Assembly: GCF_002786295.1 (NCBI RefSeq)
Contig: NZ_PGTC01000018.1
Location: 310,001-374,000, forward strand
Length of the DNA stretch: 64,000 bases
Source: Pseudooceanicola marinus
GTDB taxonomy: Bacteria; Pseudomonadota; Alphaproteobacteria; Rhodobacterales; Rhodobacteraceae
Direction: 5' to 3'
The notes under the pieces were generated by a model that searched no databases, was not told the DNA's origin, and saw only the letters and a program-made list of their open reading frames with translations. Position 1 is the first letter of the stretch. The number at the start of each line of letters is the position of its first letter. Shown piece after piece: positions 1 to 64,000 of this stretch. Position numbers and translations under genes: made by a program.

Positions 1-98
1 GAAGATCGTGAAGAGGCGGCACGGCGGCGCGGCCCCCAAAAAGCGGGGCCCCTTGTCCGAGAGGCCCCGCCCATTTTTCATTTTCCCGTCAGTCGCCG
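1..98. other. Window edge, non-coding with terminator
   Basis: No complete gene lies here. A plus-strand frame reads to a TGA at positions 9-11 and could be the last codons of an upstream gene, but eleven bases are too few to say. The rest holds the hairpin listed separately. Confidence 0.4.
43..70 (-). terminator. Intrinsic terminator after the OmpA-family gene
   Basis: An 8-bp perfect stem (GCGGGGCC / GGCCCCGC) with a 12-base loop lies about 30 bases past the stop of the minus-strand OmpA-family gene. It is flanked by A-rich sequence on the left (T-run for minus-strand RNA) and by ATTTTTCATTTT on the right. It could therefore stop transcription from both directions. Confidence 0.75.
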
Positions 99-2273
99 TC
101 AGCGATCTTCCAGCAGCGGCGTGATGCGGCGCACGGCGGCGCGGCGGTTGGCGCGTTCTGCGTCCTGGGTGGCCACCTTCAGGTCGCTTTCGCCGTAGCC
201 CTGAACGATCATGTTCTCGGGCGGCACGTCGAAATACTCCGTCAGGGCCAGGGCCAGGCTTTCAGCGCGGCGGTCCGACAGGGCCAGATTGTAGCTGGCA
301 CGGCCCACGGCATCGGTGTGCCCTTCGACCAGGAAGACTTCACCGGGGTTTTCCTCGATCATGTCGGCCATCAGCTGCCCCAGCTCGGCCAGGTCGCGGG
401 CCTCATCGGGGCGGATCACGGCGCTGCCGGTCTCGAAGTTGACGTTCTCCACGGCGATCTCCGGCACCAGGTTGCGCACCGCGCGGATGTCACGGACCTG
501 GCCGAGCGAGAAGCTGCGGTCGACATCGGGACGGTAGGACGCCAGGGCGCGTTCCAGTTCATCGGAGTTGCGTTCGTCGAAGGTGAACTCGCGGCGCGGC
601 GCCTGCGGCAGGTCCTCGACCTCGACCCGCTCGAACTGGCGGGTGTCATCGAAGAGCTGCACCTCCTGGCCGTTGGGCAGGACGCGGGTCCGGCGCAGCA
701 CCGTGCCGTCGGCGGCGCGGATGGTCACCACGCGGCTGCCATCATCGCGGGTCACCGTCGTCCGGGTTGAGCCGTCGTTGAAGGTCTCGGTGCGCACATC
801 GTTGCCCGGCTGACGCAGCAGGGTGTCATCGTCCTTCAGCACGACGTAGCGGCCGTCACGCTCGACCACGACGCGGTCACCCGAGTTGGAGACCACTTCG
901 TCGCCGTTGTTCATAATGCGACCGACCGCATAGGCGCCGAGCCCCACGGCGGCTGCGGTGCCCAAGGCCCGCAGCAGCTCGTCTTTGTCATCGTCGTCGT
1001 CATCGTCCTCGCGGGCGCGGGTTTCCTCGCGGGCCGCCGGGGCGGTGTCGTTGACGCTGTTGTCGAACTCCTCATCGGAGGACCGGCTGTTCTCCTCGGT
1101 CACCTCCTGCTCCTCGACGTTCTCGGCCTCGGCATCGGCCTGGGCCGCGGCGGCCTGAGAGCGTTCTTCCTGGCGCTCGGCCTGCTGGCGGGCCTGCAGG
1201 CGCTCCAGCTCGCGCTGCTCTTCCTCGGTCAGCGGCGTGTCCTCGGCAGAACGTTCCTCGGTCTCTGCGTCGGCGGTGGCGGAGTCGCCCTGCTCCCCCT
1301 GAAGGGCCTCACGCAGACGTTCCTCGTCGGTCGCCTCTGCATCGTCAGTGGCTTCCGGCTCAGCAGCTTCGGCCTCGGCCTGCGGCTGTTCGGTCGGCGC
1401 CTGCTCTCCGGCCTCGGCCGCGTCACCTTCGCTCTGCTCCCCCCGGAGGGCTTCGCGCAGACGTTCCTCGTCGGTCGCTTCGGCGCCGTCAGTGGCTTCC
1501 GGCTCAGCGGCTTCAGCCTCGGCCTGCGGCTGTTCGGCCGGCGCCTGCTCTACGGCCTCGGCGGCGTCACCTTCGCTCTGCTCCCCCCGGAGGGCTTCGC
1601 GCAGACGTTCCTCGTCGGTCGCTTCGGCGCCGTCAGTGGCTTCCGGCTCAGCGGCTTCAGCCTCGGCCTGCGGCTGTTCGGCCGGCGCCTGCTCTACGGC
1701 CTCGGCGGCGTCACCTTCGCTCTGCTCCCCCCGGAGGGCTTCGCGCAGACGTTCCTCGTCGGTCGCTTCGGCGCCGTCAGTGGCTTCCGGCTCAGCGGCT
1801 TCGGCCTCAGCCTGCGGCTGTTCGGTCGGTGCCTGCTCTACGGCTTCGGCGGCGTCGCCTTCGCTCTGTTCCCCCTCAAGGGCCTCGCGCAGCCGATCGC
1901 GGTCTGTGCTTTCCTGGGCTTCAGGCTCCGGCTGCGTCTCACGGGCCTGCAGTTCAGACTCGGCCTCGGCAGCCGGCGCCTGTTCCTCTGCCGGGGCGTC
2001 AGCTTCGCCCTGCTCGCCCTCCAGCGCCTGGCGCAGCCGGTCTTCATCGGAGAGTTCAGCCTCCGGAGCCGCTTCCTGGCCCTCAGCTCGCTCCGGCGCC
2101 TGCAGGCAGTCCTGCAGCGCGTCGCCGTCCAGCCCCTCGCAGGCTTCGGCGGCGCGGCCATTGTCCTGACCGTTGTTCTGGCCCTGGGCGCTTTGCGCCA
2201 CGGCCCCGTGCGGAATGGCCATCGCCAGGCTCAGCGCCAGGGCCGTCCCGTTGCGGAAAACACGACTCGTCAT
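99..2273 (-). CDS. OmpA-family envelope protein with 48-residue tandem repeats
   Basis: Predicted 724-residue exported protein. The chosen ATG gives a basic N-terminus (MTSRVFRNG), a hydrophobic segment and an AVAQ-type signal-peptidase site, with an AAGGA-type ribosome site upstream. The middle is very acidic, Ala/Glu/Gln-rich and repetitive (six units in a 48-residue register, see repeat entry). A poly-Asp run and a short Gly/Ala hydrophobic stretch (GTAAAVGLGAYAVG) follow, then a beta-rich region. The C-terminal 120 residues are an OmpA/MotB-type peptidoglycan-binding domain, with VNFETGSA, EGHTDAVG and an SDRRAES segment that includes the usual Asp and Arg ligands. The likely role is a periplasmic tether between the envelope and peptidoglycan. 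The repeat region would act as a long flexible spacer. Family assignment is firm; biological role is inferred. Confidence 0.85.
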   Translation of the reverse strand: MTSRVFRNGTALALSLAMAIPHGAVAQSAQGQNNGQDNGRAAEACEGLDGDALQDCLQAPERAEGQEAAPEAELSDEDRLRQALEGEQGEADAPAEEQAPAAEAESELQARETQPEPEAQESTDRDRLREALEGEQSEGDAAEAVEQAPTEQPQAEAEAAEPEATDGAEATDEERLREALRGEQSEGDAAEAVEQAPAEQPQAEAEAAEPEATDGAEATDEERLREALRGEQSEGDAAEAVEQAPAEQPQAEAEAAEPEATDGAEATDEERLREALRGEQSEGDAAEAGEQAPTEQPQAEAEAAEPEATDDAEATDEERLREALQGEQGDSATADAETEERSAEDTPLTEEEQRELERLQARQQAERQEERSQAAAAQADAEAENVEEQEVTEENSRSSDEEFDNSVNDTAPAAREETRAREDDDDDDDKDELLRALGTAAAVGLGAYAVGRIMNNGDEVVSNSGDRVVVERDGRYVVLKDDDTLLRQPGNDVRTETFNDGSTRTTVTRDDGSRVVTIRAADGTVLRRTRVLPNGQEVQLFDDTRQFERVEVEDLPQAPRREFTFDERNSDELERALASYRPDVDRSFSLGQVRDIRAVRNLVPEIAVENVNFETGSAVIRPDEARDLAELGQLMADMIEENPGEVFLVEGHTDAVGRASYNLALSDRRAESLALALTEYFDVPPENMIVQGYGESDLKVATQDAERANRRAAVRRITPLLEDR
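1332..1907 (-). repeat. Four near-identical 144-bp in-frame tandem repeats
   Basis: Four consecutive 144-bp units encode 48 residues each. Each starts TD(R/E)(D/E)RLREAL, passes through a GEQSEGDAAEA segment and ends PEATDxAEA. The marker CCCCGGAGGG recurs at 1441, 1585 and 1729, exactly 144 bp apart. Diverged units in the same register flank the block on both sides (1908-2051, and a partial unit before 1332). The low divergence among the central units suggests recent expansion or homogenisation by recombination. Confidence 0.95.
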
Positions 2274-2381
2274 TCGAACAGTCCTTCTGTCGTCGGCGGA
2301 CGCGTGGTGCGTCCTCAATCCCCACACCAACACCCAAGGACGGGTTGCGGTTCAATGACGACTGAATGATATTGGATAACA

Positions 2382-3641
2382 TCAGCCCAAAGACCTGAGA
2401 AGTCTGGCTTTTTCACCATCGTCGCCGGGTCGTGTCAGGGCCTCTGCCAGCGCCTGGAGGGAGGCGACGGAGTGTCCGGCGCGCAGGCTGTCGACATGCG
2501 GCAGCATCGCCGCCACCCCTTTTGCGCGTGGCGCGAATCCCTGCCAGCGCAGCAGCGGGTTCAGCCAGATCAGCTGTCGCGACATCAGGCGCAGGCGCTG
2601 CGTCTCGCGTCCCAGATCCGGCCCCTCGGCGCCGTCGCGGTCCAACCCGTCCGTGATCAACAGCACCACGGCCCCGCGCGCCAGCACCCGCCGCGCCCAG
2701 TCGCGGTTGAAGGCATGCAGGCTTTCGGCGATGCGTGTGCCGCCCTCCCAGTCCCGCGCCTGGCCCGCGGCGGCGGCCAGGGCCGCGTCGACATCGCGCT
2801 GGCGTAGCTGGCGGGTGATATTGGTCAGCCGCGTGCCAAAGGTGAAGGCATGGACCTGCGCCCAGCCCTGTCCCTCCCGGTTGGCCACGGCGTGCAAGAA
2901 GTGCAAGACCATGCGGCTGTAGGCCGACATGGATCCGGAGATGTCGCAGAGCACCACCAGGTCCGGCCAGCGGGTCCGCGGCGCGGCACGGGGCAAACGA
3001 TGGATCTCGCCGCCCCTGCGCCCGGCATCCCGCAGGAGCCTGCGGCGGTCGATCCGATCCCCCGCCGCCACCGCGCGCAGGCGCCGGGTGCGGATCGGCG
3101 GCACCGGCAGCGCCAGCTCGGCCAGCATGCGGCGCGCGCGCGCCATCTCCTCCGCGCTCATCTGCTCGAAGTCGAGTTGCCGCAACTTCTCCTCCTCCGA
3201 GGCGGTGGCGCGGGCGTCGATCTGCACCTCCTGCTCCTCCTCCTGCGCCTGCGGGGGCGGCAAATCGCGGTCGGCATCGGCCAGCAGGGCCTCCGCGGCG
3301 CGGCGTTCGGCGGCCTGCGGCGCGCGCTCCTCCGCCACGCCGCGCAGACTGGGCAGCATCATCGCCATCATGTGTTCCATGTAGCGTGGATCACGCCAGA
3401 ACAGCCGGAAGACCTGGGCGAAGGCGCGGCTTTCCTCGGGGCGGGTGACAAAACACGCATGCAGGCACCAGTAGAAATCGCGCTTCTCGGCGAACCCCGT
3501 CGCCTCGACCGCGCGGATGGCCTCGATCAGCTGGCCCGGCCCCACGGGCAGGCCGGCCCGGCGCAGGGCGCGGGCAAAATGCGCCAGGTTCTCGACCAGG
3601 CGCGGATGCTCCGGCAGGTCGAGGGGCGCGGCCACGCTCAT
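2382..3641 (-). CDS. CoxE-like VWA domain protein
   Basis: A 419-residue cytoplasmic protein of the VWA/CoxE-like family. The N-terminal half is helical and conserved for the family (residues near 50-100 include EKRDFYWCLHACFVTR). A Glu/Gln-rich linker follows. The C-terminal VWA domain has a clear metal-ion site, CDISGSMS, plus GGTRIAESL and LLITDGLDRDG. CoxE-like proteins normally work with a MoxR AAA+ ATPase in maturation or remodelling of a target complex. Such a MoxR gene lies upstream on the same strand at 5521-6462, but an opposite-strand gene separates the two. The physiological target cannot be read from this context. Confidence 0.85.
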   Translation of the reverse strand: MSVAAPLDLPEHPRLVENLAHFARALRRAGLPVGPGQLIEAIRAVEATGFAEKRDFYWCLHACFVTRPEESRAFAQVFRLFWRDPRYMEHMMAMMLPSLRGVAEERAPQAAERRAAEALLADADRDLPPPQAQEEEQEVQIDARATASEEEKLRQLDFEQMSAEEMARARRMLAELALPVPPIRTRRLRAVAAGDRIDRRRLLRDAGRRGGEIHRLPRAAPRTRWPDLVVLCDISGSMSAYSRMVLHFLHAVANREGQGWAQVHAFTFGTRLTNITRQLRQRDVDAALAAAAGQARDWEGGTRIAESLHAFNRDWARRVLARGAVVLLITDGLDRDGAEGPDLGRETQRLRLMSRQLIWLNPLLRWQGFAPRAKGVAAMLPHVDSLRAGHSVASLQALAEALTRPGDDGEKARLLRSLG

Positions 3642-3947
3642 CGCTCCGCCCGCCAGGCCGGGCGCAGGGCTGTCGGTCTCATGATGGATCCTCCCGTCGC
3701 CAGCCTAGCGAAGAACCCACTCCCGTCAAAGTGAAGAGGCGGTCCGACCCGCCGCCCCTCCGCCTACCGGACGCGCGAAACTTCGCGGCCCGGCGGGGGA
3801 CGGTAAAAGGCAGTCGCAAAGATCGCCCGGTTCTGGCAAAATTACCTCAGAAGGGCTGACCGACAACAAGGCCCCGGCAACCGAAACGGCAACAGCAGTG
3901 ACACCGGCACCCCTGGCCTCCGCCCCCAACCGCGAAGGGCGCCGCGC
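3642..3947. other. Intergenic region between divergent genes
   Basis: About 300 bases between the start of the VWA gene (minus strand) and the start of the outer-membrane-like gene (plus strand). Presumably both promoters are here. I see no tRNA, no clear hexamer pair and no strong operator. Short GC-rich inverted segments around 3750-3810 may form weak hairpins. Confidence 0.4.
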
Positions 3948-5447
3948 ATGATCGCGCGGCGGTGGTGGCGTGCTGTGCCGATCCGGGCCGCGGTGGCCGG
4001 CGGCCTGGTCTCTGCGGCGGCGCCGACAATTGCCCAGACGGCGGCGCCAGGTCCGCCACGCCCCGGCCCGCCCTTCGTCAACACCGCCGATCCCGCCGCC
4101 CCCGACGCCCGCGAGATCGTGCAGGACATTCCCAACGCCCTGCACTGGTCTCGCCAACAGCGCGGCCAACTGGGCGAATGGCACTACGTCTTCTTCCCGG
4201 ACGGCACCGCGCGCATCCTGCAGGGCGCGGATCGCAAGACCATCGCGGCAGAGCTGACCTGCGAGGCGGGCGTGGCCTGCCGGATCCGCAGGCGCGACGG
4301 CATGGGTTTCACAGTCGAGGTGGGGCGCGGCCTGCGCCCCGAGCTGCCCGCGCGGACCGACCTGGACAGCGTCGCCCGCTACCTGGCGGCTTGGCTGCTG
4401 GCCGGCACGGCCCCGCCCCTGCCCCCGGAGCAACCGACCGAGCCCGAGCCGGCGAGCGTGCCCGCCGTCCCCCTGTCCGACGCCGCCGGGACGCCCCCGC
4501 CCGCCATAACGACCCCGCCCGCCGGGGCAGCACCCGATCAGACCCGCACCGCCGAGACCGGCGCGGGGTCCGAACGGGTCGACAGCACCGACCCGACCTG
4601 CGCGGAGCCCGATCCTTTCATGCCCGGTGCCTGCGCCGTGGCCGCCGCCCCGCCGCCTGATGCGCCCCTAGGAACCCCCGGCGACGGCGCCGCGCGCCTG
4701 TCCGGCGTCGCCCGCCCGGGGCCAACCGCTGCGCCAACCTCTGCGGCATCCGCAGAGGGCACGCCCGAGCCGCGCCCCTCGCTCATCGAGCGCTTTGATA
4801 TCTCCTGCTCCGTCACGGTGAGTGCTGGCCTGGCGGGTCTGGCCGCCACAGGCGGGTCGGACAGCCGGGGCGTGGCCAAACCGCGTGCAAGTCTCGGCTG
4901 CGGTGCGCGGCTGACCGAGAAGCTAACCCTGCGCACCAGCCTGATCGGCTATTTCAACCCCGATCAGCAGCGGTCCTGGGATCCCGATTACACCTACGCT
5001 CTCTCCTATCGCTTCAGCGACAGCATCACACTGAGCTACAGCAACTATTCTGCCCGCTTCCGCAGCGGCGACCTGGCCGGGCTGCTGGATGGCACCCTGC
5101 GCGCCACCTATCGCCTGCCGCCCCTGCCCCTGGGGACGGAGAAGAACCTGCCCTGCAGCGCCTCGCTGGGCCTGCCGCGCCCGGACCGGACGGCGTTCAG
5201 CCTGTCCTGCAGCTACCTGGTGGCGGAGAAACTGCGCCTGGGAGCCTCGACACATCTTTACCTGGCCGACGCCCAGGACACCTATCAGCCCGACTACACC
5301 TATACGGCCAGCTACCGGATCAACGACGACTGGCTGGTGTCTTACCAGAACTACAGCAACAACCGCTTTCCCTGGAACCGGGGCGAGGATCCGGGGCCCG
5401 GGTTCACCGGCGGCAGCGTTTCGGTCACCTACCAGATGGCGTTCTGA
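3948..5447 (+). CDS. Putative outer-membrane beta-barrel protein with duplicated barrel segment
   Basis: A 499-residue protein with no family I can name. The N-terminus (MIARRWWRAVP followed by an Ala/Gly segment ending PTIAQT) looks like a signal peptide. Residues about 60-150 form a small folded domain, followed by a long Pro/Ala/Thr-rich linker to about residue 280. The C-terminal 215 residues alternate hydrophobic and polar residues. They contain two related blocks 102 residues apart (PDYTY-x2-SYR-x-(N/S)D at about 346 and 448), each followed by SY-x-NYS. The last residue is Phe, as in Omp85/BAM-inserted barrels. Four Cys in the barrel part could form disulphides. The gene lies on the strand opposite to the flanking MoxR and VWA genes. 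Confidence 0.65.
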   Translation: MIARRWWRAVPIRAAVAGGLVSAAAPTIAQTAAPGPPRPGPPFVNTADPAAPDAREIVQDIPNALHWSRQQRGQLGEWHYVFFPDGTARILQGADRKTIAAELTCEAGVACRIRRRDGMGFTVEVGRGLRPELPARTDLDSVARYLAAWLLAGTAPPLPPEQPTEPEPASVPAVPLSDAAGTPPPAITTPPAGAAPDQTRTAETGAGSERVDSTDPTCAEPDPFMPGACAVAAAPPPDAPLGTPGDGAARLSGVARPGPTAAPTSAASAEGTPEPRPSLIERFDISCSVTVSAGLAGLAATGGSDSRGVAKPRASLGCGARLTEKLTLRTSLIGYFNPDQQRSWDPDYTYALSYRFSDSITLSYSNYSARFRSGDLAGLLDGTLRATYRLPPLPLGTEKNLPCSASLGLPRPDRTAFSLSCSYLVAEKLRLGASTHLYLADAQDTYQPDYTYTASYRINDDWLVSYQNYSNNRFPWNRGEDPGPGFTGGSVSVTYQMAF

Positions 5448-5463
5448 GGGCGCGCGCCGCGCC

Positions 5464-5520
5464 ACGGGGGATTTTGCATCCCCCGCACCCCCTGCAGAGT
5501 ATTTTCAGCCATCGTATGGA
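5464..5520 (+). repeat. Dispersed intergenic element, copy A
   Basis: GGGGGAT-type stem-loop, then CACCCCC and a core GAGTATTTTCAGCC followed by ATGG. It matches the layout of copies B-F in this window (GC-rich stem, spacer, G-rich TATTT core). It lies between the convergent ends of the outer-membrane-like gene and the MoxR gene, so it may serve as a bidirectional terminator. Confidence 0.65.
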
Positions 5521-6462
5521 TCAGGGGCCTTCCATCGGCAGGGCCGCGCGCACCTCTTCCAACAGGCGTTTCGCCTCCGAGCCTTCCAGCCGGGCGATGT
5601 CGTCCTGGTATTTCAGGATCGCGCCGATGGTATCCGCGATCACCTCCGGCGAGAGGCTGATGACATCAAGCGCCAGCAGGCATTTCGCCCAGTCTATGGT
5701 CTCCGCCACACCGGGTTTCTTGAACAGATCCTCGGTGCGCAGGCGCTGGACGAAGCCCACGATCTCACGCGACAGCCGCGCCGAGGCGTCGGGCACGCGG
5801 GCCGCCAGGATCGCCAGTTCCCGGTCCAACGCCGGGTAATCGACCCAGTGGTAGAGGCAGCGCCGCTTCAGCGCATCATGGACCTCGCGCGTGCGGTTGG
5901 AGGTGAGGATGACGATCGGCGGCTCGACAGCGCGGATGGTGCCCAGTTCAGGGATCGTCGCCTGGTAGTCCGACAGGATCTCCAGCAGGAAAGCCTCGAA
6001 GGGGGCATCGGTGCGGTCCAGCTCGTCGATCAGCAGGACCGGCGGGCCTTCCGGCGTGGGACGCAGGGCTTGCAGCAGCGGGCGCTCGATCAGGAAATCG
6101 GGGCCGAACAGCTCCTCCTGCAGGGCGGTGCGGTCCAGCGCGCCGCCGGCCTCGCCCACGGCCTCCGCCGTGCGGATGGCGATCATCTGCGCCGGGAAGT
6201 TCCAGTCGCAGAGCGCCTGGGTGGCATCCAGGCCCTCGTAGCATTGCAAGCGGATCAGGCGCCGCCCCAGCCCGGTGGCCAGGGCGCGGGCGATCTCGGT
6301 CTTGCCGGTGCCCGGCTCGCCTTCCAGGAACAGCGGCCGACCCAGGCGCAGCGCCAGGAAGGCCACCGTCGCCAGCGGCCGGCCCGCCACGTAATCCTGC
6401 CCCGCCAGCAGCGCCGTCAGCGCGTCGATATCGGTGGGCAGCGCGATCCGCTCCTCGGCCAT
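5521..6462 (-). CDS. MoxR-family AAA+ ATPase
   Basis: A 313-residue AAA+ ATPase. Walker A is GEPGTGKTE near residue 48 and Walker B is LLIDELDR near residue 125. The sensor-1 region is ILTSNRTRE, and a C-terminal lid helix bundle follows. I chose the ATG at 6462 because GGGAGG sits 8 bases upstream; an in-frame ATG 57 bases further upstream lacks such a site. MoxR ATPases act as chaperones with VWA proteins in metal-cofactor insertion or complex remodelling. The nearest VWA partner is the CoxE-like gene at 2382-3641, and the usual adjacency is broken by one inserted gene. Confidence 0.88.
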   Translation of the reverse strand: MAEERIALPTDIDALTALLAGQDYVAGRPLATVAFLALRLGRPLFLEGEPGTGKTEIARALATGLGRRLIRLQCYEGLDATQALCDWNFPAQMIAIRTAEAVGEAGGALDRTALQEELFGPDFLIERPLLQALRPTPEGPPVLLIDELDRTDAPFEAFLLEILSDYQATIPELGTIRAVEPPIVILTSNRTREVHDALKRRCLYHWVDYPALDRELAILAARVPDASARLSREIVGFVQRLRTEDLFKKPGVAETIDWAKCLLALDVISLSPEVIADTIGAILKYQDDIARLEGSEAKRLLEEVRAALPMEGP

Positions 6463-6718
6463 GATGGCATCCTCCCTCTCTCCTCCCGTCCAGCCTGCAT
6501 TCGCGGCCGGCGCCGTCAAGCGTCACGTCACGCGTCCGCCCCCTGCGGCGCCGGGGCGCGATTGACGCAAAGGCCGGAAATTGCGATCTTTCCGCCCAAG
6601 AAGAACCACATTCGGCCGTCAGGTCGGGGACCGCGCCAGAAGCAGCGGTGAAGGGCGGAGTGCAGATGATCGGACAGCCTTGCGGCCCGTGTGGCCCGGC
6701 CAACATGGAGGCCTGCCC

Positions 6719-7747
6719 ATGCGCGTGACCGCCGTCACCTGCGTGAAGAACGAGGGGCCCTTCCTGCTGGAATGGATCGCCTTCAACCGGGTGATCGGGG
6801 TGACCGATTTCCTGTTCTATTCCAACGATTGCACAGATGCGACCGACCGGCTGCTGGACTGCCTGCAAGGGCACGACCTGCTGTGGCACCTGCCCAATCC
6901 CGCCCAGGGGCGCAACTACCAGATGGAGGCGCTGAAGGACGCGGCGAAACAGACCCTCGTGACCGAGGCCGACTGGGTCTGGATCGCCGATGTGGACGAG
7001 TTCCTGAACATCCATGTGGGCGATCACACGATCCCCGCGCTGATCGCGGCCTGCGGCGACCCGCAGGCGATTTCCGTGACCTTCCAGTTCTTCGGCAATG
7101 ACGGGATCGAGGGGTTCGAGGACCGCCCTGTCATCGAGCAGTTCACCCGCTCTCACAACCCCGACATCTGGTGCGGCGAAACGGCGATCGAGGTGAAAAC
7201 CCTTGTGCGCCAGGACTTTCCCCTGCGCTATTACGGCGCGCACCGGCCCTTCTTCGGCAAACGGCTGGCGCCTGCCAAGCGGCCCCGCTGGACCGATGGC
7301 GCGGGCCGCGCGGTGCCGGAAAAGTTCCTGCTGGCCGACAACCCGCGCCGCATCCGCAAGTTCCCCGCCAAGGGCGCGCGCGCCTTCGCGACGCTGAACC
7401 ACTACGCCCTGCGGTCCCTCGACAGCTATCTGGTGAAGAACGACCGCGGCGACGTGAACCGCGAGTACCGCGCTTTTGATGACAGCTACTGGCGTGAGCG
7501 GGCGGATGTGGCTTGGCAAGACCTGTCCATCGCCCGCTACCTGCCCGCCCTGCGCGCCGAGATGGAGCGGCTGAAGGCGCTGCCCGGGGTGGCCGATCTG
7601 CACGAGGAGGCTTGCGCCCTGCACCGTGCCCGCCGCGACGAACTGCTGGCCCAGCCCGGCTATCGCGCGATGCGTGACCAGCTGCGCGCCACGCCGACCC
7701 TGCCGCCGATGGAAGAGGCCCTGCTGGCCGATCTGGAGAGGCTGTGA
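6719..7747 (+). CDS. Glycosyltransferase family 2-like protein (GT 1)
   Basis: A 342-residue cytoplasmic protein resembling the Glyco_tranf_2_4 type. The N-terminal motif is VTCVKNEGPFLLEW, followed by LFYSNDCTDATDRLLD. The nucleotide-sugar/metal motif is IADVDEF near residue 98. A conserved HYALRSLDSYLVK lies in the C-terminal half. GGAGG at 6706-6710 supports this ATG. It is the first gene of a cluster whose stops and starts overlap (TGATG with the next gene), so it is co-transcribed with a sulfotransferase and two paralogues. The likely job is adding sugars to a surface polysaccharide or glycolipid. Donor and acceptor are unknown. Confidence 0.8.
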   Translation: MRVTAVTCVKNEGPFLLEWIAFNRVIGVTDFLFYSNDCTDATDRLLDCLQGHDLLWHLPNPAQGRNYQMEALKDAAKQTLVTEADWVWIADVDEFLNIHVGDHTIPALIAACGDPQAISVTFQFFGNDGIEGFEDRPVIEQFTRSHNPDIWCGETAIEVKTLVRQDFPLRYYGAHRPFFGKRLAPAKRPRWTDGAGRAVPEKFLLADNPRRIRKFPAKGARAFATLNHYALRSLDSYLVKNDRGDVNREYRAFDDSYWRERADVAWQDLSIARYLPALRAEMERLKALPGVADLHEEACALHRARRDELLAQPGYRAMRDQLRATPTLPPMEEALLADLERL

Positions 7748-8388
7748 TGACCCAACACCGCATGCGCGTCATCAACCTGGGCCTGCCTAAATCGGGCACC
7801 ACCAGCTTTGCCGAGGCGATGACCGCCGCCGGTTTGAACGTCGCCGATCACCGCATCCGGCGGGGTCAGGCAAGCGACCCGGGACTGACGCGGAATTTCG
7901 TCGGCCAGGCGCTCTACCGCGGTTTTTACGGCTCGGGCGACCCGCTGGCGGAACTGGGCGACTTCGACGCGGTGGCCGAGGCGTCTTTTCTGCACGGCGG
8001 GCGGCAGGCCTGGCCGCAGATGGACCATGCGCTGCTGATGGCGATCCGCGACCGGCACCCCCATGTAAAATTCACCGCCACGCGGCGCGATGCCGCCAAG
8101 CTGGCCAATTCCATGATGCGCTGGACGAATATGGCCACCCGGCTGGAGGGCAACGCCCTGCCCGGCCTGCCCGTGGGCTTCGGCGGAGACGAGGGGCAAC
8201 TGACGCGCTGGATCGACGGGCATTATGCGCATCTTGAGGCGATCTTTGCCGGCGACCCGGGCTTCCTGCAATTCGACGTGGCCGAGCCGGAGGCACAAGC
8301 CAGGTTGCAGGATTTCCTGGGATTCGACCTGCCCTGGTGGGGCCGCGCGAACGAGAACACCGACCGCCCCGCCGAGGATCCCGCATGA
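7747..8388 (+). CDS. Sulfotransferase family protein
   Basis: A 213-residue protein with the 5'-phosphosulfate-binding loop of PAPS-dependent sulfotransferases at the N-terminus (NLGLPKSGTTSF, residues about 10-21). The C-terminal segment FDLPWWGRANEN resembles the end of Sulfotransfer_4-type proteins. The ATG overlaps the stop of GT 1 by one base (TGATG), and its own stop overlaps the next start (ATGA). This coupling implies coordinated synthesis with the glycosyltransferases and a sulfated glycan product. Family is clear; the substrate is not. Confidence 0.78.
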   Translation: MTQHRMRVINLGLPKSGTTSFAEAMTAAGLNVADHRIRRGQASDPGLTRNFVGQALYRGFYGSGDPLAELGDFDAVAEASFLHGGRQAWPQMDHALLMAIRDRHPHVKFTATRRDAAKLANSMMRWTNMATRLEGNALPGLPVGFGGDEGQLTRWIDGHYAHLEAIFAGDPGFLQFDVAEPEAQARLQDFLGFDLPWWGRANENTDRPAEDPA

Positions 8389-10757
8389 AGATCATCCTGC
8401 ATATCGGCACAGAAGCCACCGGCGCCCTGGCCCTGCAAACCGCGCTGCACGACAAGCGCGAGCAGCTGGCGGCCAAGGGCGTGCTTTATGCCCGCTCGGT
8501 CGGCAAGAAGAACCATGCGCGGCTCTTCATGGCCGTCACCGATCCCGACCAGGTGGACCCGCTGCGCTTCAACCGGGGTTTCATCCTGGAGGAAAAGCAA
8601 CGCGCGCTGCGCGAGGAAGTGGCCAGCGATCTGGCGCGCGAGGCCCAGGCGGCGGGCGCCCAGACGCTGATCCTGTCGATGACCCAGGCCGCCAGCGCCC
8701 TGACCTGGGTGTCAGAGCTGGAAACCCTGCGCGACCTGCTGCGCCCGATCTCCGAAGACATCTCGCTGCTGATGCATGTGGGCGATCAGGCCTCGACCAT
8801 GGCGCGGGCCTATGCGGCGCAGGTGATGGAGGGACGCGCCACCTCTCTGGCGGTCGAACAGGGCATCGCGCCCGAGGCGGATTGGTGGCAGGCCTGCCTG
8901 GATCAGACGCCCGAGGCCGACCCGCTGCGCGGCTCTTTCCCCGCCATCCAACGCCCGCTCTTCTGGCTCGACTACGCCGCCCTTCAGGCCCATTGGGAGA
9001 GCGTCTTTGGCGCGGGTGCCCTGACCCTGCGGCCTTACGTGCCGGAGGTTTTCCATTCCGAGGCGATCACGGAAGAGATCCGCGCGGCCTTCGGCATCGA
9101 GGATCAGATCGGGCGCGGCCCAGTGACCCCGGCGCCGGGGCAAGAGCCCGCAGCGAGTCTGACCCGGGCGCGACAGATGAACGACCTACTGCTGGCCTAC
9201 CTGGGCAAACATGACGCGATCCTGCCCCGGCAGCTGTGGATGCGCTTCCTGCGCGAAATCGCGGTAGACGGCCCGGTCACCGACCCCGCCACGCTGTCCG
9301 CCCTCTGCTCCCGCTTCGCGCCAGGCAATGCCGCGCTGGTCGCGGCCCATCCGGCGCTCGAGGCAGGCCACCTGGCCCTGCCCGCCCCCGCAGGCGACTG
9401 GACCGAGGCCAATCCCCTCTTCGGCTACCGCGCCTCGCAATACCTGCTGTCCTTCCGCTGGCGGATCGCCAAAGCCACCAAGGAGGAACGCGACGGCAAG
9501 ATCGCCGAGGCCAAGGTCGTGACGGGCGAAGCCCCTGCGCCGAAGACCGACACCGCGCCCGCAGGCACCGGCCTGTCGCCCGAGGCCCGCGCCATCCTGC
9601 CCCCCGAGGCCGTGGCCCGTTTCGACGCGCTGAAAGGCGGGGCCTTCGCGCCGCACAACCGGCTGGGACAGGTGGACGAGGTGGCAGAGCTGCCGCCCTA
9701 CGATCCAATCGCCCCCCGCGACCTGCCCGATGGCAACTCGGGCCGCGTGGTGCTGGGCTGCATGAAGAACGAGGCGCCCTATATCCTGGAATGGGTCGCT
9801 TACCACCGCGCCATAGGCTTCGACAATTTCCTGATCTACACCAACGACTGTTCCGACGGCACCTCCGAGATCCTGGATCGCTTGCAGGAGCTGGGCGTGG
9901 TCCAGCACCGCAACAACGACAACTGGAAGGGCAACTCGCCGCAGCAATGGGCGCTGGACAGTGCCCTGGAAGAGCCGGTGATCCAGAACTCCGAATGGAT
10001 CGCCCATTTCGACGTCGACGAGTTCGTCAATATCCGCTGCGGCAATGGCACGCTGGACGATTTCTTTGCCCGCGTGCCGGAGGCCACCAATGTTGCCATG
10101 ACCTGGCGCCTGTTTGGCCATAACGGGGTGACCAGACTGAAGGACGATCTGGTGATCGCCCAGTTCGACCATGCGGCGCCGAAATTCTGCCCGAAACCGC
10201 ATACGGTCTGGGGCTTCAAGACCATGTTCCGCAACATGGGCGCCTATCAGAAGATCTCCTGCCACCGGCCCAACAAGCTGACCGAAGGGGCCGAGGGACA
10301 GGTGCATTGGGTCAATGGCTCGGGCCAGCCGATGACCAAGGACGTGCTGAAGAACGGTTGGCGGTCCTCGAAGAAGACCGTGGGATACGACTTGCTGCAG
10401 CTGAACCACTACGCGCTGCGCTCGGCCGAGAGTTACCTGGTCAAGCGGCAGCGGGGCCGCGCCCTGCACGTCGACCGCTCCATCGGGCTGAACTACTGGG
10501 TGCGCATGGACTGGTCCGACAATCGCGACGTGACGATCCAGCGTAATATCCCCCGAGTCCGCGAGGAACTGGACAGGCTGCTGGCCGACGACCGGCTGCG
10601 CGCCCTGCATGAGTCCGGTTTCGCCTGGCACCGCGCCAAGGCCGCCGAACTGCACGGGATGCCCGAGTTCGAAGAGCTTTATACCCAGGCGTTGCAGTTG
10701 AAACTGACGGAAACGGAGCGCGTGGCCTACGCGCTGGCCCTTGATGTCGAAAGCTGA
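8385..10757 (+). CDS. Fusion of degenerate sulfotransferase-like domain and glycosyltransferase (GT 2)
   Basis: A 790-residue two-part protein. Residues 1 to about 330 resemble a bacterial sulfotransferase-like domain starting MKIILHIGTEATGALALQ. That is the position of the usual HIGTxKTGTT-type PAPS loop, but the loop Lys and the Thr-Thr pair are missing. A linker rich in Ala/Pro/Glu (about 370-450) leads to a glycosyltransferase domain from about 455 on, with LGCMKNEAPYILEW, YTNDCSDGTSEIL, HFDVDEFVNI and HYALRSAESYLVK. That domain is paralogous to GT 1 and GT 3. The start overlaps the preceding stop (ATGA). The N-terminal domain may bind a sulfated sugar or nucleotide without catalysis. This is inferred from motif loss only. 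Confidence 0.78.
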   Translation: MKIILHIGTEATGALALQTALHDKREQLAAKGVLYARSVGKKNHARLFMAVTDPDQVDPLRFNRGFILEEKQRALREEVASDLAREAQAAGAQTLILSMTQAASALTWVSELETLRDLLRPISEDISLLMHVGDQASTMARAYAAQVMEGRATSLAVEQGIAPEADWWQACLDQTPEADPLRGSFPAIQRPLFWLDYAALQAHWESVFGAGALTLRPYVPEVFHSEAITEEIRAAFGIEDQIGRGPVTPAPGQEPAASLTRARQMNDLLLAYLGKHDAILPRQLWMRFLREIAVDGPVTDPATLSALCSRFAPGNAALVAAHPALEAGHLALPAPAGDWTEANPLFGYRASQYLLSFRWRIAKATKEERDGKIAEAKVVTGEAPAPKTDTAPAGTGLSPEARAILPPEAVARFDALKGGAFAPHNRLGQVDEVAELPPYDPIAPRDLPDGNSGRVVLGCMKNEAPYILEWVAYHRAIGFDNFLIYTNDCSDGTSEILDRLQELGVVQHRNNDNWKGNSPQQWALDSALEEPVIQNSEWIAHFDVDEFVNIRCGNGTLDDFFARVPEATNVAMTWRLFGHNGVTRLKDDLVIAQFDHAAPKFCPKPHTVWGFKTMFRNMGAYQKISCHRPNKLTEGAEGQVHWVNGSGQPMTKDVLKNGWRSSKKTVGYDLLQLNHYALRSAESYLVKRQRGRALHVDRSIGLNYWVRMDWSDNRDVTIQRNIPRVREELDRLLADDRLRALHESGFAWHRAKAAELHGMPEFEELYTQALQLKLTETERVAYALALDVES

Positions 10758-10784
10758 CGCCCTCCGCCCAAAGGGCCACAGCTG

Positions 10785-11873
10785 ATGCGCTTCCTCGCCA
10801 TCCTCTGTGTGCGCAACGAGGCCGCCTTCCTGATGGAATGGCTGGCCCATCACCGCGCCGTGGGGTTCACCGATTTCCTGGTCTTCTCGAACGACTGCCA
10901 GGACGGCACCGACGCGATGCTGGACCGGCTGGCGGAGATGGGGGAGGTGACCCACATCCGCAACGACGGCCCCTATGACGCGCGCGGCATCCAGTTCACG
11001 GCGCTGAAGCAGTGCGAAAAGCTGGAGATCGTGCGGCAGGCCGACTGGATCCTGCCCTTCGACATCGACGAGTTCGTCAACATTCACGCAGGCGACGGCA
11101 CCCTGCCCGACCTGCTGGCGGCCCTGCCGGACGCCACGGCGATCACCCTGACCTGGCGGCTTTTCGGCAATGGCGGGGTGGTGCACTATGAGGACCGCCC
11201 CGTCACCCAGACCTTCACCCGCGCCGCGCCCGAGGTGCTGCACTGGCCCTGGCGCGCGTCGATGTTCAAGACGCTCTATCGCAACGACGGCACCTACCGG
11301 AAGGTCGGTGTGCACCGGCCCCGATCCCCGGTGAAGGACCGTCTGGACGAGGCCCGCTGGTACGACAGCCACGGGCGGGCGCTGCCGGAGAAATTCCGCA
11401 CAGAGCGGATCTTTTCGACCTTCGGGCGGCCGAATTATGGGCTGGCCCAGCTGAATCACTATGCCCTGGGCGCAATGGAAAGCTATGTGCTGAAGGCCGA
11501 CCGGGGTCGGGCTGTCCATGCCGATCACATGCTCGATCTCGACTATTGGGTCGAACGCAACTTCGCCAGCGACGACGACCGGACGATCCTGCGCCTGGCT
11601 CCGGCGATGGAGGCGGAACGCACGCGGCTGATGCAGGACGCGCGCCTGGCCGAGTTGCACGCCGCCGCCGTCGCCTGGCGCCATGACCGGCTGAAGCAGC
11701 TGATGCTGGCTGAGCCCTTCCGGGCCCTCATGGGGCGGCTGTTGCTGACGCCGCCGACCCGCCCCCTGCCCTTGCCGGCGGCGCGATATCTCGCCCGCTT
11801 CGCCAACGAGGCGCGCCGCCAGGGCGACACGCAGACGACGGGGACGACGCCGGGTCGGCAGGGCGACGCCTGA
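10785..11873 (+). CDS. Glycosyltransferase family 2-like protein (GT 3)
   Basis: A 362-residue paralogue of GT 1 and of the C-terminal domain of the fusion. It carries LCVRNEAAFLMEW, FSNDCQDGTDAMLD, PFDIDEFVNIHAGDGT and HYALGAMESYVLK. It starts 27 bases after the fusion gene and is probably the last glycosyltransferase of the operon. The C-terminal 40 residues are basic and low in complexity, and could be a membrane-association tail. A role in the same surface glycan pathway is likely from context. Confidence 0.8.
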   Translation: MRFLAILCVRNEAAFLMEWLAHHRAVGFTDFLVFSNDCQDGTDAMLDRLAEMGEVTHIRNDGPYDARGIQFTALKQCEKLEIVRQADWILPFDIDEFVNIHAGDGTLPDLLAALPDATAITLTWRLFGNGGVVHYEDRPVTQTFTRAAPEVLHWPWRASMFKTLYRNDGTYRKVGVHRPRSPVKDRLDEARWYDSHGRALPEKFRTERIFSTFGRPNYGLAQLNHYALGAMESYVLKADRGRAVHADHMLDLDYWVERNFASDDDRTILRLAPAMEAERTRLMQDARLAELHAAAVAWRHDRLKQLMLAEPFRALMGRLLLTPPTRPLPLPAARYLARFANEARRQGDTQTTGTTPGRQGDA

Positions 11874-11984
11874 CCCCGCGAAGCCCCTTCCCCAGCGGCC
11901 CGAAATATCTCAATTTCGCCCAAATCCCCGCCTAGACTGGGAAGCCATCCAGCGGCACGCGCCGCCTCCTGTCACAGAGGTTCC

Positions 11985-12959
11985 ATGTCCGCCAGACGCA
12001 CCGCCAAAACGCCCGAAGAACTGCCGGCCTCCCTGCAGGGGCTGGGCAAGTCCGACTGGCTGAACCGGCTGGCCGGCATCGCCAGTTCGCGCGGCGGGTT
12101 CCGCGAACTGGGAAAACGGCATTTCGCGGCCTTCATCTCCGCCGGGCCGACCCTGCTTGTCACCTTCGAGACCCAGGCGGGCATCCAGGGCCTGACCGAG
12201 GAGGCGCAGCCGCTGGGATGGCGCCTGGTCCGCGAGGCGGGCTGGTCGAACCTGTGCCTGGCCTCCGACGGCGACACCTGGTTCCGCGACGAGGCGGTCT
12301 ATGCCTATTTCGACGATCTGGTCGACCGGGGCTTCTTCGAGGAGTTCGAGCGGGTGATCTTCTACGGCGCGGGGCCCTGCGCCTATGCCGCCTGTGCCTT
12401 CTCGGTCGCCGCCCCGGGCGCCCATGTGCTGGCGGTGCAGCCCCAGGCGACACTGGACCCGGCGATGACGGAATGGGACGAACGGTTCCGCGAGATGCGC
12501 CGCCTCGATTTCACCTCGCGCTATGGCTACGCCCCCGACATGCTGGACGCCGCCGAAAAGGCCTTCGTGCTCTACGATCCGATGGACCGGCTGGACGCGA
12601 TGCATGCTGCCCTTTTCGCCCGGCCCAATGTCACGCTGCTGCGGCTGCGCCACATGGGCGCGGCGCTGCAAGGGGCGCTGCTGCGCATGGGGATGCTGCA
12701 CACGCTGTTGCGCCTCGTGGGCACCGACCGGCTGGACCGGCACAGCTTCGCCACGCTCTATCGCCGCCGCCGGCGTTATCCGCCCTACCTGCGCAACCTC
12801 CTGTCCCAGCTGGAGGTCGACGAACGCGAGCCGTTGATCCAGGCGCTGTGTCAGAACGTGACCCAGCGGATGAACCTGCCGCGTTTCCGCCGCCGGCTGC
12901 GGCGCCTGCCCGGCGTCGCCGGAGAGATGAACGAGGCTGCGCGGATCATCGACGACTAA
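11985..12959 (+). CDS. Uncharacterised alpha/beta-hydrolase-like protein
   Basis: A 324-residue protein. I recall Rhodobacteraceae homologues carrying the label phosphoadenosine phosphosulfate reductase, but I see no PAPS-reductase motif such as the C-terminal ECGLH. The middle reads like an alpha/beta-hydrolase core. A strand leads into a tight turn, FYGAGPCAYAACAF (residues about 125-138), where Cys would occupy the nucleophile position. It is followed by LYDPMDRLDAMHA, at the usual acid position, and LLRLRHMGAALQ, at the usual His position. The C-terminus is Arg-rich. The gene sits 110 bases after GT 3 and just before pyrC. The hydrolase reading is my inference; function is unknown. Confidence 0.6.
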   Translation: MSARRTAKTPEELPASLQGLGKSDWLNRLAGIASSRGGFRELGKRHFAAFISAGPTLLVTFETQAGIQGLTEEAQPLGWRLVREAGWSNLCLASDGDTWFRDEAVYAYFDDLVDRGFFEEFERVIFYGAGPCAYAACAFSVAAPGAHVLAVQPQATLDPAMTEWDERFREMRRLDFTSRYGYAPDMLDAAEKAFVLYDPMDRLDAMHAALFARPNVTLLRLRHMGAALQGALLRMGMLHTLLRLVGTDRLDRHSFATLYRRRRRYPPYLRNLLSQLEVDEREPLIQALCQNVTQRMNLPRFRRRLRRLPGVAGEMNEAARIIDD

Positions 12960-12998
12960 TATCTGGCGCGCGCGGCGCGCATGTCGTAAAGCGCGGGC

Positions 12999-14051
12999 AT
13001 GACCCAGAGCCTCACGATCCGCCGCCCCGACGACTGGCACCTGCATCTGCGCGACGGCGAGATGCTTCGGGCCGTCCTGCCTGAAACTGCGCGCCATTTC
13101 GCCCGCGCCATCATCATGCCGAACCTGGTGCCCCCCGTCGTCACCGGCTCCCAAGCGGGTGCCTATCGCGACCGCATCCTGGCCGCCCTGCCTGAGGGCA
13201 TGTCCTTCGAGCCGCTGATGACGCTTTACTTGACCGAGGACACCGACCCCGAGGACGTGGCCGCCGCCGCCGCCTCCGGCCTGGTCAAGGCGGTGAAGCT
13301 CTACCCGGCAGGCGCGACGACCAACTCCGCCTCGGGCGTCACCGATTTCCGCAAGGTGGTGCCGGTGCTGGAGCGCATGGCCGAGATCGGCCTGCCGCTC
13401 TGCACCCACGGCGAGGTCACCAACCCGGAGATCGACATCTTCGACCGCGAGGCCGTCTTCATCGACACCGTGCTGGATCCGCTGCGCCGCGAGATCCCGC
13501 AGCTGCGCGTGGTGATGGAACATATCACCACCTCCGACGCCGCCGATTACGTGCGCTCGGCCAATGCCGGCCTGGGCGCCACGATCACCACGCACCACTT
13601 GGTGATCAACCGCAACCACATCCTGGTGGGCGGCATCAAGCCGCATTACTACTGCCTGCCCGTAGCGAAACGCGCCACCCATCAGCAGGCCCTGCGCAAG
13701 GCCGCGACCTCCGGCGATCCGCGCTTTTTCCTGGGCACCGACAGCGCGCCCCACGTGGACCCGGCCAAGGAATGCGGTTGCGGCTGCGCCGGCTGCTTTA
13801 CGGCCACCAACACCATGGCGATCCTGGCCCATGTCTTCGAGGAGGAAGGCGCGCTGGACAAGCTGGAGGGGTTCACCTCCCTCAACGGTCCGGCCTTCTA
13901 CCGTCTGGCGCCGAACCCCGGCACCCTGACGCTGGAGCGTTCGCCCATCGACTATCCCGCCAAGATCGAGACGCAGGCCGGTGGCCCCGTGACCGTCTTC
14001 GATCCCGGCTTCACCCCCGCCTGGCACGTCAGCGCCGTCAGCGCCGACTGA
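12999..14051 (+). CDS. pyrC: Dihydroorotase
   Basis: A 350-residue amidohydrolase that closes carbamoyl-aspartate to dihydroorotate in pyrimidine synthesis. The start has the class II (E. coli type) signature [10 protein letters not shown], with the HxH zinc ligands at residues about 14-16. [11 protein letters not shown] follows, with the carboxylated Lys near residue 100. The remaining metal site shows as HGEV, EHITT and GTDSAPH. Length matches the family. It is followed 100 bases later by pyrE on the same strand, so the two consecutive-pathway genes are probably co-transcribed through the intervening repeat element. Confidence 0.95.
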
Positions 14052-14054
14052 CCG

Positions 14055-14130
14055 GCGCGCCCCGTTCGGGACGCCCTGCGGGCGCCCCGAGCCTCCGGCG
14101 GGAGTATTTTCAGCTGCCGGATGAACATAA
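14055..14130 (+). repeat. Dispersed intergenic element, copy B
   Basis: Lies between pyrC and pyrE. A GC-rich inverted segment (CGGGACGCCCTGCGGGCGCCCCG) precedes the core CGGGAGTATTTTCAGC and GGATGAA, the same order as in the other copies. Because pyrE follows directly on the same strand, the element could attenuate pyrE expression or simply be tolerated. Confidence 0.6.
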
Positions 14131-14152
14131 GCGCAATGAGAGGACACCGACG

Positions 14153-14830
14153 ATGATCCCCAGTTCCTACCCGTCGAAAGAAGAGATCGCGCGCCTGACG
14201 GCCGGCATGCTTCTGGATATCAAGGCGGTGGATTTCAACACCGAGACGCCCTTCACCCTGGCCTCGGGGCTGCCGTCGCCGTCCTACGTGGATTGCCGGA
14301 AGCTGATCTCCTTCCCGCGCATCCGTTCGGCGCTGATGGATTTCATGGCCTGCACCGTGATGCGCAACGCCGGCCTTGAGGCCTTCGACAACATCGCGGG
14401 CGGTGAAACCGCGGGCATCCCCTTCTCCGCGCTTGTGGCCGAACGCATGGCCCTGCCGATGACCTACGTGCGCAAGAAGCCCAAGGGATATGGCCGCAAC
14501 GCCCGCATCGAAGGGGTGATGACCGAGGGCCAGCGCGTTCTGCTGGTCGAGGATTTGACCACCGACGGCGGCTCCAAGCTGTCCTTCGTGGATGCGATCC
14601 GTGACACCGGGGCCAGCTGCAACCACACCGCCGTCATCTTCTACTACGACATCTTCGAAGGCACGACCGAACGCCTGGCCGAGCATGGCGTGAGCCTGCA
14701 TCACCTGTGCACCTGGTGGGACGTGCTGGCCGAGGCCCGCGCCCGCGGCGCCTTCGACGCCGCCACCCTGGACGAGGTCGAGGAGTTCCTGAAGGCGCCG
14801 CGCGCCTGGCAGGAGGCCCGCAAGGGCTGA
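14153..14830 (+). CDS. pyrE: Orotate phosphoribosyltransferase
   Basis: A 225-residue type I phosphoribosyltransferase that makes OMP from orotate and PRPP. The PRPP-binding loop is [13 protein letters not shown] near residues 125-137. Other signatures are [14 protein letters not shown], the ETAGIPFS segment and [15 protein letters not shown], the flexible catalytic loop. GAGAGG about 10 bases upstream supports the ATG. The frame extends upstream through the pyrC region, but that extension is not coding in this family. Next to pyrC in the pyrimidine pathway. Confidence 0.93.
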
Positions 14831-14876
14831 GCCGCGACTCGCCGCGCTGCCGCAGGCGCGGCGCCAGATCGACCGG

Positions 14877-14899
14877 AACGGCCCCCGCGCGGGGCCGTT
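14877..14899 (+). terminator. Hairpin after pyrE, weak terminator candidate
   Basis: A 9-bp perfect stem with a 5-base loop lies about 45 bases past the pyrE stop. It lacks a following T-tract, so termination is possible but not certain. Confidence 0.4.
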
Positions 14900-15029
14900 G
14901 CCGAATTCACGGGCGGAATGCCGCCAGCCGAGGCGCCTTTGACGCTCGCTCCGCTTGGGGGATTTGCGAAATCTGGCGGAAGCCGATGCAAGGACCCACC
15001 GCATATGGTAGGCTCCAGTCATGCACAGC

Positions 15030-15038
15030 TTATCCACA
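15030..15038 (+). promoter_or_regulatory. Consensus DnaA box upstream of dnaB
   Basis: TTATCCACA is an exact match to the high-affinity DnaA box. It lies about 180 bases upstream of the dnaB start, in the only non-coding stretch before it. The site could let DnaA control the helicase gene or titrate DnaA. I see no cluster of further boxes or AT-rich unwinding element, so an origin is not supported. Confidence 0.6.
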
Positions 15039-15217
15039 GCTTTTCCAGATTGTCGCGAGGCGCCCGGGCGGGCTAAGACCTCTGTCCACGGGGGACGATC
15101 CGGCGGCACAGCACGGACGGCCGAGGCAGGTCCGTCCCGCGGCTGGTGCCGGAGCGATCCGGGCAACCGCCGCGGGATCGCGCAGATCCCGAAACCAGGG
15201 CAGATCCGGGGACAGGC

Positions 15218-16702
15218 ATGAACGAAATCACCACTTTCAACGCGACCGGCGAAGACGCAGAGCTGTCGAAGGCCCTGCCCCATTCGGTCGAGGCCGAACA
15301 GCAGCTTCTGGGCGCGATCCTGACCAACAACGACGTCTACGACCGCGTGGCCCAGATCATCAACGCCACCCATTTCTACGACCCGGTCCATGCCCGCATC
15401 TACGAGATCGCGGCGGCACGGATCGCCAAGAACCAGCTGGCCTCGCCGGTCACGCTGAAGGCCTTCCTGTCCGACGACGAGGGCCTGAAGGAACTGGGCG
15501 GCCCCGCCTACCTGGCAAAACTCGCCGGCGCCGCCGTGTCGTCCTACGCGGTGCGCGACTACGCCCAGATGATCTATGACCTGGCGATCCGGCGCGAGCT
15601 GATCCGTCTGGGGCGTGACATCTCGGACGGGGCCGCCAAGGTCGACGTGGACAACGACCCCAAGGAACAGATCGTCCAGGCGGAACAGAAGCTCTACAAG
15701 CTGTCCGAACAGGGCACGTCGGAATCGGGCTTCGTGTCCTTCCTGAAGGCCGTCACCGACGCGGTGAACGTGGCCAATGCCGCCTACCAGCGCGAAGGCG
15801 GGCTGGCCGGTATCTCCACCGGGCTGATCGACATGGACCGCAAGCTGGGGGGGCTTCACCCCTCCGATCTTCTGATCCTTGCCGGCCGTCCTTCGATGGG
15901 GAAAACCTCGCTCGCGACCAACATCGCCTTCAACGTTGCCAAGGCCTACAAGCGCGGCCTGCGCCATGACGGCACCGAAGGCGCCATCGAGGGCGGCGTC
16001 GTCGGTTTCTACTCGCTCGAAATGTCGGCCGAACAGCTGGCCGCGCGGATCCTGTCGGAGGCGGCCGAGGTGCCGTCCGAGCAGATCCGCAAGGGGGACA
16101 TGACGGAGGAGGAATTCCGCCGCTTCGTCGAGGCCGCCAAGTCGCTGGAGGCCTGCCCGCTTTACATCGACGACACGCCCGCCCTGCCGATCGCGCAGCT
16201 GGCGGCACGGGCACGACGGCTGAAGCGGACCCATGGTCTCGACCTCTTGATCATCGACTACCTGCAGCTCTGCCGCGGCACCGCCGACAACCGGGTGCAG
16301 GAGATCGCCGAGATCTCGATGGGCATGAAGGCGATCGCGAAGGAGCTGAACATCCCCGTGATCGCCCTGTCCCAGCTGAGCCGGACGGTGGAAAGCCGCG
16401 ACGATAAACGCCCGCAGCTGTCGGACCTTCGGGAATCCGGCTCGATCGAACAGGATGCGGACGTCGTGATGTTCGTGTTCCGCGAGGAATACTACGTCGA
16501 ACGGGAAAAACCCTCGGACGACAAGCTGGAGGAAATGGCCGCCTGGCAGGAGCGGATGGAACGTCTGCACGGCAAGGCGGAAGTGGTGATCGGCAAGCAG
16601 CGTCACGGCCCCATCGGTACCGTGGAACTGTCCTTCGAGGGCCGCTTCACCCGCTTCGGCAACCTGGTGAAACCCTGGCAGAACGGTCAGGGCGACTACT
16701 GA
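15218..16702 (+). CDS. dnaB: Replicative DNA helicase DnaB
   Basis: A 494-residue hexameric 5'-3' replicative helicase. The N-terminal primase-interaction domain begins LPHSVEAEQQLLGAIL, and a linker follows. The RecA-like domain has Walker A GRPSMGKTSLA near residue 227 and the DnaB-specific YSLEMSAEQLA. Walker B is LLIIDYLQL, and SQLSRTVE and DLRESGSIEQDAD complete the set. The start was chosen at the family-typical N-terminus rather than 72 bases upstream. No intein is present. The gene is preceded by a DnaA box. Confidence 0.96.
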   Translation: MNEITTFNATGEDAELSKALPHSVEAEQQLLGAILTNNDVYDRVAQIINATHFYDPVHARIYEIAAARIAKNQLASPVTLKAFLSDDEGLKELGGPAYLAKLAGAAVSSYAVRDYAQMIYDLAIRRELIRLGRDISDGAAKVDVDNDPKEQIVQAEQKLYKLSEQGTSESGFVSFLKAVTDAVNVANAAYQREGGLAGISTGLIDMDRKLGGLHPSDLLILAGRPSMGKTSLATNIAFNVAKAYKRGLRHDGTEGAIEGGVVGFYSLEMSAEQLAARILSEAAEVPSEQIRKGDMTEEEFRRFVEAAKSLEACPLYIDDTPALPIAQLAARARRLKRTHGLDLLIIDYLQLCRGTADNRVQEIAEISMGMKAIAKELNIPVIALSQLSRTVESRDDKRPQLSDLRESGSIEQDADVVMFVFREEYYVEREKPSDDKLEEMAAWQERMERLHGKAEVVIGKQRHGPIGTVELSFEGRFTRFGNLVKPWQNGQGDY

Positions 16703-16797
16703 TCCGGGCAGCGCCGCGGGGCGTGCCCAAGGTTTGATCTTCGGGACGAAAACCGGCTTCTGTGGCCGCGCCCTCCGGCGCGCCCGATGCCTGTCTG

Positions 16798-16822
16798 CCC
16801 CCTGCGGCCAGACCGCAGGGGG
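16798..16822 (+). terminator. Hairpin after dnaB
   Basis: A 10-bp perfect stem (CCCCCTGCGG / CCGCAGGGGG) with a 5-base loop, 95 bases past the dnaB stop. There is no T-tract directly after it, so it is a candidate terminator only. Confidence 0.45.
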
Positions 16823-16854
16823 ATCCCTTCGCATGCGCAGCATTTCCGTACTCA

Positions 16855-16868
16855 CTTGATTGTTCAAG
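16855..16868. promoter_or_regulatory. Inverted repeat, possible operator
   Basis: CTTGA-TTGT-TCAAG is a perfect 5-bp inverted repeat in an AT-rich upstream region of the DUF1194 gene. It resembles but does not match an FNR/Anr box (TTGAT-N4-ATCAA). The binding protein is unknown. Confidence 0.3.
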
Positions 16869-17048
16869 AAAGGTGAATTGAGTCGAGTTGCAAAATATGG
16901 ACAATTGTTGAGAGTCCGCAGGCCACAATCTCCCGTTAAGGTAAATTAGCTAGTTTCTTGCGCATCTCACGCGGCAGTTACCGTTCACATATGCTGCAAC
17001 GCAGCACGCGCACTGGACAGCTCTGCCCAAGTCACCGGACAGTTTGTC

Positions 17049-17888
17049 ATGCGCCTGTTACATCTCCTCTCCCTCCTCCTTCTCCCCGCCCCTGCGCTGG
17101 CCGACAGCGCCGAGCTGTTCGCCTATGATCCCACTGTCGTCGAGGTGGACGTGGAACTGGCCCTGATGGTCGATGTGTCCCGCTCGATGACCCCGAACGA
17201 GCTGGACATCCAGCGGCGCGGCTATGCCTCGGCGCTGACCTCGGACGCCGTGCTGGGGGTCATCGGGGACGGTTTCCTGGGCCGGATCGCCATCACCTAC
17301 GTCGAATGGGCAGGACCGGGCTCACACCGCGTCGTGGTCGACTGGACCACAATCGCCGGCCCAGAGGAGGCTGCCCGTGTCGCGGCCCTGCTGATGCAGG
17401 CGCGTCCGGTGGGGATGCAACGCACCTCGATCTCATCTGCGCTGGACTATGCCGCCGATACGCTGCGCACCAATGGCTTTCAGGGGCTGCGCCGCGTCGT
17501 GGACATCTCCGGCGACGGGCCGAACAACTCAGGCATGCCGGTGGAACCGTCCCGCGACCGGCTTCTGGCCCAGGGCGTGACGATCAACGGGCTGCCGCTG
17601 ATGACCGAGGAAGGCGTCGGCTCGCGCTGGTCACTGGACGATCTGGATGTCTATTACCGCGACTGCGTGATCGGCGGCCATGGTGCCTTCATGATCCCGG
17701 TGCGCAGCTGGGATGAGTTCGCCGATGCTGTCCGCCGCAAGATCGTGCTGGAAATCGCGGCCGCCCAGCCCCGCGTCATCCCCGCCGGCACCGTGCTGAC
17801 CCGCCCCGCCGCCGGGCGCAGCCCCGCCGCCGATTGCCTGGCGGGCGAAAAGGCCTGGCAACGCTTCCGCAACCAGTGGGAGCCGTGA
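17049..17888 (+). CDS. DUF1194 VWA-like secreted protein
   Basis: A 279-residue protein with a strong signal peptide (hydrophobic Leu-rich segment ending PALADS). A VWA-like DUF1194 domain follows. LALMVDVSRSMTPNE carries the metal-ion site DxSxS near residues 46-50, and VDISGDGPNNSG is the second family motif. The domain fills the mature protein. DUF1194 proteins are common in Rhodobacteraceae and are thought periplasmic. No partner is adjacent. The ribosome site is weak (no clear AGGAGG before the ATG), but the signal peptide supports this start. Confidence 0.85.
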   Translation: MRLLHLLSLLLLPAPALADSAELFAYDPTVVEVDVELALMVDVSRSMTPNELDIQRRGYASALTSDAVLGVIGDGFLGRIAITYVEWAGPGSHRVVVDWTTIAGPEEAARVAALLMQARPVGMQRTSISSALDYAADTLRTNGFQGLRRVVDISGDGPNNSGMPVEPSRDRLLAQGVTINGLPLMTEEGVGSRWSLDDLDVYYRDCVIGGHGAFMIPVRSWDEFADAVRRKIVLEIAAAQPRVIPAGTVLTRPAAGRSPAADCLAGEKAWQRFRNQWEP

Positions 17889-17917
17889 CCCGCACTTCCC
17901 GTCCCTCCTCCCAGCCT

Positions 17918-17941
17918 GGCCGCCTTTCGGGGCGGCCTTTT
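17918..17941 (+). terminator. Intrinsic terminator after the DUF1194 gene
   Basis: A 7-bp stem (GGCCGCC / GGCGGCC) with a 6-base loop followed directly by TTTT, about 30 bases past the stop codon. Confidence 0.8.
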
Positions 17942-17960
17942 CTATGCACGGGGCCCGGAA

Positions 17961-17999
17961 ACGACGAAGGGCCGGACAGATCGCCCGGCCCTTGTCGTC
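17961..17999 (-). terminator. Terminator candidate after the DUF2892 gene
   Basis: A 9-bp perfect stem (AAGGGCCGG / CCGGCCCTT) with flanking partly paired bases, 30-60 bases past the stop of the minus-strand DUF2892 gene. For minus-strand RNA it is followed by a short CGTTTCC. Confidence 0.5.
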
Positions 18000-18027
18000 A
18001 GTTTGGCCGCCACGCGCCAAGGCGCCG

Positions 18028-18237
18028 TCAGCAGCTCTTGCAGGTCTTCAGGCCGATCAGGCTGTAGAGGGGGCAGTTGCCGATCACGGCGGTCAGCACC
18101 ATCACCGCGGCCACGATCAGGGCCAGCCAGTGCAGCAGGCCGGCGGCGGCCACCGCGCTGCCGAAGGCCAGCCAGACCAGCACCGCGGCAATGACCAGGC
18201 GCAGGGCGCGGTCGATCTTTCCCATGTTCACGGACAT
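18028..18237 (-). CDS. DUF2892 (YgaP-like) membrane protein
   Basis: A 69-residue inner-membrane protein with two hydrophobic segments. It has the DUF2892 pattern: GKIDRALRLVIAAVLV at the start, TAVIGNCPLYSLIG near the end, and a closing CKSC. This domain is the transmembrane part of YgaP-type rhodaneses, linked to sulfur metabolism. Here it stands alone. An exact GTGAC-N3-GTCAC inverted repeat lies 61 bases upstream of its start, the same site found before cydA and the 403-residue membrane protein gene. This places it in the same putative regulon. Confidence 0.82.
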   Translation of the reverse strand: MSVNMGKIDRALRLVIAAVLVWLAFGSAVAAAGLLHWLALIVAAVMVLTAVIGNCPLYSLIGLKTCKSC

Positions 18238-18297
18238 ATCGCATTCCTTTCCAGGATTTCAGAACGCCATCTTGCCACCGATGCCCCCGGACCCACG

Positions 18298-18310
18298 GTG
18301 ACCTTGTCAC
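18298..18310. promoter_or_regulatory. GTGAC-N3-GTCAC operator upstream of the DUF2892 gene
   Basis: Perfect 13-bp inverted repeat with spacer CTT, between the end of the Crp/Fnr gene and the DUF2892 start (minus strand). It is identical in both half-sites to the three other copies at 24803, 24824 and 30458. A Crp/Fnr-type site is the natural reading. Confidence 0.6.
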
Positions 18311-18334
18311 CAAACCTGCGGGATCCCGTGACGA

Positions 18335-19048
18335 TCAGCGCTCTCCGCCCCGCGCCAACCGGTCCAGCGCGTCCCGGTCCAGCAGGCAGACCGCACCGCG
18401 CGCCTGTTTCACCAGACCCCGTTTCTGGAAATCCGACAACAGGCGGCTGATGACCTCTCGCGCCGTGCCCAGCTCGGTGCCCAGCACCTGATGGGTGGCA
18501 TGGACCACGCCATCGGCATCCGCCAGCTCGACCAGCCGCCCGGCCAGGCGCACATCCAGCCGCTGGAAGACGATGTCGTCGATCAGGGTGAACAGATCGG
18601 TGATCCGCCGCGCATAAGCGCGGAAGACGAACTCGCGGAACACCCGGCTTTCGGCCACCAGCGCGTCGAAGGTGCCGCGCGGGATCTCGGCGGCCAGCAC
18701 CGGGGTTTCCGCGATGCCGGTGGTCGCGTAATCCTCGAAGGCCAGCATGCAGGCGGTGGTCAGAACGCAGCTTTCCCCGGCGTTCACCCGGTAGAGGAAG
18801 ACCTCGCGCCCCTGGTCGGAGCTTTGCTGGACCCGGACCGTGCCCGACAGCAGCAGCAGCAGGCGGTCGGCCTCCTGCCCCGGTTCGAACAGCACCGCAC
18901 CCTCCGGGAAGCGGCGCACGCGGCTGCCCCGCGCCAGGCGGTTACGGGTGTCGTCCGGCAGGGACTTCAGCCCGTCGAACCGGTCGATCCAGTTGGTCAG
19001 ACTGGCCTCGATCCTGTCGTCGGTATCGAGATTGGCGGTCTGGCTCAT
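18335..19048 (-). CDS. Crp/Fnr family transcriptional regulator (1)
   Basis: A 237-residue regulator. A cyclic-nucleotide-type beta-roll domain covers residues about 20-150, with PEGAVLFEPGQEADRLLLLLSG. A long dimer helix follows, then a C-terminal winged helix with recognition segment LGTAREVISRLLSDF. There is no N-terminal Cys cluster of the FNR iron-sulfur type. A C-x5-C pair (SCVLTTAC) sits in the sensor domain and could be a thiol switch. It follows the SLAC1 gene by 7 bases and is probably the last gene of the SQR-DUF5368-SLAC1 operon. Its helix is nearly the same as that of the second regulator at 28276-29097. Confidence 0.86.
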   Translation of the reverse strand: MSQTANLDTDDRIEASLTNWIDRFDGLKSLPDDTRNRLARGSRVRRFPEGAVLFEPGQEADRLLLLLSGTVRVQQSSDQGREVFLYRVNAGESCVLTTACMLAFEDYATTGIAETPVLAAEIPRGTFDALVAESRVFREFVFRAYARRITDLFTLIDDIVFQRLDVRLAGRLVELADADGVVHATHQVLGTELGTAREVISRLLSDFQKRGLVKQARGAVCLLDRDALDRLARGGER

Positions 19049-19055
19049 CTCCGTT

Positions 19056-20018
19056 TCACTCCGGTATGCAGATCTGATGGGCGGCGGCGGCCCGGGCGGT
19101 GCGCAGGATCAGCGCCGCGATGGTCACCACAAGGACCGCCAGCAGGACATGGCCAAGCCCCAGATGGAAGCCCGAGCCGGTGAGCGCGGCAAAGCGGAAG
19201 CTGGCCGTGGTGATCGCCGCCAGCGGGAAGGACAGCGCCCAGAAGCTGAGGGCGAAGGGCAGTTTCAGCAGCGCGGGCACCTGGATCGCCACCAGCGCGG
19301 TGAAGAAATAGCCCACGTTCAGCAGGATGCGCGCCATGGCGTCCACCTGCCCGCCCTGCAATTTCATCCAAGCCAGGAACCCCACGGCGGGCGGGGCCAC
19401 CAGAATGACCAGCGTCGGGCGCAACTTGCCCGGCAGCGGATCGTGGAAGATCAGCCGGTTGAAGACCAGCGTCAGCAGCACCACCCAGAAGATCATGCCG
19501 ACGGCGAAGAAATACCAGCTGAGCTCGACATAGCCCAGGGGTACGCCGGCCAGCGGGGCGATGACATTGCCCACGGCCGGGATGAACCAGGCCGGCGACA
19601 GCTGCTGCGGCCCGAAGGCCCGGGCCGAGATCCAGGCGGAGATGACGACCAGCGTCAGCACCGCCTGCACTGCCACGCCAACCAGCCAGATGCCCTCTGC
19701 CGCGGGCGGCGAGACCTCGCGCAGGAAGGTGGCCAGCAGGATCAGCGAGATCGAGGTAGCCGGAAAGAAGGCCAGCCGCACCGGATGGTGCCATTCGGCC
19801 TTCAACGCCTCCCAGTGCAGCGCGGCCTTGGCGGCCAGCGCCAGAACCAGCGCGGCGAAGACCACCAGCGCCGCTGCCCCGACCCAGTGGGCAGAGGTCG
19901 TCAGACCGCCCGCGTGCAGGGCCAGAGCCAGGCCGAACAGCCCCATGGACATGCCGAAGAAGGAGATCGGGAAATGTTCCAGCCGCGAGGGCCGCGGGGC
20001 ACTGGTGGCGTCGGTCAT
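19056..20018 (-). CDS. SLAC1/TehA-family anion channel
   Basis: A 320-residue polytopic membrane protein with about ten hydrophobic segments. It shows the tellurite-resistance/dicarboxylate transporter (TehA, SLAC1) pattern: HFPISFFGMSMGLFGLALAL at the start, PAWFIPAVGNVIAPLAG and FALSFWALSFPLAAIT later. Family members pass anions, including sulfite or nitrate in some cases. The start overlaps the stop of the upstream DUF5368 gene by four bases. Between an SQR-like gene and a regulator, export of an oxidised sulfur anion is a reasonable guess but unproven. Confidence 0.85.
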   Translation of the reverse strand: MTDATSAPRPSRLEHFPISFFGMSMGLFGLALALHAGGLTTSAHWVGAAALVVFAALVLALAAKAALHWEALKAEWHHPVRLAFFPATSISLILLATFLREVSPPAAEGIWLVGVAVQAVLTLVVISAWISARAFGPQQLSPAWFIPAVGNVIAPLAGVPLGYVELSWYFFAVGMIFWVVLLTLVFNRLIFHDPLPGKLRPTLVILVAPPAVGFLAWMKLQGGQVDAMARILLNVGYFFTALVAIQVPALLKLPFALSFWALSFPLAAITTASFRFAALTGSGFHLGLGHVLLAVLVVTIAALILRTARAAAAHQICIPE

Positions 20019-20371
20019 TCCTCAGATCTCCGTCCGGTCAGAAGGGATTGCGCCGTGTAGACGAGGATTGCCATGCCGATGGCCCCGACCACGGCCACCG
20101 CCAACAGGACGATCACGTCGATCGGCCCGCCGATGTCCTCGAACCCGGAATGGGTCATCGCCTGCACGAAGATCACGGCGGCCACGGCGCCCACGGGCAT
20201 CGACAGCTGCGCCAGCAGGAACTTGCGCCAGCTGACCGCGCGGTCACGGATCAGCACGTAGAGATAGGCCAGCGTCACCACGGCGGCGGCGGCAACCATG
20301 GCCCAGAACAGCCCGCGCCCGAAAATCTCCTCGAAGACGGCGATCAGGGTGCTGAATGTCATGTCCTTCAT
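20015..20371 (-). CDS. Small three-helix membrane protein (DUF5368-like)
   Basis: A 118-residue protein with three clear transmembrane segments (about residues 20-42, 52-73 and 83-108). I believe this is the DUF5368 family, but no function is known to me. It begins 15 bases after the SQR stop and overlaps the SLAC1 start by four bases (ATGA). It is thus translationally coupled to the channel and may be its accessory subunit. Confidence 0.7.
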   Translation of the reverse strand: MKDMTFSTLIAVFEEIFGRGLFWAMVAAAAVVTLAYLYVLIRDRAVSWRKFLLAQLSMPVGAVAAVIFVQAMTHSGFEDIGGPIDVIVLLAVAVVGAIGMAILVYTAQSLLTGRRSEE

Positions 20372-20386
20372 GGTCTGTCCTCCTCC

Positions 20387-21685
20387 TCAGGCGCGGCCGC
20401 GCAGCATGGCGTTATAGGTGGCCTTCAGCGCAACTTCCTTCATCAGCCAGCTGATCCACAGCTCTTCCAGCGGCGCGATCACGCCCGGGAAACTGGGGGT
20501 CAGGTTGTTGTGGTAGTCGAACTCCACCAGCATTGCCCGGCCCACGCGGGTGATCAACGGGCAAGAGGTGTAGCCGTCGTAATAGCCTGTCCCCTCCTTG
20601 CCTTCGATGGCGGCGACGAGGTGATCCTCGACCACCGGCACCTGCCATTTTACGCTCGCCGCCGTCTTGCCCTTGGGCACGCCCGCGACGTCGCCCAGGG
20701 CGAAGATCGACGGGTAGCGCAGGTGGCGCAAGCTGTGCATGTCGACCTCGGCCCAACCCTGGTCGACCCATCGGTCGGCCCAGGCGAGGCCCGATTGCAC
20801 CACGAAATCCGGCGCGCGCTGCGGCGGGATGACGTGCAGGTAGTCGTAATCGCGTTCCTCCAGCCCGGTCTCGGTGCGGAAGGTGGCGCGTTTGGCACCC
20901 GGTTCGACCGCGACCAGGGTCGACTGCATCATCGTATCGATGCCGCGATCCTCGAACAGCATCCGCACCTTTTCCGCCACGATCGGCACGCCGAACAGGC
21001 TGCCCTGCGGCGCGGCATAGACCACCTCGCGCGCGGCGCCGTGGCGCTTGGCGATATCGTCGATCAGGAAGGTATGCTTCAGCGGCGCACCGGCGCATTT
21101 CATCTCTGTCGCGGGCCGGGTGAAGATGCCCACCCCGCCCTCTTCGGTGAAACGGCCCGCGGCCTCCCAGGTCTTCGCGGCGTAGTCCGGCCCGGCATAA
21201 AGCGCTCCGATGCCGTCGCGGCCCACCAGATCCAGCGAGAAGCCCTCGATCGCGTCGTGGTCCAGCACCAGCCCCGGCGCCACGACCAGCCAGTCATAGT
21301 CCAGGACCTCGCCGCCCTCGGTGGCGACGGTCTTCGCCTCCGGGTCGACGGCAGCCACGCGGTCGGGGATCAGATCCACGCCGTCGGGCAGCCAGTCTGT
21401 GGTCATCGACACCACGTAATCGGCGGGCTTCAGCCCTGTTGCCACCAGCGACAGCCCGGGCTGGTAAAGGTGATCGCGGCGCGGGTCGATCAGGGTGATC
21501 TGCGCCCCGTCCAGACGCCGCACCAGCCGGTTGGCCAGGGAGGTACCTGCGGCCCCCGCGCCGATGATGACGATCCGGGCGGTCGTTTCGACCGGATCAG
21601 GTTGCGGCGCGGCCTGTGTGCCCGTCGCGATACTGGCGGTCGCCCCGAGCGCCGCCAGTTTCAGGAAATCTCTGCGGTCTACCAT
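20387..21685 (-). CDS. Tat-exported sulfide:quinone reductase-like flavoprotein
   Basis: A 432-residue FAD-dependent oxidoreductase. It starts with a Tat-type signal, MVDRRDFLKLAALGATASIA, followed by an Ala-rich segment ending TQAA. The FAD-binding GxGxxG is IIGAGAAGTSLANRL near residue 40. Two Cys match those conserved in sulfide:quinone reductases, in TEMKCAGAPLKH and in GYTSCPLITRVG. A second FAD contact is IFALGDVAGVPKGKT. The ATG is preceded by GGAGAG, so the signal starts at residue 1. It oxidises sulfide or a similar thiol and passes electrons to quinone. Next to cytochrome bd genes this could form a sulfide-to-oxygen chain. Flavocytochrome-type partners are absent. Confidence 0.82.
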   Translation of the reverse strand: MVDRRDFLKLAALGATASIATGTQAAPQPDPVETTARIVIIGAGAAGTSLANRLVRRLDGAQITLIDPRRDHLYQPGLSLVATGLKPADYVVSMTTDWLPDGVDLIPDRVAAVDPEAKTVATEGGEVLDYDWLVVAPGLVLDHDAIEGFSLDLVGRDGIGALYAGPDYAAKTWEAAGRFTEEGGVGIFTRPATEMKCAGAPLKHTFLIDDIAKRHGAAREVVYAAPQGSLFGVPIVAEKVRMLFEDRGIDTMMQSTLVAVEPGAKRATFRTETGLEERDYDYLHVIPPQRAPDFVVQSGLAWADRWVDQGWAEVDMHSLRHLRYPSIFALGDVAGVPKGKTAASVKWQVPVVEDHLVAAIEGKEGTGYYDGYTSCPLITRVGRAMLVEFDYHNNLTPSFPGVIAPLEELWISWLMKEVALKATYNAMLRGRA

Positions 21686-21738
21686 GCCGCTCTCCTCCAC
21701 CACGTTCGGGGCACCCCACGGACCCGGTCCCTTCGAAA

Positions 21739-21782
21739 TGCCCCGGCCGGCCCCCTCCCCATGAGGATCCCCGGCCGGGGCA
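21739..21782 (-). terminator. Long stem-loop between cydX and the SQR gene
   Basis: A perfect 12-bp stem (TGCCCCGGCCGG / CCGGCCGGGGCA) with a 20-base loop, just after the cydX stop on the minus strand and followed by a short TTTCG. It probably ends or attenuates cydABX transcription before the SQR operon. Confidence 0.6.
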
Positions 21783-21789
21783 GTTGGCG

Positions 21790-21918
21790 TCAGTTGCCGC
21801 CTGCCTCGTCATGCTCGTCGGCCAGGCGACGGTCGCGTTGCATTTCCAGCCACATCGCGTTCATCACGGCGAAGATGGCGGCCAGCGGAAGGCCCAGAAG
21901 CCAGGCAAAGTACCACAT
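21790..21918 (-). CDS. cydX: Cytochrome bd small subunit CydX
   Basis: A 42-residue single-pass membrane protein directly after cydB (19-base gap). It starts MWYFAWLLGLPLAAIFAVMN, the CydX/YbgT pattern, with a charged tail (EMQRDRRLADEHDEAGGN). CydX stabilises the haems of the CydAB oxidase. It is short enough to be missed by gene finders. Operon position and sequence agree, so confidence is high. Confidence 0.9.
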   Translation of the reverse strand: MWYFAWLLGLPLAAIFAVMNAMWLEMQRDRRLADEHDEAGGN

Positions 21919-21937
21919 TTGAACTGTTCCTTTCGTG

Positions 21938-23098
21938 TCAGTAGCTGTGCGACGAGCCGGTCACGTCATCTTCGGTCACCTTGCCCCACAGGACTTTGTA
22001 GACCCAGGCGGTGTAGGCCAGGATCAGCGGCATGAAGATCAGCGCGCAGACCAGCATGATGAACAGCGTGCGATGCGACGACGAGGCGTCCCAGACCGTC
22101 AGCGAGGAGGCTGGATCCACCGTGGACGGCAGGATGAAGGGGAACATCGTCAGCCCGACCGAGCTGATGACGCCGAGGATCCCCAGCTTCGAGAACAGCA
22201 GGGTCGAGACCTCACGCCGGGACCGCAGGCCCAGCACCGCCAGCCCCATCCCGAGGAAGCCGAGCGCGGGCGCAATGGCGATCCAGGGCCGCTCGGCATA
22301 GGCCGAAAGCCAGGAACCGCCGCGTGCGACCTCGCTGTAGAGCGGGTTCGACGGACCATTGGCAACCACGTCGGAGGTGAGGGTGAACCCGTCCACCCCG
22401 AAGGCCAGCCAGACCCCGGCCAGGGCATAGGCGACGATGGCCACGATCCCCGCGACAGAGCCCATGCGACGGGCGCGGGCATTGATCTCGCCTTCCGTCT
22501 TCAGCGCCAGCCAGGCGGCGCCGTGCATTATCAGCATGGCAAAGCTGACCACGCCCGACAGGATCGCGAAGGGCCGCAGCAGGCCTAGGAACTTGCCGTA
22601 GAAGGTGCCGTCATACATCGGCATCAAGAGGTCGTTCAGGTGGAAGGGCACGCCCAGCATGGCATTGCCCACGGCCACCCCGAAGAGCAGCGCCGGACCG
22701 GCCCCGCCGACGAACAGCGCCCAGTCCCAGCCCGAGCGCCAGCGCGCGCTTTCGCGTTTCGAGCGGTACTTGAACCCCACGGGCCGCAGGATGAAGCAGG
22801 CCAGCACGGCGAACATCGCCAAGTAGAAGCCCGAGAAGCTGACCGCGTAGAGTGGCGGCCAGGCGGCGAAGATGGCGCCACCGCCGAGGATGAACCACAC
22901 CTGGTTGCCTTCCCAGACCGGGCCGACGGTGTTGATCACCACCCGGCGTTCCACGTCGGTCTTGGCCACGAAGGGCAGCAGCGCGCCAACCCCCATGTCG
23001 AAACCGTCGGTCAGGGCAAAGCCGATCAGAAGGACGCCCAGAAGCACCCACCAGATCACCCGCAGCACGTCATAGCTGATAAGTTCGTAAAGGATCAT
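21938..23098 (-). CDS. cydB: Cytochrome bd ubiquinol oxidase subunit II
   Basis: A 386-residue polytopic subunit. The family start is visible as VIWWVLLGVLLIGFALTDGFDMGVG, here split over the first helix and loop, followed by GPVWEGNQVWFILGGG. Length is normal. CydB pairs with CydA and carries no haem. It starts five bases after the cydA stop, so the two are translated together, followed by cydX. Confidence 0.95.
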   Translation of the reverse strand: MILYELISYDVLRVIWWVLLGVLLIGFALTDGFDMGVGALLPFVAKTDVERRVVINTVGPVWEGNQVWFILGGGAIFAAWPPLYAVSFSGFYLAMFAVLACFILRPVGFKYRSKRESARWRSGWDWALFVGGAGPALLFGVAVGNAMLGVPFHLNDLLMPMYDGTFYGKFLGLLRPFAILSGVVSFAMLIMHGAAWLALKTEGEINARARRMGSVAGIVAIVAYALAGVWLAFGVDGFTLTSDVVANGPSNPLYSEVARGGSWLSAYAERPWIAIAPALGFLGMGLAVLGLRSRREVSTLLFSKLGILGVISSVGLTMFPFILPSTVDPASSLTVWDASSSHRTLFIMLVCALIFMPLILAYTAWVYKVLWGKVTEDDVTGSSHSY

Positions 23099-23103
23099 GG
23101 TTC

Positions 23104-24702
23104 TTACTCCGCGGCAGCGATGGCGGGATCGGCCTGAAGCCGGGCCGCGTGCCGCTCTTCCCAGATTTCGGTTTCGTCGACATCTTCGGTCGGGCCCTTG
23201 CGGATGTATTTGATCATCAGACCCATCTCGATGATGAAGAGCACGCTGTAGAAGGTGACGAAGCCGGCAAGCGTCAGCAGCAGGTCACCGACCGACAGGT
23301 GGCTGACCGACAGCGCGGTTGGCAGGACCCCGTCGACGGTCCACGGCTGGCGTCCGAACTCGGCCACGAACCAGCCCAGCTCGGCGGCAATCCAGGGCGC
23401 CGGGATCAGCCAGACGGCCGCATGCAGGGCCCAACGGGGGTAGCTTTGCCCGTAGAAGCTCGACCGGATGAAGAAGTAGGCCATCATGCCGATGAAGCCG
23501 AAGCCGAGACCGACCATGATCCGGAAGGCCCAGAACAGCGGGAAGACGCCGGGGATGGTGTCATTGGCGGCCTGGGTGATCATCTCGGGCGTGGCGGTGC
23601 GCGGATCGTCGGTATAGCGCATCAGCAGCATGGCAAAGCCGAGGTCCTCGGAATGCTGCTCAAAGGTGGCGCGGACATCGGCCGGGGTCGCGTCGCGCTG
23701 TTCGCGGATGGTCATCAGCGCGTCATAGGCGATGATGCCATTTTCGATGCGATCATGCGCCTCGTCGACCAATTCGTTGATCCCGGGGATCTCCTCGGTC
23801 AGGGACCGGGTGCCGATCAGGCCCATGGCCCAGGGGATATGCACCGCGTAATGGGTTTCGCGCGCCTCCTTGTCGGGGATGCCGACCAGGGTGAAATGCG
23901 CTGGCGCTTCCTCGGTCTCCCACATGGCCTCAATGGCGGCCAGTTTCATCTTCTGGGTGTGGCTGGCGGAATAGCCCGACTCGTCCCCCAGAACGACGAC
24001 CGACAGGGCCGAGGCCAGGCCGAAGCTGGCGGCGACGGTGATCGAGCGTTTGGCCAGGCGCGTATGACGCCCCCGCAGCATGTAGAAGGCCGAGACCCCC
24101 AGCACGAAGACCGAGGCAGTGACGTAGCCCGCGCTGACGGTGTGCACGAACTTGGCCTGGGCCACCTCGTTGAACAGCACGTCGAAGAAGCTGGTCATCT
24201 CCATCCTCATGGTGTCGGGGTTGAACTCCGCCCCCACCGGGTTCTGCATCCAACCGTTGGCGATCAGGATCCACAGCGCCGAGAAGTTGGAGCCGAGCGC
24301 GACCAGCCAGGCAACGACGAGGTGAGCCACCTTGCTCAGCTTGTCCCAACCGAAGAAGAAAAGGCCGACGAAGGTCGCTTCGAGGAAGAAGGCCATCAGC
24401 CCCTCGATCGCCAGAGGCGCCCCGAAGATGTCGCCAACGTAGTGGCTGTAATAGCTCCAGTTCATGCCGAACTGGAATTCCATGGTGATGCCGGTAGCAA
24501 CGCCGAGGACGAAGTTGATACCGAACAACGTCCCCCAGAACTTGGTCATCTGGCGCCATATCGGGCGTCCGGTCATGACATAGACCGTCTCCATGATCGC
24601 CACGAGGATCGAAAGACCCAACGTCAGCGGCACGAAGAGGAAGTGGTACATGGCTGTCATTGCAAATTGCAGTCGTGACAGCTCAACGATGTCGAGCTCC
24701 AT
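23104..24702 (-). CDS. cydA: Cytochrome bd ubiquinol oxidase subunit I
   Basis: A 532-residue catalytic subunit that oxidises quinol and reduces oxygen in the inner membrane. It starts MELDIVELSRLQFAMTAMYH, with the haem b595 His in the MYHFLFV segment. The haem b558 His is in FVHTVSAGYV, and the quinol-site GRQPW motif is present. The region after GLIGTRSLTEE aligns with the long Q-loop of E. coli type bd-I rather than the short loop of cyanide-insensitive oxidases. AAGGAGG lies 6 bases before this ATG. Two tandem GTGAC-N3-GTCAC sites lie 101-134 bases upstream, in the gap after cydC, so cydABX likely has its own regulated promoter. Confidence 0.95.
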   Translation of the reverse strand: MELDIVELSRLQFAMTAMYHFLFVPLTLGLSILVAIMETVYVMTGRPIWRQMTKFWGTLFGINFVLGVATGITMEFQFGMNWSYYSHYVGDIFGAPLAIEGLMAFFLEATFVGLFFFGWDKLSKVAHLVVAWLVALGSNFSALWILIANGWMQNPVGAEFNPDTMRMEMTSFFDVLFNEVAQAKFVHTVSAGYVTASVFVLGVSAFYMLRGRHTRLAKRSITVAASFGLASALSVVVLGDESGYSASHTQKMKLAAIEAMWETEEAPAHFTLVGIPDKEARETHYAVHIPWAMGLIGTRSLTEEIPGINELVDEAHDRIENGIIAYDALMTIREQRDATPADVRATFEQHSEDLGFAMLLMRYTDDPRTATPEMITQAANDTIPGVFPLFWAFRIMVGLGFGFIGMMAYFFIRSSFYGQSYPRWALHAAVWLIPAPWIAAELGWFVAEFGRQPWTVDGVLPTALSVSHLSVGDLLLTLAGFVTFYSVLFIIEMGLMIKYIRKGPTEDVDETEIWEERHAARLQADPAIAAAE

Positions 24703-24802
24703 CTCTGGCCTCCTTGCTTGGGAGAGCGCCGCGGGGGAGAAAACACGACTCGGCCACTCTCCAATTGTCCCGGGCATAGCCCCGCCGGACTGAATTCCTG
24801 TG

Positions 24803-24815
24803 TGACTTCGTCACC
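24803..24815. promoter_or_regulatory. GTGAC-N3-GTCAC operator, proximal copy at cydA
   Basis: Perfect 13-bp inverted repeat with spacer TTC, 101 bases upstream of the cydA ATG. Its centre is 21 bases, two helical turns, from the next copy. This is the spacing expected for two dimers bound on the same DNA face. Confidence 0.65.
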
Positions 24816-24823
24816 AAGGGCAG

Positions 24824-24836
24824 TGACGTCGTCACA
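24824..24836. promoter_or_regulatory. GTGAC-N3-GTCAC operator, distal copy at cydA
   Basis: Perfect 13-bp inverted repeat with spacer GTC, located between the cydC stop and the proximal copy. Both half-sites are identical to those of the other three copies in the window. Confidence 0.65.
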
Positions 24837-24889
24837 ATACTTACTGGAATTTCGAGTTCAGTTTTTGACCTGAGGCAAAACCGACAGCC

Positions 24890-26500
24890 TCAGGGGCGGG
24901 AAATGGTGAGTCGCTCGGTAAAGATTACGTGATCCCCGCCACGGTGCAATGTCGCGAGGATCGCGCTGTCGGGCAGCGCGGCGCGCAGATTGTCCAGCAC
25001 GCGGGTCGCGGTTTCCAGGTCCAGCCCCTCGGTCGGTTCGTCCAGCAGCAGCAGATCGGGCGCGCGCAGAACACAGCGCGCCAGCGCCAGGCGCCGCGAT
25101 TGCCCGCCCGAGAGGCCCGCGCCACTCTCCCCCAGCCGGGCGTCCAGCCCGCCGCGATCGCGCACAACGGCGTCGAGGGCCACGACCTGCAGCGCCTGCA
25201 AGAGCGTATCATCCGTGGCCTCGGGCGCGGCCAGGGCCAGGTTGTCGCGGATCGTCCCGGCGATCAGGGCGGAGCGTTGCGGCAGCATGGCGACCCGGGC
25301 GCGCAGGGCGCCCTCGGTCCAGTTTTCGGGCGCATGGCCGGCGATGGCGATCCCTTCACCCGCCATCAGGCCCGCGATGCGCAGCAGCAGCGTGGTCTTG
25401 CCCACGCCCGAGGGCCCTTCCAGCGCCAGCGCCTCGCCCCGGTTCAGGGTGAACCGAGCCTCGGGGCGGTCGATCGACAGGATCGGCGCCTCTGCCCGCT
25501 CCGTCTCCTGTCCTTCCCTGTCGTCGCCGGGCGCAGATGCCCCGGGATCGACGCGAGAGGCCGCATCGACCATGCGGCCCAGCTCGGCAAAGCCCCGGCG
25601 CAGCGGCAGCACGGTCTCGGCCAGGGCCAGCGCCACGAAGATGCCGATGGCCGCACGGGCCGGGTCCAGCCCGCCCGCTTGGGCCAGCCAGCCGCCCGCC
25701 ACCAGCGCGCCCGCCACCGACAGTGCCACCAGCGCCGAGAGCCGCGCGCCGGCGCGCCGTTCGGCGCGATCCAGCGCCCCCGAGGCGGCGCGCGCACGTT
25801 GGTCGCCCGCGCGAAGCGCCGTTTCCCGGGCCGCCAGCTGGCCGCCCAGGATCAGCGCCTCGCGGTCGCGGATCATGTCGATCATGCCACGGCGCAGGGC
25901 CTGCGCCTCGCGCTCGCCCTCCCGCGAGGGGGCCATGCCCGACCGCGCCAGCAGTGCCAGCACCAGCGCCGCCAGCGGCAGGTAAATCGCGGCCACGGTC
26001 AGCGCCACAGGCCACCCCGCCAGCCAGCCCAGCATCGCGAAGACGACCGCATGGGTCAGCAGCGCCGCGAAGACCGGCAGCGCCAGGCGCAGCACCAGCC
26101 CGTCCAGCGCATCCACATCTGCCAGGATGCGGGTCAGCGTGGCCTCGCTGCGCAGTCGCGCCAGCGCCCGCCCCCCGGCCCGCGCCTGGCGGCGCAGCAG
26201 GTCCACCCGCAGCGCAGCCAGCGCCCGCAGCGTGGCGTCATGGGTCAGCAGACGCTCGCCATAGCGCGCCGCCGTCCGCCCCAGGGCCAGCAGCCGCACG
26301 CCCGCCGAGGGCTGGAAGACGTTGAAGGCGATGCCGATCCCCGCAAGTCCCGCCAGCCCGGTCGCGGTGATGAACCAGCCCGACAGCCCCAGCAGGGCCA
26401 CGCCCATCAGCAAAACGGTGACGGCCAGCGCCGCGCCGCGCGCCATGGCCTTGGGGCTGGCGCCCAGCAACAGCTTCAGAACCCGCCAGAGCGCCCTCAT
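24890..26500 (-). CDS. cydC: Thiol exporter ABC subunit CydC
   Basis: A 536-residue half-transporter: an N-terminal membrane domain of about six helices and a C-terminal ATPase. Walker A is GPSGVGKTT, the signature is LSGGQSRRL and Walker B is LLLLDEPTEGLD. CydDC exports glutathione and cysteine to the periplasm and is needed for cytochrome bd assembly. Its ATG overlaps the cydD stop by four bases. cydA follows after a 187-base gap containing the tandem operators. Confidence 0.92.
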   Translation of the reverse strand: MRALWRVLKLLLGASPKAMARGAALAVTVLLMGVALLGLSGWFITATGLAGLAGIGIAFNVFQPSAGVRLLALGRTAARYGERLLTHDATLRALAALRVDLLRRQARAGGRALARLRSEATLTRILADVDALDGLVLRLALPVFAALLTHAVVFAMLGWLAGWPVALTVAAIYLPLAALVLALLARSGMAPSREGEREAQALRRGMIDMIRDREALILGGQLAARETALRAGDQRARAASGALDRAERRAGARLSALVALSVAGALVAGGWLAQAGGLDPARAAIGIFVALALAETVLPLRRGFAELGRMVDAASRVDPGASAPGDDREGQETERAEAPILSIDRPEARFTLNRGEALALEGPSGVGKTTLLLRIAGLMAGEGIAIAGHAPENWTEGALRARVAMLPQRSALIAGTIRDNLALAAPEATDDTLLQALQVVALDAVVRDRGGLDARLGESGAGLSGGQSRRLALARCVLRAPDLLLLDEPTEGLDLETATRVLDNLRAALPDSAILATLHRGGDHVIFTERLTISRP

Positions 26501-28245
26501 GCCTCGTTCTCCCCGGTCATGACGATCTGCGCATCTATCTCCCCGGCCAGCGCCGGGTCATGGGTCGCCACGACCAGCGCCGCCCCCTGCCCCTGCAACC
26601 GGCGCAACGCGCGGGTCACCCGGTCGGCGGTCAGCGCATCCAGGTCCGCCGTCGGTTCATCCGCCAGCACCAGATCGGCGTCCTGCAGCACCGCGCGGGC
26701 GATCATCAGCCGCCGCGCTTCGCCGCCCGAAACGCCGCCACCGCTTTCGCCCAGCCGCGTTTGCAGACCCTCGGGCAGGCGATCGATCACGGCGCGGGCC
26801 TCGGCCAGATCCAGCGCCTCAGTGATCGTGCTTTCGCCCATCGCTCGCCCGCCCGACAGCCAGTCGCTCAGGGGCAGGTCCGGGAAATGCACCCGCTGCG
26901 GCACAACGGCGAGACGCGCGCGCCAGCCGTCTGCCGTGCCGGCGTTCAGCTCCTGCCCGCAGACCTCGATCCGGCCCTCGACCAGCGGCACCAGCCCGGC
27001 CAGCGCCGACAGCGCCGTGGACTTGCCCACGCCAGAGGGCCCGACGAGCGCCAGGCTCTGTCCCGCCCCGACGTCCAGGTCCGGCAGGGGCAGCGCTCGG
27101 CCCGGGAGGAAGGCAACCCCGCCCCGCATCGAAACCGACAGCGGCCCGGGCAGCGGCGTGGCCTGCGCCCCCTCCCCCAGCAAGGCGACGCGCGGCGCGG
27201 CGTCCATCGCCTCCAACTCCTCCACGACCGACACACCCGAGGCGCGGTCGTGCCAGGCGGCGGCCAGATCGCGCAGGGGCTGGAAGAACTCCGGGGCGAT
27301 CAGCAGCAGGAATATCCCTTCGTAAAGCGTAAGCCCATTGCCCCAACTGCCCCAGCCGACCTCGCCCAGCAGGGTGAAACCGACGAAGACCGCAACCATG
27401 GCCACGCCGATGGCGGCGAAGAGCTCCAGCACGGTGGAGCTGAGGAAGGCGATGCGCAGCACCGCCATGGTCTTCTCGCGCAGGCGGTCCGCGCGGGTCT
27501 CGAAATCCTCGGCCGCGCGGGCCCGCGCCCCCAGCAGGCGTATGTCCAGCAAGGCCGACAGCCGGTCCATCAGCATGGAGTTCATGTCGCCGATCTCATC
27601 CATCTGGCGGCGGCTGGCGTCCTCGGCCGCCATGCCGACCAGGGCCATGAAGACGGGGATCAGCGGCCCGGCGACCAGCAGGACGACCCCGATGGCCCAG
27701 GAGAACCAGAAGGCCACGGCCAGATAGACCAGCGGAATGACCGAGGTGCGCAGCATGGCGACGTGGTAGCGGGTGATCCAGGGATGCAGTAGCGGCAATT
27801 TCTGCACCGCCAGCGCGGCCACGGCGGCGGAGCCTGCCCCGCCGGGACGCCGCGCCTCGCGGCCGATCAGCAGCTCGCGTTCGCGCGCGATCGTCTCATC
27901 CGCTGCGCGGTAGAGGATGCCGCCCGCCACCCGGTCGAGCCCTGCGCGGATCAACCCGCAGAGCAAGAAGATCCCGGCCGCCCAGAGGCTGCGCTCCAGC
28001 GCGAGGGCGCCGCTGGCCCAGCCCGAGACGGCCCAAGCGATGGCGGCGGCCTGCACCGGCCAGAGAAGACCCGACAGGATGCTCAGGAGGCCGGCTCGGC
28101 GCAGCAGAGGTTTCACCGGGGCGATGATGCGGTCCTGCATGGCGGCGCGGGCGGCCCGGCGGTCTCCGGGCGGAGCCGCATCGGGCACCGCCTGTGCCGT
28201 TTCGGGATCCAACCCGGCACCGTCCGGCAACGCAACGTCCTGCAT
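26497..28245 (-). CDS. cydD: Thiol exporter ABC subunit CydD
   Basis: A 582-residue half-transporter and partner of CydC. The first 35 residues are an Ala/Pro-rich extension. A six-helix membrane domain follows, then an ATPase domain with Walker A GPSGVGKST, signature VSGGEARRL and Walker B LVLADEPTADLD. It overlaps cydC (ATGA). It starts 30 bases after the stop of a Crp/Fnr regulator gene, suggesting a regulator-cydD-cydC transcript. Confidence 0.92.
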   Translation of the reverse strand: MQDVALPDGAGLDPETAQAVPDAAPPGDRRAARAAMQDRIIAPVKPLLRRAGLLSILSGLLWPVQAAAIAWAVSGWASGALALERSLWAAGIFLLCGLIRAGLDRVAGGILYRAADETIARERELLIGREARRPGGAGSAAVAALAVQKLPLLHPWITRYHVAMLRTSVIPLVYLAVAFWFSWAIGVVLLVAGPLIPVFMALVGMAAEDASRRQMDEIGDMNSMLMDRLSALLDIRLLGARARAAEDFETRADRLREKTMAVLRIAFLSSTVLELFAAIGVAMVAVFVGFTLLGEVGWGSWGNGLTLYEGIFLLLIAPEFFQPLRDLAAAWHDRASGVSVVEELEAMDAAPRVALLGEGAQATPLPGPLSVSMRGGVAFLPGRALPLPDLDVGAGQSLALVGPSGVGKSTALSALAGLVPLVEGRIEVCGQELNAGTADGWRARLAVVPQRVHFPDLPLSDWLSGGRAMGESTITEALDLAEARAVIDRLPEGLQTRLGESGGGVSGGEARRLMIARAVLQDADLVLADEPTADLDALTADRVTRALRRLQGQGAALVVATHDPALAGEIDAQIVMTGENEA

Positions 28246-28275
28246 CTGGCCTCGCCTCTTCTGCCCTGCCGGGGC

Positions 28276-29097
28276 TCAGCGGCGCCCGGTCTTGCTGTTG
28301 TCGGCGCTGGCCTCCCGCTCGCGCGTCCTGTCGTTCTCGGGCCGCTGGCCCGATGTGCTGCCCCAGGCGGTCTGGCCCCGCGCCACGCGGCTCAGCGCCG
28401 CCGCCCCGGTCAGACGGATCGTGCCGCGCCCCTGCTCGATCCAGCCTTGGCGGGCGAACGCCCGCAGGCGGCGGGAAATGACCTCGCGCGCAGTGACCAG
28501 ATCGGCGGCCATGGCCTGGTGCGTCGTCTCTACCGTATCCGCGCGCGCATTTGCCAGTAGCCATTCCGCCACGCGCTGTTCCATGCTGAGGGTGACAGGC
28601 CCCGCAACACGCTGGAAGAAATAGGGCAAACGCCTTGCATGCTGGGCAAACAACGCCTGACGAAAGCCTGCGTCCTCCGCCACGAGGCGACGGAACGCCG
28701 CAGGATCCAGCGTCAGCCAGCGGGTCCTCTCCAGGCAATGGGCGGCCACCGACAGGCCGGTACCCGACAGGATCGCTGCCGTCACCGGCATGCAGTCCTG
28801 CCCCGCGTTGGCCCGGCATTCCGCCATGGGCACCAACCGGTTGCGCGTGTGAAACCGCACCGACAGGCGTCCCGTCACCAGCAGGACAAAACCCCGCGGC
28901 GGGCCGAACCAGCGGAAGGCAAGGGCCCCGGCCGCGGCCTCCTGCTGGCGTCCGCCCGCCGCGCGCACGGCCGCCACCAGGTCGCGGGCCGCCGCGGCTG
29001 TGGGGGCGTCGGGACAGGGCGCGTCCAGGGGGACCCGCGGCCCGGACCGGGCGGAGGTCTCCGGCGGGGTCCCGAAGGCATGGGAAACAGGGGGCAT
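28276..29097 (-). CDS. Crp/Fnr family transcriptional regulator (2)
   Basis: A 273-residue regulator with a long Ala/Pro-rich N-terminal extension. A diverged beta-roll sensor domain carries NAGQDCMPVTAAIL, with one Cys at the place of the first Cys of regulator 1. A dimer helix follows, then a winged helix with recognition segment LVTAREVISRRLRAF. The C-terminal 35 residues are polar and likely disordered. No FNR-type N-terminal Cys cluster is present. It directly precedes cydD. The shared TAREVISR helix suggests that it and regulator 1 compete for or share the same operators. Confidence 0.82.
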   Translation of the reverse strand: MPPVSHAFGTPPETSARSGPRVPLDAPCPDAPTAAAARDLVAAVRAAGGRQQEAAAGALAFRWFGPPRGFVLLVTGRLSVRFHTRNRLVPMAECRANAGQDCMPVTAAILSGTGLSVAAHCLERTRWLTLDPAAFRRLVAEDAGFRQALFAQHARRLPYFFQRVAGPVTLSMEQRVAEWLLANARADTVETTHQAMAADLVTAREVISRRLRAFARQGWIEQGRGTIRLTGAAALSRVARGQTAWGSTSGQRPENDRTREREASADNSKTGRR

Positions 29098-29131
29098 GGC
29101 AGCGGCTCCTGGGCTACGGGTCGCGAGGAGA

Positions 29132-29162
29132 GACCCCGCCCGGGCAGCTGCCGGGCGGGGTC
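29132..29162 (-). terminator. Stem-loop between the 403-residue membrane protein gene and regulator 2
   Basis: A 12-bp perfect stem (GACCCCGCCCGG / CCGGGCGGGGTC) with a 7-base loop, after the minus-strand membrane protein gene. There is no T-run, so it is a plausible but unproven terminator separating it from the downstream regulator-cydDC unit. Confidence 0.5.
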
Positions 29163-29190
29163 GGGGGTCACCAGGACCGGGGCGCGCGGA

Positions 29191-30402
29191 TCATTCCGCG
29201 GGCACTTGGGCCGGGGCGCGCCGCGCCAGGAAGTGGCGGCGGTTCAGCACCACCAGCAGCAGGATCATCGACAGCTGCAGCGCCACGGCCACCCCGCTCA
29301 GCATCCAGAAGGCGGTGCCGAACTTGGCGATCAGTCCGACCGCGACCAGACCCTTGTTGATCCAGAAGTGCATCAGCACCGACAGGGCCACGCCCGGGCA
29401 GATCAGCGCGTAGGAGCCGACCGAAGCCTCCGACCCGGTGACGAAGCGGCGGATATAGCCCGTGGCCGCCAGGATCGTCAGGCCGAAGAGGGTGAAGCCC
29501 AGCTGCACTGATAGCATCCGCGTCAGGAAGACCAGCATGTCCGCCGGGGTGGAATGGCCGCCGAAATGGACGTGCAGCGCATGATCCAGACGCACCAGCA
29601 GGATGCTGAGGACGGTGACCATCGGCATCACGATCAACAGGGTCGGCGCCTGTTCAACGGCGACGCCATGTTCCAGCATCGACCGCACGCCCAACACCAG
29701 CTTCACCGCGCCGTAGATCACCGCGATCACCAAGAAGACGGTGGCCAGAACAAAGGCCACTCCGGCGGTCGCCGTCACGCCGCTCATCGCCGCCGGGGCT
29801 GCCAGGCCCACGCCGACCATCGACAGGGCGAAGGCGGGCAGCATCTGCGACAGGGAATTGTTGGCGGTCCAGTCAAAGCCGCCATGGCCGATCACCTGGG
29901 ACAGGTAACGCCCCACCTGGCGCAAGGCCAGCAGACCCACGGCGAGGAAGGCCGCCAGAGCCAGCGGGAAAAGGTACTCCACCACGCCCCAGAGGCCGGG
30001 CACGAAGACCAGACCGAGGATGAACAGGGCGTTGATCGACATGGCCAGCGCCAGCGGCATCGCCGTCATCTGGGTCTGCCCCTGCCCGCCCGCCAGGGCC
30101 GTGCCGGCGGGCGAGCGCAGGAAGGCCCCGGTGCGCCGCAGGTTCCAGACCAGCAGGTAAAGGTTCATCGCGGCGAAGACGGCAATGCCCGCCAGGGCCA
30201 GGTAGATGGTCGCGGCAAACGGCGGGCTGGCGGTGACCAGAGCCGCGCCGATGTCTTCGGCCACCGGCACCGGCTGACCGGGGTGCGGCACCCAGAACAT
30301 CAGGTACATGAAGAAGGTCACGGCGAGGCCACCGGCCCCGACCGAAGTCAGGTAATAAAGCGGCGACCATTGGTCAGCCGGACGGGTCACGCGGGACATC
30401 AT
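29191..30402 (-). CDS. Polytopic membrane protein of the cyd island
   Basis: A 403-residue protein with about ten hydrophobic segments. The start reads MMSRVTRPADQWSPLYYLTS, then AGGLAVTFFMYLMFWVPHPG. I faintly associate it with the family named TsoY, related in layout to TehA/SLAC1 proteins, but am not sure. The start at 30402 was preferred over 30414 because GGAGG sits 5 bases before it; 30399 is also possible. A GTGAC-N3-GTCAC site lies 56 bases upstream, linking it to cydA and the DUF2892 gene. A role in handling small inorganic anions or sulfur species is guesswork from context. Confidence 0.68.
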   Translation of the reverse strand: MMSRVTRPADQWSPLYYLTSVGAGGLAVTFFMYLMFWVPHPGQPVPVAEDIGAALVTASPPFAATIYLALAGIAVFAAMNLYLLVWNLRRTGAFLRSPAGTALAGGQGQTQMTAMPLALAMSINALFILGLVFVPGLWGVVEYLFPLALAAFLAVGLLALRQVGRYLSQVIGHGGFDWTANNSLSQMLPAFALSMVGVGLAAPAAMSGVTATAGVAFVLATVFLVIAVIYGAVKLVLGVRSMLEHGVAVEQAPTLLIVMPMVTVLSILLVRLDHALHVHFGGHSTPADMLVFLTRMLSVQLGFTLFGLTILAATGYIRRFVTGSEASVGSYALICPGVALSVLMHFWINKGLVAVGLIAKFGTAFWMLSGVAVALQLSMILLLVVLNRRHFLARRAPAQVPAE

Positions 30403-30457
30403 CAAATCCTCCATTGGATATCTGATCCGATCCTACGCCCCTTTCCCGCGGCCCTCA

Positions 30458-30470
30458 GTGACATGGTCAC
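30458..30470. promoter_or_regulatory. GTGAC-N3-GTCAC operator upstream of the 403-residue membrane protein gene
   Basis: Perfect 13-bp inverted repeat with spacer ATG, in the divergent region between this gene and pepT. It is about 56 bases from the membrane protein start and over 200 from pepT, so it most likely serves the former. Confidence 0.6.
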
Positions 30471-30550
30471 CAATCCGTGGCAGCCCCCAAACCCCTGATA
30501 TGTGGGAACCTTCCCCCACATCTCTCGCGACCAAGACACCGCGCACCCGC

Positions 30551-30625
30551 CTTCCTCATTTGTTGGCCGGAAATATCCCGGGGGGAGTCGCGCCAGCGAC
30601 GGGGGCAGCGCCCCCGCCCCCAACC
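30551..30625 (-). repeat. Dispersed intergenic element, copy C
   Basis: On the minus strand: a GGGGGCGCTGCCCCC stem, a second small stem, then the core CCCGGGATATTTCCGGCCAAC followed by AAATG. This is the clearest copy together with E. It lies upstream of pepT in a divergent promoter region. Confidence 0.7.
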
Positions 30626-30645
30626 GACCCACCGCGCGACCCCGC

Positions 30646-30674
30646 TTGACACTTGCGCCCCGGCGCCCAACCCT
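30646..30674 (+). promoter_or_regulatory. Candidate promoter of pepT
   Basis: An exact TTGACA -35 hexamer (30646-30651), a 17-base spacer and AACCCT as a weak -10. The pepT ATG is 25 bases downstream of this hexamer. The -10 is poor, so confidence is modest. Confidence 0.4.
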
Positions 30675-30698
30675 TCGCGCAAACCGAAGGAGCCTCCC

Positions 30699-31937
30699 AT
30701 GTCCGCCACGTTCGCCCCCGATCTGGAAACCCGCCTGACCCGCTACTGCGCCGTCGACAGCCAGTCCGACGCCCTGTCGCCCACCTCGCCCAGCACCACG
30801 ATCCAGTGGGACATGATCCGCCTGCTGGAGGCCGAGCTGCGAGAGATCGGCGCCGAGGAGGTCGAGGTCACCGACTACGGCGCCGTGCTGGCCACCGTGC
30901 CGGGCACCGCCCCGGGGCCGACGGTCGGCTTCTGCGCCCATTTCGACACCGCTCCGCAGTACAATGCGACGGACGTCAAACCGCGGGTCATCCGGGGCTA
31001 CAACGGCGGCGACATCACCTACCCAGACGCGCCGGATCTGGTGCTGTCGCCAAAGGATTTCCCCTATCTCGCCGAAAAGCAGGGCCATGACATCGTCACC
31101 GCCTCGGGCCTGACCCTTCTGGGCGCCGACGACAAGGCGGGCATCGCCATCATCATGACGGCGGCCAAGCACCTGATCGACAATCCCGAAATCGCCCGCC
31201 CGAAGATTCGCATCGCCTTCACCCCGGACGAGGAGATCGGCCGTGGCGTGGACAGGCGCCTGCCGGAAGATTTCGCCTGCGACTTCGCCTATACCTACGA
31301 CGGCGCCGAGGTGGGGGAAGTGATCTATGAGACCTTCTCCGCCGACATCGCCCATGTCACCGTCACCGGCGTCTCGATCCATCCCGGGCAGGCCACGGGC
31401 AAGCTGGTCTCGGCCATCCAGCTGGCGTCGAAGGTCATCACTGCCCTGCCCGCCCATACGATGACCCCGGACACCACGAAGGACTACGAGGGTTTCATCC
31501 ACTGCACCGACATGACAGGCGACGCCGCCGAGATGAAGCTGACCTTCATTCTGCGCGATTTTGAGCGGGACGGGCTGGCGCAGAAGGGGGAGATCCTGAC
31601 GAAGATCTGCGATGCCGTCGGCGCGTCAGAGCCCCGCGCGCAGATCAAATGCGAGATCACCGAGCAGTATCGCAACATGCGCTATTGGCTGGAAAACGAC
31701 ATGACGCCGGTGGAACTGGCCCGCGATGCCACCCGCGCGCTTGGGGTGGAGCCGATTTCGGTGCCGATCCGCGGCGGCACCGACGGCTCGCGCCTCACGG
31801 AAATGGGGGTGCCCACGCCCAACCTCTTCACCGGCATGCAATGCATCCACGGGCCGCTGGAATGGATCTCCGTCCAGGACATGGAAGTGGCGACCAGCCT
31901 GATGCTGCAGATCGCGGACAAGGCGGTGAGCAAGTAA
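30699..31937 (+). CDS. pepT: Peptidase T (tripeptide aminopeptidase)
   Basis: A 412-residue cytoplasmic M20B zinc peptidase that removes the N-terminal residue of tripeptides. Zinc-site motifs in order are GFCAHFDTAP, LLGADDKAG, TPDEEIGRGV and SIHPGQATGKL. The C-terminal RGGTDGSRLTEMGVPTPN is typical. AAGGAG lies 6 bases before the chosen ATG. Length fits the family. It stands alone between the cyd island and a convergent sugar dehydrogenase gene. Confidence 0.94.
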   Translation: MSATFAPDLETRLTRYCAVDSQSDALSPTSPSTTIQWDMIRLLEAELREIGAEEVEVTDYGAVLATVPGTAPGPTVGFCAHFDTAPQYNATDVKPRVIRGYNGGDITYPDAPDLVLSPKDFPYLAEKQGHDIVTASGLTLLGADDKAGIAIIMTAAKHLIDNPEIARPKIRIAFTPDEEIGRGVDRRLPEDFACDFAYTYDGAEVGEVIYETFSADIAHVTVTGVSIHPGQATGKLVSAIQLASKVITALPAHTMTPDTTKDYEGFIHCTDMTGDAAEMKLTFILRDFERDGLAQKGEILTKICDAVGASEPRAQIKCEITEQYRNMRYWLENDMTPVELARDATRALGVEPISVPIRGGTDGSRLTEMGVPTPNLFTGMQCIHGPLEWISVQDMEVATSLMLQIADKAVSK

Positions 31938-31991
31938 GGGCGCGAAGGCCCCGGTATGATCCCGGGCGGGCAGACCCCGCCCGGGGCCAGA

Positions 31992-33185
31992 TCACTCCGA
32001 CGGCGTCAGCCGCAGCAGTTCGCCATTGTCGGCGTCGGTCAGGATCATCACGGCGCCATCGGCGGCCACGTCCACGTCGCGCACCCGGCCCTGCCCCTGC
32101 AGATACCGCGCCTCGCCAGTGACCGACGTGCCATCCAGCTCCAGCCGCACCAGCGCCTGGCCCGCCAGGGCGCCCACCAGGATGCTGTCTTGCCAGTCGG
32201 GGAACATCTCGCCCTCGTAAAAGGCCATGCCGGAGGGGGCGATCACCGGGTCCCAGTAATAGAGCGGCTGCTGCATCTCGGGCGAGGCCGTCTCGCCGTT
32301 GCCAATGGGACTGCCGTTGTAATCGATCCCGTAGGTGATGACGGGCCAGCCGTAGTTGCCGCCCGGCTCGGGCCGGTTCAGCTCATCCCCGCCCCGGGGC
32401 CCGTGTTCGATCGTCCAGAGCGCCCCGTTTGGCCCCATGGCCGCGGCCTGGATGTTGCGGTGCCCCAGCGACCAGACCTCCGGCGCGCCGCCCTCGATCT
32501 GCGGATTGCCGGGCATGGCGCCGCCCATGGGATCGATGCGCAAAACCTTGCCCAGATGGGTTGCTGGATCCTGCGCCAGCTGGCGCGGTTCCGGCAGGGA
32601 CCGTTCCCCGGTGGTGATGAACAGCGCACCCGAGCCGTCGAAGACCAGGCGGGAGCCATAGTGCATGGTCGAGGCCCAGCCGGGCATCTGGCGGAAGATC
32701 ACCTCGACCTCCTCCATTGTGCTGCCATCTTCTGAAAGCAGGCCGGTGGCGACGGCAGTGCCGGTTTCGCCCCCCTCGCGCGGTTCGGCATAGCTCCACC
32801 AGACGCGGCGGGTCACGTCGAAATCATCGCGCACCTGCACGTCCAGCAGGCCACCCTGGCGGCGGGCATCGACCTGCGGCAGCCCCTCGACCGGGTCCGA
32901 AACCTCCCCCCCGGGCGTGATAATGCGCAGCCGCCCCGGGCGTTCGGTCACCAGCAAGCGGCCATCGGGCAGCTGATCCATACCCCAGGGATGGTCCAGC
33001 CCCTCCGCGACCACGGCGCGGTCCAGGGTCACTTCGTCCTCAAGAACGGGCGCACGGGTCTGTCCCTCGAAGGCGGGTTGTTGATCGGCGGCATTGGGTG
33101 GTGCCGCGTTGAAATCCTGCGCGCTGGCGGGGGCGGCCAGCGCGGCGCCGGTCAGAAGAAGGGCGGAAAGGCGGATGGAAGTCAT
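31992..33185 (-). CDS. PQQ-dependent aldose sugar dehydrogenase family protein
   Basis: A 397-residue exported beta-propeller. The signal peptide ends near PASAQD (residues 17-22). Family motifs are LDHPWGMDQLPDGRLLVTER, GGLLDV, SRLVFDGSGALFITTGER, SLGHRNIQ and EHGPRGGDELN, as in soluble aldose dehydrogenases (YliI/Asd). It would oxidise aldoses in the periplasm with PQQ. No PQQ synthesis genes are visible in the window. The start was set at the signal peptide Met, with AGAGGAC upstream. Confidence 0.85.
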   Translation of the reverse strand: MTSIRLSALLLTGAALAAPASAQDFNAAPPNAADQQPAFEGQTRAPVLEDEVTLDRAVVAEGLDHPWGMDQLPDGRLLVTERPGRLRIITPGGEVSDPVEGLPQVDARRQGGLLDVQVRDDFDVTRRVWWSYAEPREGGETGTAVATGLLSEDGSTMEEVEVIFRQMPGWASTMHYGSRLVFDGSGALFITTGERSLPEPRQLAQDPATHLGKVLRIDPMGGAMPGNPQIEGGAPEVWSLGHRNIQAAAMGPNGALWTIEHGPRGGDELNRPEPGGNYGWPVITYGIDYNGSPIGNGETASPEMQQPLYYWDPVIAPSGMAFYEGEMFPDWQDSILVGALAGQALVRLELDGTSVTGEARYLQGQGRVRDVDVAADGAVMILTDADNGELLRLTPSE

Positions 33186-33371
33186 GGCGGGGTCCTCTTG
33201 CAGGGCGGCGCGTCGTTGCGGACCGCGCAGGGCAACAGCCCTTCCGGTCCTCAAATAAACCTATGCCCCTTGTCCCGCCCGTCGAGGGTCCGGGCCCGAC
33301 AAAGCATCCGCCCCACGGCCTCGTGTCCGCGCGTGAGGCGCGGCATCCCCGGCGTCAGGGGCCAGAAAAGG

Positions 33372-33403
33372 CAACGGGGCCGGAGGATCCTCCGGCCCCG
33401 TTG
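33372..33403 (-). terminator. Intrinsic terminator after the peroxiredoxin-like gene
   Basis: A perfect 32-base palindrome (CAACGGGGCCGGAGGA plus its complement). On the minus strand it is followed by CCTTTTCT, 40 bases past the stop of the gene at 33444. Confidence 0.75.
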
Positions 33404-33443
33404 TCAGTCCCACGTCCCCCATGCAGGCAGATCGCGATGTCCC

Positions 33444-34094
33444 CTAGTAGCCGCCGCTCACGGCATCCTGCTCCTCATAGAAACCCCGCGCGGCGTCCAG
33501 CGTGCGCAGCGTCTCTTCCATCGACCGCGAGATGTAGAGGGGATATTCGAACAGCATGCTGACCCGCAGGTTGGGGTCGATGATGATCGTCTTGCGGATG
33601 GCAGAGGCCTCGGCCTGAAGCGGATGGATCATGCCGAAGGTGTTGGTCAGGATGCCGTCGGTGTCAGCGATGATCGGAATGGATACCCTGTGGCCGCTGC
33701 GCAGGTGGATCTCGTCCCGCCAACGGTCCAGTTCTGCGACCGGGTTGCGCGCCACGCCGATGATCCGCACGCCTTCGCGCCGCAGGTCATCCTGCACCGG
33801 CGCCATCGCGCACAGCTCGCGCGTGCAGGTTTCCGAGAAAGCGTCGGCGACGCTGAAGAAGATCGTCCAGTGCCCGCTGACATAGGGATGGAAGGTGATG
33901 CGCCCTTCCGTCGACATCCCGGAGAAGTTGGGAAAATACTCGCCGATACTGGGGGTCCACTTGGCCGCTGCGGTGTAGTCCTTGGGAACCTCGACCCAGG
34001 TGTCGGAGGTGTCATGTATCGACTGCTGCCTGGCTTGCGGCACGATCCGCCGCGGACGGACATCGGTCGCGGGCTTTCTGAAATTCTTTAACAT
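33444..34094 (-). CDS. Peroxiredoxin-like protein with altered active-site motif
   Basis: A 216-residue thioredoxin-fold protein resembling 1-Cys (Prx6/AhpC) peroxiredoxins. It has GEYFPNFSGMSTEG, then a catalytic-site region VADAFSETCTREL. There the usual PxxxTxxC reads AxxxSxxC, keeping the peroxidatic Cys but losing Pro and changing Thr to Ser. IADTDGILTNTFGMIHP and IDPNLRVSMLFEYPL follow the family pattern. The N-terminal 50 residues are basic and atypical. Peroxide reduction is possible but the motif change makes it uncertain. The gene is divergent from alr. Confidence 0.72.
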   Translation of the reverse strand: MLKNFRKPATDVRPRRIVPQARQQSIHDTSDTWVEVPKDYTAAAKWTPSIGEYFPNFSGMSTEGRITFHPYVSGHWTIFFSVADAFSETCTRELCAMAPVQDDLRREGVRIIGVARNPVAELDRWRDEIHLRSGHRVSIPIIADTDGILTNTFGMIHPLQAEASAIRKTIIIDPNLRVSMLFEYPLYISRSMEETLRTLDAARGFYEEQDAVSGGY

Positions 34095-34327
34095 ACTGTC
34101 TCTATCACTCTTACGACCGGCAGCCGGCCACACACACATAGTCCCTAGACGAAAGTCGTAGAGCCTGCCCGGGGCTGAATTTGGGGAAAATTGTGGTGAC
34201 TTAGGGGCCAAGACGGGTGACCTTGGGGAACCATGCCCCCGGCGCGCCATCCGCCCGCCCGCGACATCGAAGGGGGACGCGGCTTTTCCCCTTGCCTCTG
34301 CCCGGCGGTCGGATCAAGAAAAGGGGC

Positions 34328-35377
34328 ATGACCACCTCTCGTCTCCTCATCGATCTCGACGCGCTCCGGGCCAACTGGCGCGCGCTCGACGCCATGTCTG
34401 CGCCGGCAGTCGAAACCGGCGCCGTCGTCAAAGCCAACGGATACGGGCTCGGCGCCGCGCCCGTGTCCCGCGCCCTCGCCGAAGCCGGGGCGCGCACCTT
34501 TTTCGTCGCCGCCGCCGAAGAGGGTCTGGCCGTGCGTCAGGCGCTCGGCGACGGGCCGGCGATCCATGTCTTTTCGGGCCATATGGAGGGCGATACCGCC
34601 CTGCTGGCGCAGGCCGGGCTGACGCCGATGCTGAATTCGATTGAGCAGTTCCGCCGCCATCGCGAGGCCCTGCCCGAGGCGCCCTTTGGCATCCAGCTGG
34701 ACAGCGGGATGAACCGTTTGGGGCTGGAGCCCGCCGACTGGGCCGCCCTGCGCGACGAGGCGCTGGCGCTGGACCCGGTTCTGGTCATGTCGCACCTGGC
34801 CTGCGCGGATGAGCCCGAGCATCCGATGAACCGCCAGCAGCTGAACTGTTTCCGCGAGATGGTCGCGGGCGTCGAGGCGCCCTGCTCGCTGGCTGCCACC
34901 GGCGGCATCATCAACGGTCCCGATTATCACTTCCAGGTGACCCGCGCCGGCTGCGGCATGTACGGCGGCCTGCCCTATGCAGACGCCAAGCCCGTCGTGC
35001 ACCTGGACCTGCCGGTCATCCAGACCCGGCAGATCGAACCGGGCGAGTCGGTGGGCTATGGCAATGCCTGGGTGGCGGACCGCCCGTCGACCATCGCCAC
35101 GGTCGCGGCCGGCTATGCCGACGGGCTGCACCGGCTGATGGCCCCCGGCACGATGCTTTACGCGGGCGACACCGCCTGTCCCCTGGTCGGCCGCATCTCT
35201 ATGGATCTGATCACCGTCGACGTGACCGCGCTGACCGAGGTGCCCGACTACCTGGCGCTTCTCAACGATGTGCAGGGCGTGGACCGGCTGGCCGCCAACG
35301 AAGGCACCATCGGCTATGAGATCCTGACGTCGCTGGGTGGCCGCTACGCGCGCAGCTTCACCGGCGCCGCGGCCTGA
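34328..35377 (+). CDS. alr: Alanine racemase
   Basis: A 349-residue PLP enzyme making D-alanine for peptidoglycan. The PLP-binding Lys is in [10 protein letters not shown] near residue 40, where the more usual AYGHG is changed. The second-base Tyr lies in [13 protein letters not shown] near residue 260, and the late motif [14 protein letters not shown] is present. The stop overlaps the start of the next gene (TGATG), so alr is translated with the lipid-transport genes mlaE and mlaF. This is a cell-envelope operon. Confidence 0.92.
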
Positions 35378-36174
35378 TGCGCGACGCCGCCTCCCTTCCC
35401 CTTCGCGCGCTCGCGGGCCTCGGCGGGGCCGTCCTGGGTCTGCTGGCCATGATCGGCCGGGTGACGCTGTTCGCCCTGTCGTTCTTCCGCCACCTGCTGA
35501 CCCCGCCCTTCTACGGGCGGGAGTTCGTCGTGTCGCTTGGCAATATCGGCTGGCTGTCGCTGCCGGTCGTGGGCATGACCGCCTTCTTCACCGGCGGCGC
35601 GCTGGCGCTGCAGATCTACGCCGGCGGCTCGCGCTTCGACGCCCAAGCCGTGGTGCCGCAGATCGTGGCGCTTGGCATGGTGCGCGAGTTGGGCCCCGTT
35701 CTGGTCGGCCTGATGATCGCGGCGCGCGTGACTTCGTCGATCGCCGCCGAGATCGCCACGATGAAGGTGACCGAACAGATCGACGCCCTGGTGACCCTGT
35801 CGACCCACCCGATGAAATACCTCACCGTGCCGCGCGTGTTGGCCGGGCTGATCGTGGTGCCGCTCCTGGTGGGGCTGGGCGACGTGATCGGCATCCTCGG
35901 CGGTTTCACCGTCGGCGTGAAATCCCTGGGCTTCAACCCGGCGGTCTACATCCGCAACACCTGGGATTTCCTCGAACCGCTGGACGTGATCTCCTCGCTG
36001 GTGAAGGGCGTGGCCTTCGGCTTCATCTCCACCCTGATGGGCTGCTATGCGGGCATGCGGTCGGGCCGTGGCGCCCAGGGCGTGGGCGAGGCCACCAAGT
36101 CCTCGGTCGAAAGCGCCTCGGTGCTGATCCTGACCGCGAACTTCATCCTGACGGGGGTCTTCTTCTCGGTATGA
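35377..36174 (+). CDS. mlaE: MlaE-family ABC transporter permease
   Basis: A 265-residue permease with five to six membrane segments and the MlaE domain motifs LGMVRELGPVLVGLMIAARV and AAEIATMKVTEQIDAL. The family moves phospholipids between inner and outer membranes. It overlaps alr by one base and mlaF by four. No MlaD-type substrate-binding gene follows, so that part must be encoded elsewhere. Confidence 0.92.
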   Translation: MRDAASLPLRALAGLGGAVLGLLAMIGRVTLFALSFFRHLLTPPFYGREFVVSLGNIGWLSLPVVGMTAFFTGGALALQIYAGGSRFDAQAVVPQIVALGMVRELGPVLVGLMIAARVTSSIAAEIATMKVTEQIDALVTLSTHPMKYLTVPRVLAGLIVVPLLVGLGDVIGILGGFTVGVKSLGFNPAVYIRNTWDFLEPLDVISSLVKGVAFGFISTLMGCYAGMRSGRGAQGVGEATKSSVESASVLILTANFILTGVFFSV

Positions 36175-36917
36175 TCCAGCTGGAAAACCTGCAGAAAAGC
36201 TTTGGCCCCCACAAGGTGCTCGCCGGTGTCGACCTGACCGTGCCTCAGGGTCGGTCGATGGTCATCATCGGCGGCTCGGGCAGTGGCAAGTCGGTGCTGC
36301 TGAAATGTATCCTCGGGCTGGAAACGCCCGACGGCGGGCGCATCCTAGTGGATGGCCAGGACGCGACCAAGGGCGACCGCGATGCCTTCCTGGCCCGCTT
36401 CGGCATGCTGTTCCAGGGCGCCGCGCTGTTCGACAGCCTGCCCGTCTGGCAGAACGTCGCCTTCCGCCTGCTGCGCGGCGCGCTGAAACGCCCCAAGGCG
36501 GAGGCGCGCGAGATCGCCATAGAAAAGCTGCGCCGCGTCGGCCTGTCGCCGGATGTGGCGGACAAGTTCCCGGCGGAGCTGTCGGGCGGCATGCAGAAAC
36601 GCGTGGGCCTCGCCCGCGCCATCGCCGCCGAGCCGCAGATCATCTTCTTTGACGAGCCGACCACCGGGCTCGACCCGATCATGGCCGGCGTCATTGACGA
36701 CCTGATCCGCGAGATCACCGCCGAGATGGGGGCCACTGCCCTGACCATCACCCACGACATGGGATCGGTCCGCGCCATCGCCGACGAGGTGGCCATGCTG
36801 CACGGCGGCAAGATCCGCTGGACCGGGCCGGTGGCCGAGCTGGACGCCTCCGGCGATCCCTACGTCGAACAGTTCATCACCGGCTCTTCCACCGGGCCGA
36901 TCGCCGCACTGCGCTGA
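36171..36917 (+). CDS. mlaF: MlaF-family ABC transporter ATPase
   Basis: A 248-residue ATPase. Walker A is GGSGSGKSVLL near residue 36, the signature is LSGGMQKRVGLARA and Walker B is IIFFDEPTTGLDPI, all as in MlaF-type lipid-transport ATPases. Its ATG overlaps the mlaE stop (ATGA). It powers phospholipid movement by the MlaE permease. Confidence 0.92.
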   Translation: MIQLENLQKSFGPHKVLAGVDLTVPQGRSMVIIGGSGSGKSVLLKCILGLETPDGGRILVDGQDATKGDRDAFLARFGMLFQGAALFDSLPVWQNVAFRLLRGALKRPKAEAREIAIEKLRRVGLSPDVADKFPAELSGGMQKRVGLARAIAAEPQIIFFDEPTTGLDPIMAGVIDDLIREITAEMGATALTITHDMGSVRAIADEVAMLHGGKIRWTGPVAELDASGDPYVEQFITGSSTGPIAALR

Positions 36918-37011
36918 CGCTCGGGCCGGCTGCGCGGCGCTGTCGCCTTTTCCCGGGGCGGTGTTGGCGCTACCAAGGGCGTGACCTGCATGTGACGAAG
37001 GGAGTCCCCGG

Positions 37012-37398
37012 ATGCATCTTCCCGGCCTGACCGAAGGCGCCCTGATCGGCTGGGGCTGGGCGGCGGCCCTGCTGATCTGGACCATCCCCATCCTGGCGGC
37101 GATCTCCCTGTGGCAGCGGCTGCAGGCGCATGAATCGGGCGACGGTTTCCGCCTGGGGCTGATCGCCGGGGTGCTTTGGGTGCTCTGGGCCGTGAGCTGG
37201 ACCCTGGGCCTGCGCCCGGCGGCGCTGCACCCTCCGCTCGGCACGCTGATCACCCTGGGTCTGGCGGTCTCGGTGCTGTGGGACTGGGCGCGCAATCTGC
37301 CGCATGCCCGCTGGCGGGTGGCCGACGTCATGACGATCGTGCTGCTGGTGGCCCTGATCGGCCTGCTCGGCTGGGCCTGGTTCCTGGGCGCCGCGTGA
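37012..37398 (+). CDS. Hypothetical four-helix membrane protein
   Basis: A 128-residue protein with four hydrophobic segments (about residues 12-32, 46-65, 72-90 and 105-125). I do not recognise a family. GAAGGGAG lies 8-15 bases before the ATG. It stands alone between mlaF and a dispersed repeat, on the same strand as the neighbours. Codon use is like the surrounding genes, so it is probably real. Confidence 0.6.
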   Translation: MHLPGLTEGALIGWGWAAALLIWTIPILAAISLWQRLQAHESGDGFRLGLIAGVLWVLWAVSWTLGLRPAALHPPLGTLITLGLAVSVLWDWARNLPHARWRVADVMTIVLLVALIGLLGWAWFLGAA

Positions 37399-37420
37399 GG
37401 ACCGCGCGTCTGACGGCGGG

Positions 37421-37485
37421 GGAAGGGGGCGCTGCCCCCTGTCTCCGTGACGGAGCCCCCCGGCTATTTCAGGCAAAGAGAATCA
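37421..37485 (+). repeat. Dispersed intergenic element, copy D
   Basis: GGGGGCGCTGCCCCC stem, a second stem (CTCCGTGACGGAG), CCCCC and a diverged core GGCTATTTCAGGC. Located between the small membrane protein gene and radA. Confidence 0.65.
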
Positions 37486-37582
37486 GATGCGGGGACGCAA
37501 GAAAACCGGCACGGCGCGCGGCGATCCCCTTTTGTTCACATCGCCCCTTGCCCGGCCGCCCTCGCTCGGGCAGAACCGGGGC

Positions 37583-38950
37583 ATGGCAAGACCCATCACC
37601 ACCTTCTCCTGCTCCGAATGCGGCGCCTCCTTCCCCAAGTGGTCGGGCCGCTGCGAGGCCTGTGGCGCCTGGAACTCGATCACCGAGGACGTGCCCCTGT
37701 CCACCGGCCCCAAGGGCAAGGGGCTGGGGTCGATGCGCGGCCAGAAGGTCGCGCTGACCGACCTGTCGGCGCGGGAAACCCCGCCGCCGCGCACCTCGTC
37801 CGGCCTGGATGAGCTGGACCGCGTGCTGGGCGGCGGCCTCGTCCCGGCCTCCGCCGTCCTGGTGGGCGGGGATCCGGGCATCGGCAAATCGACCCTGCTG
37901 CTTCAGGCTGCATCAGCTTTTGCCAACAAGGGTCTGAAAACCTTCTATATCTCCGGCGAGGAAGCCTCGGCCCAGGTGCGCATGCGCGCCGCCCGCCTGG
38001 GCCTGGAAAACGCGCCGGTGAAACTGGGCGCCGACACCGCGCTGCGCGACATCCTGACCACGTTGGACGACGAACGGCCCGATCTGGTCATCATCGATTC
38101 GATCCAGACCATGTGGTCCGACACCGTCGACAGCGCCCCCGGATCCGTCAGCCAGGTGCGCGCCGCCGCGCATGAGCTGACGACCTTCGCCAAGCGGCGC
38201 GGTGCCGCCGTCATCCTGGTGGGCCACGTCACCAAGGAAGGCCAGATCGCCGGCCCCCGCGTGGTCGAACACATGGTCGACACGGTGCTTTACTTCGAGG
38301 GCGAGCGCGGCCACCAGTTTCGCATCCTGCGCGCGGTGAAAAACCGTTTCGGCCCCGCCGACGAGATCGGCGTCTTCGAGATGACCGGCGGCGGCCTCAG
38401 CGAGGTGTCCAACCCCTCTGCCCTGTTCATGGGCGAACGCGGCCAGCCCTCCCCCGGCTCGGTGGTCTTCGCGGGCATCGAGGGCACGCGGCCCGTGCTG
38501 GTGGAGATCCAGGCGCTGGTCGCGCCCTCGCCGCACAGCCAGGCGCGGCGGTCGACCGTGGGCTGGGACGGCGGGCGGCTGGCCACCATCCTGGCCGTGC
38601 TGGAGGCGCGTTGCGGCATCCCCTTCGCGGGGCTTGATGTCTACCTGAACGTCGCCGGCGGCATGAAGGTCAGCGAACCGGCGGCGGATCTGGCTGTTGC
38701 GGCGGCCCTTCTGTCCGCCCGCGAGGACAGCGCCCTGCCCGCGGACTGCGTGGTTTTCGGAGAGATTTCGCTCTCCGGCGCCCTGCGGCCCGTGGGCCAG
38801 ACCGAAAACAGGTTGAAAGAGGCGGCGAAACTTGGTTTCTCGTCCGCGATCGCCCCTGCCGGGGGAAAGCCCGGCGGCGATCAGGGGCTGCGTCTGATGC
38901 AAATGAGCGATCTGACCAGCTTCGTCGGAGAGGTTTTCGGCGCCGGATGA
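37583..38950 (+). CDS. radA: DNA repair protein RadA
   Basis: A 455-residue recombination helper that promotes branch migration. The N-terminal zinc finger has four Cys (CSECGASF and GRCEACGAW). The RecA-like domain has Walker A GDPGIGKSTLL and the RadA-specific KNRFG motif (AVKNRFGPADEIG). The C-terminus is a Lon-protease-like fold with LDVYLNVAGGMKV. The start was set at the zinc-finger Met; an upstream in-frame extension is not family-like. It is followed 71 bases later by cvpA. Confidence 0.94.
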   Translation: MARPITTFSCSECGASFPKWSGRCEACGAWNSITEDVPLSTGPKGKGLGSMRGQKVALTDLSARETPPPRTSSGLDELDRVLGGGLVPASAVLVGGDPGIGKSTLLLQAASAFANKGLKTFYISGEEASAQVRMRAARLGLENAPVKLGADTALRDILTTLDDERPDLVIIDSIQTMWSDTVDSAPGSVSQVRAAAHELTTFAKRRGAAVILVGHVTKEGQIAGPRVVEHMVDTVLYFEGERGHQFRILRAVKNRFGPADEIGVFEMTGGGLSEVSNPSALFMGERGQPSPGSVVFAGIEGTRPVLVEIQALVAPSPHSQARRSTVGWDGGRLATILAVLEARCGIPFAGLDVYLNVAGGMKVSEPAADLAVAAALLSAREDSALPADCVVFGEISLSGALRPVGQTENRLKEAAKLGFSSAIAPAGGKPGGDQGLRLMQMSDLTSFVGEVFGAG

Positions 38951-39021
38951 GGCGTTAACACCCTGGGATCGTTCGCCAAAGGCGATCCCGCTCAGGAATA
39001 GCAAGGCGGGGACGCGGGCGT

Positions 39022-39585
39022 ATGGAAGGTTTCACTCTGATCGACGGAATCGTTGCGGCGGTCATCCTGCTGTCGGCCATCCTGGCCTATTCGCGCGGCA
39101 TGGTCCGCGAAGGTCTGGCCATCCTCGGCTGGATCGTCGCCGCCGTGGTGGCCTTCGTCTTCGCACCGCAGCTGCAACCGCTGATGAAGGAAATCCCGGT
39201 GATCGGGGAATACCTGGGCGACAGCTGTGAACTGACCATCATCGCCGCCTTCGGCGTGATCTTCGCCCTGGCGCTGGCCGTGGCCTCGCTCTTCACCCCG
39301 GCCTTCGCCTCGGTGGTTCAGCGCAGCTTCCTCGGCGGCATCGACCAGGCGGCCGGGTTCCTGTTCGGCGTAGCGCGCGGCGTCCTGCTCGTGGCGCTGG
39401 CCTTCTTCGTCTACAAGACGATGCTGACCAGCCAGGCGGTGCCTATGGTCGACAACTCGCGCTCTGCCGTGGTCTTCGACAAGCTGACCAACAAGATCGA
39501 GAGCGAAGACCCCGAGCGCGCCCTCGGCTGGATCACCACCAAGTACGAAGAGCTGGCCTCCACCTGCACCGCCGTCGAGGGCTGA
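39022..39585 (+). CDS. cvpA: CvpA family membrane protein
   Basis: A 187-residue protein with four hydrophobic segments and the CvpA pattern: FTLIDGIVAAVILLSAILAY, REGLAILGWIVA, and DQAAGFLFGVARGVLLV. The C-terminus is soluble. In E. coli cvpA is directly upstream of purF, the same order as here. Its molecular role in the inner membrane is poorly known. Confidence 0.88.
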   Translation: MEGFTLIDGIVAAVILLSAILAYSRGMVREGLAILGWIVAAVVAFVFAPQLQPLMKEIPVIGEYLGDSCELTIIAAFGVIFALALAVASLFTPAFASVVQRSFLGGIDQAAGFLFGVARGVLLVALAFFVYKTMLTSQAVPMVDNSRSAVVFDKLTNKIESEDPERALGWITTKYEELASTCTAVEG

Positions 39586-39722
39586 GGCCCCGCGCGGCCC
39601 GGCAAAGGTCATTTTCCGCCCCTTGATCCCTGTCGTGATCGTCCCGACATGGACTGACACAAGATTCCATGTGATCCTTTCGTGACACTGCGCGTCACCC
39701 GGCGTAAGAGGGGCGCGACGGA

Positions 39723-41288
39723 ATGACCGGATTCGGAGCATCTCCCTTGCAGCCCAAGCCCTCAGCCCAGGACGTCGCACAGATGACCAAGGCCGCCCGT
39801 AACGCGCCCCCCGCCTCGCTTGCCGCCCAGAAACGGTTTCACGCCCACCCCTTCGACGACGACAAGCTGAAGGAGGAATGCGGCATCTTCGGCATGACCG
39901 GGGTGACCGACGCGGCCAACTTTGTCGCCCTCGGCCTGCACGCGTTGCAGCACCGCGGCCAGGAAGCCGGCGGCATCGTCTGCCACCACCCCGAGTTCGG
40001 CTTCAACTCCGCCCGCCGCTTCGGCTACGTGCGCGACAACTTCACCTCCCAGGACGTGATGCAGACGCTGCCGGGGCCGCTGGCCATCGGCCACGTGCGC
40101 TACTCCACCGCCGGCAAGAAGGCCGCGGTGATCCGCGACGTGCAGCCCTTCTTCGGCGAGTTTTCCCGGGGCGGCGCGGCGATTGCCCATAACGGCAACA
40201 TCACCAATGCCGACGCCCTGCGTCGCGAGCTGATCGAGCGCGGCTCGATCTTCCAGTCCTCCTCGGACAGCGAATGCATCATCCACCTGATGGCCCGCTC
40301 GCTGCAGAAGGACATCCCTAGCCGCATGGAAGATGCCCTGCGCCGGGTCGAAGGCGCCTTTTCCGTCATCGCCATGACCCGCACCAAGCTGATCGGCGTG
40401 CGCGACCCGCTGGGCGTGCGGCCACTGGTGCTGGGCCGGGTGGGCGATGCCTACTGCCTCAGCTCGGAAACCTGCGCGCTGGACATCATCGGCGCCGAAC
40501 TGGTGCGCGAAGTGGCCCCGGGCGAGATGGTCATCATCACCGAGGATGGCCGCGTCGAAAGCCGCATGCCCTTCCGCCCGCAGCCGTCGAAGTTCTGCAT
40601 CTTCGAGCATGTCTATTTCTCCCGCCCCGATTCGATCATCGGCGGCCGGTCGGTCTATGAAACCCGCCGCCAGATCGGCGTGGAACTGGCCCGCGAGGCC
40701 CCGGTCGACGCCGATCTGGTCTGCCCCGTCCCCGACAGTGGCACCCCCGCCGCCATCGGCTTCAGCCAGGAAAGCGGTATCCCCTATGCCATGGGGATCA
40801 TCCGCAACCAGTACATGGGCCGGACCTTCATCGAACCGACCGAGCAGATCCGCAACATGGGCGTCCGGCTGAAGCTGAACGTCAATCGTGCCCTGATCAA
40901 GGGCAAGCGGGTGATCCTGGTCGACGACTCGGTGGTGCGCGGCACGACCTCGCGCAAGATCAAGGAGATGATCCTGGATGCCGGCGCGGCCGAGGTGCAC
41001 TTCCGCATCGCCTCCCCGCCCACGGCCTGGCCCTGCTTCTACGGCGTCGACACGCCGGAGCGGGAGAAGCTGCTGGCGGCGACCATGTCCGAGGACGAGA
41101 TGCGCGACCACCTGCAGGTGGACAGCCTGAAGTTCATCTCGCTGGACGGTCTCTACCGTGCCGCGGGCGAGGCCGCAGGCCGCGACAACAGCTGTCCGCA
41201 GTATTGCGATGCCTGTTTCTCCGGCGAATACCCGGTGGCGCCCTCGGACCAGATCGAGAAGGGCTTCCAGCTGAAGGCCGCCGAGTAA
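39723..41288 (+). CDS. purF: Amidophosphoribosyltransferase
   Basis: A 521-residue enzyme starting purine synthesis (PRPP plus glutamine to phosphoribosylamine). The nucleophile Cys is in EECGIFGMTG. The glutaminase part has ALQHRGQEAGG and GHVRYSTAG. The PRPP-binding motif is VILVDDSVVRGTTS. The N-terminus is unclear: the ATG at 39723 gives about 53 residues before the Cys, the one at 39783 about 33. Both exceed the short propeptide usual in the family. Follows cvpA, as in many proteobacteria. Confidence 0.95.
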   Translation: MTGFGASPLQPKPSAQDVAQMTKAARNAPPASLAAQKRFHAHPFDDDKLKEECGIFGMTGVTDAANFVALGLHALQHRGQEAGGIVCHHPEFGFNSARRFGYVRDNFTSQDVMQTLPGPLAIGHVRYSTAGKKAAVIRDVQPFFGEFSRGGAAIAHNGNITNADALRRELIERGSIFQSSSDSECIIHLMARSLQKDIPSRMEDALRRVEGAFSVIAMTRTKLIGVRDPLGVRPLVLGRVGDAYCLSSETCALDIIGAELVREVAPGEMVIITEDGRVESRMPFRPQPSKFCIFEHVYFSRPDSIIGGRSVYETRRQIGVELAREAPVDADLVCPVPDSGTPAAIGFSQESGIPYAMGIIRNQYMGRTFIEPTEQIRNMGVRLKLNVNRALIKGKRVILVDDSVVRGTTSRKIKEMILDAGAAEVHFRIASPPTAWPCFYGVDTPEREKLLAATMSEDEMRDHLQVDSLKFISLDGLYRAAGEAAGRDNSCPQYCDACFSGEYPVAPSDQIEKGFQLKAAE

Positions 41289-41314
41289 GGCGCGCCTTGG
41301 TCAGATCCATCGTG

Positions 41315-41343
41315 AAAGGCAGCCTCCGGGCTGCCTTTTTCTT
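41315..41343 (+). terminator. Intrinsic terminator after purF
   Basis: A 10-bp perfect stem (AAAGGCAGCC / GGCTGCCTTT) with a TCCG loop followed by TTCTTT, about 25 bases past the purF stop. A textbook terminator. Confidence 0.9.
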
Positions 41344-41443
41344 TGCGCATCTGACAGGAGGCGACCTCCCTCCTGGACCTCGCGTCACGAAAACATGTGT
41401 TCGTTTGCGATCCTCGCGGGTCAGCGGCGGTTCCCACGTCCGC

Positions 41444-41471
41444 AAAGACAGCTGCGCGCGCAACTGTCTTT
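41444..41471 (+). other. Near-perfect hairpin in non-coding region
   Basis: AAAGACAG-C-TGCGC paired with GCGCA-A-CTGTCTTT, one mismatch in a 14-bp arm, followed by CTGC. It lies about 100 bases after the purF terminator. It could be a second terminator or the 3' end of an unannotated small RNA. Confidence 0.5.
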
Positions 41472-41790
41472 CTGCACACCGTCACGACTTGTCCCGCCCG
41501 GGACGCTAACGGCCCGGGCCGCGCCCGTCCGCCCCCTCGGGCGGGCGCGATGCGTCCACCCGCGGACGACTCCGTCCCTTGGGTCAGTCCACAGACCCGG
41601 CCTGCCTGCATCTGACTAGAGACTTGAGGCACCGGTCAGAGCTCCAACCGGCGCCGCAGCCCCTGGTCGTCACGGCTTCCCTTGCGGAGGCTTGCCCTTC
41701 CCGACTTCTGAAGATGGAACAGCCCCCCCGCCGCAACAGTTGATCCTGCCAGCCCCCCTGCTACACAGGCTCAAACGAAAGGACCCGCCC

Positions 41791-42324
41791 ATGTCTCTCC
41801 TCGCTCTCGACGCCCGCTGGCGCCGCCTTCAGGACAAGTTCGGCGGCGTCTTCGACATCGGCTTCGACATGCCGGCTGCCTGGCCCCACGCCGAACCCAC
41901 CGAGGAGGCGCCCGAGGTCGTGGCCGGCCCCGATCGCCTGGCGCCGGAACTCTGCCGCCTGGGCGACAGCCGGTTCCTCCACGTCATCCTGCCGCTGCCG
42001 ATCCGGGGCGCCGACGATACGCTCTTCATCGCGCCCTGGGTCGAGGTCGGCGCGGACACCTTCTACGGCTACCTGGATCACATCACCGACGGCGCGCCCT
42101 TCGCGCCCGGCACCGGGCAGCTGGCCAACGATCTGCCGCTTTTCGCCGGCAGCCTTGGCGCCGAGGTCGAGCTGCAACCCGGCGGAGAAGGCGCGCGACC
42201 GCTGCTGGTGGCCACCGATGGCCCCCTGGCCGAGGCGCAGGACGAGGGCATTTCCTTCGATCAGCTCCTCGATCTCTACGCCGCGACGGATCACGACATC
42301 CGCGCGCAGCTCTCCGCCGACTGA
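41791..42324 (+). CDS. DUF2199-like protein lacking the zinc-ribbon
   Basis: A 177-residue cytoplasmic protein. GGVFDIGFDMPAAWPH, CRLGDSRFLHVILPLPI and APWVEVGADTFYGYL match what I know of DUF2199 proteins. Those usually carry a CxxC zinc-ribbon just before the FDIGFD segment. Here the N-terminus runs directly from LDARWRRLQDKFGG into it, with no Cys pair. AAAGGA lies about 8 bases before the ATG. Function of the family is unknown to me. Confidence 0.68.
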   Translation: MSLLALDARWRRLQDKFGGVFDIGFDMPAAWPHAEPTEEAPEVVAGPDRLAPELCRLGDSRFLHVILPLPIRGADDTLFIAPWVEVGADTFYGYLDHITDGAPFAPGTGQLANDLPLFAGSLGAEVELQPGGEGARPLLVATDGPLAEAQDEGISFDQLLDLYAATDHDIRAQLSAD

Positions 42325-42368
42325 GCGCAACCCCCGCGCCCGACAGGCAGCCTGCCGCCTGTAAAACA

Positions 42369-42423
42369 AGGCCCCCGGGCGTCCCGCCGCCGATCCCCCG
42401 GCAGGCGCCTGCGGGGCCTCTTT
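42369..42423 (+). terminator. Terminator-like structure after the DUF2199-like gene
   Basis: AGGCCCC (42369) pairs with GGGGCCT (42413), enclosing the perfect palindrome GCAGGCGCCTGC, and is followed by CTTT. Confidence 0.5.
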
Positions 42424-42477
42424 GCATCGCACGCGCCCCGTGTCAGGACCTCCTCTCGCAAGAACTGGAGAGCCTGA

Positions 42478-42732
42478 ATGACCGACGCCCCCCGGGATCC
42501 GGCGGCCACCGCCACCCAACCCGACAGCCTGCCGATGCGCGAACTGTCCCTCATCGGCACCCTGACCGGAAAACCCGTCCCCGAGGCCCTGCTGCGCCTG
42601 CCCGGCGGCAAGATCGCCCGCGCCCAACCGGGGGACGAGGTGGCCGGGCTGCAGGTCGCGGCCATCGCGCCCGGCGTGGTGCACGTCCTGCAACACGGCA
42701 AGACCTACCGCCTGCTCGTCCCCGGCGGCTGA
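42478..42732 (+). CDS. Small hypothetical protein, PilP/GspC-like pattern
   Basis: An 84-residue protein. After a polar N-terminus it reads LSLIGTLTGKPVPEALLRLP and GGKIARAQPGDEVAGLQVAA, then VLQHGKTYRLLVPGG. This resembles the small beta domain of PilP/GspC-type proteins (a statement about pattern only). There is no signal peptide. Its codon use and position between two plus-strand genes support it as real. Function unknown. Confidence 0.55.
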   Translation: MTDAPRDPAATATQPDSLPMRELSLIGTLTGKPVPEALLRLPGGKIARAQPGDEVAGLQVAAIAPGVVHVLQHGKTYRLLVPGG

Positions 42733-42805
42733 GGCGCAATCCGCCGCAGCCCTCGGCCCGCGCGCCCTCTTGACCGACGCTCGCAAAAGCCGCACACCCC
42801 GGCGC

Positions 42806-43462
42806 ATGGAACAGACCGAAAAGACCTCCGTTGCGCTGGTGACCGGCGCCTCCCGTGGCCTCGGCGCGGCGCTCGCGCTGGAACTGGCGCGCGATCACCA
42901 TGTCGTCGCCGTGGCGCGCACCGTCGGCGGGCTGGAAGAGCTCGACGACCAGATCAAGAGCATCGGGGGCTCGGCCACCCTGGCGCCGATGGACATCTGC
43001 CTGCCCGAGGCCATGGCCCAGCTCTGCCGGTCGATCTACGACCGCTGGGGCACCCTCTCTGTCTGGGCCCATACGGCGGTCCACGCCGCGCCGCTGACAC
43101 CCGCCTCGCATGTGGATGCGAAGGACTGGTCGAAGTCGGTGGCCACCAACGTCAGTGCCATGGGCCATCTGGTGCCCTATATCGCGCCCCTGCTCGGGCG
43201 CAACGGCCAGGCGCTGTTCTTTGACGACCCGGGGGCACCGGCGGCGAAGTTCTTCGCCTCCTACGGCGCCACCAAGGCCGCGCAGATCGCCATGGCCCGC
43301 TCCTGGGCGGCGGAGACGGTGAACACTGGTCCTCGCGTCCATGTCATGACGCCGAACCCCATGCCCACGGCCACCCGCGCCCGCTTCTTCCCCGGCGAAG
43401 ACCGCACGCCCCTGGCCGATCCCGGCGCCGAGGCCCGCCGCCTGCTGGCCGAGATCGCCTGA
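42806..43462 (+). CDS. SDR family protein with altered catalytic Ser
   Basis: A 218-residue short-chain dehydrogenase/reductase. The cofactor motif is [16 protein letters not shown] near residue 13, and [10 protein letters not shown] provides the YxxxK pair. The usual catalytic Ser, about 13 residues before the Tyr, is not visible; the segment reads LFFDDPGAP. The protein may bind NAD(P) with reduced or altered activity. The start at the Met before EQTEKTS was preferred over an upstream TTG. Substrate unknown. Confidence 0.75.
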
Positions 43463-43766
43463 CAGGCGCGCGGCAGGGAGATGGGCAAAGGGTACCCCCT
43501 CGGCCCCCTCACCGCGCCCGGTCACCGGGCGCCTCACACCCCTGACGCGCCCCGCCCCTGTCCATTTGTTGGCCGGAAATATCCCGGGGGGAATTGAGCC
43601 CGCGAGGGCTCAAAGGGGGGCAGAGCCCCCGCCGGGGACACGCCCGTCCCCGCCTGTCGCCCCCGGGCCACGGACCCGCCAGTCCCACCGCCGCGAGCGC
43701 TTGCTCCTCTGCCCCCCCTCCCCTATGCAGGGCGCGAACCAGGCGGACAGGGGCAGGAGCATAGGC
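43463..43766. other. Intergenic region with repeat copy E
   Basis: 304 bases between the SDR gene and surE, both plus strand. Besides repeat copy E it has AGGAG before surE. No other gene-like frame or clear promoter was seen. Confidence 0.45.
43563..43633 (-). repeat. Dispersed intergenic element, copy E
   Basis: On the minus strand: GGGGGCTCTGCCCCC stem, a second stem (TGAGCCCTCGCGGGCTCA), then the core CCCGGGATATTTCCGGCCAAC and AAATG. The core is identical to copy C over more than 20 bases. Confidence 0.75.
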
Positions 43767-44549
43767 ATGCGCATTCTCATCACCAACGACGACGGTATCA
43801 ACGCGCCGGGGCTGAAGGTGCTGGAAGGCATCGCGGCGGAGCTCGCCGGCCCCGAGGGCGAGGTCTGGGTCGTGGCACCTGCCTTCGAACAGTCGGGCGT
43901 GGCCCACTGCATCTCCTACGCCCATCCCACCATGATCTCTGAAATGGGCCCGCGCCGTTTCGCCGCCGAAGGCTCGCCCGCCGACTGCGTGCTGGCCGGC
44001 GTCCATGACGTGCTGGCCGGCCAGACCATCGACCTGGTGCTCTCGGGTGTGAACCGGGGCAACAACTCGGGCGAGAACGCGGTCTATTCCGGCACCCTGG
44101 GCGGCGCCATGGAAGGCGCGCTGCAGGGGCTGACCGCCATGGCCCTGTCGCAATACTACGGCCCGGCCAACTACCAGCTCGACGATCCATTCGAGGCCGC
44201 CGCCCAGCACGGCGCCGAGGTGGTGCGCAAGGTGCTGGCGCAGCACAAACCCGTCTCGGGCAGCTACAACACCTTCTACAACATCAACTTCCCGGCCCAG
44301 CCCGCCGCCGGCGTGAAAGGCGTGCGGGTCGTCCCCCAGGGCTACCGCCCCGAGACGCGGTTTTCGGTCATCCCCGACACCTCGCCTTCGGGCCGCCGCT
44401 TCCTCTGGGCCAAGGGCGGCGACCAGCACAGCCCGGCCACCCCGGGCGGCGACGTGGACGCCAACATGGCCGGCTACATCTCGGTGACGCCGATGCGGGC
44501 GGATCTGACCGCCCACGACCTGCTGGAGGGTCTTCGCGCCATCGAATAG
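43767..44549 (+). CDS. surE: 5'/3'-nucleotidase SurE
   Basis: A 260-residue metal-dependent phosphatase for nucleoside monophosphates. The N-terminal metal site is [24 protein letters not shown] carries the Asn ligand, and [11 protein letters not shown] follows. AGGAG lies 8 bases before the ATG. It heads the classic surE-pcm-nlpD stress/stationary-phase gene order. Confidence 0.95.
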
Positions 44550-44645
44550 GCCAGCCCCCCTTTTCCTGCGGCCCGGTTTGGGCGATCCTCTGCCGACCGT
44601 GCCCACGCCGACAAGAGGAGAGCGCCGCACCGCCGGCCCACCCGC

Positions 44646-45299
44646 ATGAGCGACAACGACATTTCCATCGCGGAAAGAAAGATGCAGTTCCTCTTTGCGC
44701 TCCGTTCCCGCGGGGTCACCGACAAACGCGTGCTGGAAGCCATGGAGAAGGTCGACCGCGGCGCCTTCATCCGCGGCATCTTCGCCGATCGCGCCTATGA
44801 AGACATGCCGCTGCCCATTGCCTGCGGCCAGACCATCTCGCAGCCCTCCGTCGTGGCCCTGATGACCCAGGCTCTGGACGTGCAGCCGCGCGACAAGGTG
44901 CTGGAGGTGGGCACAGGATCCGGCTACCAGGCGGCCGTGTTGTCGCACTTGGCGCGCCGCGTCTACACCGTCGACCGCCACCCGCGCCTGGTGCGCGAGG
45001 CGAAGAAGGTGATCGACGCCCTCGGGCTGGTCAACGTGACCACCTTCGCCGCCGATGGCTCCTTCGGTCTGCCGGATCACGCGCCCTTTGATCGCATTCT
45101 CGTGACCGCCGCCGCCGAAGACCCGCCGGGGCCGCTCTTGGCTCAGCTGAAGCCGGGGGGTATCATGGTCCTGCCCGTGGGCCAGTCGGACCACGTGCAA
45201 AGCCTGATCCGCGTGCGCAAGACGGAGACGGGCCTGGACTACGACGAATTGCGCCCCGTCCGTTTCGTGCCGCTGGTCGAGGGGATGGGCAAGGACTGA
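44646..45299 (+). CDS. pcm: Protein-L-isoaspartate O-methyltransferase
   Basis: A 217-residue SAM-dependent enzyme that repairs isoaspartyl damage. It has [19 protein letters not shown] and the SAM loop [16 protein letters not shown] near residue 83, with length and order as in the family. Second gene of the surE-pcm-nlpD group. Confidence 0.95.
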
Positions 45300-45423
45300 A
45301 CACCCGGGGTCCCGCAGACGGGCCCCGACACCGCCGCCGGAGCCAGCCGGCGCCATGGGCCTTCGAGGCCCGCGATACTCCGGCCGCAGACCGGAGGGGA
45401 CAGGCCCCGCCAGGGGCGCACGG

Positions 45424-46647
45424 ATGAGGATCGAACAGATGACCGGACAGAAACGCAGCCCGGCCCGCCTTCTCGCGGCCACCTGCCTGCTGGCCGTTGC
45501 GGCCGGATGCACCTTCGACAGCGACCTGCGCAGCGGGTTCGACACCTTCTCGACGCGGGACGCCGCGCTGAACGCCACCGCCCCTCGGCCCAGCCCCGAC
45601 AACCGAGGCATCATCTCCTACCCCAACTACCAGGTCGTCGTGGCCCGGCGCGACGATCGCGTGGGCGACGTGGCCCTGCGCATCGGGACGGACCCGGCGG
45701 AACTGGCCCGCTACAACGGGCTGGAGGTCGACAGCCGCCTGCGCGATGGCGAGATCCTGGCCCTGCCGACCCGCGTGGCCGAACCTTCGCCCGCCACCGG
45801 CGCGCCCGGCACCGGTCCGATCATGAACCCCGGCGCGGTCGACATCTCGGCCATGGCCGGCTCCGCCATCGACCGCGCCTCGGGCAACGAGGTCTCGGTG
45901 GCCACCCTGCCCCCCGCCACCCCAGGCGAACCCGCGCGCCAGGTTGGCAACGAACCCATCCGTCACCGCGTCCAGCGGGGCGAGACGGCCTATACCATCG
46001 CCCGCCTCTACGGCGTGTCGGTGCGGGCCCTGTCGGACTGGAACGGCCTGGACAGCCAGTTCACCATCCGCGAAGGCCAGTACCTGCTGATCCCGCTGGT
46101 CGCCGAAGACGGCAGCCGCACCAGCCGCGCCCCGGTGGTCGAGGAACCCGGCACCGGATCGGCGACCCCCGTGCCGCCCTCCGCCTCTCAGCCCCTGCCG
46201 GAAGAGACCCCGCCGTCGCAGCAGCAGGCGCAGCAACAGGCCGCCGAAGCGCGCGAGGATCTGGCCCCCGACCTGTCCTCGGAACAGGCCCCGGCGACGA
46301 CCACCTTCGACTACCCGCTGCGCGGGCGCATCATCCGCGACTACGAGAAGGGCCGCAGCGACGGCATCGACCTCGCCGCCGACCCCGGGACGCCGGTGAA
46401 AGCCGCCGGCAACGGGTCCGTCGCGGCGATCATCGAGGACACTGACCAGCGCTCGGTCATCGTGGTCAAGCACGACGACAACCTGCTGAGCCTTTATTCC
46501 AACATCGCCGGCATCTCCGTCGCCAAGGGCGACAGCGTCAGCCGCGGCCAGCAGATCGCCAGACTGCCCTCCGGCTCCGACGCCTACCTGCACTTCGAGG
46601 TGCGGCGCGGCCTGGAGACCGTGGATCCCAAGGACTACCTGCCCTGA
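45424..46647 (+). CDS. nlpD: NlpD-like lipoprotein with LysM and degenerate M23 domain
   Basis: A 407-residue lipoprotein. The lipobox is LAVAAGC near residue 35. Two LysM-like modules follow, one with ELARYNGLEVDSRL and a stronger one, HRVQRGETAYTIARLYGVS. After a Pro/Gln-rich linker comes an M23 (LytM) domain, with AADPGTPVKAAGNGSVAAII. The zinc ligands are lost: SDGID stands in place of HxGID and YLHFEV in place of HLHFEV. It is thus an amidase activator rather than a peptidase, as for E. coli NlpD. Position after surE-pcm agrees. Confidence 0.9.
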   Translation: MRIEQMTGQKRSPARLLAATCLLAVAAGCTFDSDLRSGFDTFSTRDAALNATAPRPSPDNRGIISYPNYQVVVARRDDRVGDVALRIGTDPAELARYNGLEVDSRLRDGEILALPTRVAEPSPATGAPGTGPIMNPGAVDISAMAGSAIDRASGNEVSVATLPPATPGEPARQVGNEPIRHRVQRGETAYTIARLYGVSVRALSDWNGLDSQFTIREGQYLLIPLVAEDGSRTSRAPVVEEPGTGSATPVPPSASQPLPEETPPSQQQAQQQAAEAREDLAPDLSSEQAPATTTFDYPLRGRIIRDYEKGRSDGIDLAADPGTPVKAAGNGSVAAIIEDTDQRSVIVVKHDDNLLSLYSNIAGISVAKGDSVSRGQQIARLPSGSDAYLHFEVRRGLETVDPKDYLP

Positions 46648-46719
46648 CCGGCCGGCGCGGGCGCCTGACGGCGGCCACGCCCTACGGCGAACGGGATGCA
46701 GCAAGAGAAGGCGCGGGCA

Positions 46720-48066
46720 ATGGATTGGGAACGGCTTCTGTCGGCACGACGGCTGGGCGACGACGGCTACCGGGGCACGCCGGGACGATCCGTCTTCGTG
46801 CAGGACTACGACCGGATCGTCTTTTCCGAGCCCTTCCGGCGGCTGGCGAACAAGACCCAGGTCCACCCGCTCTACCAGCATGACCATATCCACCACCGGC
46901 TGATTCATTCGATCGAGGTGGCCAGCGTCGGCCGGTCGCTGTCGATGCGCATCGGGGAACGTCTGGTGGAGCGCGGCGCGCTGGCGGCGGGCGAGGAATA
47001 CACCCTGGCCAACGTGGTGCAGGCGGCCTGCGCCGCCCATGACATCGGCAACCCACCCTTCGGCCATTCCGGCGAGGAAAGCATCGGCGACTGGTTCGCC
47101 GAACGCTTCGACGCGGGCACCGGCATCTGCGGCGATCTGGCCCCCAGCCTGCGGGAGGAGTTCACGGCGTTCGAGGGCAACGCCCAGGGCTTCCGCATCC
47201 TGACCCGGCTGGAAATGTACCGCGGTCGCGGCGGCATGCGCCTGTCGAAGGCCGTGCTGGGCGCCTTCACCAAGTACCCGCTGACCGCCGCCACCCGCGC
47301 CGCCCTGCCCGAGGGCACGCGCGGCAGCTATGACGGGCTGAAGAAATTTGGCGTCTTCTCCACCGAGGCGGCCTATTTCGCCGATGTGGCCGAAACCCTC
47401 GGCCTGCCGCGCGAGGGGCTGCCGCAGGCGCCCTGGTGGCGGCGTCACCCGCTGGTGCTGGTGGTCGAGGCGGCCGATGACATCTGCTACAATATCGTCG
47501 ACCTGGAAGACGGGTTCACCACCCGCGACCTGCGCTATGACGAGGTGCGCGCGCCGCTGGAGGCGCTGATCGGCGGCACGCCCAAGGACCGCCGCCCGGA
47601 CCAGAGCGAGGCCGACCACGTCGCCACCCTGCGCGCCGTGGCCATCGGCGCCGCCGTCACCGCCTGCGTCGAGGCCTTCGACCGGCACTACGACGCCATC
47701 ATGGCCGGTCAGTTCCCGAAGGCGCTGATCGACGCCTCGGACCGCGCGGCGGAGTTTGCCGCGATCAAGGGGCTGGCGCGCAACCGTCTCTTCACCTCGC
47801 CGCGCAAGACGGAGCTGGAGGTTTCGGGCCGCCGCATCGTGCAGAACGTGCTGACCGGCGTGCTGCCGGTCTATGAGGAGCTGGCGACGAAGGGCTGGGA
47901 GGCCGACAGGCTGTCCGGTCCGATGGAGCAGCTGCGCCGGGCGCTGTCGCTGGACCTGTCCGAGGTCGACAGCCCGGAAACCGCGTTGCACGGGCTGGCC
48001 GATTTCACCTCCGGCATGACGGATCGCTACGCGCTGCGCATCGCGCAGATGCTATCGGGCAACTAG
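46720..48066 (+). CDS. dgt: Deoxyguanosinetriphosphate triphosphohydrolase-like protein
   Basis: A 448-residue HD-domain hydrolase that cleaves dNTPs to nucleoside and triphosphate. It starts DYDRIVFSEPFRRLANKTQV, the family signature. The HD metal site follows (HHRLIHSIEVASVGR and AAHDIGNPPFGHSGE). I chose MDWERLL, with AGAAGG upstream, over an ATG 24 bases earlier. The enzyme is cytoplasmic and controls dNTP pools. It ends convergently with the caspase-like gene. Confidence 0.9.
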   Translation: MDWERLLSARRLGDDGYRGTPGRSVFVQDYDRIVFSEPFRRLANKTQVHPLYQHDHIHHRLIHSIEVASVGRSLSMRIGERLVERGALAAGEEYTLANVVQAACAAHDIGNPPFGHSGEESIGDWFAERFDAGTGICGDLAPSLREEFTAFEGNAQGFRILTRLEMYRGRGGMRLSKAVLGAFTKYPLTAATRAALPEGTRGSYDGLKKFGVFSTEAAYFADVAETLGLPREGLPQAPWWRRHPLVLVVEAADDICYNIVDLEDGFTTRDLRYDEVRAPLEALIGGTPKDRRPDQSEADHVATLRAVAIGAAVTACVEAFDRHYDAIMAGQFPKALIDASDRAAEFAAIKGLARNRLFTSPRKTELEVSGRRIVQNVLTGVLPVYEELATKGWEADRLSGPMEQLRRALSLDLSEVDSPETALHGLADFTSGMTDRYALRIAQMLSGN

Positions 48067-48081
48067 GCGCCCCCCGGCCCC

Positions 48082-49704
48082 CTAGCAGCGGATCCAACGC
48101 GCCACTTTCCAGCTGACCCAGCCGGTGCCATAGGCGGTGCGCACCTGGTGCCAGTCACCCTGCTCCGGGCCGAGCATTTCCATCGCCGTGCCCGAGGGCA
48201 TGTTGGCGATCGTCTGGCCCTGGCTCGGCGCTGTGCGCAGCGACAGCCAGGCGTCGGGCGGGCGCACGTCATCCACGTAGCAGACCCGATAGCGCGGGGT
48301 CAGCGCCTCGATCCGGTCCTGGGCGGCGGCGCGGAAACCGCCCTGCGGGAAGGCCGCCAGATACTCGCGGTAGGCGTGCACCGTGCCGATCCGCTGCGCC
48401 GCGTCCCAGGCGCCGGCATCGGCGACCTGCGCCATCTCGGCCTCGCGCAGGGTGATGAACTGTTCGGCCAGGCGCGCCTGATCCGTGTCCGGATAGCGGC
48501 TGATGAAATGCCGATAGCCTTCCAGCTCATCCATCTGCTGTGCCACCTGCCAGTCGTGCAGCATCTCCGCATTGGCCGCCTCCGCCTCCAGCCGCGAGAT
48601 CAGCTGCCGCGCCTCCACCGCATGGGCGCCGTCGGGATAGCTTTGCAGGTACTGGCGGTAATGGAAGGCCGTGTGCCGGGCGCGCATCTCGGCCCAGAAG
48701 GCCGCTTCGACATCGGGCATGGGCGCCGGGGCCGTGACCTGGGCCGCGGGCTGCGCCTCCGGCCCGGTACAGACCGCCTCACCGCCGCGCAGGACGGAGG
48801 CAAGACAGAATTCCCGCCGGGGCGCGCGCGAATAGTCCAGCTCCTGCTCCATCGACGGGTCCTGGCTGCGGGCGCCATTGGTGCCTTCGCGCGCCAGCGC
48901 CGCCACGCGGCCGTTCAGCACGGGATGCAGGTCGCGCAGGCGAATGGCCGGATTGGCGGACAGCTCGCTGACCAGCACGCGGGTGTAGAGCGACAGGTTC
49001 ACCTCGTCCCCGTCACCGGCCAGCTTCGCGATGCTTTCCTGCCCGCGCTTGGCGGAATAGAAGATCGCCGTGCCGTCGACACGGGCCGGCACGAAGCTGT
49101 CGCCGCCGCCGACGCTCTTGCGGGCATTGGGATCGACGGCGAAGGGGGCGTTGCGGCAAGCGTCGTAAAAGACGACGATGCCCGCCGGGTCCACCGATTT
49201 CAGGATGTCCAGAACCGCGCTTTCCAGCGGCAGCGCGCGGCGCTTGAAGATCTGCTGGCGCAGGGCCATCGCCGTGGTGCCGACGTTCGGATCCATGTCC
49301 ACCGGCACCAGGTAGTTCTGCGGATCCCCCTCGAAGGTCAGCCCGTGGCCCGAGTAGTAGACCACCACCGTCGCGTCGGGACGCAGGCGGCCGGCAAACA
49401 GCAGCACCTCTTCCTCCAGCCGGTCGCGATCGAGGTTTTCCAGCAGCGTCACGTTGTCGGCCGGATAGCCCATACCCAGGAACAGCTTTTCCATGGCGCG
49501 GGCATCATTGGCGGTGACCGCCAGATCGCTGATCGCCCCATCGCGGTAGGCGGAATTGGCGATGATCAGGGCGTAGGAATTGGCGCTGGCCTCTGGCGCC
49601 ACCTCGCCGCGCACGGCCACCTCGGCGAAGTTCTTCATCAGGGGTTGCGCCAGCGCGGGCGCGGCCAGGGAGCTGAGCAGAAGGGCAAAGAACAGGCGCA
49701 GCAT
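48082..49704 (-). CDS. Secreted caspase-like (C14) protein with SH3 domain
   Basis: A 540-residue exported protein. The signal peptide ends PALAQP. The caspase-like p20 domain starts YALIIANSAYRDG. The catalytic His is in VVYYSGHGLTF and the catalytic Cys in VVFYDACRNAPF. A long helical middle (about residues 340-460) contains TPR-like pairs such as FHYRQYLQSYPDGAHAVEA. The C-terminus is an SH3b-type domain (DAWLSLRTAPSQGQTIANMP). Bacterial orthocaspases usually cut after Arg or Lys. The target is unknown, and the gene is not paired with an obvious toxin or sensor. Confidence 0.85.
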   Translation of the reverse strand: MLRLFFALLLSSLAAPALAQPLMKNFAEVAVRGEVAPEASANSYALIIANSAYRDGAISDLAVTANDARAMEKLFLGMGYPADNVTLLENLDRDRLEEEVLLFAGRLRPDATVVVYYSGHGLTFEGDPQNYLVPVDMDPNVGTTAMALRQQIFKRRALPLESAVLDILKSVDPAGIVVFYDACRNAPFAVDPNARKSVGGGDSFVPARVDGTAIFYSAKRGQESIAKLAGDGDEVNLSLYTRVLVSELSANPAIRLRDLHPVLNGRVAALAREGTNGARSQDPSMEQELDYSRAPRREFCLASVLRGGEAVCTGPEAQPAAQVTAPAPMPDVEAAFWAEMRARHTAFHYRQYLQSYPDGAHAVEARQLISRLEAEAANAEMLHDWQVAQQMDELEGYRHFISRYPDTDQARLAEQFITLREAEMAQVADAGAWDAAQRIGTVHAYREYLAAFPQGGFRAAAQDRIEALTPRYRVCYVDDVRPPDAWLSLRTAPSQGQTIANMPSGTAMEMLGPEQGDWHQVRTAYGTGWVSWKVARWIRC

Positions 49705-49787
49705 GGGGTCCCCCGGGTCCGGCCCCCTACAGGGCTGTCGGGGAAAGGGTGCCGCGCGCCCTGCCCTGCGTCAACTGTCCAGGGGTC

Positions 49788-50627
49788 TCAGCGTACCGCA
49801 ACCCCGTGCCGCCCGGCCAGGTCGAGGAAGAACTGCCAGGCCACCCGGCCCGAGCGCCCGCCGCGCGTCGCCTGCCATTCGATCGCCTCGGCGCGCCGGG
49901 TGTCCGGATCGATGGACAGCCCGTGGGCCGCGCAATAGCCGTCGATCATCGCCAGGTATTCGTCCTGATCGCAGGGATGGAAGCCCAGCCAGAGGCCGAA
50001 ACGGTCCGACAGCGAGACCTTTTCCTCCACCGCCTCGCCCGGGTTGATGGCCGAGCTGCGTTCATTCTCGATCATGTCGCGGGGCATCAGGTGGCGGCGG
50101 TTCGAGGTGGCGTAGAACAGCACGTTCTCCGGGCGCCCGGCGATGCCGCCATCCAGCACGGCCTTCAGCGACTTGTAATGCTGGTCGTCATGGGAAAACG
50201 ACAGGTCGTCGCAGAACAGCAGGAAACGATGATCGCTGCCCGCCAGAAGCGACAGCAGGCGACTGACCGAGGGTAGATCCTCACGTTGCAGCTCGATGAT
50301 CTTCAGGTCCAGGCCCTGGCGCAGCACCTCGGCATGGACCGCCTTCACCAGCGACGATTTCCCCATCCCGCGCGCGCCCCAGAGGAGCGCATTGTTGGCG
50401 CCATAACCACGGGCGAATTGCAGGGTGTTGGCCAGCAGGGTGTCGCGCGATCGGTTGATGCCCAAAAGCAGCGACAGGTCCACGCGGGACACTTGCGCAA
50501 TGGGTTCCAACCGTTCCGGCGCGGTGTGCCAGACGAAGGCATCGGCGCTGTCGAGATCGGGGGCCTCCAACGGCGCGGGCGCCATGCGTTCCAGCGCCGC
50601 GGCGATGCGCGTCAGATCCTCGGTCAT
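49788..50627 (-). CDS. DUF815 family ATP-binding protein
   Basis: A 279-residue AAA+-like protein. Walker A is LWGARGMGKSSLVKA near residue 84, the Walker B-like strand is FLLFCDDLSFSHDD, and VLFYATSNRRHLMPRDM follows. This is the DUF815 pattern. The molecular role is unknown. It lies 19 bases downstream of tatC and is probably in the tat transcript. Confidence 0.86.
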   Translation of the reverse strand: MTEDLTRIAAALERMAPAPLEAPDLDSADAFVWHTAPERLEPIAQVSRVDLSLLLGINRSRDTLLANTLQFARGYGANNALLWGARGMGKSSLVKAVHAEVLRQGLDLKIIELQREDLPSVSRLLSLLAGSDHRFLLFCDDLSFSHDDQHYKSLKAVLDGGIAGRPENVLFYATSNRRHLMPRDMIENERSSAINPGEAVEEKVSLSDRFGLWLGFHPCDQDEYLAMIDGYCAAHGLSIDPDTRRAEAIEWQATRGGRSGRVAWQFFLDLAGRHGVAVR

Positions 50628-50645
50628 GCGTCCCCCCTAGAGAGC

Positions 50646-51560
50646 TTACTTGGTCTCTTCGGCCTCATCGTCGTCATTCGCGCCCTTGCCGTGGATGTCT
50701 TCGTCCCACAGACCTTCGGCCTTCAGATAGGCCTCGCGCTTCTTCTCGACCCGCTGGACCAGCCAGATGGAGATCTCATAAAGGCCGTAGACCACGACGA
50801 AGAGGACGACCTGCGTCACGACATCGGGCGGCGTCACCAGGGCGGCCAGCACCAGGATGCCGACGATGGCGTATTTGCGCACGTCCTTCAGGCCCTGGGC
50901 GCTGACCAGACCGGCCTTGCCCATCAAGGTCAGCAGCACGGGCAGCTGGAAGCAGAGTCCGAAGGCCACGATCATCTTCAGCGTGATGTCGAGGCTTTCG
51001 TTGACCTTGCCGTTGAACACGATGTCGATGCCGGTGCTTTCCACCGCCTCGCCCAGGTCGTTGGCGCCCGATGCCAGCGCGGCGACCAGCGACGGCACGT
51101 CGGCGAAGCCCAGGAAAAAGGTCATGGCCATCGGCACAACGACATACTGCGCGAAGGCCGCGCCCATCAGGAACAGCAGCGGCGAGGCGATGAGGAAGGG
51201 GAGGAAGGCCGATTTCTCGTTCTTGTAGAGACCGGGCGCCACGAAGCGCCACATCTGGTGGCCGATGATCGGGAAAGCCAGGACGAGGCCGCCCACCATC
51301 GAGATCCGCACCAGGGTGAAGAAGTATTCCTGCGGCGCGGTGTATTGCATCACCGGGTTCGGGTTGCCAAGCGCGCGCATCGTCTTCTCGATCGGCACCA
51401 GCAGGAAGTCCAGAAGCTGCCCCCCGATGGAGAAGCACAGCACCATGGCCACGACGAAGGCCAGAACGCAGCGGATCAGCCGCGTGCGCAGCTCCGCCAG
51501 GTGTTCGATCAGCGGCGCGGAGCTGTCTTCAAGCTCGTCCTGCTCGATCTGGTCAGCCAT
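50646..51560 (-). CDS. tatC: Twin-arginine translocase subunit TatC
   Basis: A 304-residue membrane protein with six helices. It is the receptor for Tat signal peptides. Motifs are PLIEHLAELRTRLIR, the QYTAPQEYFFTLVR segment and FVAPGLYKNEK. The loop after FADVPSLVAALASGAND is longer than in E. coli (about 304 versus 258 residues in total), an insertion placed on the periplasmic side. Follows tatB. Confidence 0.95.
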   Translation of the reverse strand: MADQIEQDELEDSSAPLIEHLAELRTRLIRCVLAFVVAMVLCFSIGGQLLDFLLVPIEKTMRALGNPNPVMQYTAPQEYFFTLVRISMVGGLVLAFPIIGHQMWRFVAPGLYKNEKSAFLPFLIASPLLFLMGAAFAQYVVVPMAMTFFLGFADVPSLVAALASGANDLGEAVESTGIDIVFNGKVNESLDITLKMIVAFGLCFQLPVLLTLMGKAGLVSAQGLKDVRKYAIVGILVLAALVTPPDVVTQVVLFVVVYGLYEISIWLVQRVEKKREAYLKAEGLWDEDIHGKGANDDDEAEETK

Positions 51561-51585
51561 GGATGGGGTTCCTCGTCAATGCGCC

Positions 51586-52239
51586 TCAGCCCTTGCGGAC
51601 GGGGCGGCGGCGGGCGGCTGTGGCGCCAGCCTTCTGATTGCGGCGCGGCTGCACGGGGGCGGGCTTGCGCGCGGCCCCTGCGGCCCGTTGACCGGCGGTC
51701 TGGCGCAGGCCTTCGGTCTGTGCGGGCGCGGCGGGCTCCGGGTCGATGCGCAGCGCCTTGGGCGCGGGCACGGGCGCCTTGGGCAGCTCCGGTACAGCGA
51801 GACCCTGGCCCGTGGTCGTCTTGGCGGTCTCGCTCGCGGCGGCGGCCTCGGCGTCCAGGCGCGTCTGCGCGGCCTTTGCGGTGGACTCGTGGATCTTCTT
51901 GGCGGCCTCGGCCCGGTCCGCCGCCAGCTTCGCGGTTTCGCTGCCCTCTTCCCACTTCAGCGGGTTGGCCGCCTGCTTCACCTTGTCCAGCCCGTATTTC
52001 TTCGGGTTCGACAGGCCCTTCAGGCTGTTGCTGGCCCCTTTCAGGCTGTCGGTGGCCTCTTTCATGCCCGACTGGTCGGCCGCGTCCTCCATGGCGCGAG
52101 AGAACTCGCGCGCCATGCCCCGGGCCTTGCCGACGAACTGCCCGACGGAGCGAAACAGCCCCGGCAATTCCTTCGGTCCGACCACGATCAAGGCTACGAT
52201 CCCGACCAGCAGGACCTCCGTGCCGCCCATTCCGAACAT
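51586..52239 (-). CDS. tatB: Twin-arginine translocase subunit TatB
   Basis: A 217-residue protein: one N-terminal membrane helix ([20 protein letters not shown]), then an amphipathic helix and a long Ala/Lys/Pro-rich tail. The GPKELP hinge is typical. It bridges signal-peptide recognition by TatC and pore formation by TatA. It lies 7 bases after tatA. Confidence 0.93.
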
Positions 52240-52246
52240 GCCGTGA

Positions 52247-52462
52247 TCAGGCCTTGTCCTTGGTTTCTTCCGGCGTCACGTCGCGCGCCTCAGCCGACTT
52301 CTGCTCTTCGAGCTCTTCGGTGCTGTCGCTCACGCCCTTCTTGAAGGCGGTGATGCCCTTGCCGACTTCGCCCATGAGCGAGGAAATCTTGCCACGTCCG
52401 AAGAGGACCAGCACCACGACGGCGATGAGCAGAAGGCCCATGGGACCGATGTTGTTCAGCAT
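52247..52462 (-). CDS. tatA: Twin-arginine translocase subunit TatA
   Basis: A 71-residue single-helix protein. [20 protein letters not shown] includes the FGRGK hinge, followed by an amphipathic helix and an acidic tail. It forms the translocation pore for folded proteins. First gene of tatABC-DUF815. The SQR-like protein at 20387 carries a Tat signal and is a likely client. Confidence 0.94.
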
Positions 52463-52619
52463 TTTGCAGCTCTCCCCTGGATCGGAGGCCTCGCCTCCTT
52501 GGTGGTTGACTATCTAATATCTCGCGCGGCGGGTTGAAAGAACCAATGCACGCGCCACCCGGTTTTTTGAGCCAGCGTGCGTTTTCGCGCGACAGGTCGC
52601 AGAGGCCCGCGCAGGGCGT

Positions 52620-53711
52620 CTAGCCCCGCCCGGCGGGAAAGACGAAGCAGCGGTCGCGCCGGATCGTCAGCCACAGCGCCTTGCCCGGTTTGGGCAGGAA
52701 GACATTGGGCACCGTGGCCTTCAGAACCGAGCCGTCGTGATCCATGCGGAATTCCACCAGGGACTCGTTGCCCATGAATCGGGCGCGCTGCACGACGCCC
52801 CGCGCCGGGGTGCCATGTTCCGCCGTGGGCAGAGGCCCCTGGCCGCTGCGGTCGAAGTCGATGCGCAGGTGCTGCGGGCGGATCACGATCTCCACCTCGG
52901 CGCCATCGGGCTGACCCGGCGCCAGGAAGCGGCCGAAGGGCGTCTCGGTCAGGGCGCCTTGAACTGTACCGCGTATAACATTGATGTCACTGAAGAAAGC
53001 TACCGCGGCCTTGTCGCGCGGGGCGTTGTAGATGTTGTAGGGTGCGCCCTGCTGCACGATCCGCCCGCCGCGCATCAGCGCGATCTCGTCGGCCATGCGC
53101 ATCGCCTCGTCCGGCTCATGGGTGACCAGCAGGACGGCGGCGCCCTCCTCCTTCAGCACGTCCAGCGTCTCGTCCCGAATCTCGTCTCGCAGGCGATTGT
53201 CGAGACCGGAAAAGGGTTCGTCCATCAGCATCACGCGCGGCTTCGGCGCCAGGGCGCGGGCCAGGGCCACGCGCTGTTGCTCGCCGCCCGACAGATGGTG
53301 CGGGTAGCTGTCGATGTGGCGCATCAGGTCGACACGGGTCAGCAGTTCCTCGACCCGGGCGCGCTGTTCGGCCCTGCCGCCGTCGAGGCCGAAGGCGACG
53401 TTCTGCGCCACGGTCAGATGGGGAAACAGGGCGAAATCCTGGAACATCAGCCCGATGCGGCGCCGCTCGGGCGGGATGCGGAAATGGGTGTCGCAGATCA
53501 GGCTGCCGTCCACGTGGATGGTGCCGCTGTCCTGCATCTCGACGCCCGCGATCATCCGCAGCGTGGTGGATTTGCCGCAGCCCGACGGCCCCAGCAGGCA
53601 GGTCACCTGCCCCGGCATCACCGACAGCGACACATCCTGCACGACCGCGCGCCCATCGTAGGACCGGCAGAGGTTGCGGATCTCCAGGCGCGGGGTCTGC
53701 TGCTCGGGCAC
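52620..53711 (-). CDS. FbpC-like ABC transporter ATPase without adjacent permease
   Basis: A 363-residue ATPase. Walker A is LLGPSGCGKSTTLRM, the signature is LSGGEQQRVALARAL and Walker B is VMLMDEPFSGLD. The C-terminal 110 residues are a TOBE-type regulatory domain. The closest pattern is iron(III)/polyamine importers (FbpC/PotA). No permease or binding-protein gene is adjacent, so it probably serves a transporter encoded elsewhere. The GTG at 53711 was chosen because the upstream frame starts only with TTG and adds a non-family segment. Confidence 0.8.
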   Translation of the reverse strand: MPEQQTPRLEIRNLCRSYDGRAVVQDVSLSVMPGQVTCLLGPSGCGKSTTLRMIAGVEMQDSGTIHVDGSLICDTHFRIPPERRRIGLMFQDFALFPHLTVAQNVAFGLDGGRAEQRARVEELLTRVDLMRHIDSYPHHLSGGEQQRVALARALAPKPRVMLMDEPFSGLDNRLRDEIRDETLDVLKEEGAAVLLVTHEPDEAMRMADEIALMRGGRIVQQGAPYNIYNAPRDKAAVAFFSDINVIRGTVQGALTETPFGRFLAPGQPDGAEVEIVIRPQHLRIDFDRSGQGPLPTAEHGTPARGVVQRARFMGNESLVEFRMDHDGSVLKATVPNVFLPKPGKALWLTIRRDRCFVFPAGRG

Positions 53712-53825
53712 TTTGGCTCTTTTCCGATGAATTACGTCAGGTTCCGCCCCAATAGCAGCCCGCCCCGGCCCGCGCAATCGCGGGCGGGACAGGCCGTCGG
53801 GGGCGGATTGCCTCAGGCGTCGAGC

Positions 53826-54605
53826 CTAGAAGGTCGAGTTGAAGGCGCCGCCGTCCAGCAGAACGTTCTGCCCGATCATGAAGGCGGCATGGGCCGAGCA
53901 CATGAAGGCGCAGGTCTGGCCGAAGGCCTCGGCCGTGCCATAGGCATGCGCCGGGATGTTCGCCATGCGGGCCTCGCGGGCCTCTTCCATGGTGATGCCC
54001 TGCTGTTTCACCACTGCCCCGTCCAGCGAGGCCGCGCGGTCCGTGTCATGGATGCCGGGCAGCAGGTTGTTGATCACCACGCCATGCGGCGCCACCTGGC
54101 GCGCGGTGCCGGCGACATAGCCGGTCAGGCCCGCGCGGGCCGAGTTCGACAGGCCCAGCACGCCGATCGGGGATTTCACCGACTGCGAGGTGATGTTGAC
54201 CACCCGGCCCCAGCCCTGCTCGATCATGCCCGGAAGCTGTGCCTTCATCAGCGCGATCGGCGTCAGCATGTTGGCGTCCAGCGCCTGGATGAAATCCTCG
54301 CGTTCCCAGTCGGTCCACATGCCCGGGGGCGGGCCACCGGCGTTGGTCACCAGGATGTCCACCTGGCCCGCGGCCTCCAGCACCTGGGCGCGCCCCTCTT
54401 CGCTGACGATGTCGGCGGCGACGGCCGTGACCTCGACCCCGTAGGAGGTGCGGATCTCCTCCGCCGTCGCCTCCAGCGCCTCGGCGCCGCGCGCGTTCAG
54501 CACCAGATCCACGCCCGCCTCGGCCAGCGCCAGGGCGCAGCCGCGCCCCAGCCCCTTGGACGAGGCGGTGACCAGCGCGCGTTTTCCCTTGATTCCCAGA
54601 TCCAT
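53826..54605 (-). CDS. SDR family protein with non-canonical active site
   Basis: A 259-residue short-chain dehydrogenase-like protein. It starts MDLGIKGKRALVTASSKGLG. NAGGPPPGMW and VVNITSQSVKSP (the Ser) are visible, but the YxxxK pair reads SNSARAG, so Tyr and Lys are absent. The C-terminus IGQNVLLDGGAFNSTF is family-like. Homologues with the same change exist as far as I recall, so this is a diverged subfamily rather than a mutation. Function unknown. Confidence 0.78.
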   Translation of the reverse strand: MDLGIKGKRALVTASSKGLGRGCALALAEAGVDLVLNARGAEALEATAEEIRTSYGVEVTAVAADIVSEEGRAQVLEAAGQVDILVTNAGGPPPGMWTDWEREDFIQALDANMLTPIALMKAQLPGMIEQGWGRVVNITSQSVKSPIGVLGLSNSARAGLTGYVAGTARQVAPHGVVINNLLPGIHDTDRAASLDGAVVKQQGITMEEAREARMANIPAHAYGTAEAFGQTCAFMCSAHAAFMIGQNVLLDGGAFNSTF

Positions 54606-54755
54606 GTCATCGTCCTCCTGTGCTGCGGCAGCCGACCCAATTGTGGTTAACCAACTGGAAACTTTCCGCGAAATGATCCGTTACTCGCCCGTATCCCGCC
54701 ACAATCGCCGCTTAGGCCTTTCGGCAGGACCGAGACCGGAGGTAACCTGAACGCC

Positions 54756-55808
54756 ATGACAAACCTGCCCAGCCAACCGGCTACCGCCATCCCGGTGTTT
54801 GTATCCGCCGCGCTCGAAGTCGTCCATGGCGTCAACGAGGGCGACGCCCTGTCCTTTGCCGATGACCTGGTGCCGGATGATATCTACTGGTTCGATGGCC
54901 GCGCCCTGCAGGCCCGGATGATGGTCGAGATGCGCGCCGATGGCGCCATGCAGGTGGCGGCCGGCTCGCCCACGGGTGAGGCGGGCCAGGCGCTGCACCT
55001 CGACAGCTGCCTGATCTTCATGTCGCCCGATGGCGAGACGAGCGAGGTGCTGGTGCTGGTCGCGGTGGACGACGAGGGCGACGTGGACGAGGTTTACGCC
55101 CTGCCCCTGGCGCCCCTTATGCCGCGCCACGACTACCGGCTTGTCGGCATCGACCGCCAGGGCGCGCCGCGCAAGTTCGCCGAGGTGGGTTGCGTCTCCT
55201 TCACCCGGGGCACGATGATCACCATGGCCTCCGGCGCGCAGCGCGCCATCGAGGATCTGCAGGTCGGCGACCGGGTGCTGACCCGCGACGACGGCCCGCA
55301 GGAGATCCGATGGATCGGCCACCAGACCCATCGGGCCACGGGCGAGTTTGCCCCGATCGTCATCAAGGCCGGCGCCTTGTCGAACAGCAACGACCTGGTG
55401 GTCAGCCCCGAACACCGGCTGTTCATCTACCAGCGCCAGGACCGGCTGGGCCTGGGCCGCAAGGAGGTGCTGGTGCGCGCCCGTCACCTGGTCGACGGCG
55501 AGACGATCTATCGTCAGGACGGCGGGTTCGTTGACTATTTCCAGCTGCTCTTCGACCGGCACGAGATCATCTATGCCGAGGGCATCGCCGCCGAGACCCT
55601 GCTGCTGGACACCCGCACCATGGCGGCCCTGCCGCCCGAACTGGACCCGGAGCTGGGCCGCGTGCTGAAGAACGCACTGCCCCGCCATGCGGATCAGGCG
55701 CACCTGCGGTTCGAGGTGGCCCCCAAGACGCTAGACCGCCCCGATGCGCTGGAGCTGCTGCGCGACGCCCTGCGCGGGGTGACGCCCCCCACCGCCCGGC
55801 GCCACTGA
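54756..55808 (+). CDS. Hint-domain (intein-like) protein
   Basis: A 350-residue protein. Residues 1 to about 145 form an unknown beta-rich domain. A Hint_2-type domain starts at CVSFTRGTMITMASG (residue about 148), continues with IEDLQVGDRVLTRDDG and ends VSPEHRLFIYQ. Hint domains can cut or splice themselves, using the first Cys and the later HR pair. No signal peptide is seen. Rhodobacteraceae carry many such proteins, and their job is not known. Confidence 0.8.
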   Translation: MTNLPSQPATAIPVFVSAALEVVHGVNEGDALSFADDLVPDDIYWFDGRALQARMMVEMRADGAMQVAAGSPTGEAGQALHLDSCLIFMSPDGETSEVLVLVAVDDEGDVDEVYALPLAPLMPRHDYRLVGIDRQGAPRKFAEVGCVSFTRGTMITMASGAQRAIEDLQVGDRVLTRDDGPQEIRWIGHQTHRATGEFAPIVIKAGALSNSNDLVVSPEHRLFIYQRQDRLGLGRKEVLVRARHLVDGETIYRQDGGFVDYFQLLFDRHEIIYAEGIAAETLLLDTRTMAALPPELDPELGRVLKNALPRHADQAHLRFEVAPKTLDRPDALELLRDALRGVTPPTARRH

Positions 55809-55818
55809 CGGCACGGGC

Positions 55819-55882
55819 AGAGGGGGCGCTGCCCCCGTCTCCGTGCCGGAGACTCCCCCGGAGTATTTCCGGCCAACGTATG
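55819..55882 (+). repeat. Dispersed intergenic element, copy F
   Basis: GGGGGCGCTGCCCCC stem, a second stem (CTCCGTGCCGGAG), CCCCC and the core CGGAGTATTTCCGGCCAAC followed by TATGG. It lies just after the Hint-domain gene. Confidence 0.7.
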
Positions 55883-56092
55883 GGGGGAAAGGGCGCCCCG
55901 GGCGGGCCGGACCGCCGAAGATGCCCCGTCGCGCCGGTTGGAGCCGACGGATGGCCGGCGGCCCCGGGCGCCCGCCCTTGTCTTCACCTTGTTTCAAATA
56001 CTCATCTGCGCGACAGTCGCCGCAGGCACCACGCTCCCCGCCTTTCGCTGCCGCCAGCCATGGGCAGTCAGCCGCACGGCCACGCAGCGCGC

Positions 56093-56120
56093 TTGCCCTT
56101 TTTCCGATCCCTGATATACG
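56093..56120 (+). promoter_or_regulatory. Candidate promoter of prfC, leaderless layout
   Basis: TTGCCC (56093-56098), a 16-base spacer and TATACG (56115-56120). The prfC ATG begins 8 bases after the -10, close to where transcription would start. No ribosome-binding site fits between them. Confidence 0.45.
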
Positions 56121-56127
56121 CCGCAAC

Positions 56128-57735
56128 ATGCTCGATACCGCTTCCAACCGCCCCAAATTGCCGCCCGAGATCGCCCGGCGCCGGACCTTCGCCATCATCT
56201 CTCACCCGGATGCGGGGAAGACGACCCTGACGGAGAAATTCCTGCTCTACGGCGGCGCCATCCAGATGGCCGGCCAGGTGCGCGCCAAGGGCGAGGCGCG
56301 GCGGACGCGGTCGGACTTCATGCAGATGGAGAAGGACCGGGGCATTTCCGTTTCGGCCTCCGCCATGTCCTTCGATTTCAAGGAATTCCGCTTCAACCTG
56401 GTGGACACGCCCGGCCACAGCGACTTCTCCGAAGACACCTATCGCACCCTGACGGCGGTGGATGCGGCGATCATGGTGATCGACGGGGCCAAGGGCGTGG
56501 AGAGCCAGACCCAGAAGCTGTTCGAGGTCTGCCGGTTGCGCGACCTGCCGATCCTGACCTTCTGCAACAAGATGGACCGTGAAAGCCGCGAGGTCTTCGA
56601 CATCATCGACGAGATCCAGGAGAACTTGGCAATCGACGTGACGCCGGCCAGCTGGCCCATCGGCATGGGCCGCGATTTCCTCGGCTGCTACGACATGCTG
56701 AACGACCGGCTGGAGCTGATGGACCGCGCCGACCGCAACCGGGTGGCGGAATCCATCCGCATCGACGGTCTGGACGATCCCAAGCTGGATGAACACATCC
56801 CCGCCGACCTGCTGGAGAAGCTGCGCGAAGAGGTCGAGATGGCGCGCGAACTGTTGCCGCCGCTGGACCGTCAGGCCCTGCTGGACGGGACGCTGACGCC
56901 GATCTGGTTCGGATCCGCCATCAATTCCTTCGGAGTGAAGGAGCTGATGGACGGCATCGGCACCTACGGCCCCGAGCCGCAGGTGCAGGCGGCCGAGCCG
57001 CGCCAGATCGCGCCGGAAGAAACCAAGGTCGCGGGCTTCGTCTTCAAGGTGCAGGCCAACATGGACCCCAAGCACCGCGACCGGGTGGCCTTCCTGCGCA
57101 TGGCGTCGGGCCACTTCAAGCGCGGCATGAAACTGACCCATGTGCGCACCAAGAAGCCCATGTCGATCTCCAACCCCGTGCTGTTCCTGGCCTCCGACCG
57201 GGAACTGGCCGAGGAAGCCTGGGCCGGCGACATCATCGGCATTCCGAACCACGGCCAGCTGCGCATCGGCGACACGCTGACCGAGGGCGAGGCGCTGCGC
57301 GTCAGCGGCATCCCGTCGTTTGCGCCGGAACTGCTGCAAAGCGTCCGCGCGGGTGACCCGATGAAGGCCAAGCACCTGGAAAAGGCGCTGATGCAGTTCG
57401 CCGAGGAAGGCGCCGCCAAGGTCTTCAAACCCGCCATCGGCTCCGGCTTCATCGTCGGCGTCGTCGGCGCGTTGCAGTTCGAGGTGCTGGGCAGCCGGAT
57501 CGAGATGGAATACGGCCTGCCGGTGCGGTTCGAGCCGTCGCAGTTCACCTCCGCCCGCTGGGTGAAGGGGGACCGCCTGGCGGTCGACAAGTTCGTCAAC
57601 GCCAACAAGCAGCACATTTCCTACGACCATGACGGCGACGTCGTCTACCTGACGCGCCTGCAGTGGGACATCGACCGGGTCGACCGGGATTACCCGGACA
57701 TCACCCTGTCGGCCACGAAAGAGATGATGGTCTGA
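56128..57735 (+). CDS. prfC: Peptide chain release factor 3
   Basis: A 535-residue translational GTPase that recycles RF1 and RF2. Motifs are SHPDAGKTTLTEKF (G1), RGISVSASAM (G2), DTPGHSDFSED (G3) and TFCNKMDR (G4). Domains II and III follow, ending RLQWDIDRVDRDYPDI. Length is normal. Two glycosyltransferase-like genes follow. Confidence 0.95.
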   Translation: MLDTASNRPKLPPEIARRRTFAIISHPDAGKTTLTEKFLLYGGAIQMAGQVRAKGEARRTRSDFMQMEKDRGISVSASAMSFDFKEFRFNLVDTPGHSDFSEDTYRTLTAVDAAIMVIDGAKGVESQTQKLFEVCRLRDLPILTFCNKMDRESREVFDIIDEIQENLAIDVTPASWPIGMGRDFLGCYDMLNDRLELMDRADRNRVAESIRIDGLDDPKLDEHIPADLLEKLREEVEMARELLPPLDRQALLDGTLTPIWFGSAINSFGVKELMDGIGTYGPEPQVQAAEPRQIAPEETKVAGFVFKVQANMDPKHRDRVAFLRMASGHFKRGMKLTHVRTKKPMSISNPVLFLASDRELAEEAWAGDIIGIPNHGQLRIGDTLTEGEALRVSGIPSFAPELLQSVRAGDPMKAKHLEKALMQFAEEGAAKVFKPAIGSGFIVGVVGALQFEVLGSRIEMEYGLPVRFEPSQFTSARWVKGDRLAVDKFVNANKQHISYDHDGDVVYLTRLQWDIDRVDRDYPDITLSATKEMMV

Positions 57736-57771
57736 CTTGCAGGGGAGCCGCCCAGTGGGCATTGTCGCGCC

Positions 57772-59523
57772 ATGAGCGGCTCCTCGACATACGGCGGTTT
57801 TCGCCGCGTTATCACCCAGATGGAAGGGCGCCGCGCGCCCATGACCTTCGGCCCCGGCGAGGCCCTGCCCCCCGAGGATCTGGATTTTGCCCCACTGAAG
57901 ACTCGGCTGGTGCGCCCGGTCGAAGAGCCCTTCCGCTCCTCCGACAGCACCTTCGCCTACAAGCTGCGCGAGTTGTCGGCCCAGTTCGAGGGCGAGCCAG
58001 AGCTGCTGGCCCTGCACGGGCTGCTGATCGCCAGCCTGCGGCGGCGGGACCAGCCCGCCCAGACAGCGCCGCTGTTCCTGCGCATGTGGCGCGAAGAGCC
58101 GGAGTTCCTGCTGGAACACCTGGACGCGCGCTGGCTGATTTCGGCGGTGACCACCTTCGCCGACCATGGCGAGACAGAGGTGCAGCGGCGCCTGGGCCAG
58201 GCGCTGACCGTGCTCTTCTCCACCATCAAGCTTTATGAAACCGAGCGGCTGCATTCCGGCATTGAGCCCTGGGAGGCCTTCACCGAGATCCGCAAGCGCC
58301 CGCGCCGCCTGGCGCTGAAGATGGACGCCTATGCGATCCATTCCGGTGGGCTGGACGTGAACATGCTGGGCCGGCTGTGGCAGGACGCCTCGGAGGACGC
58401 GGTGATCTGGCCCCTGGCGCAACGCCTGTTGTTGCTCTTGGACGGGGACGACCGCAATGTCTTCCGCCGGTTCAAGCTGATGCGCGAGGCGCGGCAGACC
58501 AAGACCGCACGCGAGTCGAAGAAGCTGTTCGAAATCAAGAGAGTGAGCGACCGCTCCCGCGTGGCCTCCACCGCCGGGCAGCGCATCGAACACGATCCGC
58601 ACAAGATCCGCTGGGGGGTCGTAAGCACGGTGAAGGCACCACTGGCGCGGATCGCCCGCTTCGCCGCCTATCACCTGAAGGAAGGCGCGGCGCAGATCGA
58701 CCTCTACCTGGATCAACCCGATCCCGTCGTGGGGCAGTTCTTCGGGGACGAGCCCCGGGTGCGCGTGACCCAGTGCGACGAGGCCTACTGGCAGGCGCAG
58801 GACAAACCCCGCCCCGAAACGCACCAGCTGCGCCAGCTGCGCAATGCCACCCTGGCCTACCGCGCCAGCGAGCTGGATTTCCTCGCCCATATCGACGTTG
58901 ACGAATACCTGATGCCGCCGCAGCCGATGAACTGGGTGCTGGCCCATCTGCCCGACAAGATCGCCGCACTGCAGATCCGCCCGGCCGAGATGCTGGCCGG
59001 GTCCGAGCGGCACTTCAAGCTGACCGATCGCGACGCGGGGCATGAGAAATACGCCCTGGCCGCCGTCTATCCCACCTTCGGTGGCCATCTGAAGGGCGGC
59101 TTCCTCAGTCATGTGACCGGCAAGGTCATCGTGCGCACCGGGCTGGAGGACGTGCGCCTGTCGGTGCATCACCTGACCCTGAACGGGGCCAACGTGCAGA
59201 ACCGCGCGGTCCTGCTGGGCGGCTACGTGGGCCATGCCCATGTCCGGTCCTGGGCCGAGTTCCGCGAGAAGCTGGACTTCCGCCTGACCGAAGGGTCTTA
59301 CCGCAAGAAGGACGACCGTTTCGGCCTTTACGACGTGGTCGAATTCCTGCGCGAGAGCGAGGGGGAAACCGGGCTGCACCAGCTTTACGAGGAGGTCTGC
59401 GCGGACACGCCCGAACTGCGGGAGAGGCTGGGACAATACGGCATGCTGCTGACCCGCGACCTGGAGCTGGACGACTGCTGTCGCCGGGTCTTCGGGCGTC
59501 TGCCGGAGGAGCAGCCGGCATGA
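57772..59523 (+). CDS. Glycosyltransferase-like protein with N-terminal extension (GT 4)
   Basis: A 583-residue protein. Residues 1 to about 280 form a helical domain of unknown kind, with MWREEPEFLLEHLDARWLIS. From VVSTVKAPLARIARFAAYHL on it resembles the family 2-like glycosyltransferases. The DxD-type site is LAHIDVDEYLMPP near residue 377, and VYPTFGGHLKGGFLSHV is shared with the next gene. Its stop overlaps the next start by four bases. The N-terminal part could be a substrate- or partner-binding module. Confidence 0.75.
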   Translation: MSGSSTYGGFRRVITQMEGRRAPMTFGPGEALPPEDLDFAPLKTRLVRPVEEPFRSSDSTFAYKLRELSAQFEGEPELLALHGLLIASLRRRDQPAQTAPLFLRMWREEPEFLLEHLDARWLISAVTTFADHGETEVQRRLGQALTVLFSTIKLYETERLHSGIEPWEAFTEIRKRPRRLALKMDAYAIHSGGLDVNMLGRLWQDASEDAVIWPLAQRLLLLLDGDDRNVFRRFKLMREARQTKTARESKKLFEIKRVSDRSRVASTAGQRIEHDPHKIRWGVVSTVKAPLARIARFAAYHLKEGAAQIDLYLDQPDPVVGQFFGDEPRVRVTQCDEAYWQAQDKPRPETHQLRQLRNATLAYRASELDFLAHIDVDEYLMPPQPMNWVLAHLPDKIAALQIRPAEMLAGSERHFKLTDRDAGHEKYALAAVYPTFGGHLKGGFLSHVTGKVIVRTGLEDVRLSVHHLTLNGANVQNRAVLLGGYVGHAHVRSWAEFREKLDFRLTEGSYRKKDDRFGLYDVVEFLRESEGETGLHQLYEEVCADTPELRERLGQYGMLLTRDLELDDCCRRVFGRLPEEQPA

Positions 59524-60512
59524 GCGACAGCTGGGCCGCCGTCGCCACCGTCAAGGCGCCGGTCGAAGAGGTGCTGTCCTTCGCCGCCTGGCACCTGGAG
59601 CTGGGGGCGGCAAGGCTGCACATCTACCTGGATGACCCGGAGGACCCGGCCTACCCGATCCTGAAGGCCCATCCGAAGATCCGCGCGATGCAATGCGACG
59701 ACCGCTACTGGCGGCGCGTGGCGCGGGACGGCCGCCCCGACAAGCACCAGATGCGCCAAACCCTGAACGCCAGCCACTGCTACAACGCCAAGAACCGGCA
59801 CGACTGGCTGGCGCATATCGACGTAGACGAGTTCCTGCTGCCCGACCGCCCCGTGGCGGAGATCCTGGCGGCCCTGCCACCCGACGTCCTCTCGGCCCGC
59901 ATGCGCCCGATGGAGGTGCTGGCCCGCCCCGACCGCCCTGAGGAGCAGGGGCCCGACGCGGAGGGATCAGACACGGAGGCGCCAGTGCATCTGCGCGCCT
60001 TCTCCCTGCCCCTGGCGCAACGCCATGCGCAAACGGAACGGATCTACCCCGAGTTCGGCGCCTTCCTGAATGGCGGGATGCTGTCGCATGTTGCGGGTAA
60101 GCTCTTCGTCCGCAGGGGGCTGCCCGATGTCCGGTTCCGAATCCACCGGGTCCTCAGTGCGGGCGAGGCCGACCCCGGCCAGCAAGAGCTGCCGGAGATC
60201 CCGGTGGCGCATTTCCACGCGACGTCCTGGGCGGACTGGCAGGCCCATTACCGCTTCCGCCTGGATCGCGGCGCCTACCGGGCAGAGCTGAAACCACCGC
60301 GCCGGGCCGACGCGGGATCGGTCAACCTGCACACATTGCTGTCGACCCTTGAGGACAGCGAAGGGGACCCCGGCCTGCGCCGCTTCTTCGACGAGGTCTG
60401 CGCCGACACCCCGGCCCTGCGCGACCGGCTGGCCGCCGAAGGCCTGCTGCGCGAGGTGACCATGGACTTTGCCGCCCTGCGGGCCCGCCATTTTCCCGAT
60501 GTGGGCGCCTGA
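59520..60512 (+). CDS. Glycosyltransferase-like protein (GT 5)
   Basis: A 330-residue paralogue of the C-terminal half of GT 4: AVATVKAPVEEVLSFAAWHL at the start, LAHIDVDEFLLPDR at the metal site, IYPEFGAFLNGGMLSHV later. The ATGA overlap makes translation coupled to GT 4. The two may act in sequence on one acceptor. No sulfotransferase partner is present, unlike in the 6.7-12 kb cluster. Confidence 0.75.
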   Translation: MSDSWAAVATVKAPVEEVLSFAAWHLELGAARLHIYLDDPEDPAYPILKAHPKIRAMQCDDRYWRRVARDGRPDKHQMRQTLNASHCYNAKNRHDWLAHIDVDEFLLPDRPVAEILAALPPDVLSARMRPMEVLARPDRPEEQGPDAEGSDTEAPVHLRAFSLPLAQRHAQTERIYPEFGAFLNGGMLSHVAGKLFVRRGLPDVRFRIHRVLSAGEADPGQQELPEIPVAHFHATSWADWQAHYRFRLDRGAYRAELKPPRRADAGSVNLHTLLSTLEDSEGDPGLRRFFDEVCADTPALRDRLAAEGLLREVTMDFAALRARHFPDVGA

Positions 60513-60567
60513 GGCGGCGCGAAACCCTCTGTTTCGTGTCAGACAGCGTCACAAGATCCCACGCTCG

Positions 60568-60596
60568 TTGACCTTTTGGCCCGTCTAAGGTATGCG
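60568..60596 (+). promoter_or_regulatory. Candidate promoter of the DEAD-box helicase gene
   Basis: TTGACC (60568-60573), a 17-base spacer and TATGCG (60591-60596). The ATG is 100 bases further on, so the mRNA would have a long leader containing GGGGGCGCTCTGCCCC-type pairing. Long structured leaders are common for DEAD-box helicase genes controlled by temperature. Confidence 0.5.
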
Positions 60597-60695
60597 ACGG
60601 CACGTAAATCGCGATGCCGTGAGGCGCGCGGGGGCGCTCTGCCCCACGACGTTAGACGCTACGGGCCAAGATGTGTCCGTATAGATCGGATACAA

Positions 60696-62252
60696 ATGAC
60701 CAAGTTTTCTGACCTCGACCTGGACCCGAAGGTCCTCAAAGCCATCGCCGACGCCGGGTATGAAACCCCGACGCCCATCCAGGCCGGGGCGATTCCCCAT
60801 GCCCTGAAGGGCAAGGACGTGCTGGGCATCGCGCAGACCGGGACCGGCAAGACCGCCTCCTTCACCCTGCCGATGATCACCCGCCTGGCCAAGGGCCGTG
60901 CGCGGGCTCGCATGCCGCGTTCGCTGGTGCTCTGCCCCACGCGGGAACTGGCCGCGCAGGTGGCCGAGAACTTCGACCAGTACACCAAGTACATGAAGCT
61001 GACGAAGGCCCTGCTGATCGGCGGCGTGTCCTTCAAGGAGCAGGACGCGCTGATCGACCGTGGTGTCGACGTGCTGATCGCCACCCCCGGCCGCCTGCTG
61101 GACCATTTCGAGCGCGGCAAGCTGCTGCTGACCGGCGTCGAGGTGATGGTGGTGGATGAGGCCGACCGGATGCTCGACATGGGCTTCATCCCCGACATCG
61201 AACGCATCTTCTCGCTGACGCCCTTCACCCGTCAGACCATGTTCTACTCGGCCACCATGGCGCCCGAGATCGAGCGCATCACCAACACCTTCCTCTCCGC
61301 GCCTGAGCGGATCGAGGTCGCCCGCCAGGCCACCACCGGCGAGAACATCGAGCAATCGGTGGTGATGTACAAACCCAGCCGCAAGGACCGCGAAGGCAGC
61401 GAGAAGCGCCGCATCCTGCGTCAGCTGATCGACATGGAAGGCGAGGCCCTGACCAACGCCATCGTGTTCTGCAACCGCAAGACCGATGTCGATGTCACCG
61501 CCAAGTCGCTGAAGAAATACGGCTATGACGCTGCGCCGATCCACGGCGATCTGGACCAGTCGCACCGCACCAAGACGCTGGACGGCTTCCGCGACGGCTC
61601 GCTGAAGATCCTGGTGGCTTCCGACGTGGCCGCGCGCGGTCTCGACGTGCCCTCGGTCTCTCACGTGTTCAACTTCGACGTGCCCTCGCATTCCGAGGAC
61701 TACGTGCACCGCATCGGCCGCACCGGCCGCGCCGGGCGCAAGGGCAAGGCGGTAATGATCTGCGTGCCCCGCGACGAGAAGAACCTGGCCGACATCGAAA
61801 AGCTGGTGGAGCGCGAGATCCCGCGCCTGGAACTGCCGGGCGTGAAATCCGCCCCCAAGGCGGAGGCCCCCGAGACCGCTGGTGAAGAGGCAAAGGACGC
61901 CAAGCCCGAGGGCAAGCCCAGCCGGTCGCGCACCCGTTCGCGCTCGCGCAAGCCTAACGAAGAGCAGACCCCGACCCCCGAGGCCGTGACCGAGGCCGCC
62001 GCAGAGGCGCCCAAGGCCGAGGACAAGGCTCCTGCGGCCCCTGCCAAGGCCGAGGCTGCCGAACAGCCCCGCAATGAGCCGAAGGCCGAGCGCAACGACC
62101 GTCAGGACAACCGCGGCGGCGGCTCCGACCGGTCGCGCGGGTCGTCCTCGCGCGGCGGCAAGGGCCGTGGCAACGACAAGGCCGTGGTCGGCATGGGCGA
62201 CCACCTGCCCAGCTTCATCGCGCTGTCCTTCGACGAGCGTCGCGCCAGCTGA
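60696..62252 (+). CDS. DEAD-box RNA helicase (RhlE type)
   Basis: A 518-residue ATP-dependent RNA helicase. Motifs in order are PTPIQAGAIP (Q), AQTGTGKT (I), PTRELAAQ (Ia), VVDEADRMLDMGF (II), YSATMAPEI (III), VASDVAARGLDVP (V) and HRIGRTGRAGRKGKA (VI). The C-terminal 130 residues are disordered: Ala/Glu-rich, then Arg-Ser pairs and an RGG-like end (NRGGGSDRSRGSSSRGG), which should bind RNA. The start at MTKFSDLDL was chosen as family-like. Confidence 0.93.
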   Translation: MTKFSDLDLDPKVLKAIADAGYETPTPIQAGAIPHALKGKDVLGIAQTGTGKTASFTLPMITRLAKGRARARMPRSLVLCPTRELAAQVAENFDQYTKYMKLTKALLIGGVSFKEQDALIDRGVDVLIATPGRLLDHFERGKLLLTGVEVMVVDEADRMLDMGFIPDIERIFSLTPFTRQTMFYSATMAPEIERITNTFLSAPERIEVARQATTGENIEQSVVMYKPSRKDREGSEKRRILRQLIDMEGEALTNAIVFCNRKTDVDVTAKSLKKYGYDAAPIHGDLDQSHRTKTLDGFRDGSLKILVASDVAARGLDVPSVSHVFNFDVPSHSEDYVHRIGRTGRAGRKGKAVMICVPRDEKNLADIEKLVEREIPRLELPGVKSAPKAEAPETAGEEAKDAKPEGKPSRSRTRSRSRKPNEEQTPTPEAVTEAAAEAPKAEDKAPAAPAKAEAAEQPRNEPKAERNDRQDNRGGGSDRSRGSSSRGGKGRGNDKAVVGMGDHLPSFIALSFDERRAS

Positions 62253-62275
62253 GGCGCCCCTCCATGAAGATCGAC

Positions 62276-62300
62276 AAGGCCGCCTTCGGGCGGCCTTTTT
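62276..62300 (+). terminator. Intrinsic terminator after the DEAD-box gene
   Basis: A 9-bp perfect stem (AAGGCCGCC / GGCGGCCTT) with a TTCG loop and a TTTTT tail, 24 bases past the stop. Confidence 0.9.
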
Positions 62301-62428
62301 CGTGGCCCCTGCCCCCTTCTGTGATCTGCTGAATTCGCCTCACTCTAGCGGCAGGACTTCAGGGAAAGGTAACCCCTGCTCCCGATGCTATGGCAGGCCG
62401 AAGGGCATCACGGGAAAGGGCCACGCGC

Positions 62429-62923
62429 ATGAGCATCGTTCTACCGCCGCAGAACCAGCAGAACCGGCGGCGCTTTCCGCGCTATCCGCTGCGGCGCCCC
62501 TGCTCGCTGACCATGGGCGACCTGACGATCTCCGCCATGCTGGTGGATATTTCGCTGGGGGGCGCGGGGATCTGCCTGCCGATGCATGTCGCCAACTACG
62601 GCGCCTCGGGTGGCACCCCGGGCCGCATGCTGTTCCGACTGGAGGATGTGGGACATTTCCGCGCCAGCCCGCGCTGGTCCTCGGACCGCCGCATGGGGCT
62701 GGAGTTCGCGCCCGTCGCACACCGGGCGCCGGCGCTTCTGAACCTGCTGGCAGAGTTGGAGGAGACCCATGCGGGCGCCCCACCACTGGTCACCGCGGGC
62801 GATGACCTCGATTTCGCCCGCGTCACCGCCCGTGGGCACGGGCGTAAGGGGGCGGCGCAGGCGGCCGCACTGGCCGCCCGCGAGGCGCTGATCAGGCGGT
62901 CAGGCGCGACACCACAACCGTGA
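62429..62923 (+). CDS. PilZ domain protein
   Basis: A 164-residue protein with a PilZ-type c-di-GMP-binding pattern: RRRFPRYPLRRPCSL (RxxxR) near residue 13 and VDISLGGAGI near residue 42. The C-terminal 60 residues are Ala-rich and charged. GGGAAAGGG lies 9 bases before the ATG. Its end overlaps the end of the RNase J gene on the other strand by 32 bases. The partner or output is unknown. Confidence 0.78.
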   Translation: MSIVLPPQNQQNRRRFPRYPLRRPCSLTMGDLTISAMLVDISLGGAGICLPMHVANYGASGGTPGRMLFRLEDVGHFRASPRWSSDRRMGLEFAPVAHRAPALLNLLAELEETHAGAPPLVTAGDDLDFARVTARGHGRKGAAQAAALAAREALIRRSGATPQP

Positions 62924-64000
62924 CCTCGGGCTTCTTGCCGATCTCGTCGTTGGCGGAGTTGCGCACGATGCGGCGCAGGGCCTCTTCCAGCTTGTCGTCG
63001 TCGCGCAGGGTCTTGGCATCGGCCCGGCCCAGGAACTGGCTGAGGTCATGTTCCAGGATGTCCGACAGCGGCGATTTGGACTTGCCGGTTTCCGGCAGGC
63101 CCATCAGGTCGCACCAGGGATCGCCCAGGGGTTCGTCCTGCTCATCCAGCACGGCGGTCACGGTGACATGGCCGTTCAGGGCCATCCGGATCCGGTCGCG
63201 CACGACCCCGTCCAGGTAGCCGATCTGCACCGACCCATCGAGGTAGGTGCGCCCGGTCTCGATATGCTCGACCACCTTGGGGGCATTGCCCGACAGGTCC
63301 AGCATCATGCCGTTCACGCAGACCTCGGCGCCGCGGCCGGCGGCCATGGCGATCTTGGCGTGTTCGCGCAGGTGGCGGTGTTCGCCGTGCATCGGGATCA
63401 CCATCTGGGGATCCGTCACGCGATGCATGGTTTCCAGGTCCGGACGGTTGGCATGGCCGGACACGTGGTAGCGCCCCGAACTGTCGTCGACCACATCCAC
63501 GCCCAGCTCGCTCAGCTGGTTCATGATGGCGATGACGCCCTTCTCGTTGCCCGGAATGGTCTTCGAGGAGAAGAGGAACAGGTCCCCTTCCTTCAGGGTC
63601 ATGCCGTGATGCTTGCCGCGCGCCAGCTGGGCGGAGGCTGCCCGGCGTTCGCCCTGGCTGCCGGTGACCAGCAGCATCAGGTTCTCGCGCGGGATATCGC
63701 GCGCCTCTTCCGGGCTGACCACGGTGGGGAAGCTGGACAGCACTCCGGTTTCCAGACCCGCCTCGACCATGCGACGCATCGCGCGGCCCATCAGGCAGAT
63801 CGACCGGCCCGCGCGTTCGGCGGCCTCGGCCAGGGTGCGGACCCGGGCCACATTGGAAGCAAAGGTCGTGGCGACAACCATGTACTTGGCTTCGGCGATC
63901 AGCTTCTCGACCTCGGGGCCCACCTCGGCCTCGGAGCGGCCGGGGTTCGGGCTGAAGACGTTGGTGCTGTCGCAGACCAGCGCCTTGACGCCGCCCTTGG
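62892..64000 (-). CDS. rnj: Ribonuclease J, 5' end outside the window
   Basis: About 369 C-terminal residues of a metallo-beta-lactamase/beta-CASP ribonuclease that processes and degrades RNA. Visible are LVCDSTNVFSP at the window edge, the beta-CASP segment SSFPTVVSPEEARDIP, VTGSQGERRAA and the conserved His segment VIPMHGEHRHLREH. The C-terminal domain ends VTVVVSRLTA. The N-terminal metal site (HxHxDH) lies beyond position 64000. The frame is open to the window end, so it is partial, not broken. Confidence 0.9.
   Translation of the reverse strand, partial: KGGVKALVCDSTNVFSPNPGRSEAEVGPEVEKLIAEAKYMVVATTFASNVARVRTLAEAAERAGRSICLMGRAMRRMVEAGLETGVLSSFPTVVSPEEARDIPRENLMLLVTGSQGERRAASAQLARGKHHGMTLKEGDLFLFSSKTIPGNEKGVIAIMNQLSELGVDVVDDSSGRYHVSGHANRPDLETMHRVTDPQMVIPMHGEHRHLREHAKIAMAAGRGAEVCVNGMMLDLSGNAPKVVEHIETGRTYLDGSVQIGYLDGVVRDRIRMALNGHVTVTAVLDEQDEPLGDPWCDLMGLPETGKSKSPLSDILEHDLSQFLGRADAKTLRDDDKLEEALRRIVRNSANDEIGKKPEVTVVVSRLTA

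Follow-up and report, generated by a model that had tools for sequence, protein, structure and literature searches.

The 13-bp palindrome GTGAC-N3-GTCAC, present four times in the window (the whole 64-kb stretch of Pseudooceanicola marinus DNA analysed here), is very probably bound by members of a poorly studied group within the CRP/FNR family of regulators. In many related bacteria the genes of this group neighbour sulfide-handling and cytochrome bd genes and accompany a site one bp shorter than the standard CRP site. Taken as a whole, the sequence evidence makes it likely that these sites are operators of Cys94-bearing class II activators of the Crp/Fnr superfamily, with a 13-bp operator and a sulfide/bd-oxidase regulon. 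Read directly from sequence were the palindrome with its linkage and spacing, the position of the -10 element, the targets and the conservation of the cysteine; from these we infer Crp binding, activation and the signal. The reading would give an exact operator, a promoter architecture and a set of target genes to a Crp/Fnr group that has no stated role in the open-access literature searched, and would mean that operator spacing has shifted naturally by 1 bp within one of the most thoroughly studied families of DNA-binding proteins. It also suggests a possible route by which Rhodobacterales link sulfide oxidation with the bd oxidase.

Exact palindromes in the island and the genome

Exact copies of the palindrome lie at 18298-18310, 24802-24814, 24823-24835 and 30458-30470, all four intergenic. 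In 64 kb, 0.04 would be expected by chance, and none of 100 shuffles of the window contained four sites. This bears out the earlier note's count of four; the coordinates 24803 and 24824 given there were one base too high, the correct ones being 24802 and 24823. With up to two mismatches allowed, 28 matches were found in the window against 27.4 expected, i.e., background, and therefore the exact form of the palindrome alone stands out. The features of the island are as follows.

18028..18237, minus strand: small DUF2892 (YgaP-like transmembrane) membrane protein, 69 aa, from sequence
18269..18274, minus strand: putative -10 CAAGAT with TG in front, matching TATAAT weakly (3/6), 30 bp from the centre of operator 1
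18298..18310, minus strand: candidate operator 1, GTGACAAGGTCAC in the gene-ward reading, before DUF2892 and directly 3' of the Crp1 gene
18335..19048, minus strand: Crp1, Crp/Fnr regulator, recognition helix TAREVISR, Cys94 and Cys100
19056..20018, minus strand: TDT/SLAC1-type transporter
20015..20371, minus strand: DUF5368 membrane protein
20387..21703, minus strand: SQR-like FAD oxidoreductase, 201.5 bits to the type III SQR model, below the cut-off of 525; weak Tat-leader match
21938..23098, minus strand: cydB
23104..24702, minus strand: cydA, most likely start 24702; a longer ORF begins at 24777
24773..24778, minus strand: putative -10 TATGCC, matching TATAAT at 3/6, 30 bp from the centre of operator 2
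24802..24814, minus strand: candidate operator 2, proximal cydA site, exact match
24823..24835, minus strand: candidate operator 3, distal cydA site, two helical turns (21 bp) between its centre and that of operator 2
24890..26500, minus strand: cydC
26497..28245, minus strand: cydD
28276..29097, minus strand: Crp2, divergent Crp/Fnr protein, helix TAREVISR as in Crp1, aligned Cys
29191..30414, minus strand: TsoY-family membrane protein, 407 aa, NF047644 at 483 bits against a cut-off of 150
30430..30435, minus strand: putative -10 TAGGAT, 4/6 to TATAAT, 29 bp from the centre of operator 4
30458..30470, minus strand: candidate operator 4, before TsoY, exact match

Operator 1 lies 60 bp upstream of the DUF2892 start (18237), operator 2 lies 99 bp upstream of the likely cydA start (24702), and operator 4 lies 43 bp upstream of the TsoY-family gene start (30414). 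The cydA start at 24702 was preferred because transcription from the predicted promoter would begin near 24767, which lies within the longer ORF. For DUF2892, the PF11127 match is that of a relative in L069 rather than of the window copy. TsoY is the probable first gene of a TsoY-Crp2-cydDC unit with a presumed shared transcript. Counted from an inner Met, the TsoY-family protein has 403 residues.

Across the whole 4.5 Mb genome, exact GTGAC-N3-GTCAC occurs 7 times and the reversed-pattern control 0 times. Outside the window, one site adjoins a Crp1 paralogue of 65% identity and lies before YeeE/YedE, another precedes a carboxymuconolactone decarboxylase (CMD) pair, and another falls within an open frame. 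Both cydA operators and the operator before TsoY are exact in the sister genome G018. Half-sites described as invariant, with differing spacers, are indeed so in this genome but not strictly in relatives, where GTGACNNNATCAC variants exist, also 3' of Crp1 in Pseudooceanicola marinus, and where the spacer is itself constrained, the central base being A or T in 58/58 sites.

The genome-wide scan that had been proposed as a check separates sites from control in this genome. In relatives the exact 13-mer alone has low specificity and is frequent background: of 43 sampled genome-wide copies, 6 lay near these genes and 37 away from them, which goes part of the way towards the scatter that the earlier note named as counting against the reading. 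Among 149 genomes of the family, the median number of 13-mers was 4.5 where the Crp1 match was at least 50% (n = 36) and 3.0 where there was none of at least 35% (n = 78; p = 0.018), and genomes with a 35-49% match had a median of 2 (n = 35), with no rise over those with none of at least 35% (p = 0.27). Whole-genome counts were rejected as proof, since they only weakly separate genomes with and without Crp1. TsoY, matched in 9 of 60 genomes (own genome included), was rejected as a regulon marker, since the exact site and the island are both missing from seven further stretches (L048-L054, one just 7.8 kb) outside this genome and G018.

Linkage with Crp1-type genes and operator spacing

In 80 loci picked around relatives of Crp1, GTGAC-N3-GTCAC occurs 79 times, in 71 loci, against about 1 expected, and it ranks first among 5-mer inverted repeats with gaps of 0-12, runs of N aside. 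The FNR site TTGAT-N4-ATCAA was found once in the same loci. In 62/80 loci the palindrome falls from -8 to +179 bp relative to the 3' end of crp, and DUF2892 comes no more than 900 bp further downstream for 115 of the 130 AREV-helix genes with the N5 spacing described below, giving the order crp-operator-DUF2892; the distance from the site end to the start of the DUF2892 domain has a median of 61 bp (quartiles 59-66; 119 N5 genes with DUF2892, any helix). This accompaniment of Crp1-type genes across genera lends support to the two Crp/Fnr proteins as possible readers of the site.

Palindromes before cydA, SQR-like, TsoY, TDT and YeeE genes recur in other genera, those before TsoY being exact in L087, L200, L201 and L204. 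The assignment of the sites to a cytochrome bd/SQR regulon is supported by their recurrence before cydA, SQR-like and TsoY genes elsewhere. The extent first given to the regulon fits the bd/SQR island but was too narrow, as the sequence context supports a regulon that extends past the island to YeeE/YedE and CMD, with DUF2892 as its commonest target. These positions also bear on whether the palindrome might instead be a hairpin, a terminator or RNA element closing the crp gene. It does form a perfect stem with a 3-base loop and spans the crp stop codon in 25/80 loci, but palindromes before cydA, SQR-like, TsoY and CMD genes stand where no crp ends, and -10 columns and then mostly a gene about 60 bp on follow the site, making a hairpin extremely improbable.

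The preferred operator reading gains detail from the spacing of the half-sites. Of 246 crp-like genes, 175 encode the AREV helix, and these have GTGA-N5-TCAC in 130 cases and the CRP-like N6 in 1 (L163), with neither within the 280 bp searched in the remaining 44. The 71 genes outside the AREV class have N6 in 16 and N5 in 5, namely L277-L279 (helix GRAFV[ST]R), L320 (SREV) and L340 (AREVIGR). Stretches 5' of the same 175 AREV genes contained N5 in 3. The claim of a geometry unlike those of CRP and FNR gains support, since of the 131 AREV genes with N5 or N6, 130 show the gap one base shorter than that of CRP. TGTGA-N5-TCACA was found 9 times in the 36-45% group and N6 0 times, the CRP operator TGTGA-N6-TCACA being absent there. 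Helix type and spacing are associated at p = 2e-16 by a Fisher test that ignores kinship, by which the N5 and N6 counts are non-independent. A quick tree of 73 rows implies 4 changes of spacing, of which starred branches force 2; such branches yield 2 to 4 independent pairs, none of them contrary, which is too few for significance. With the statistics limited by kinship, the helix residue is a possible cause of the spacing.

The spacing also weighs on the proposal that the palindrome is bound by a different protein, such as a response regulator of the RegA/PrrA type, and that the crp genes are mere neighbours. RegA/PrrA-type regulators read degenerate GNGNC half-sites, and redox regulators often control cydAB. 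Linkage differs from binding, the loci were selected around crp genes, and the number of 13-mers per genome tracks Crp1 presence weakly. Loci from more than one class nevertheless share fixed half-sites and a fixed gap, the gap tracks the type of Crp recognition helix (130:1 versus 5:16), and the CRP spacing sits at the same place beside other Crp/Fnr genes. In addition, the R-E-x-x-S-R helix, which in CRP fits GTGA, would suit these half-sites. We consider another regulator very unlikely.

Promoter layout

For binding by the Crp proteins themselves, the sequence downstream of the palindrome suggests a mode of action. Columns resembling a -10 element appear at +30 to +35 from the operator centre in 58 sites and at +29 to +34 in 68 further sites (near-duplicates excluded). 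At least four of the six TATAAT letters were found at +29 or +30 in 16/58 and 31/68, compared with control-offset means of 1.7 and 3.1. A -10 element 29-30 bp from the centre over these 126 sites matches class II geometry, in which the site would be centred near -41.5. No TTGACA peak was found at the expected -35 position in the 58 sites, and because a -35 element is unconserved at the right distance from the -10, the promoters look activator-dependent.

In this genome the -10 hexamers match TATAAT weakly, at 3/6 or 4/6, and that of YeeE at 5/6 but at +32. A degenerate genome-wide scan for operator plus -10 gave two exact matches (YeeE and DUF2892), a one-mismatch match at cydA and two further one-mismatch matches; the reversed control gave 15 and 24 versus 30 and 39, and the two-mismatch list is therefore largely noise.

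The same layout was weighed against repression, in which the Crp proteins would bind the palindrome and sulfide would relieve the repression, as with SqrR and BigR. At many promoters a protein bound at -41 would also obstruct RNA polymerase. Repression is nonetheless unlikely given the unconserved -35 and a position typical of class II activation by Crp/Fnr proteins, which is about -41.5 at the Fnr/Dnr promoters described in the excerpted text of PMC5398030.

Sensor cysteines, related systems and predicted targets

The candidate activators have the Crp-type helix-turn-helix PF13545 (Crp1 3.8e-15, Crp2 1.3e-11). Crp1 also matches the cNMP-binding domain PF00027 (2.3e-14), and Crp2 has no Pfam match there, yet aligns with Crp1 through the sensor region. 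Neither gave an ArsR match in Pfam, and both were placed in Crp/Fnr. The only cysteines of Crp1 are 94, 100 and 221, and the N-terminal Fe-S cysteine cluster of FNR is absent. Cys94 is conserved in 82/82 and Cys100 in 79/82; in the 36-45% group Cys100 is found in 3/20. Persulfide-sensing regulators carry conserved thiols whose di- or polysulfide formation alters DNA binding. In the sensor pocket of CRP, Glu and Arg ligate cAMP, and in an alignment to GlxR these ligand positions are Thr98 and Tyr107 in Crp1.

Crp1-type proteins thus resemble CRP at class II promoters in the Crp/Fnr helix-turn-helix, the GTGA half-site and a centre near -41.5, and differ in a spacer one base shorter (N5), the lost ligand residues, a Cys conserved there and the targets. 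With FNR, FnrL and DNR they share the superfamily and the class II position, but Crp1 lacks the N-terminal cysteines and its operator differs from TTGAT-N4-ATCAA. The persulfide sensors SqrR/BigR (ArsR), CstR and FisR control sulfide-oxidation or YeeE/YedE-PDO genes (PMC7315123 and PMC9774590, in excerpt), as Crp1 and Crp2 are proposed to do, but Crp1 and Crp2 belong to another protein family; SqrR, BigR and CstR (of the CsoR family) are repressors, and FisR is a sigma54-dependent activator. Dinoroseobacter shibae DnrB and DnrC, assigned to Crp/Fnr subgroup B with no role found in the excerpted text of PMC5398030, likewise form a pair of Crp/Fnr genes in a Roseobacter-group genome, their locus numbers differing by seven, a likeness that does not imply a shared family with Crp1/Crp2. 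In the open-access literature searched, the string GTGACNNNGTCAC was absent in that spelling, and no title or abstract opening pointed to a Crp/Fnr regulator acting on these genes. In the excerpted text of PMC6710368, DUF2892 appears in a single table line, concerning NnrR in Bradyrhizobium.

In the mechanism we propose, the palindromes would be operators for Crp1, for its paralogue beside YeeE/YedE and probably for Crp2. A Crp dimer would read two GTGA half-sites whose centres are one bp closer than in CRP (GTGA-N5-TCAC, not N6), and at about -41/-42 it would replace the -35 box and switch the promoter on as a class II activator. The likely signal would be sulfide or sulfane sulfur, acting via Cys94 (and Cys100 where present), residues predicted to occupy the ligand-holding place of cAMP-binding relatives. 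A broader version, to which we give even chances, is of a subfamily, present in Alphaproteobacteria and in one or more further classes of the phylum, with half-sites ten rather than eleven bp apart from centre to centre, N5 and N6 having switched with the helix, and with a persulfide-responsive activator. Within the crp-operator-DUF2892 module this version would pair AREV with N5 and VREM, VREI or AREM with N6; Cys94 would replace the cyclic-nucleotide pocket, giving a route of sulfide control apart from SqrR, CstR and FisR. The predicted targets are the sulfide-handling DUF2892, SQR-like, YeeE/YedE, TsoY and TDT genes, together with the bd oxidase and its CydDC exporter, and the metallo-beta-lactamase-fold protein found with YeeE/YedE is probably a persulfide dioxygenase.

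Sites in the window and the genome

An exact-match scan for the 13-bp inverted repeat GTGAC-N3-GTCAC located four sites in the window, at 18298, 24802, 24823 and 30458, compared with 0.04 expected by chance, and none of 100 shuffles gave four, confirming the four sites described in the earlier note. The whole 4.5-Mb genome contains seven exact sites, six of which lie upstream of genes. One is between a Crp/Fnr gene (65% identity to Crp1, the Crp/Fnr protein of the window encoded at 18335..19048) and a YeeE/YedE pair, and another is 66 bp upstream of two carboxymuconolactone decarboxylase-type genes (the first of the pair was domain-scanned), an arrangement also present in the sister genome G018. 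The seventh site, which reads as coding within an open reading frame on contig C29, was taken as a chance occurrence. A one-mismatch site within the pepT open frame of the window (31087-31099) is probably also due to chance.

On the minus strand, the gene order of the island is TsoY-Crp2-cydD-cydC, cydA-cydB-SQR-like-DUF5368-TDT-Crp1, DUF2892, where Crp2 (28276..29097) is the second Crp/Fnr protein. G018 carries the complete island in unchanged order, with the TsoY site and both cydA sites exact and one change in the site 3′ of Crp1. TsoY homologues of 51-58% identity were also found in seven other relatives, with no cyd island and no exact site in the fetched stretches.

Linkage to Crp1-type genes and promoter geometry

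GTDB genomes were scanned with Crp1 and its paralogue; from the 84 relatives obtained, the 80 best loci (57-98% identity to Crp1) were retained. Exact sites with a 3-bp gap numbered 79 in 71 of these best 80 loci, where about one was expected, and the same half-sites at other gaps gave 0 to 8. Measured from the 3′ end of crp, the site lay between -8 and +179 bp in 62 of the 80. Of the bare 13-mer, 43 copies were sampled from relatives (the first-listed one in each of 30 genomes, plus 13 more), and six of them were close to regulon genes or to a crp gene. At least one exact 13-mer occurred in 139 of 149 family genomes, with a median of 4.5 per genome in those with a Crp1 hit of at least 50% (n = 36) versus 3.0 in those with none of at least 35% (n = 78; p = 0.018); genomes with a 35-49% hit (median 2, n = 35) were not higher than the no-hit genomes (p = 0.27). 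The bare 13-mer is not diagnostic, and specificity must come from a fuller predicted site, about TYKGTGACSWWGTCACCRA in the 58-site set, plus the -10. With the site at -3 or -8, as in 25 of the 80 loci (for example L061, L062, L096 and L103), the operator incorporates the crp stop codon, as the TGA of GTGAC or a TAG in the spacer.

Promoter geometry was read from 58 non-redundant of the 62 sites and from a second set of 68 further sites without near-duplicates, with positions counted in bp downstream of the operator centre. In the first set, +27/+28 read TG (T in 78% of sites, G in 84%) and +31 was A in 84%, the pattern of an extended -10 with its hexamer at +30 to +35, and the second a TATAAT-like hexamer at +29 to +34 (T68 A81 T41 A34 A40 T62). 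A hexamer beginning at +29/+30 places the operator centre at about -42 or -41, and this 13-bp predicted operator in class II position is a variant within Crp/Fnr regulation. At least four of six TATAAT letters were present at +29 or +30 in 16/58 and 31/68 sites; control offsets averaged 1.7 and 3.1 such sites, with maxima of 8 and 6. The -10 signal is thus clear as an average, though not at each individual site. The first set gave no TTGACA-like peak at +7, the expected place of a -35 box. Peaks of this kind lay inside the operator and at +26, in the -10, with a weak one at +50. The best hexamers of the P. marinus genome itself were weak, with three of six letters at +30 for DUF2892, cydA and the decarboxylase, four at +29 for TsoY, and five at +32 or three at +30 for YeeE. 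The longest cydA open frame, from the 24777 end of the interval 24702-24777, begins upstream of the inferred transcript start (~24767), and because that start falls within the frame, 24702 is the likelier start codon.

Spacing and the recognition helix

Among family genomes, in 20 loci with 51-62% identity to Crp1 the gap was 3 at 9 exact sites and different at 1; the corresponding numbers for 20 loci with 36-45% identity were 12 and 2, including 9 gap-3 sites of the form TGTGA-N5-TCACA and none of the N6 form. GTGAC-N3-GTCAC was absent from 20 more distant family Crp/Fnr loci and from 20 distant loci of other families, each with four TGTGA-N6-TCACA sites. Twenty loci from other alpha families gave 6 sites at gap 3 and 4 at gap 4, and 20 from other classes gave 2 and 6.

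Spacing was then surveyed from -20 to +260 bp relative to the 3′ end of each of 246 crp-like genes in 244 loci, after dropping 11 repeats and merging identical proteins. Genes with an AREV recognition helix (TAREVISR in Crp1; 175 genes) had GTGA-N5-TCAC in 130 and the CRP-like N6 spacing in 1, bearing out the claim that the geometry differs from that of CRP, and the 71 others had N5 in 5 and N6 in 16. Membership of the AREV class requires an S, T or N following the helix; the AREV..G proteins L334, L340 and L267 were accordingly counted as others, L340 with an N5 site. Control windows 5′ of the genes gave N5 in 3/175 for AREV; for the 71 others the counts were 3 (N5) and 4 (N6). L163 is the sole exception on that side, its AREV protein being accompanied by an N6 site. 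In L277, L278 and L279, whose helix is GRAFV[ST]R and not AREV[IV]SR, an N5 site overlaps the stop codon and DUF2892 lies downstream. The crp-operator-DUF2892 layout recurs in the N6 group (helices VREM, VREI and AREM), where DUF2892 accompanies 8 of the 16 N6 genes outside AREV, and the change in spacing therefore occurred within one module. A quick tree was built from 73 rows, after thinning at 70% identity within each label; the spacing label changes four times on it, two of these forced by starred branches. Helix residue and spacing are associated, with cause and effect not proven and few independent switches.

Predicted regulon and signal

Of the 130 N5 AREV genes, 115 had DUF2892 no more than 900 bp downstream, compared with 9/44 AREV genes and 4/50 other genes lacking a site. 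For all N5 genes with DUF2892, whatever their helix (n = 119), the median distance from site end to domain start was 61 bp (quartiles 59-66). Sites not linked to crp in the 80 Crp1-relative loci preceded cydA (four loci, five sites), SQR-like genes (three loci), and TsoY, TDT and a YeeE-type gene (one locus each), a pattern seen again in broader or additional stretches, which in part came from the same contigs. Two sites, in L119 (7345) and L092 (828, inside cydB), had no target of these types. The cytochrome bd/SQR regulon proposed earlier appears largely right, the predicted sulfide/bd-oxidase regulon being centred on DUF2892. The relatives L078, L202, L203, L206 and L209 carry a further SQR-like gene, with 37-39% identity to that of the window, next after a metallo-beta-lactamase-fold gene, a probable PDO.

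Passages of PMC9774590 and PMC7315123 name CstR, SqrR, BigR, PigS and FisR as sulfide/persulfide regulators and report persulfidation of A. baumannii Crp, and the part of PMC5398030 on D. shibae DnrB and DnrC, of Crp/Fnr subgroup B, gives no role found. Cys94 (Crp1 numbering) is present in 82/82 and Cys100 in 79/82 Crp1-type proteins, and Crp2 keeps the first cysteine, equivalent to Cys94. In the 36-45% group, Cys94 is in 20/20 and Cys100 in just 3/20, and a two-cysteine mechanism therefore cannot hold for all. Together, targets and cysteine suggest that the signal may be sulfide or sulfane sulfur. In an alignment with GlxR, the Glu and Arg at the ligand positions of GlxR are Thr and Tyr in Crp1. 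The best-scoring solved relative, 3dv8, listed solely as a Crp/Fnr-family regulator, has CLLSASC and REVITR at the corresponding places.
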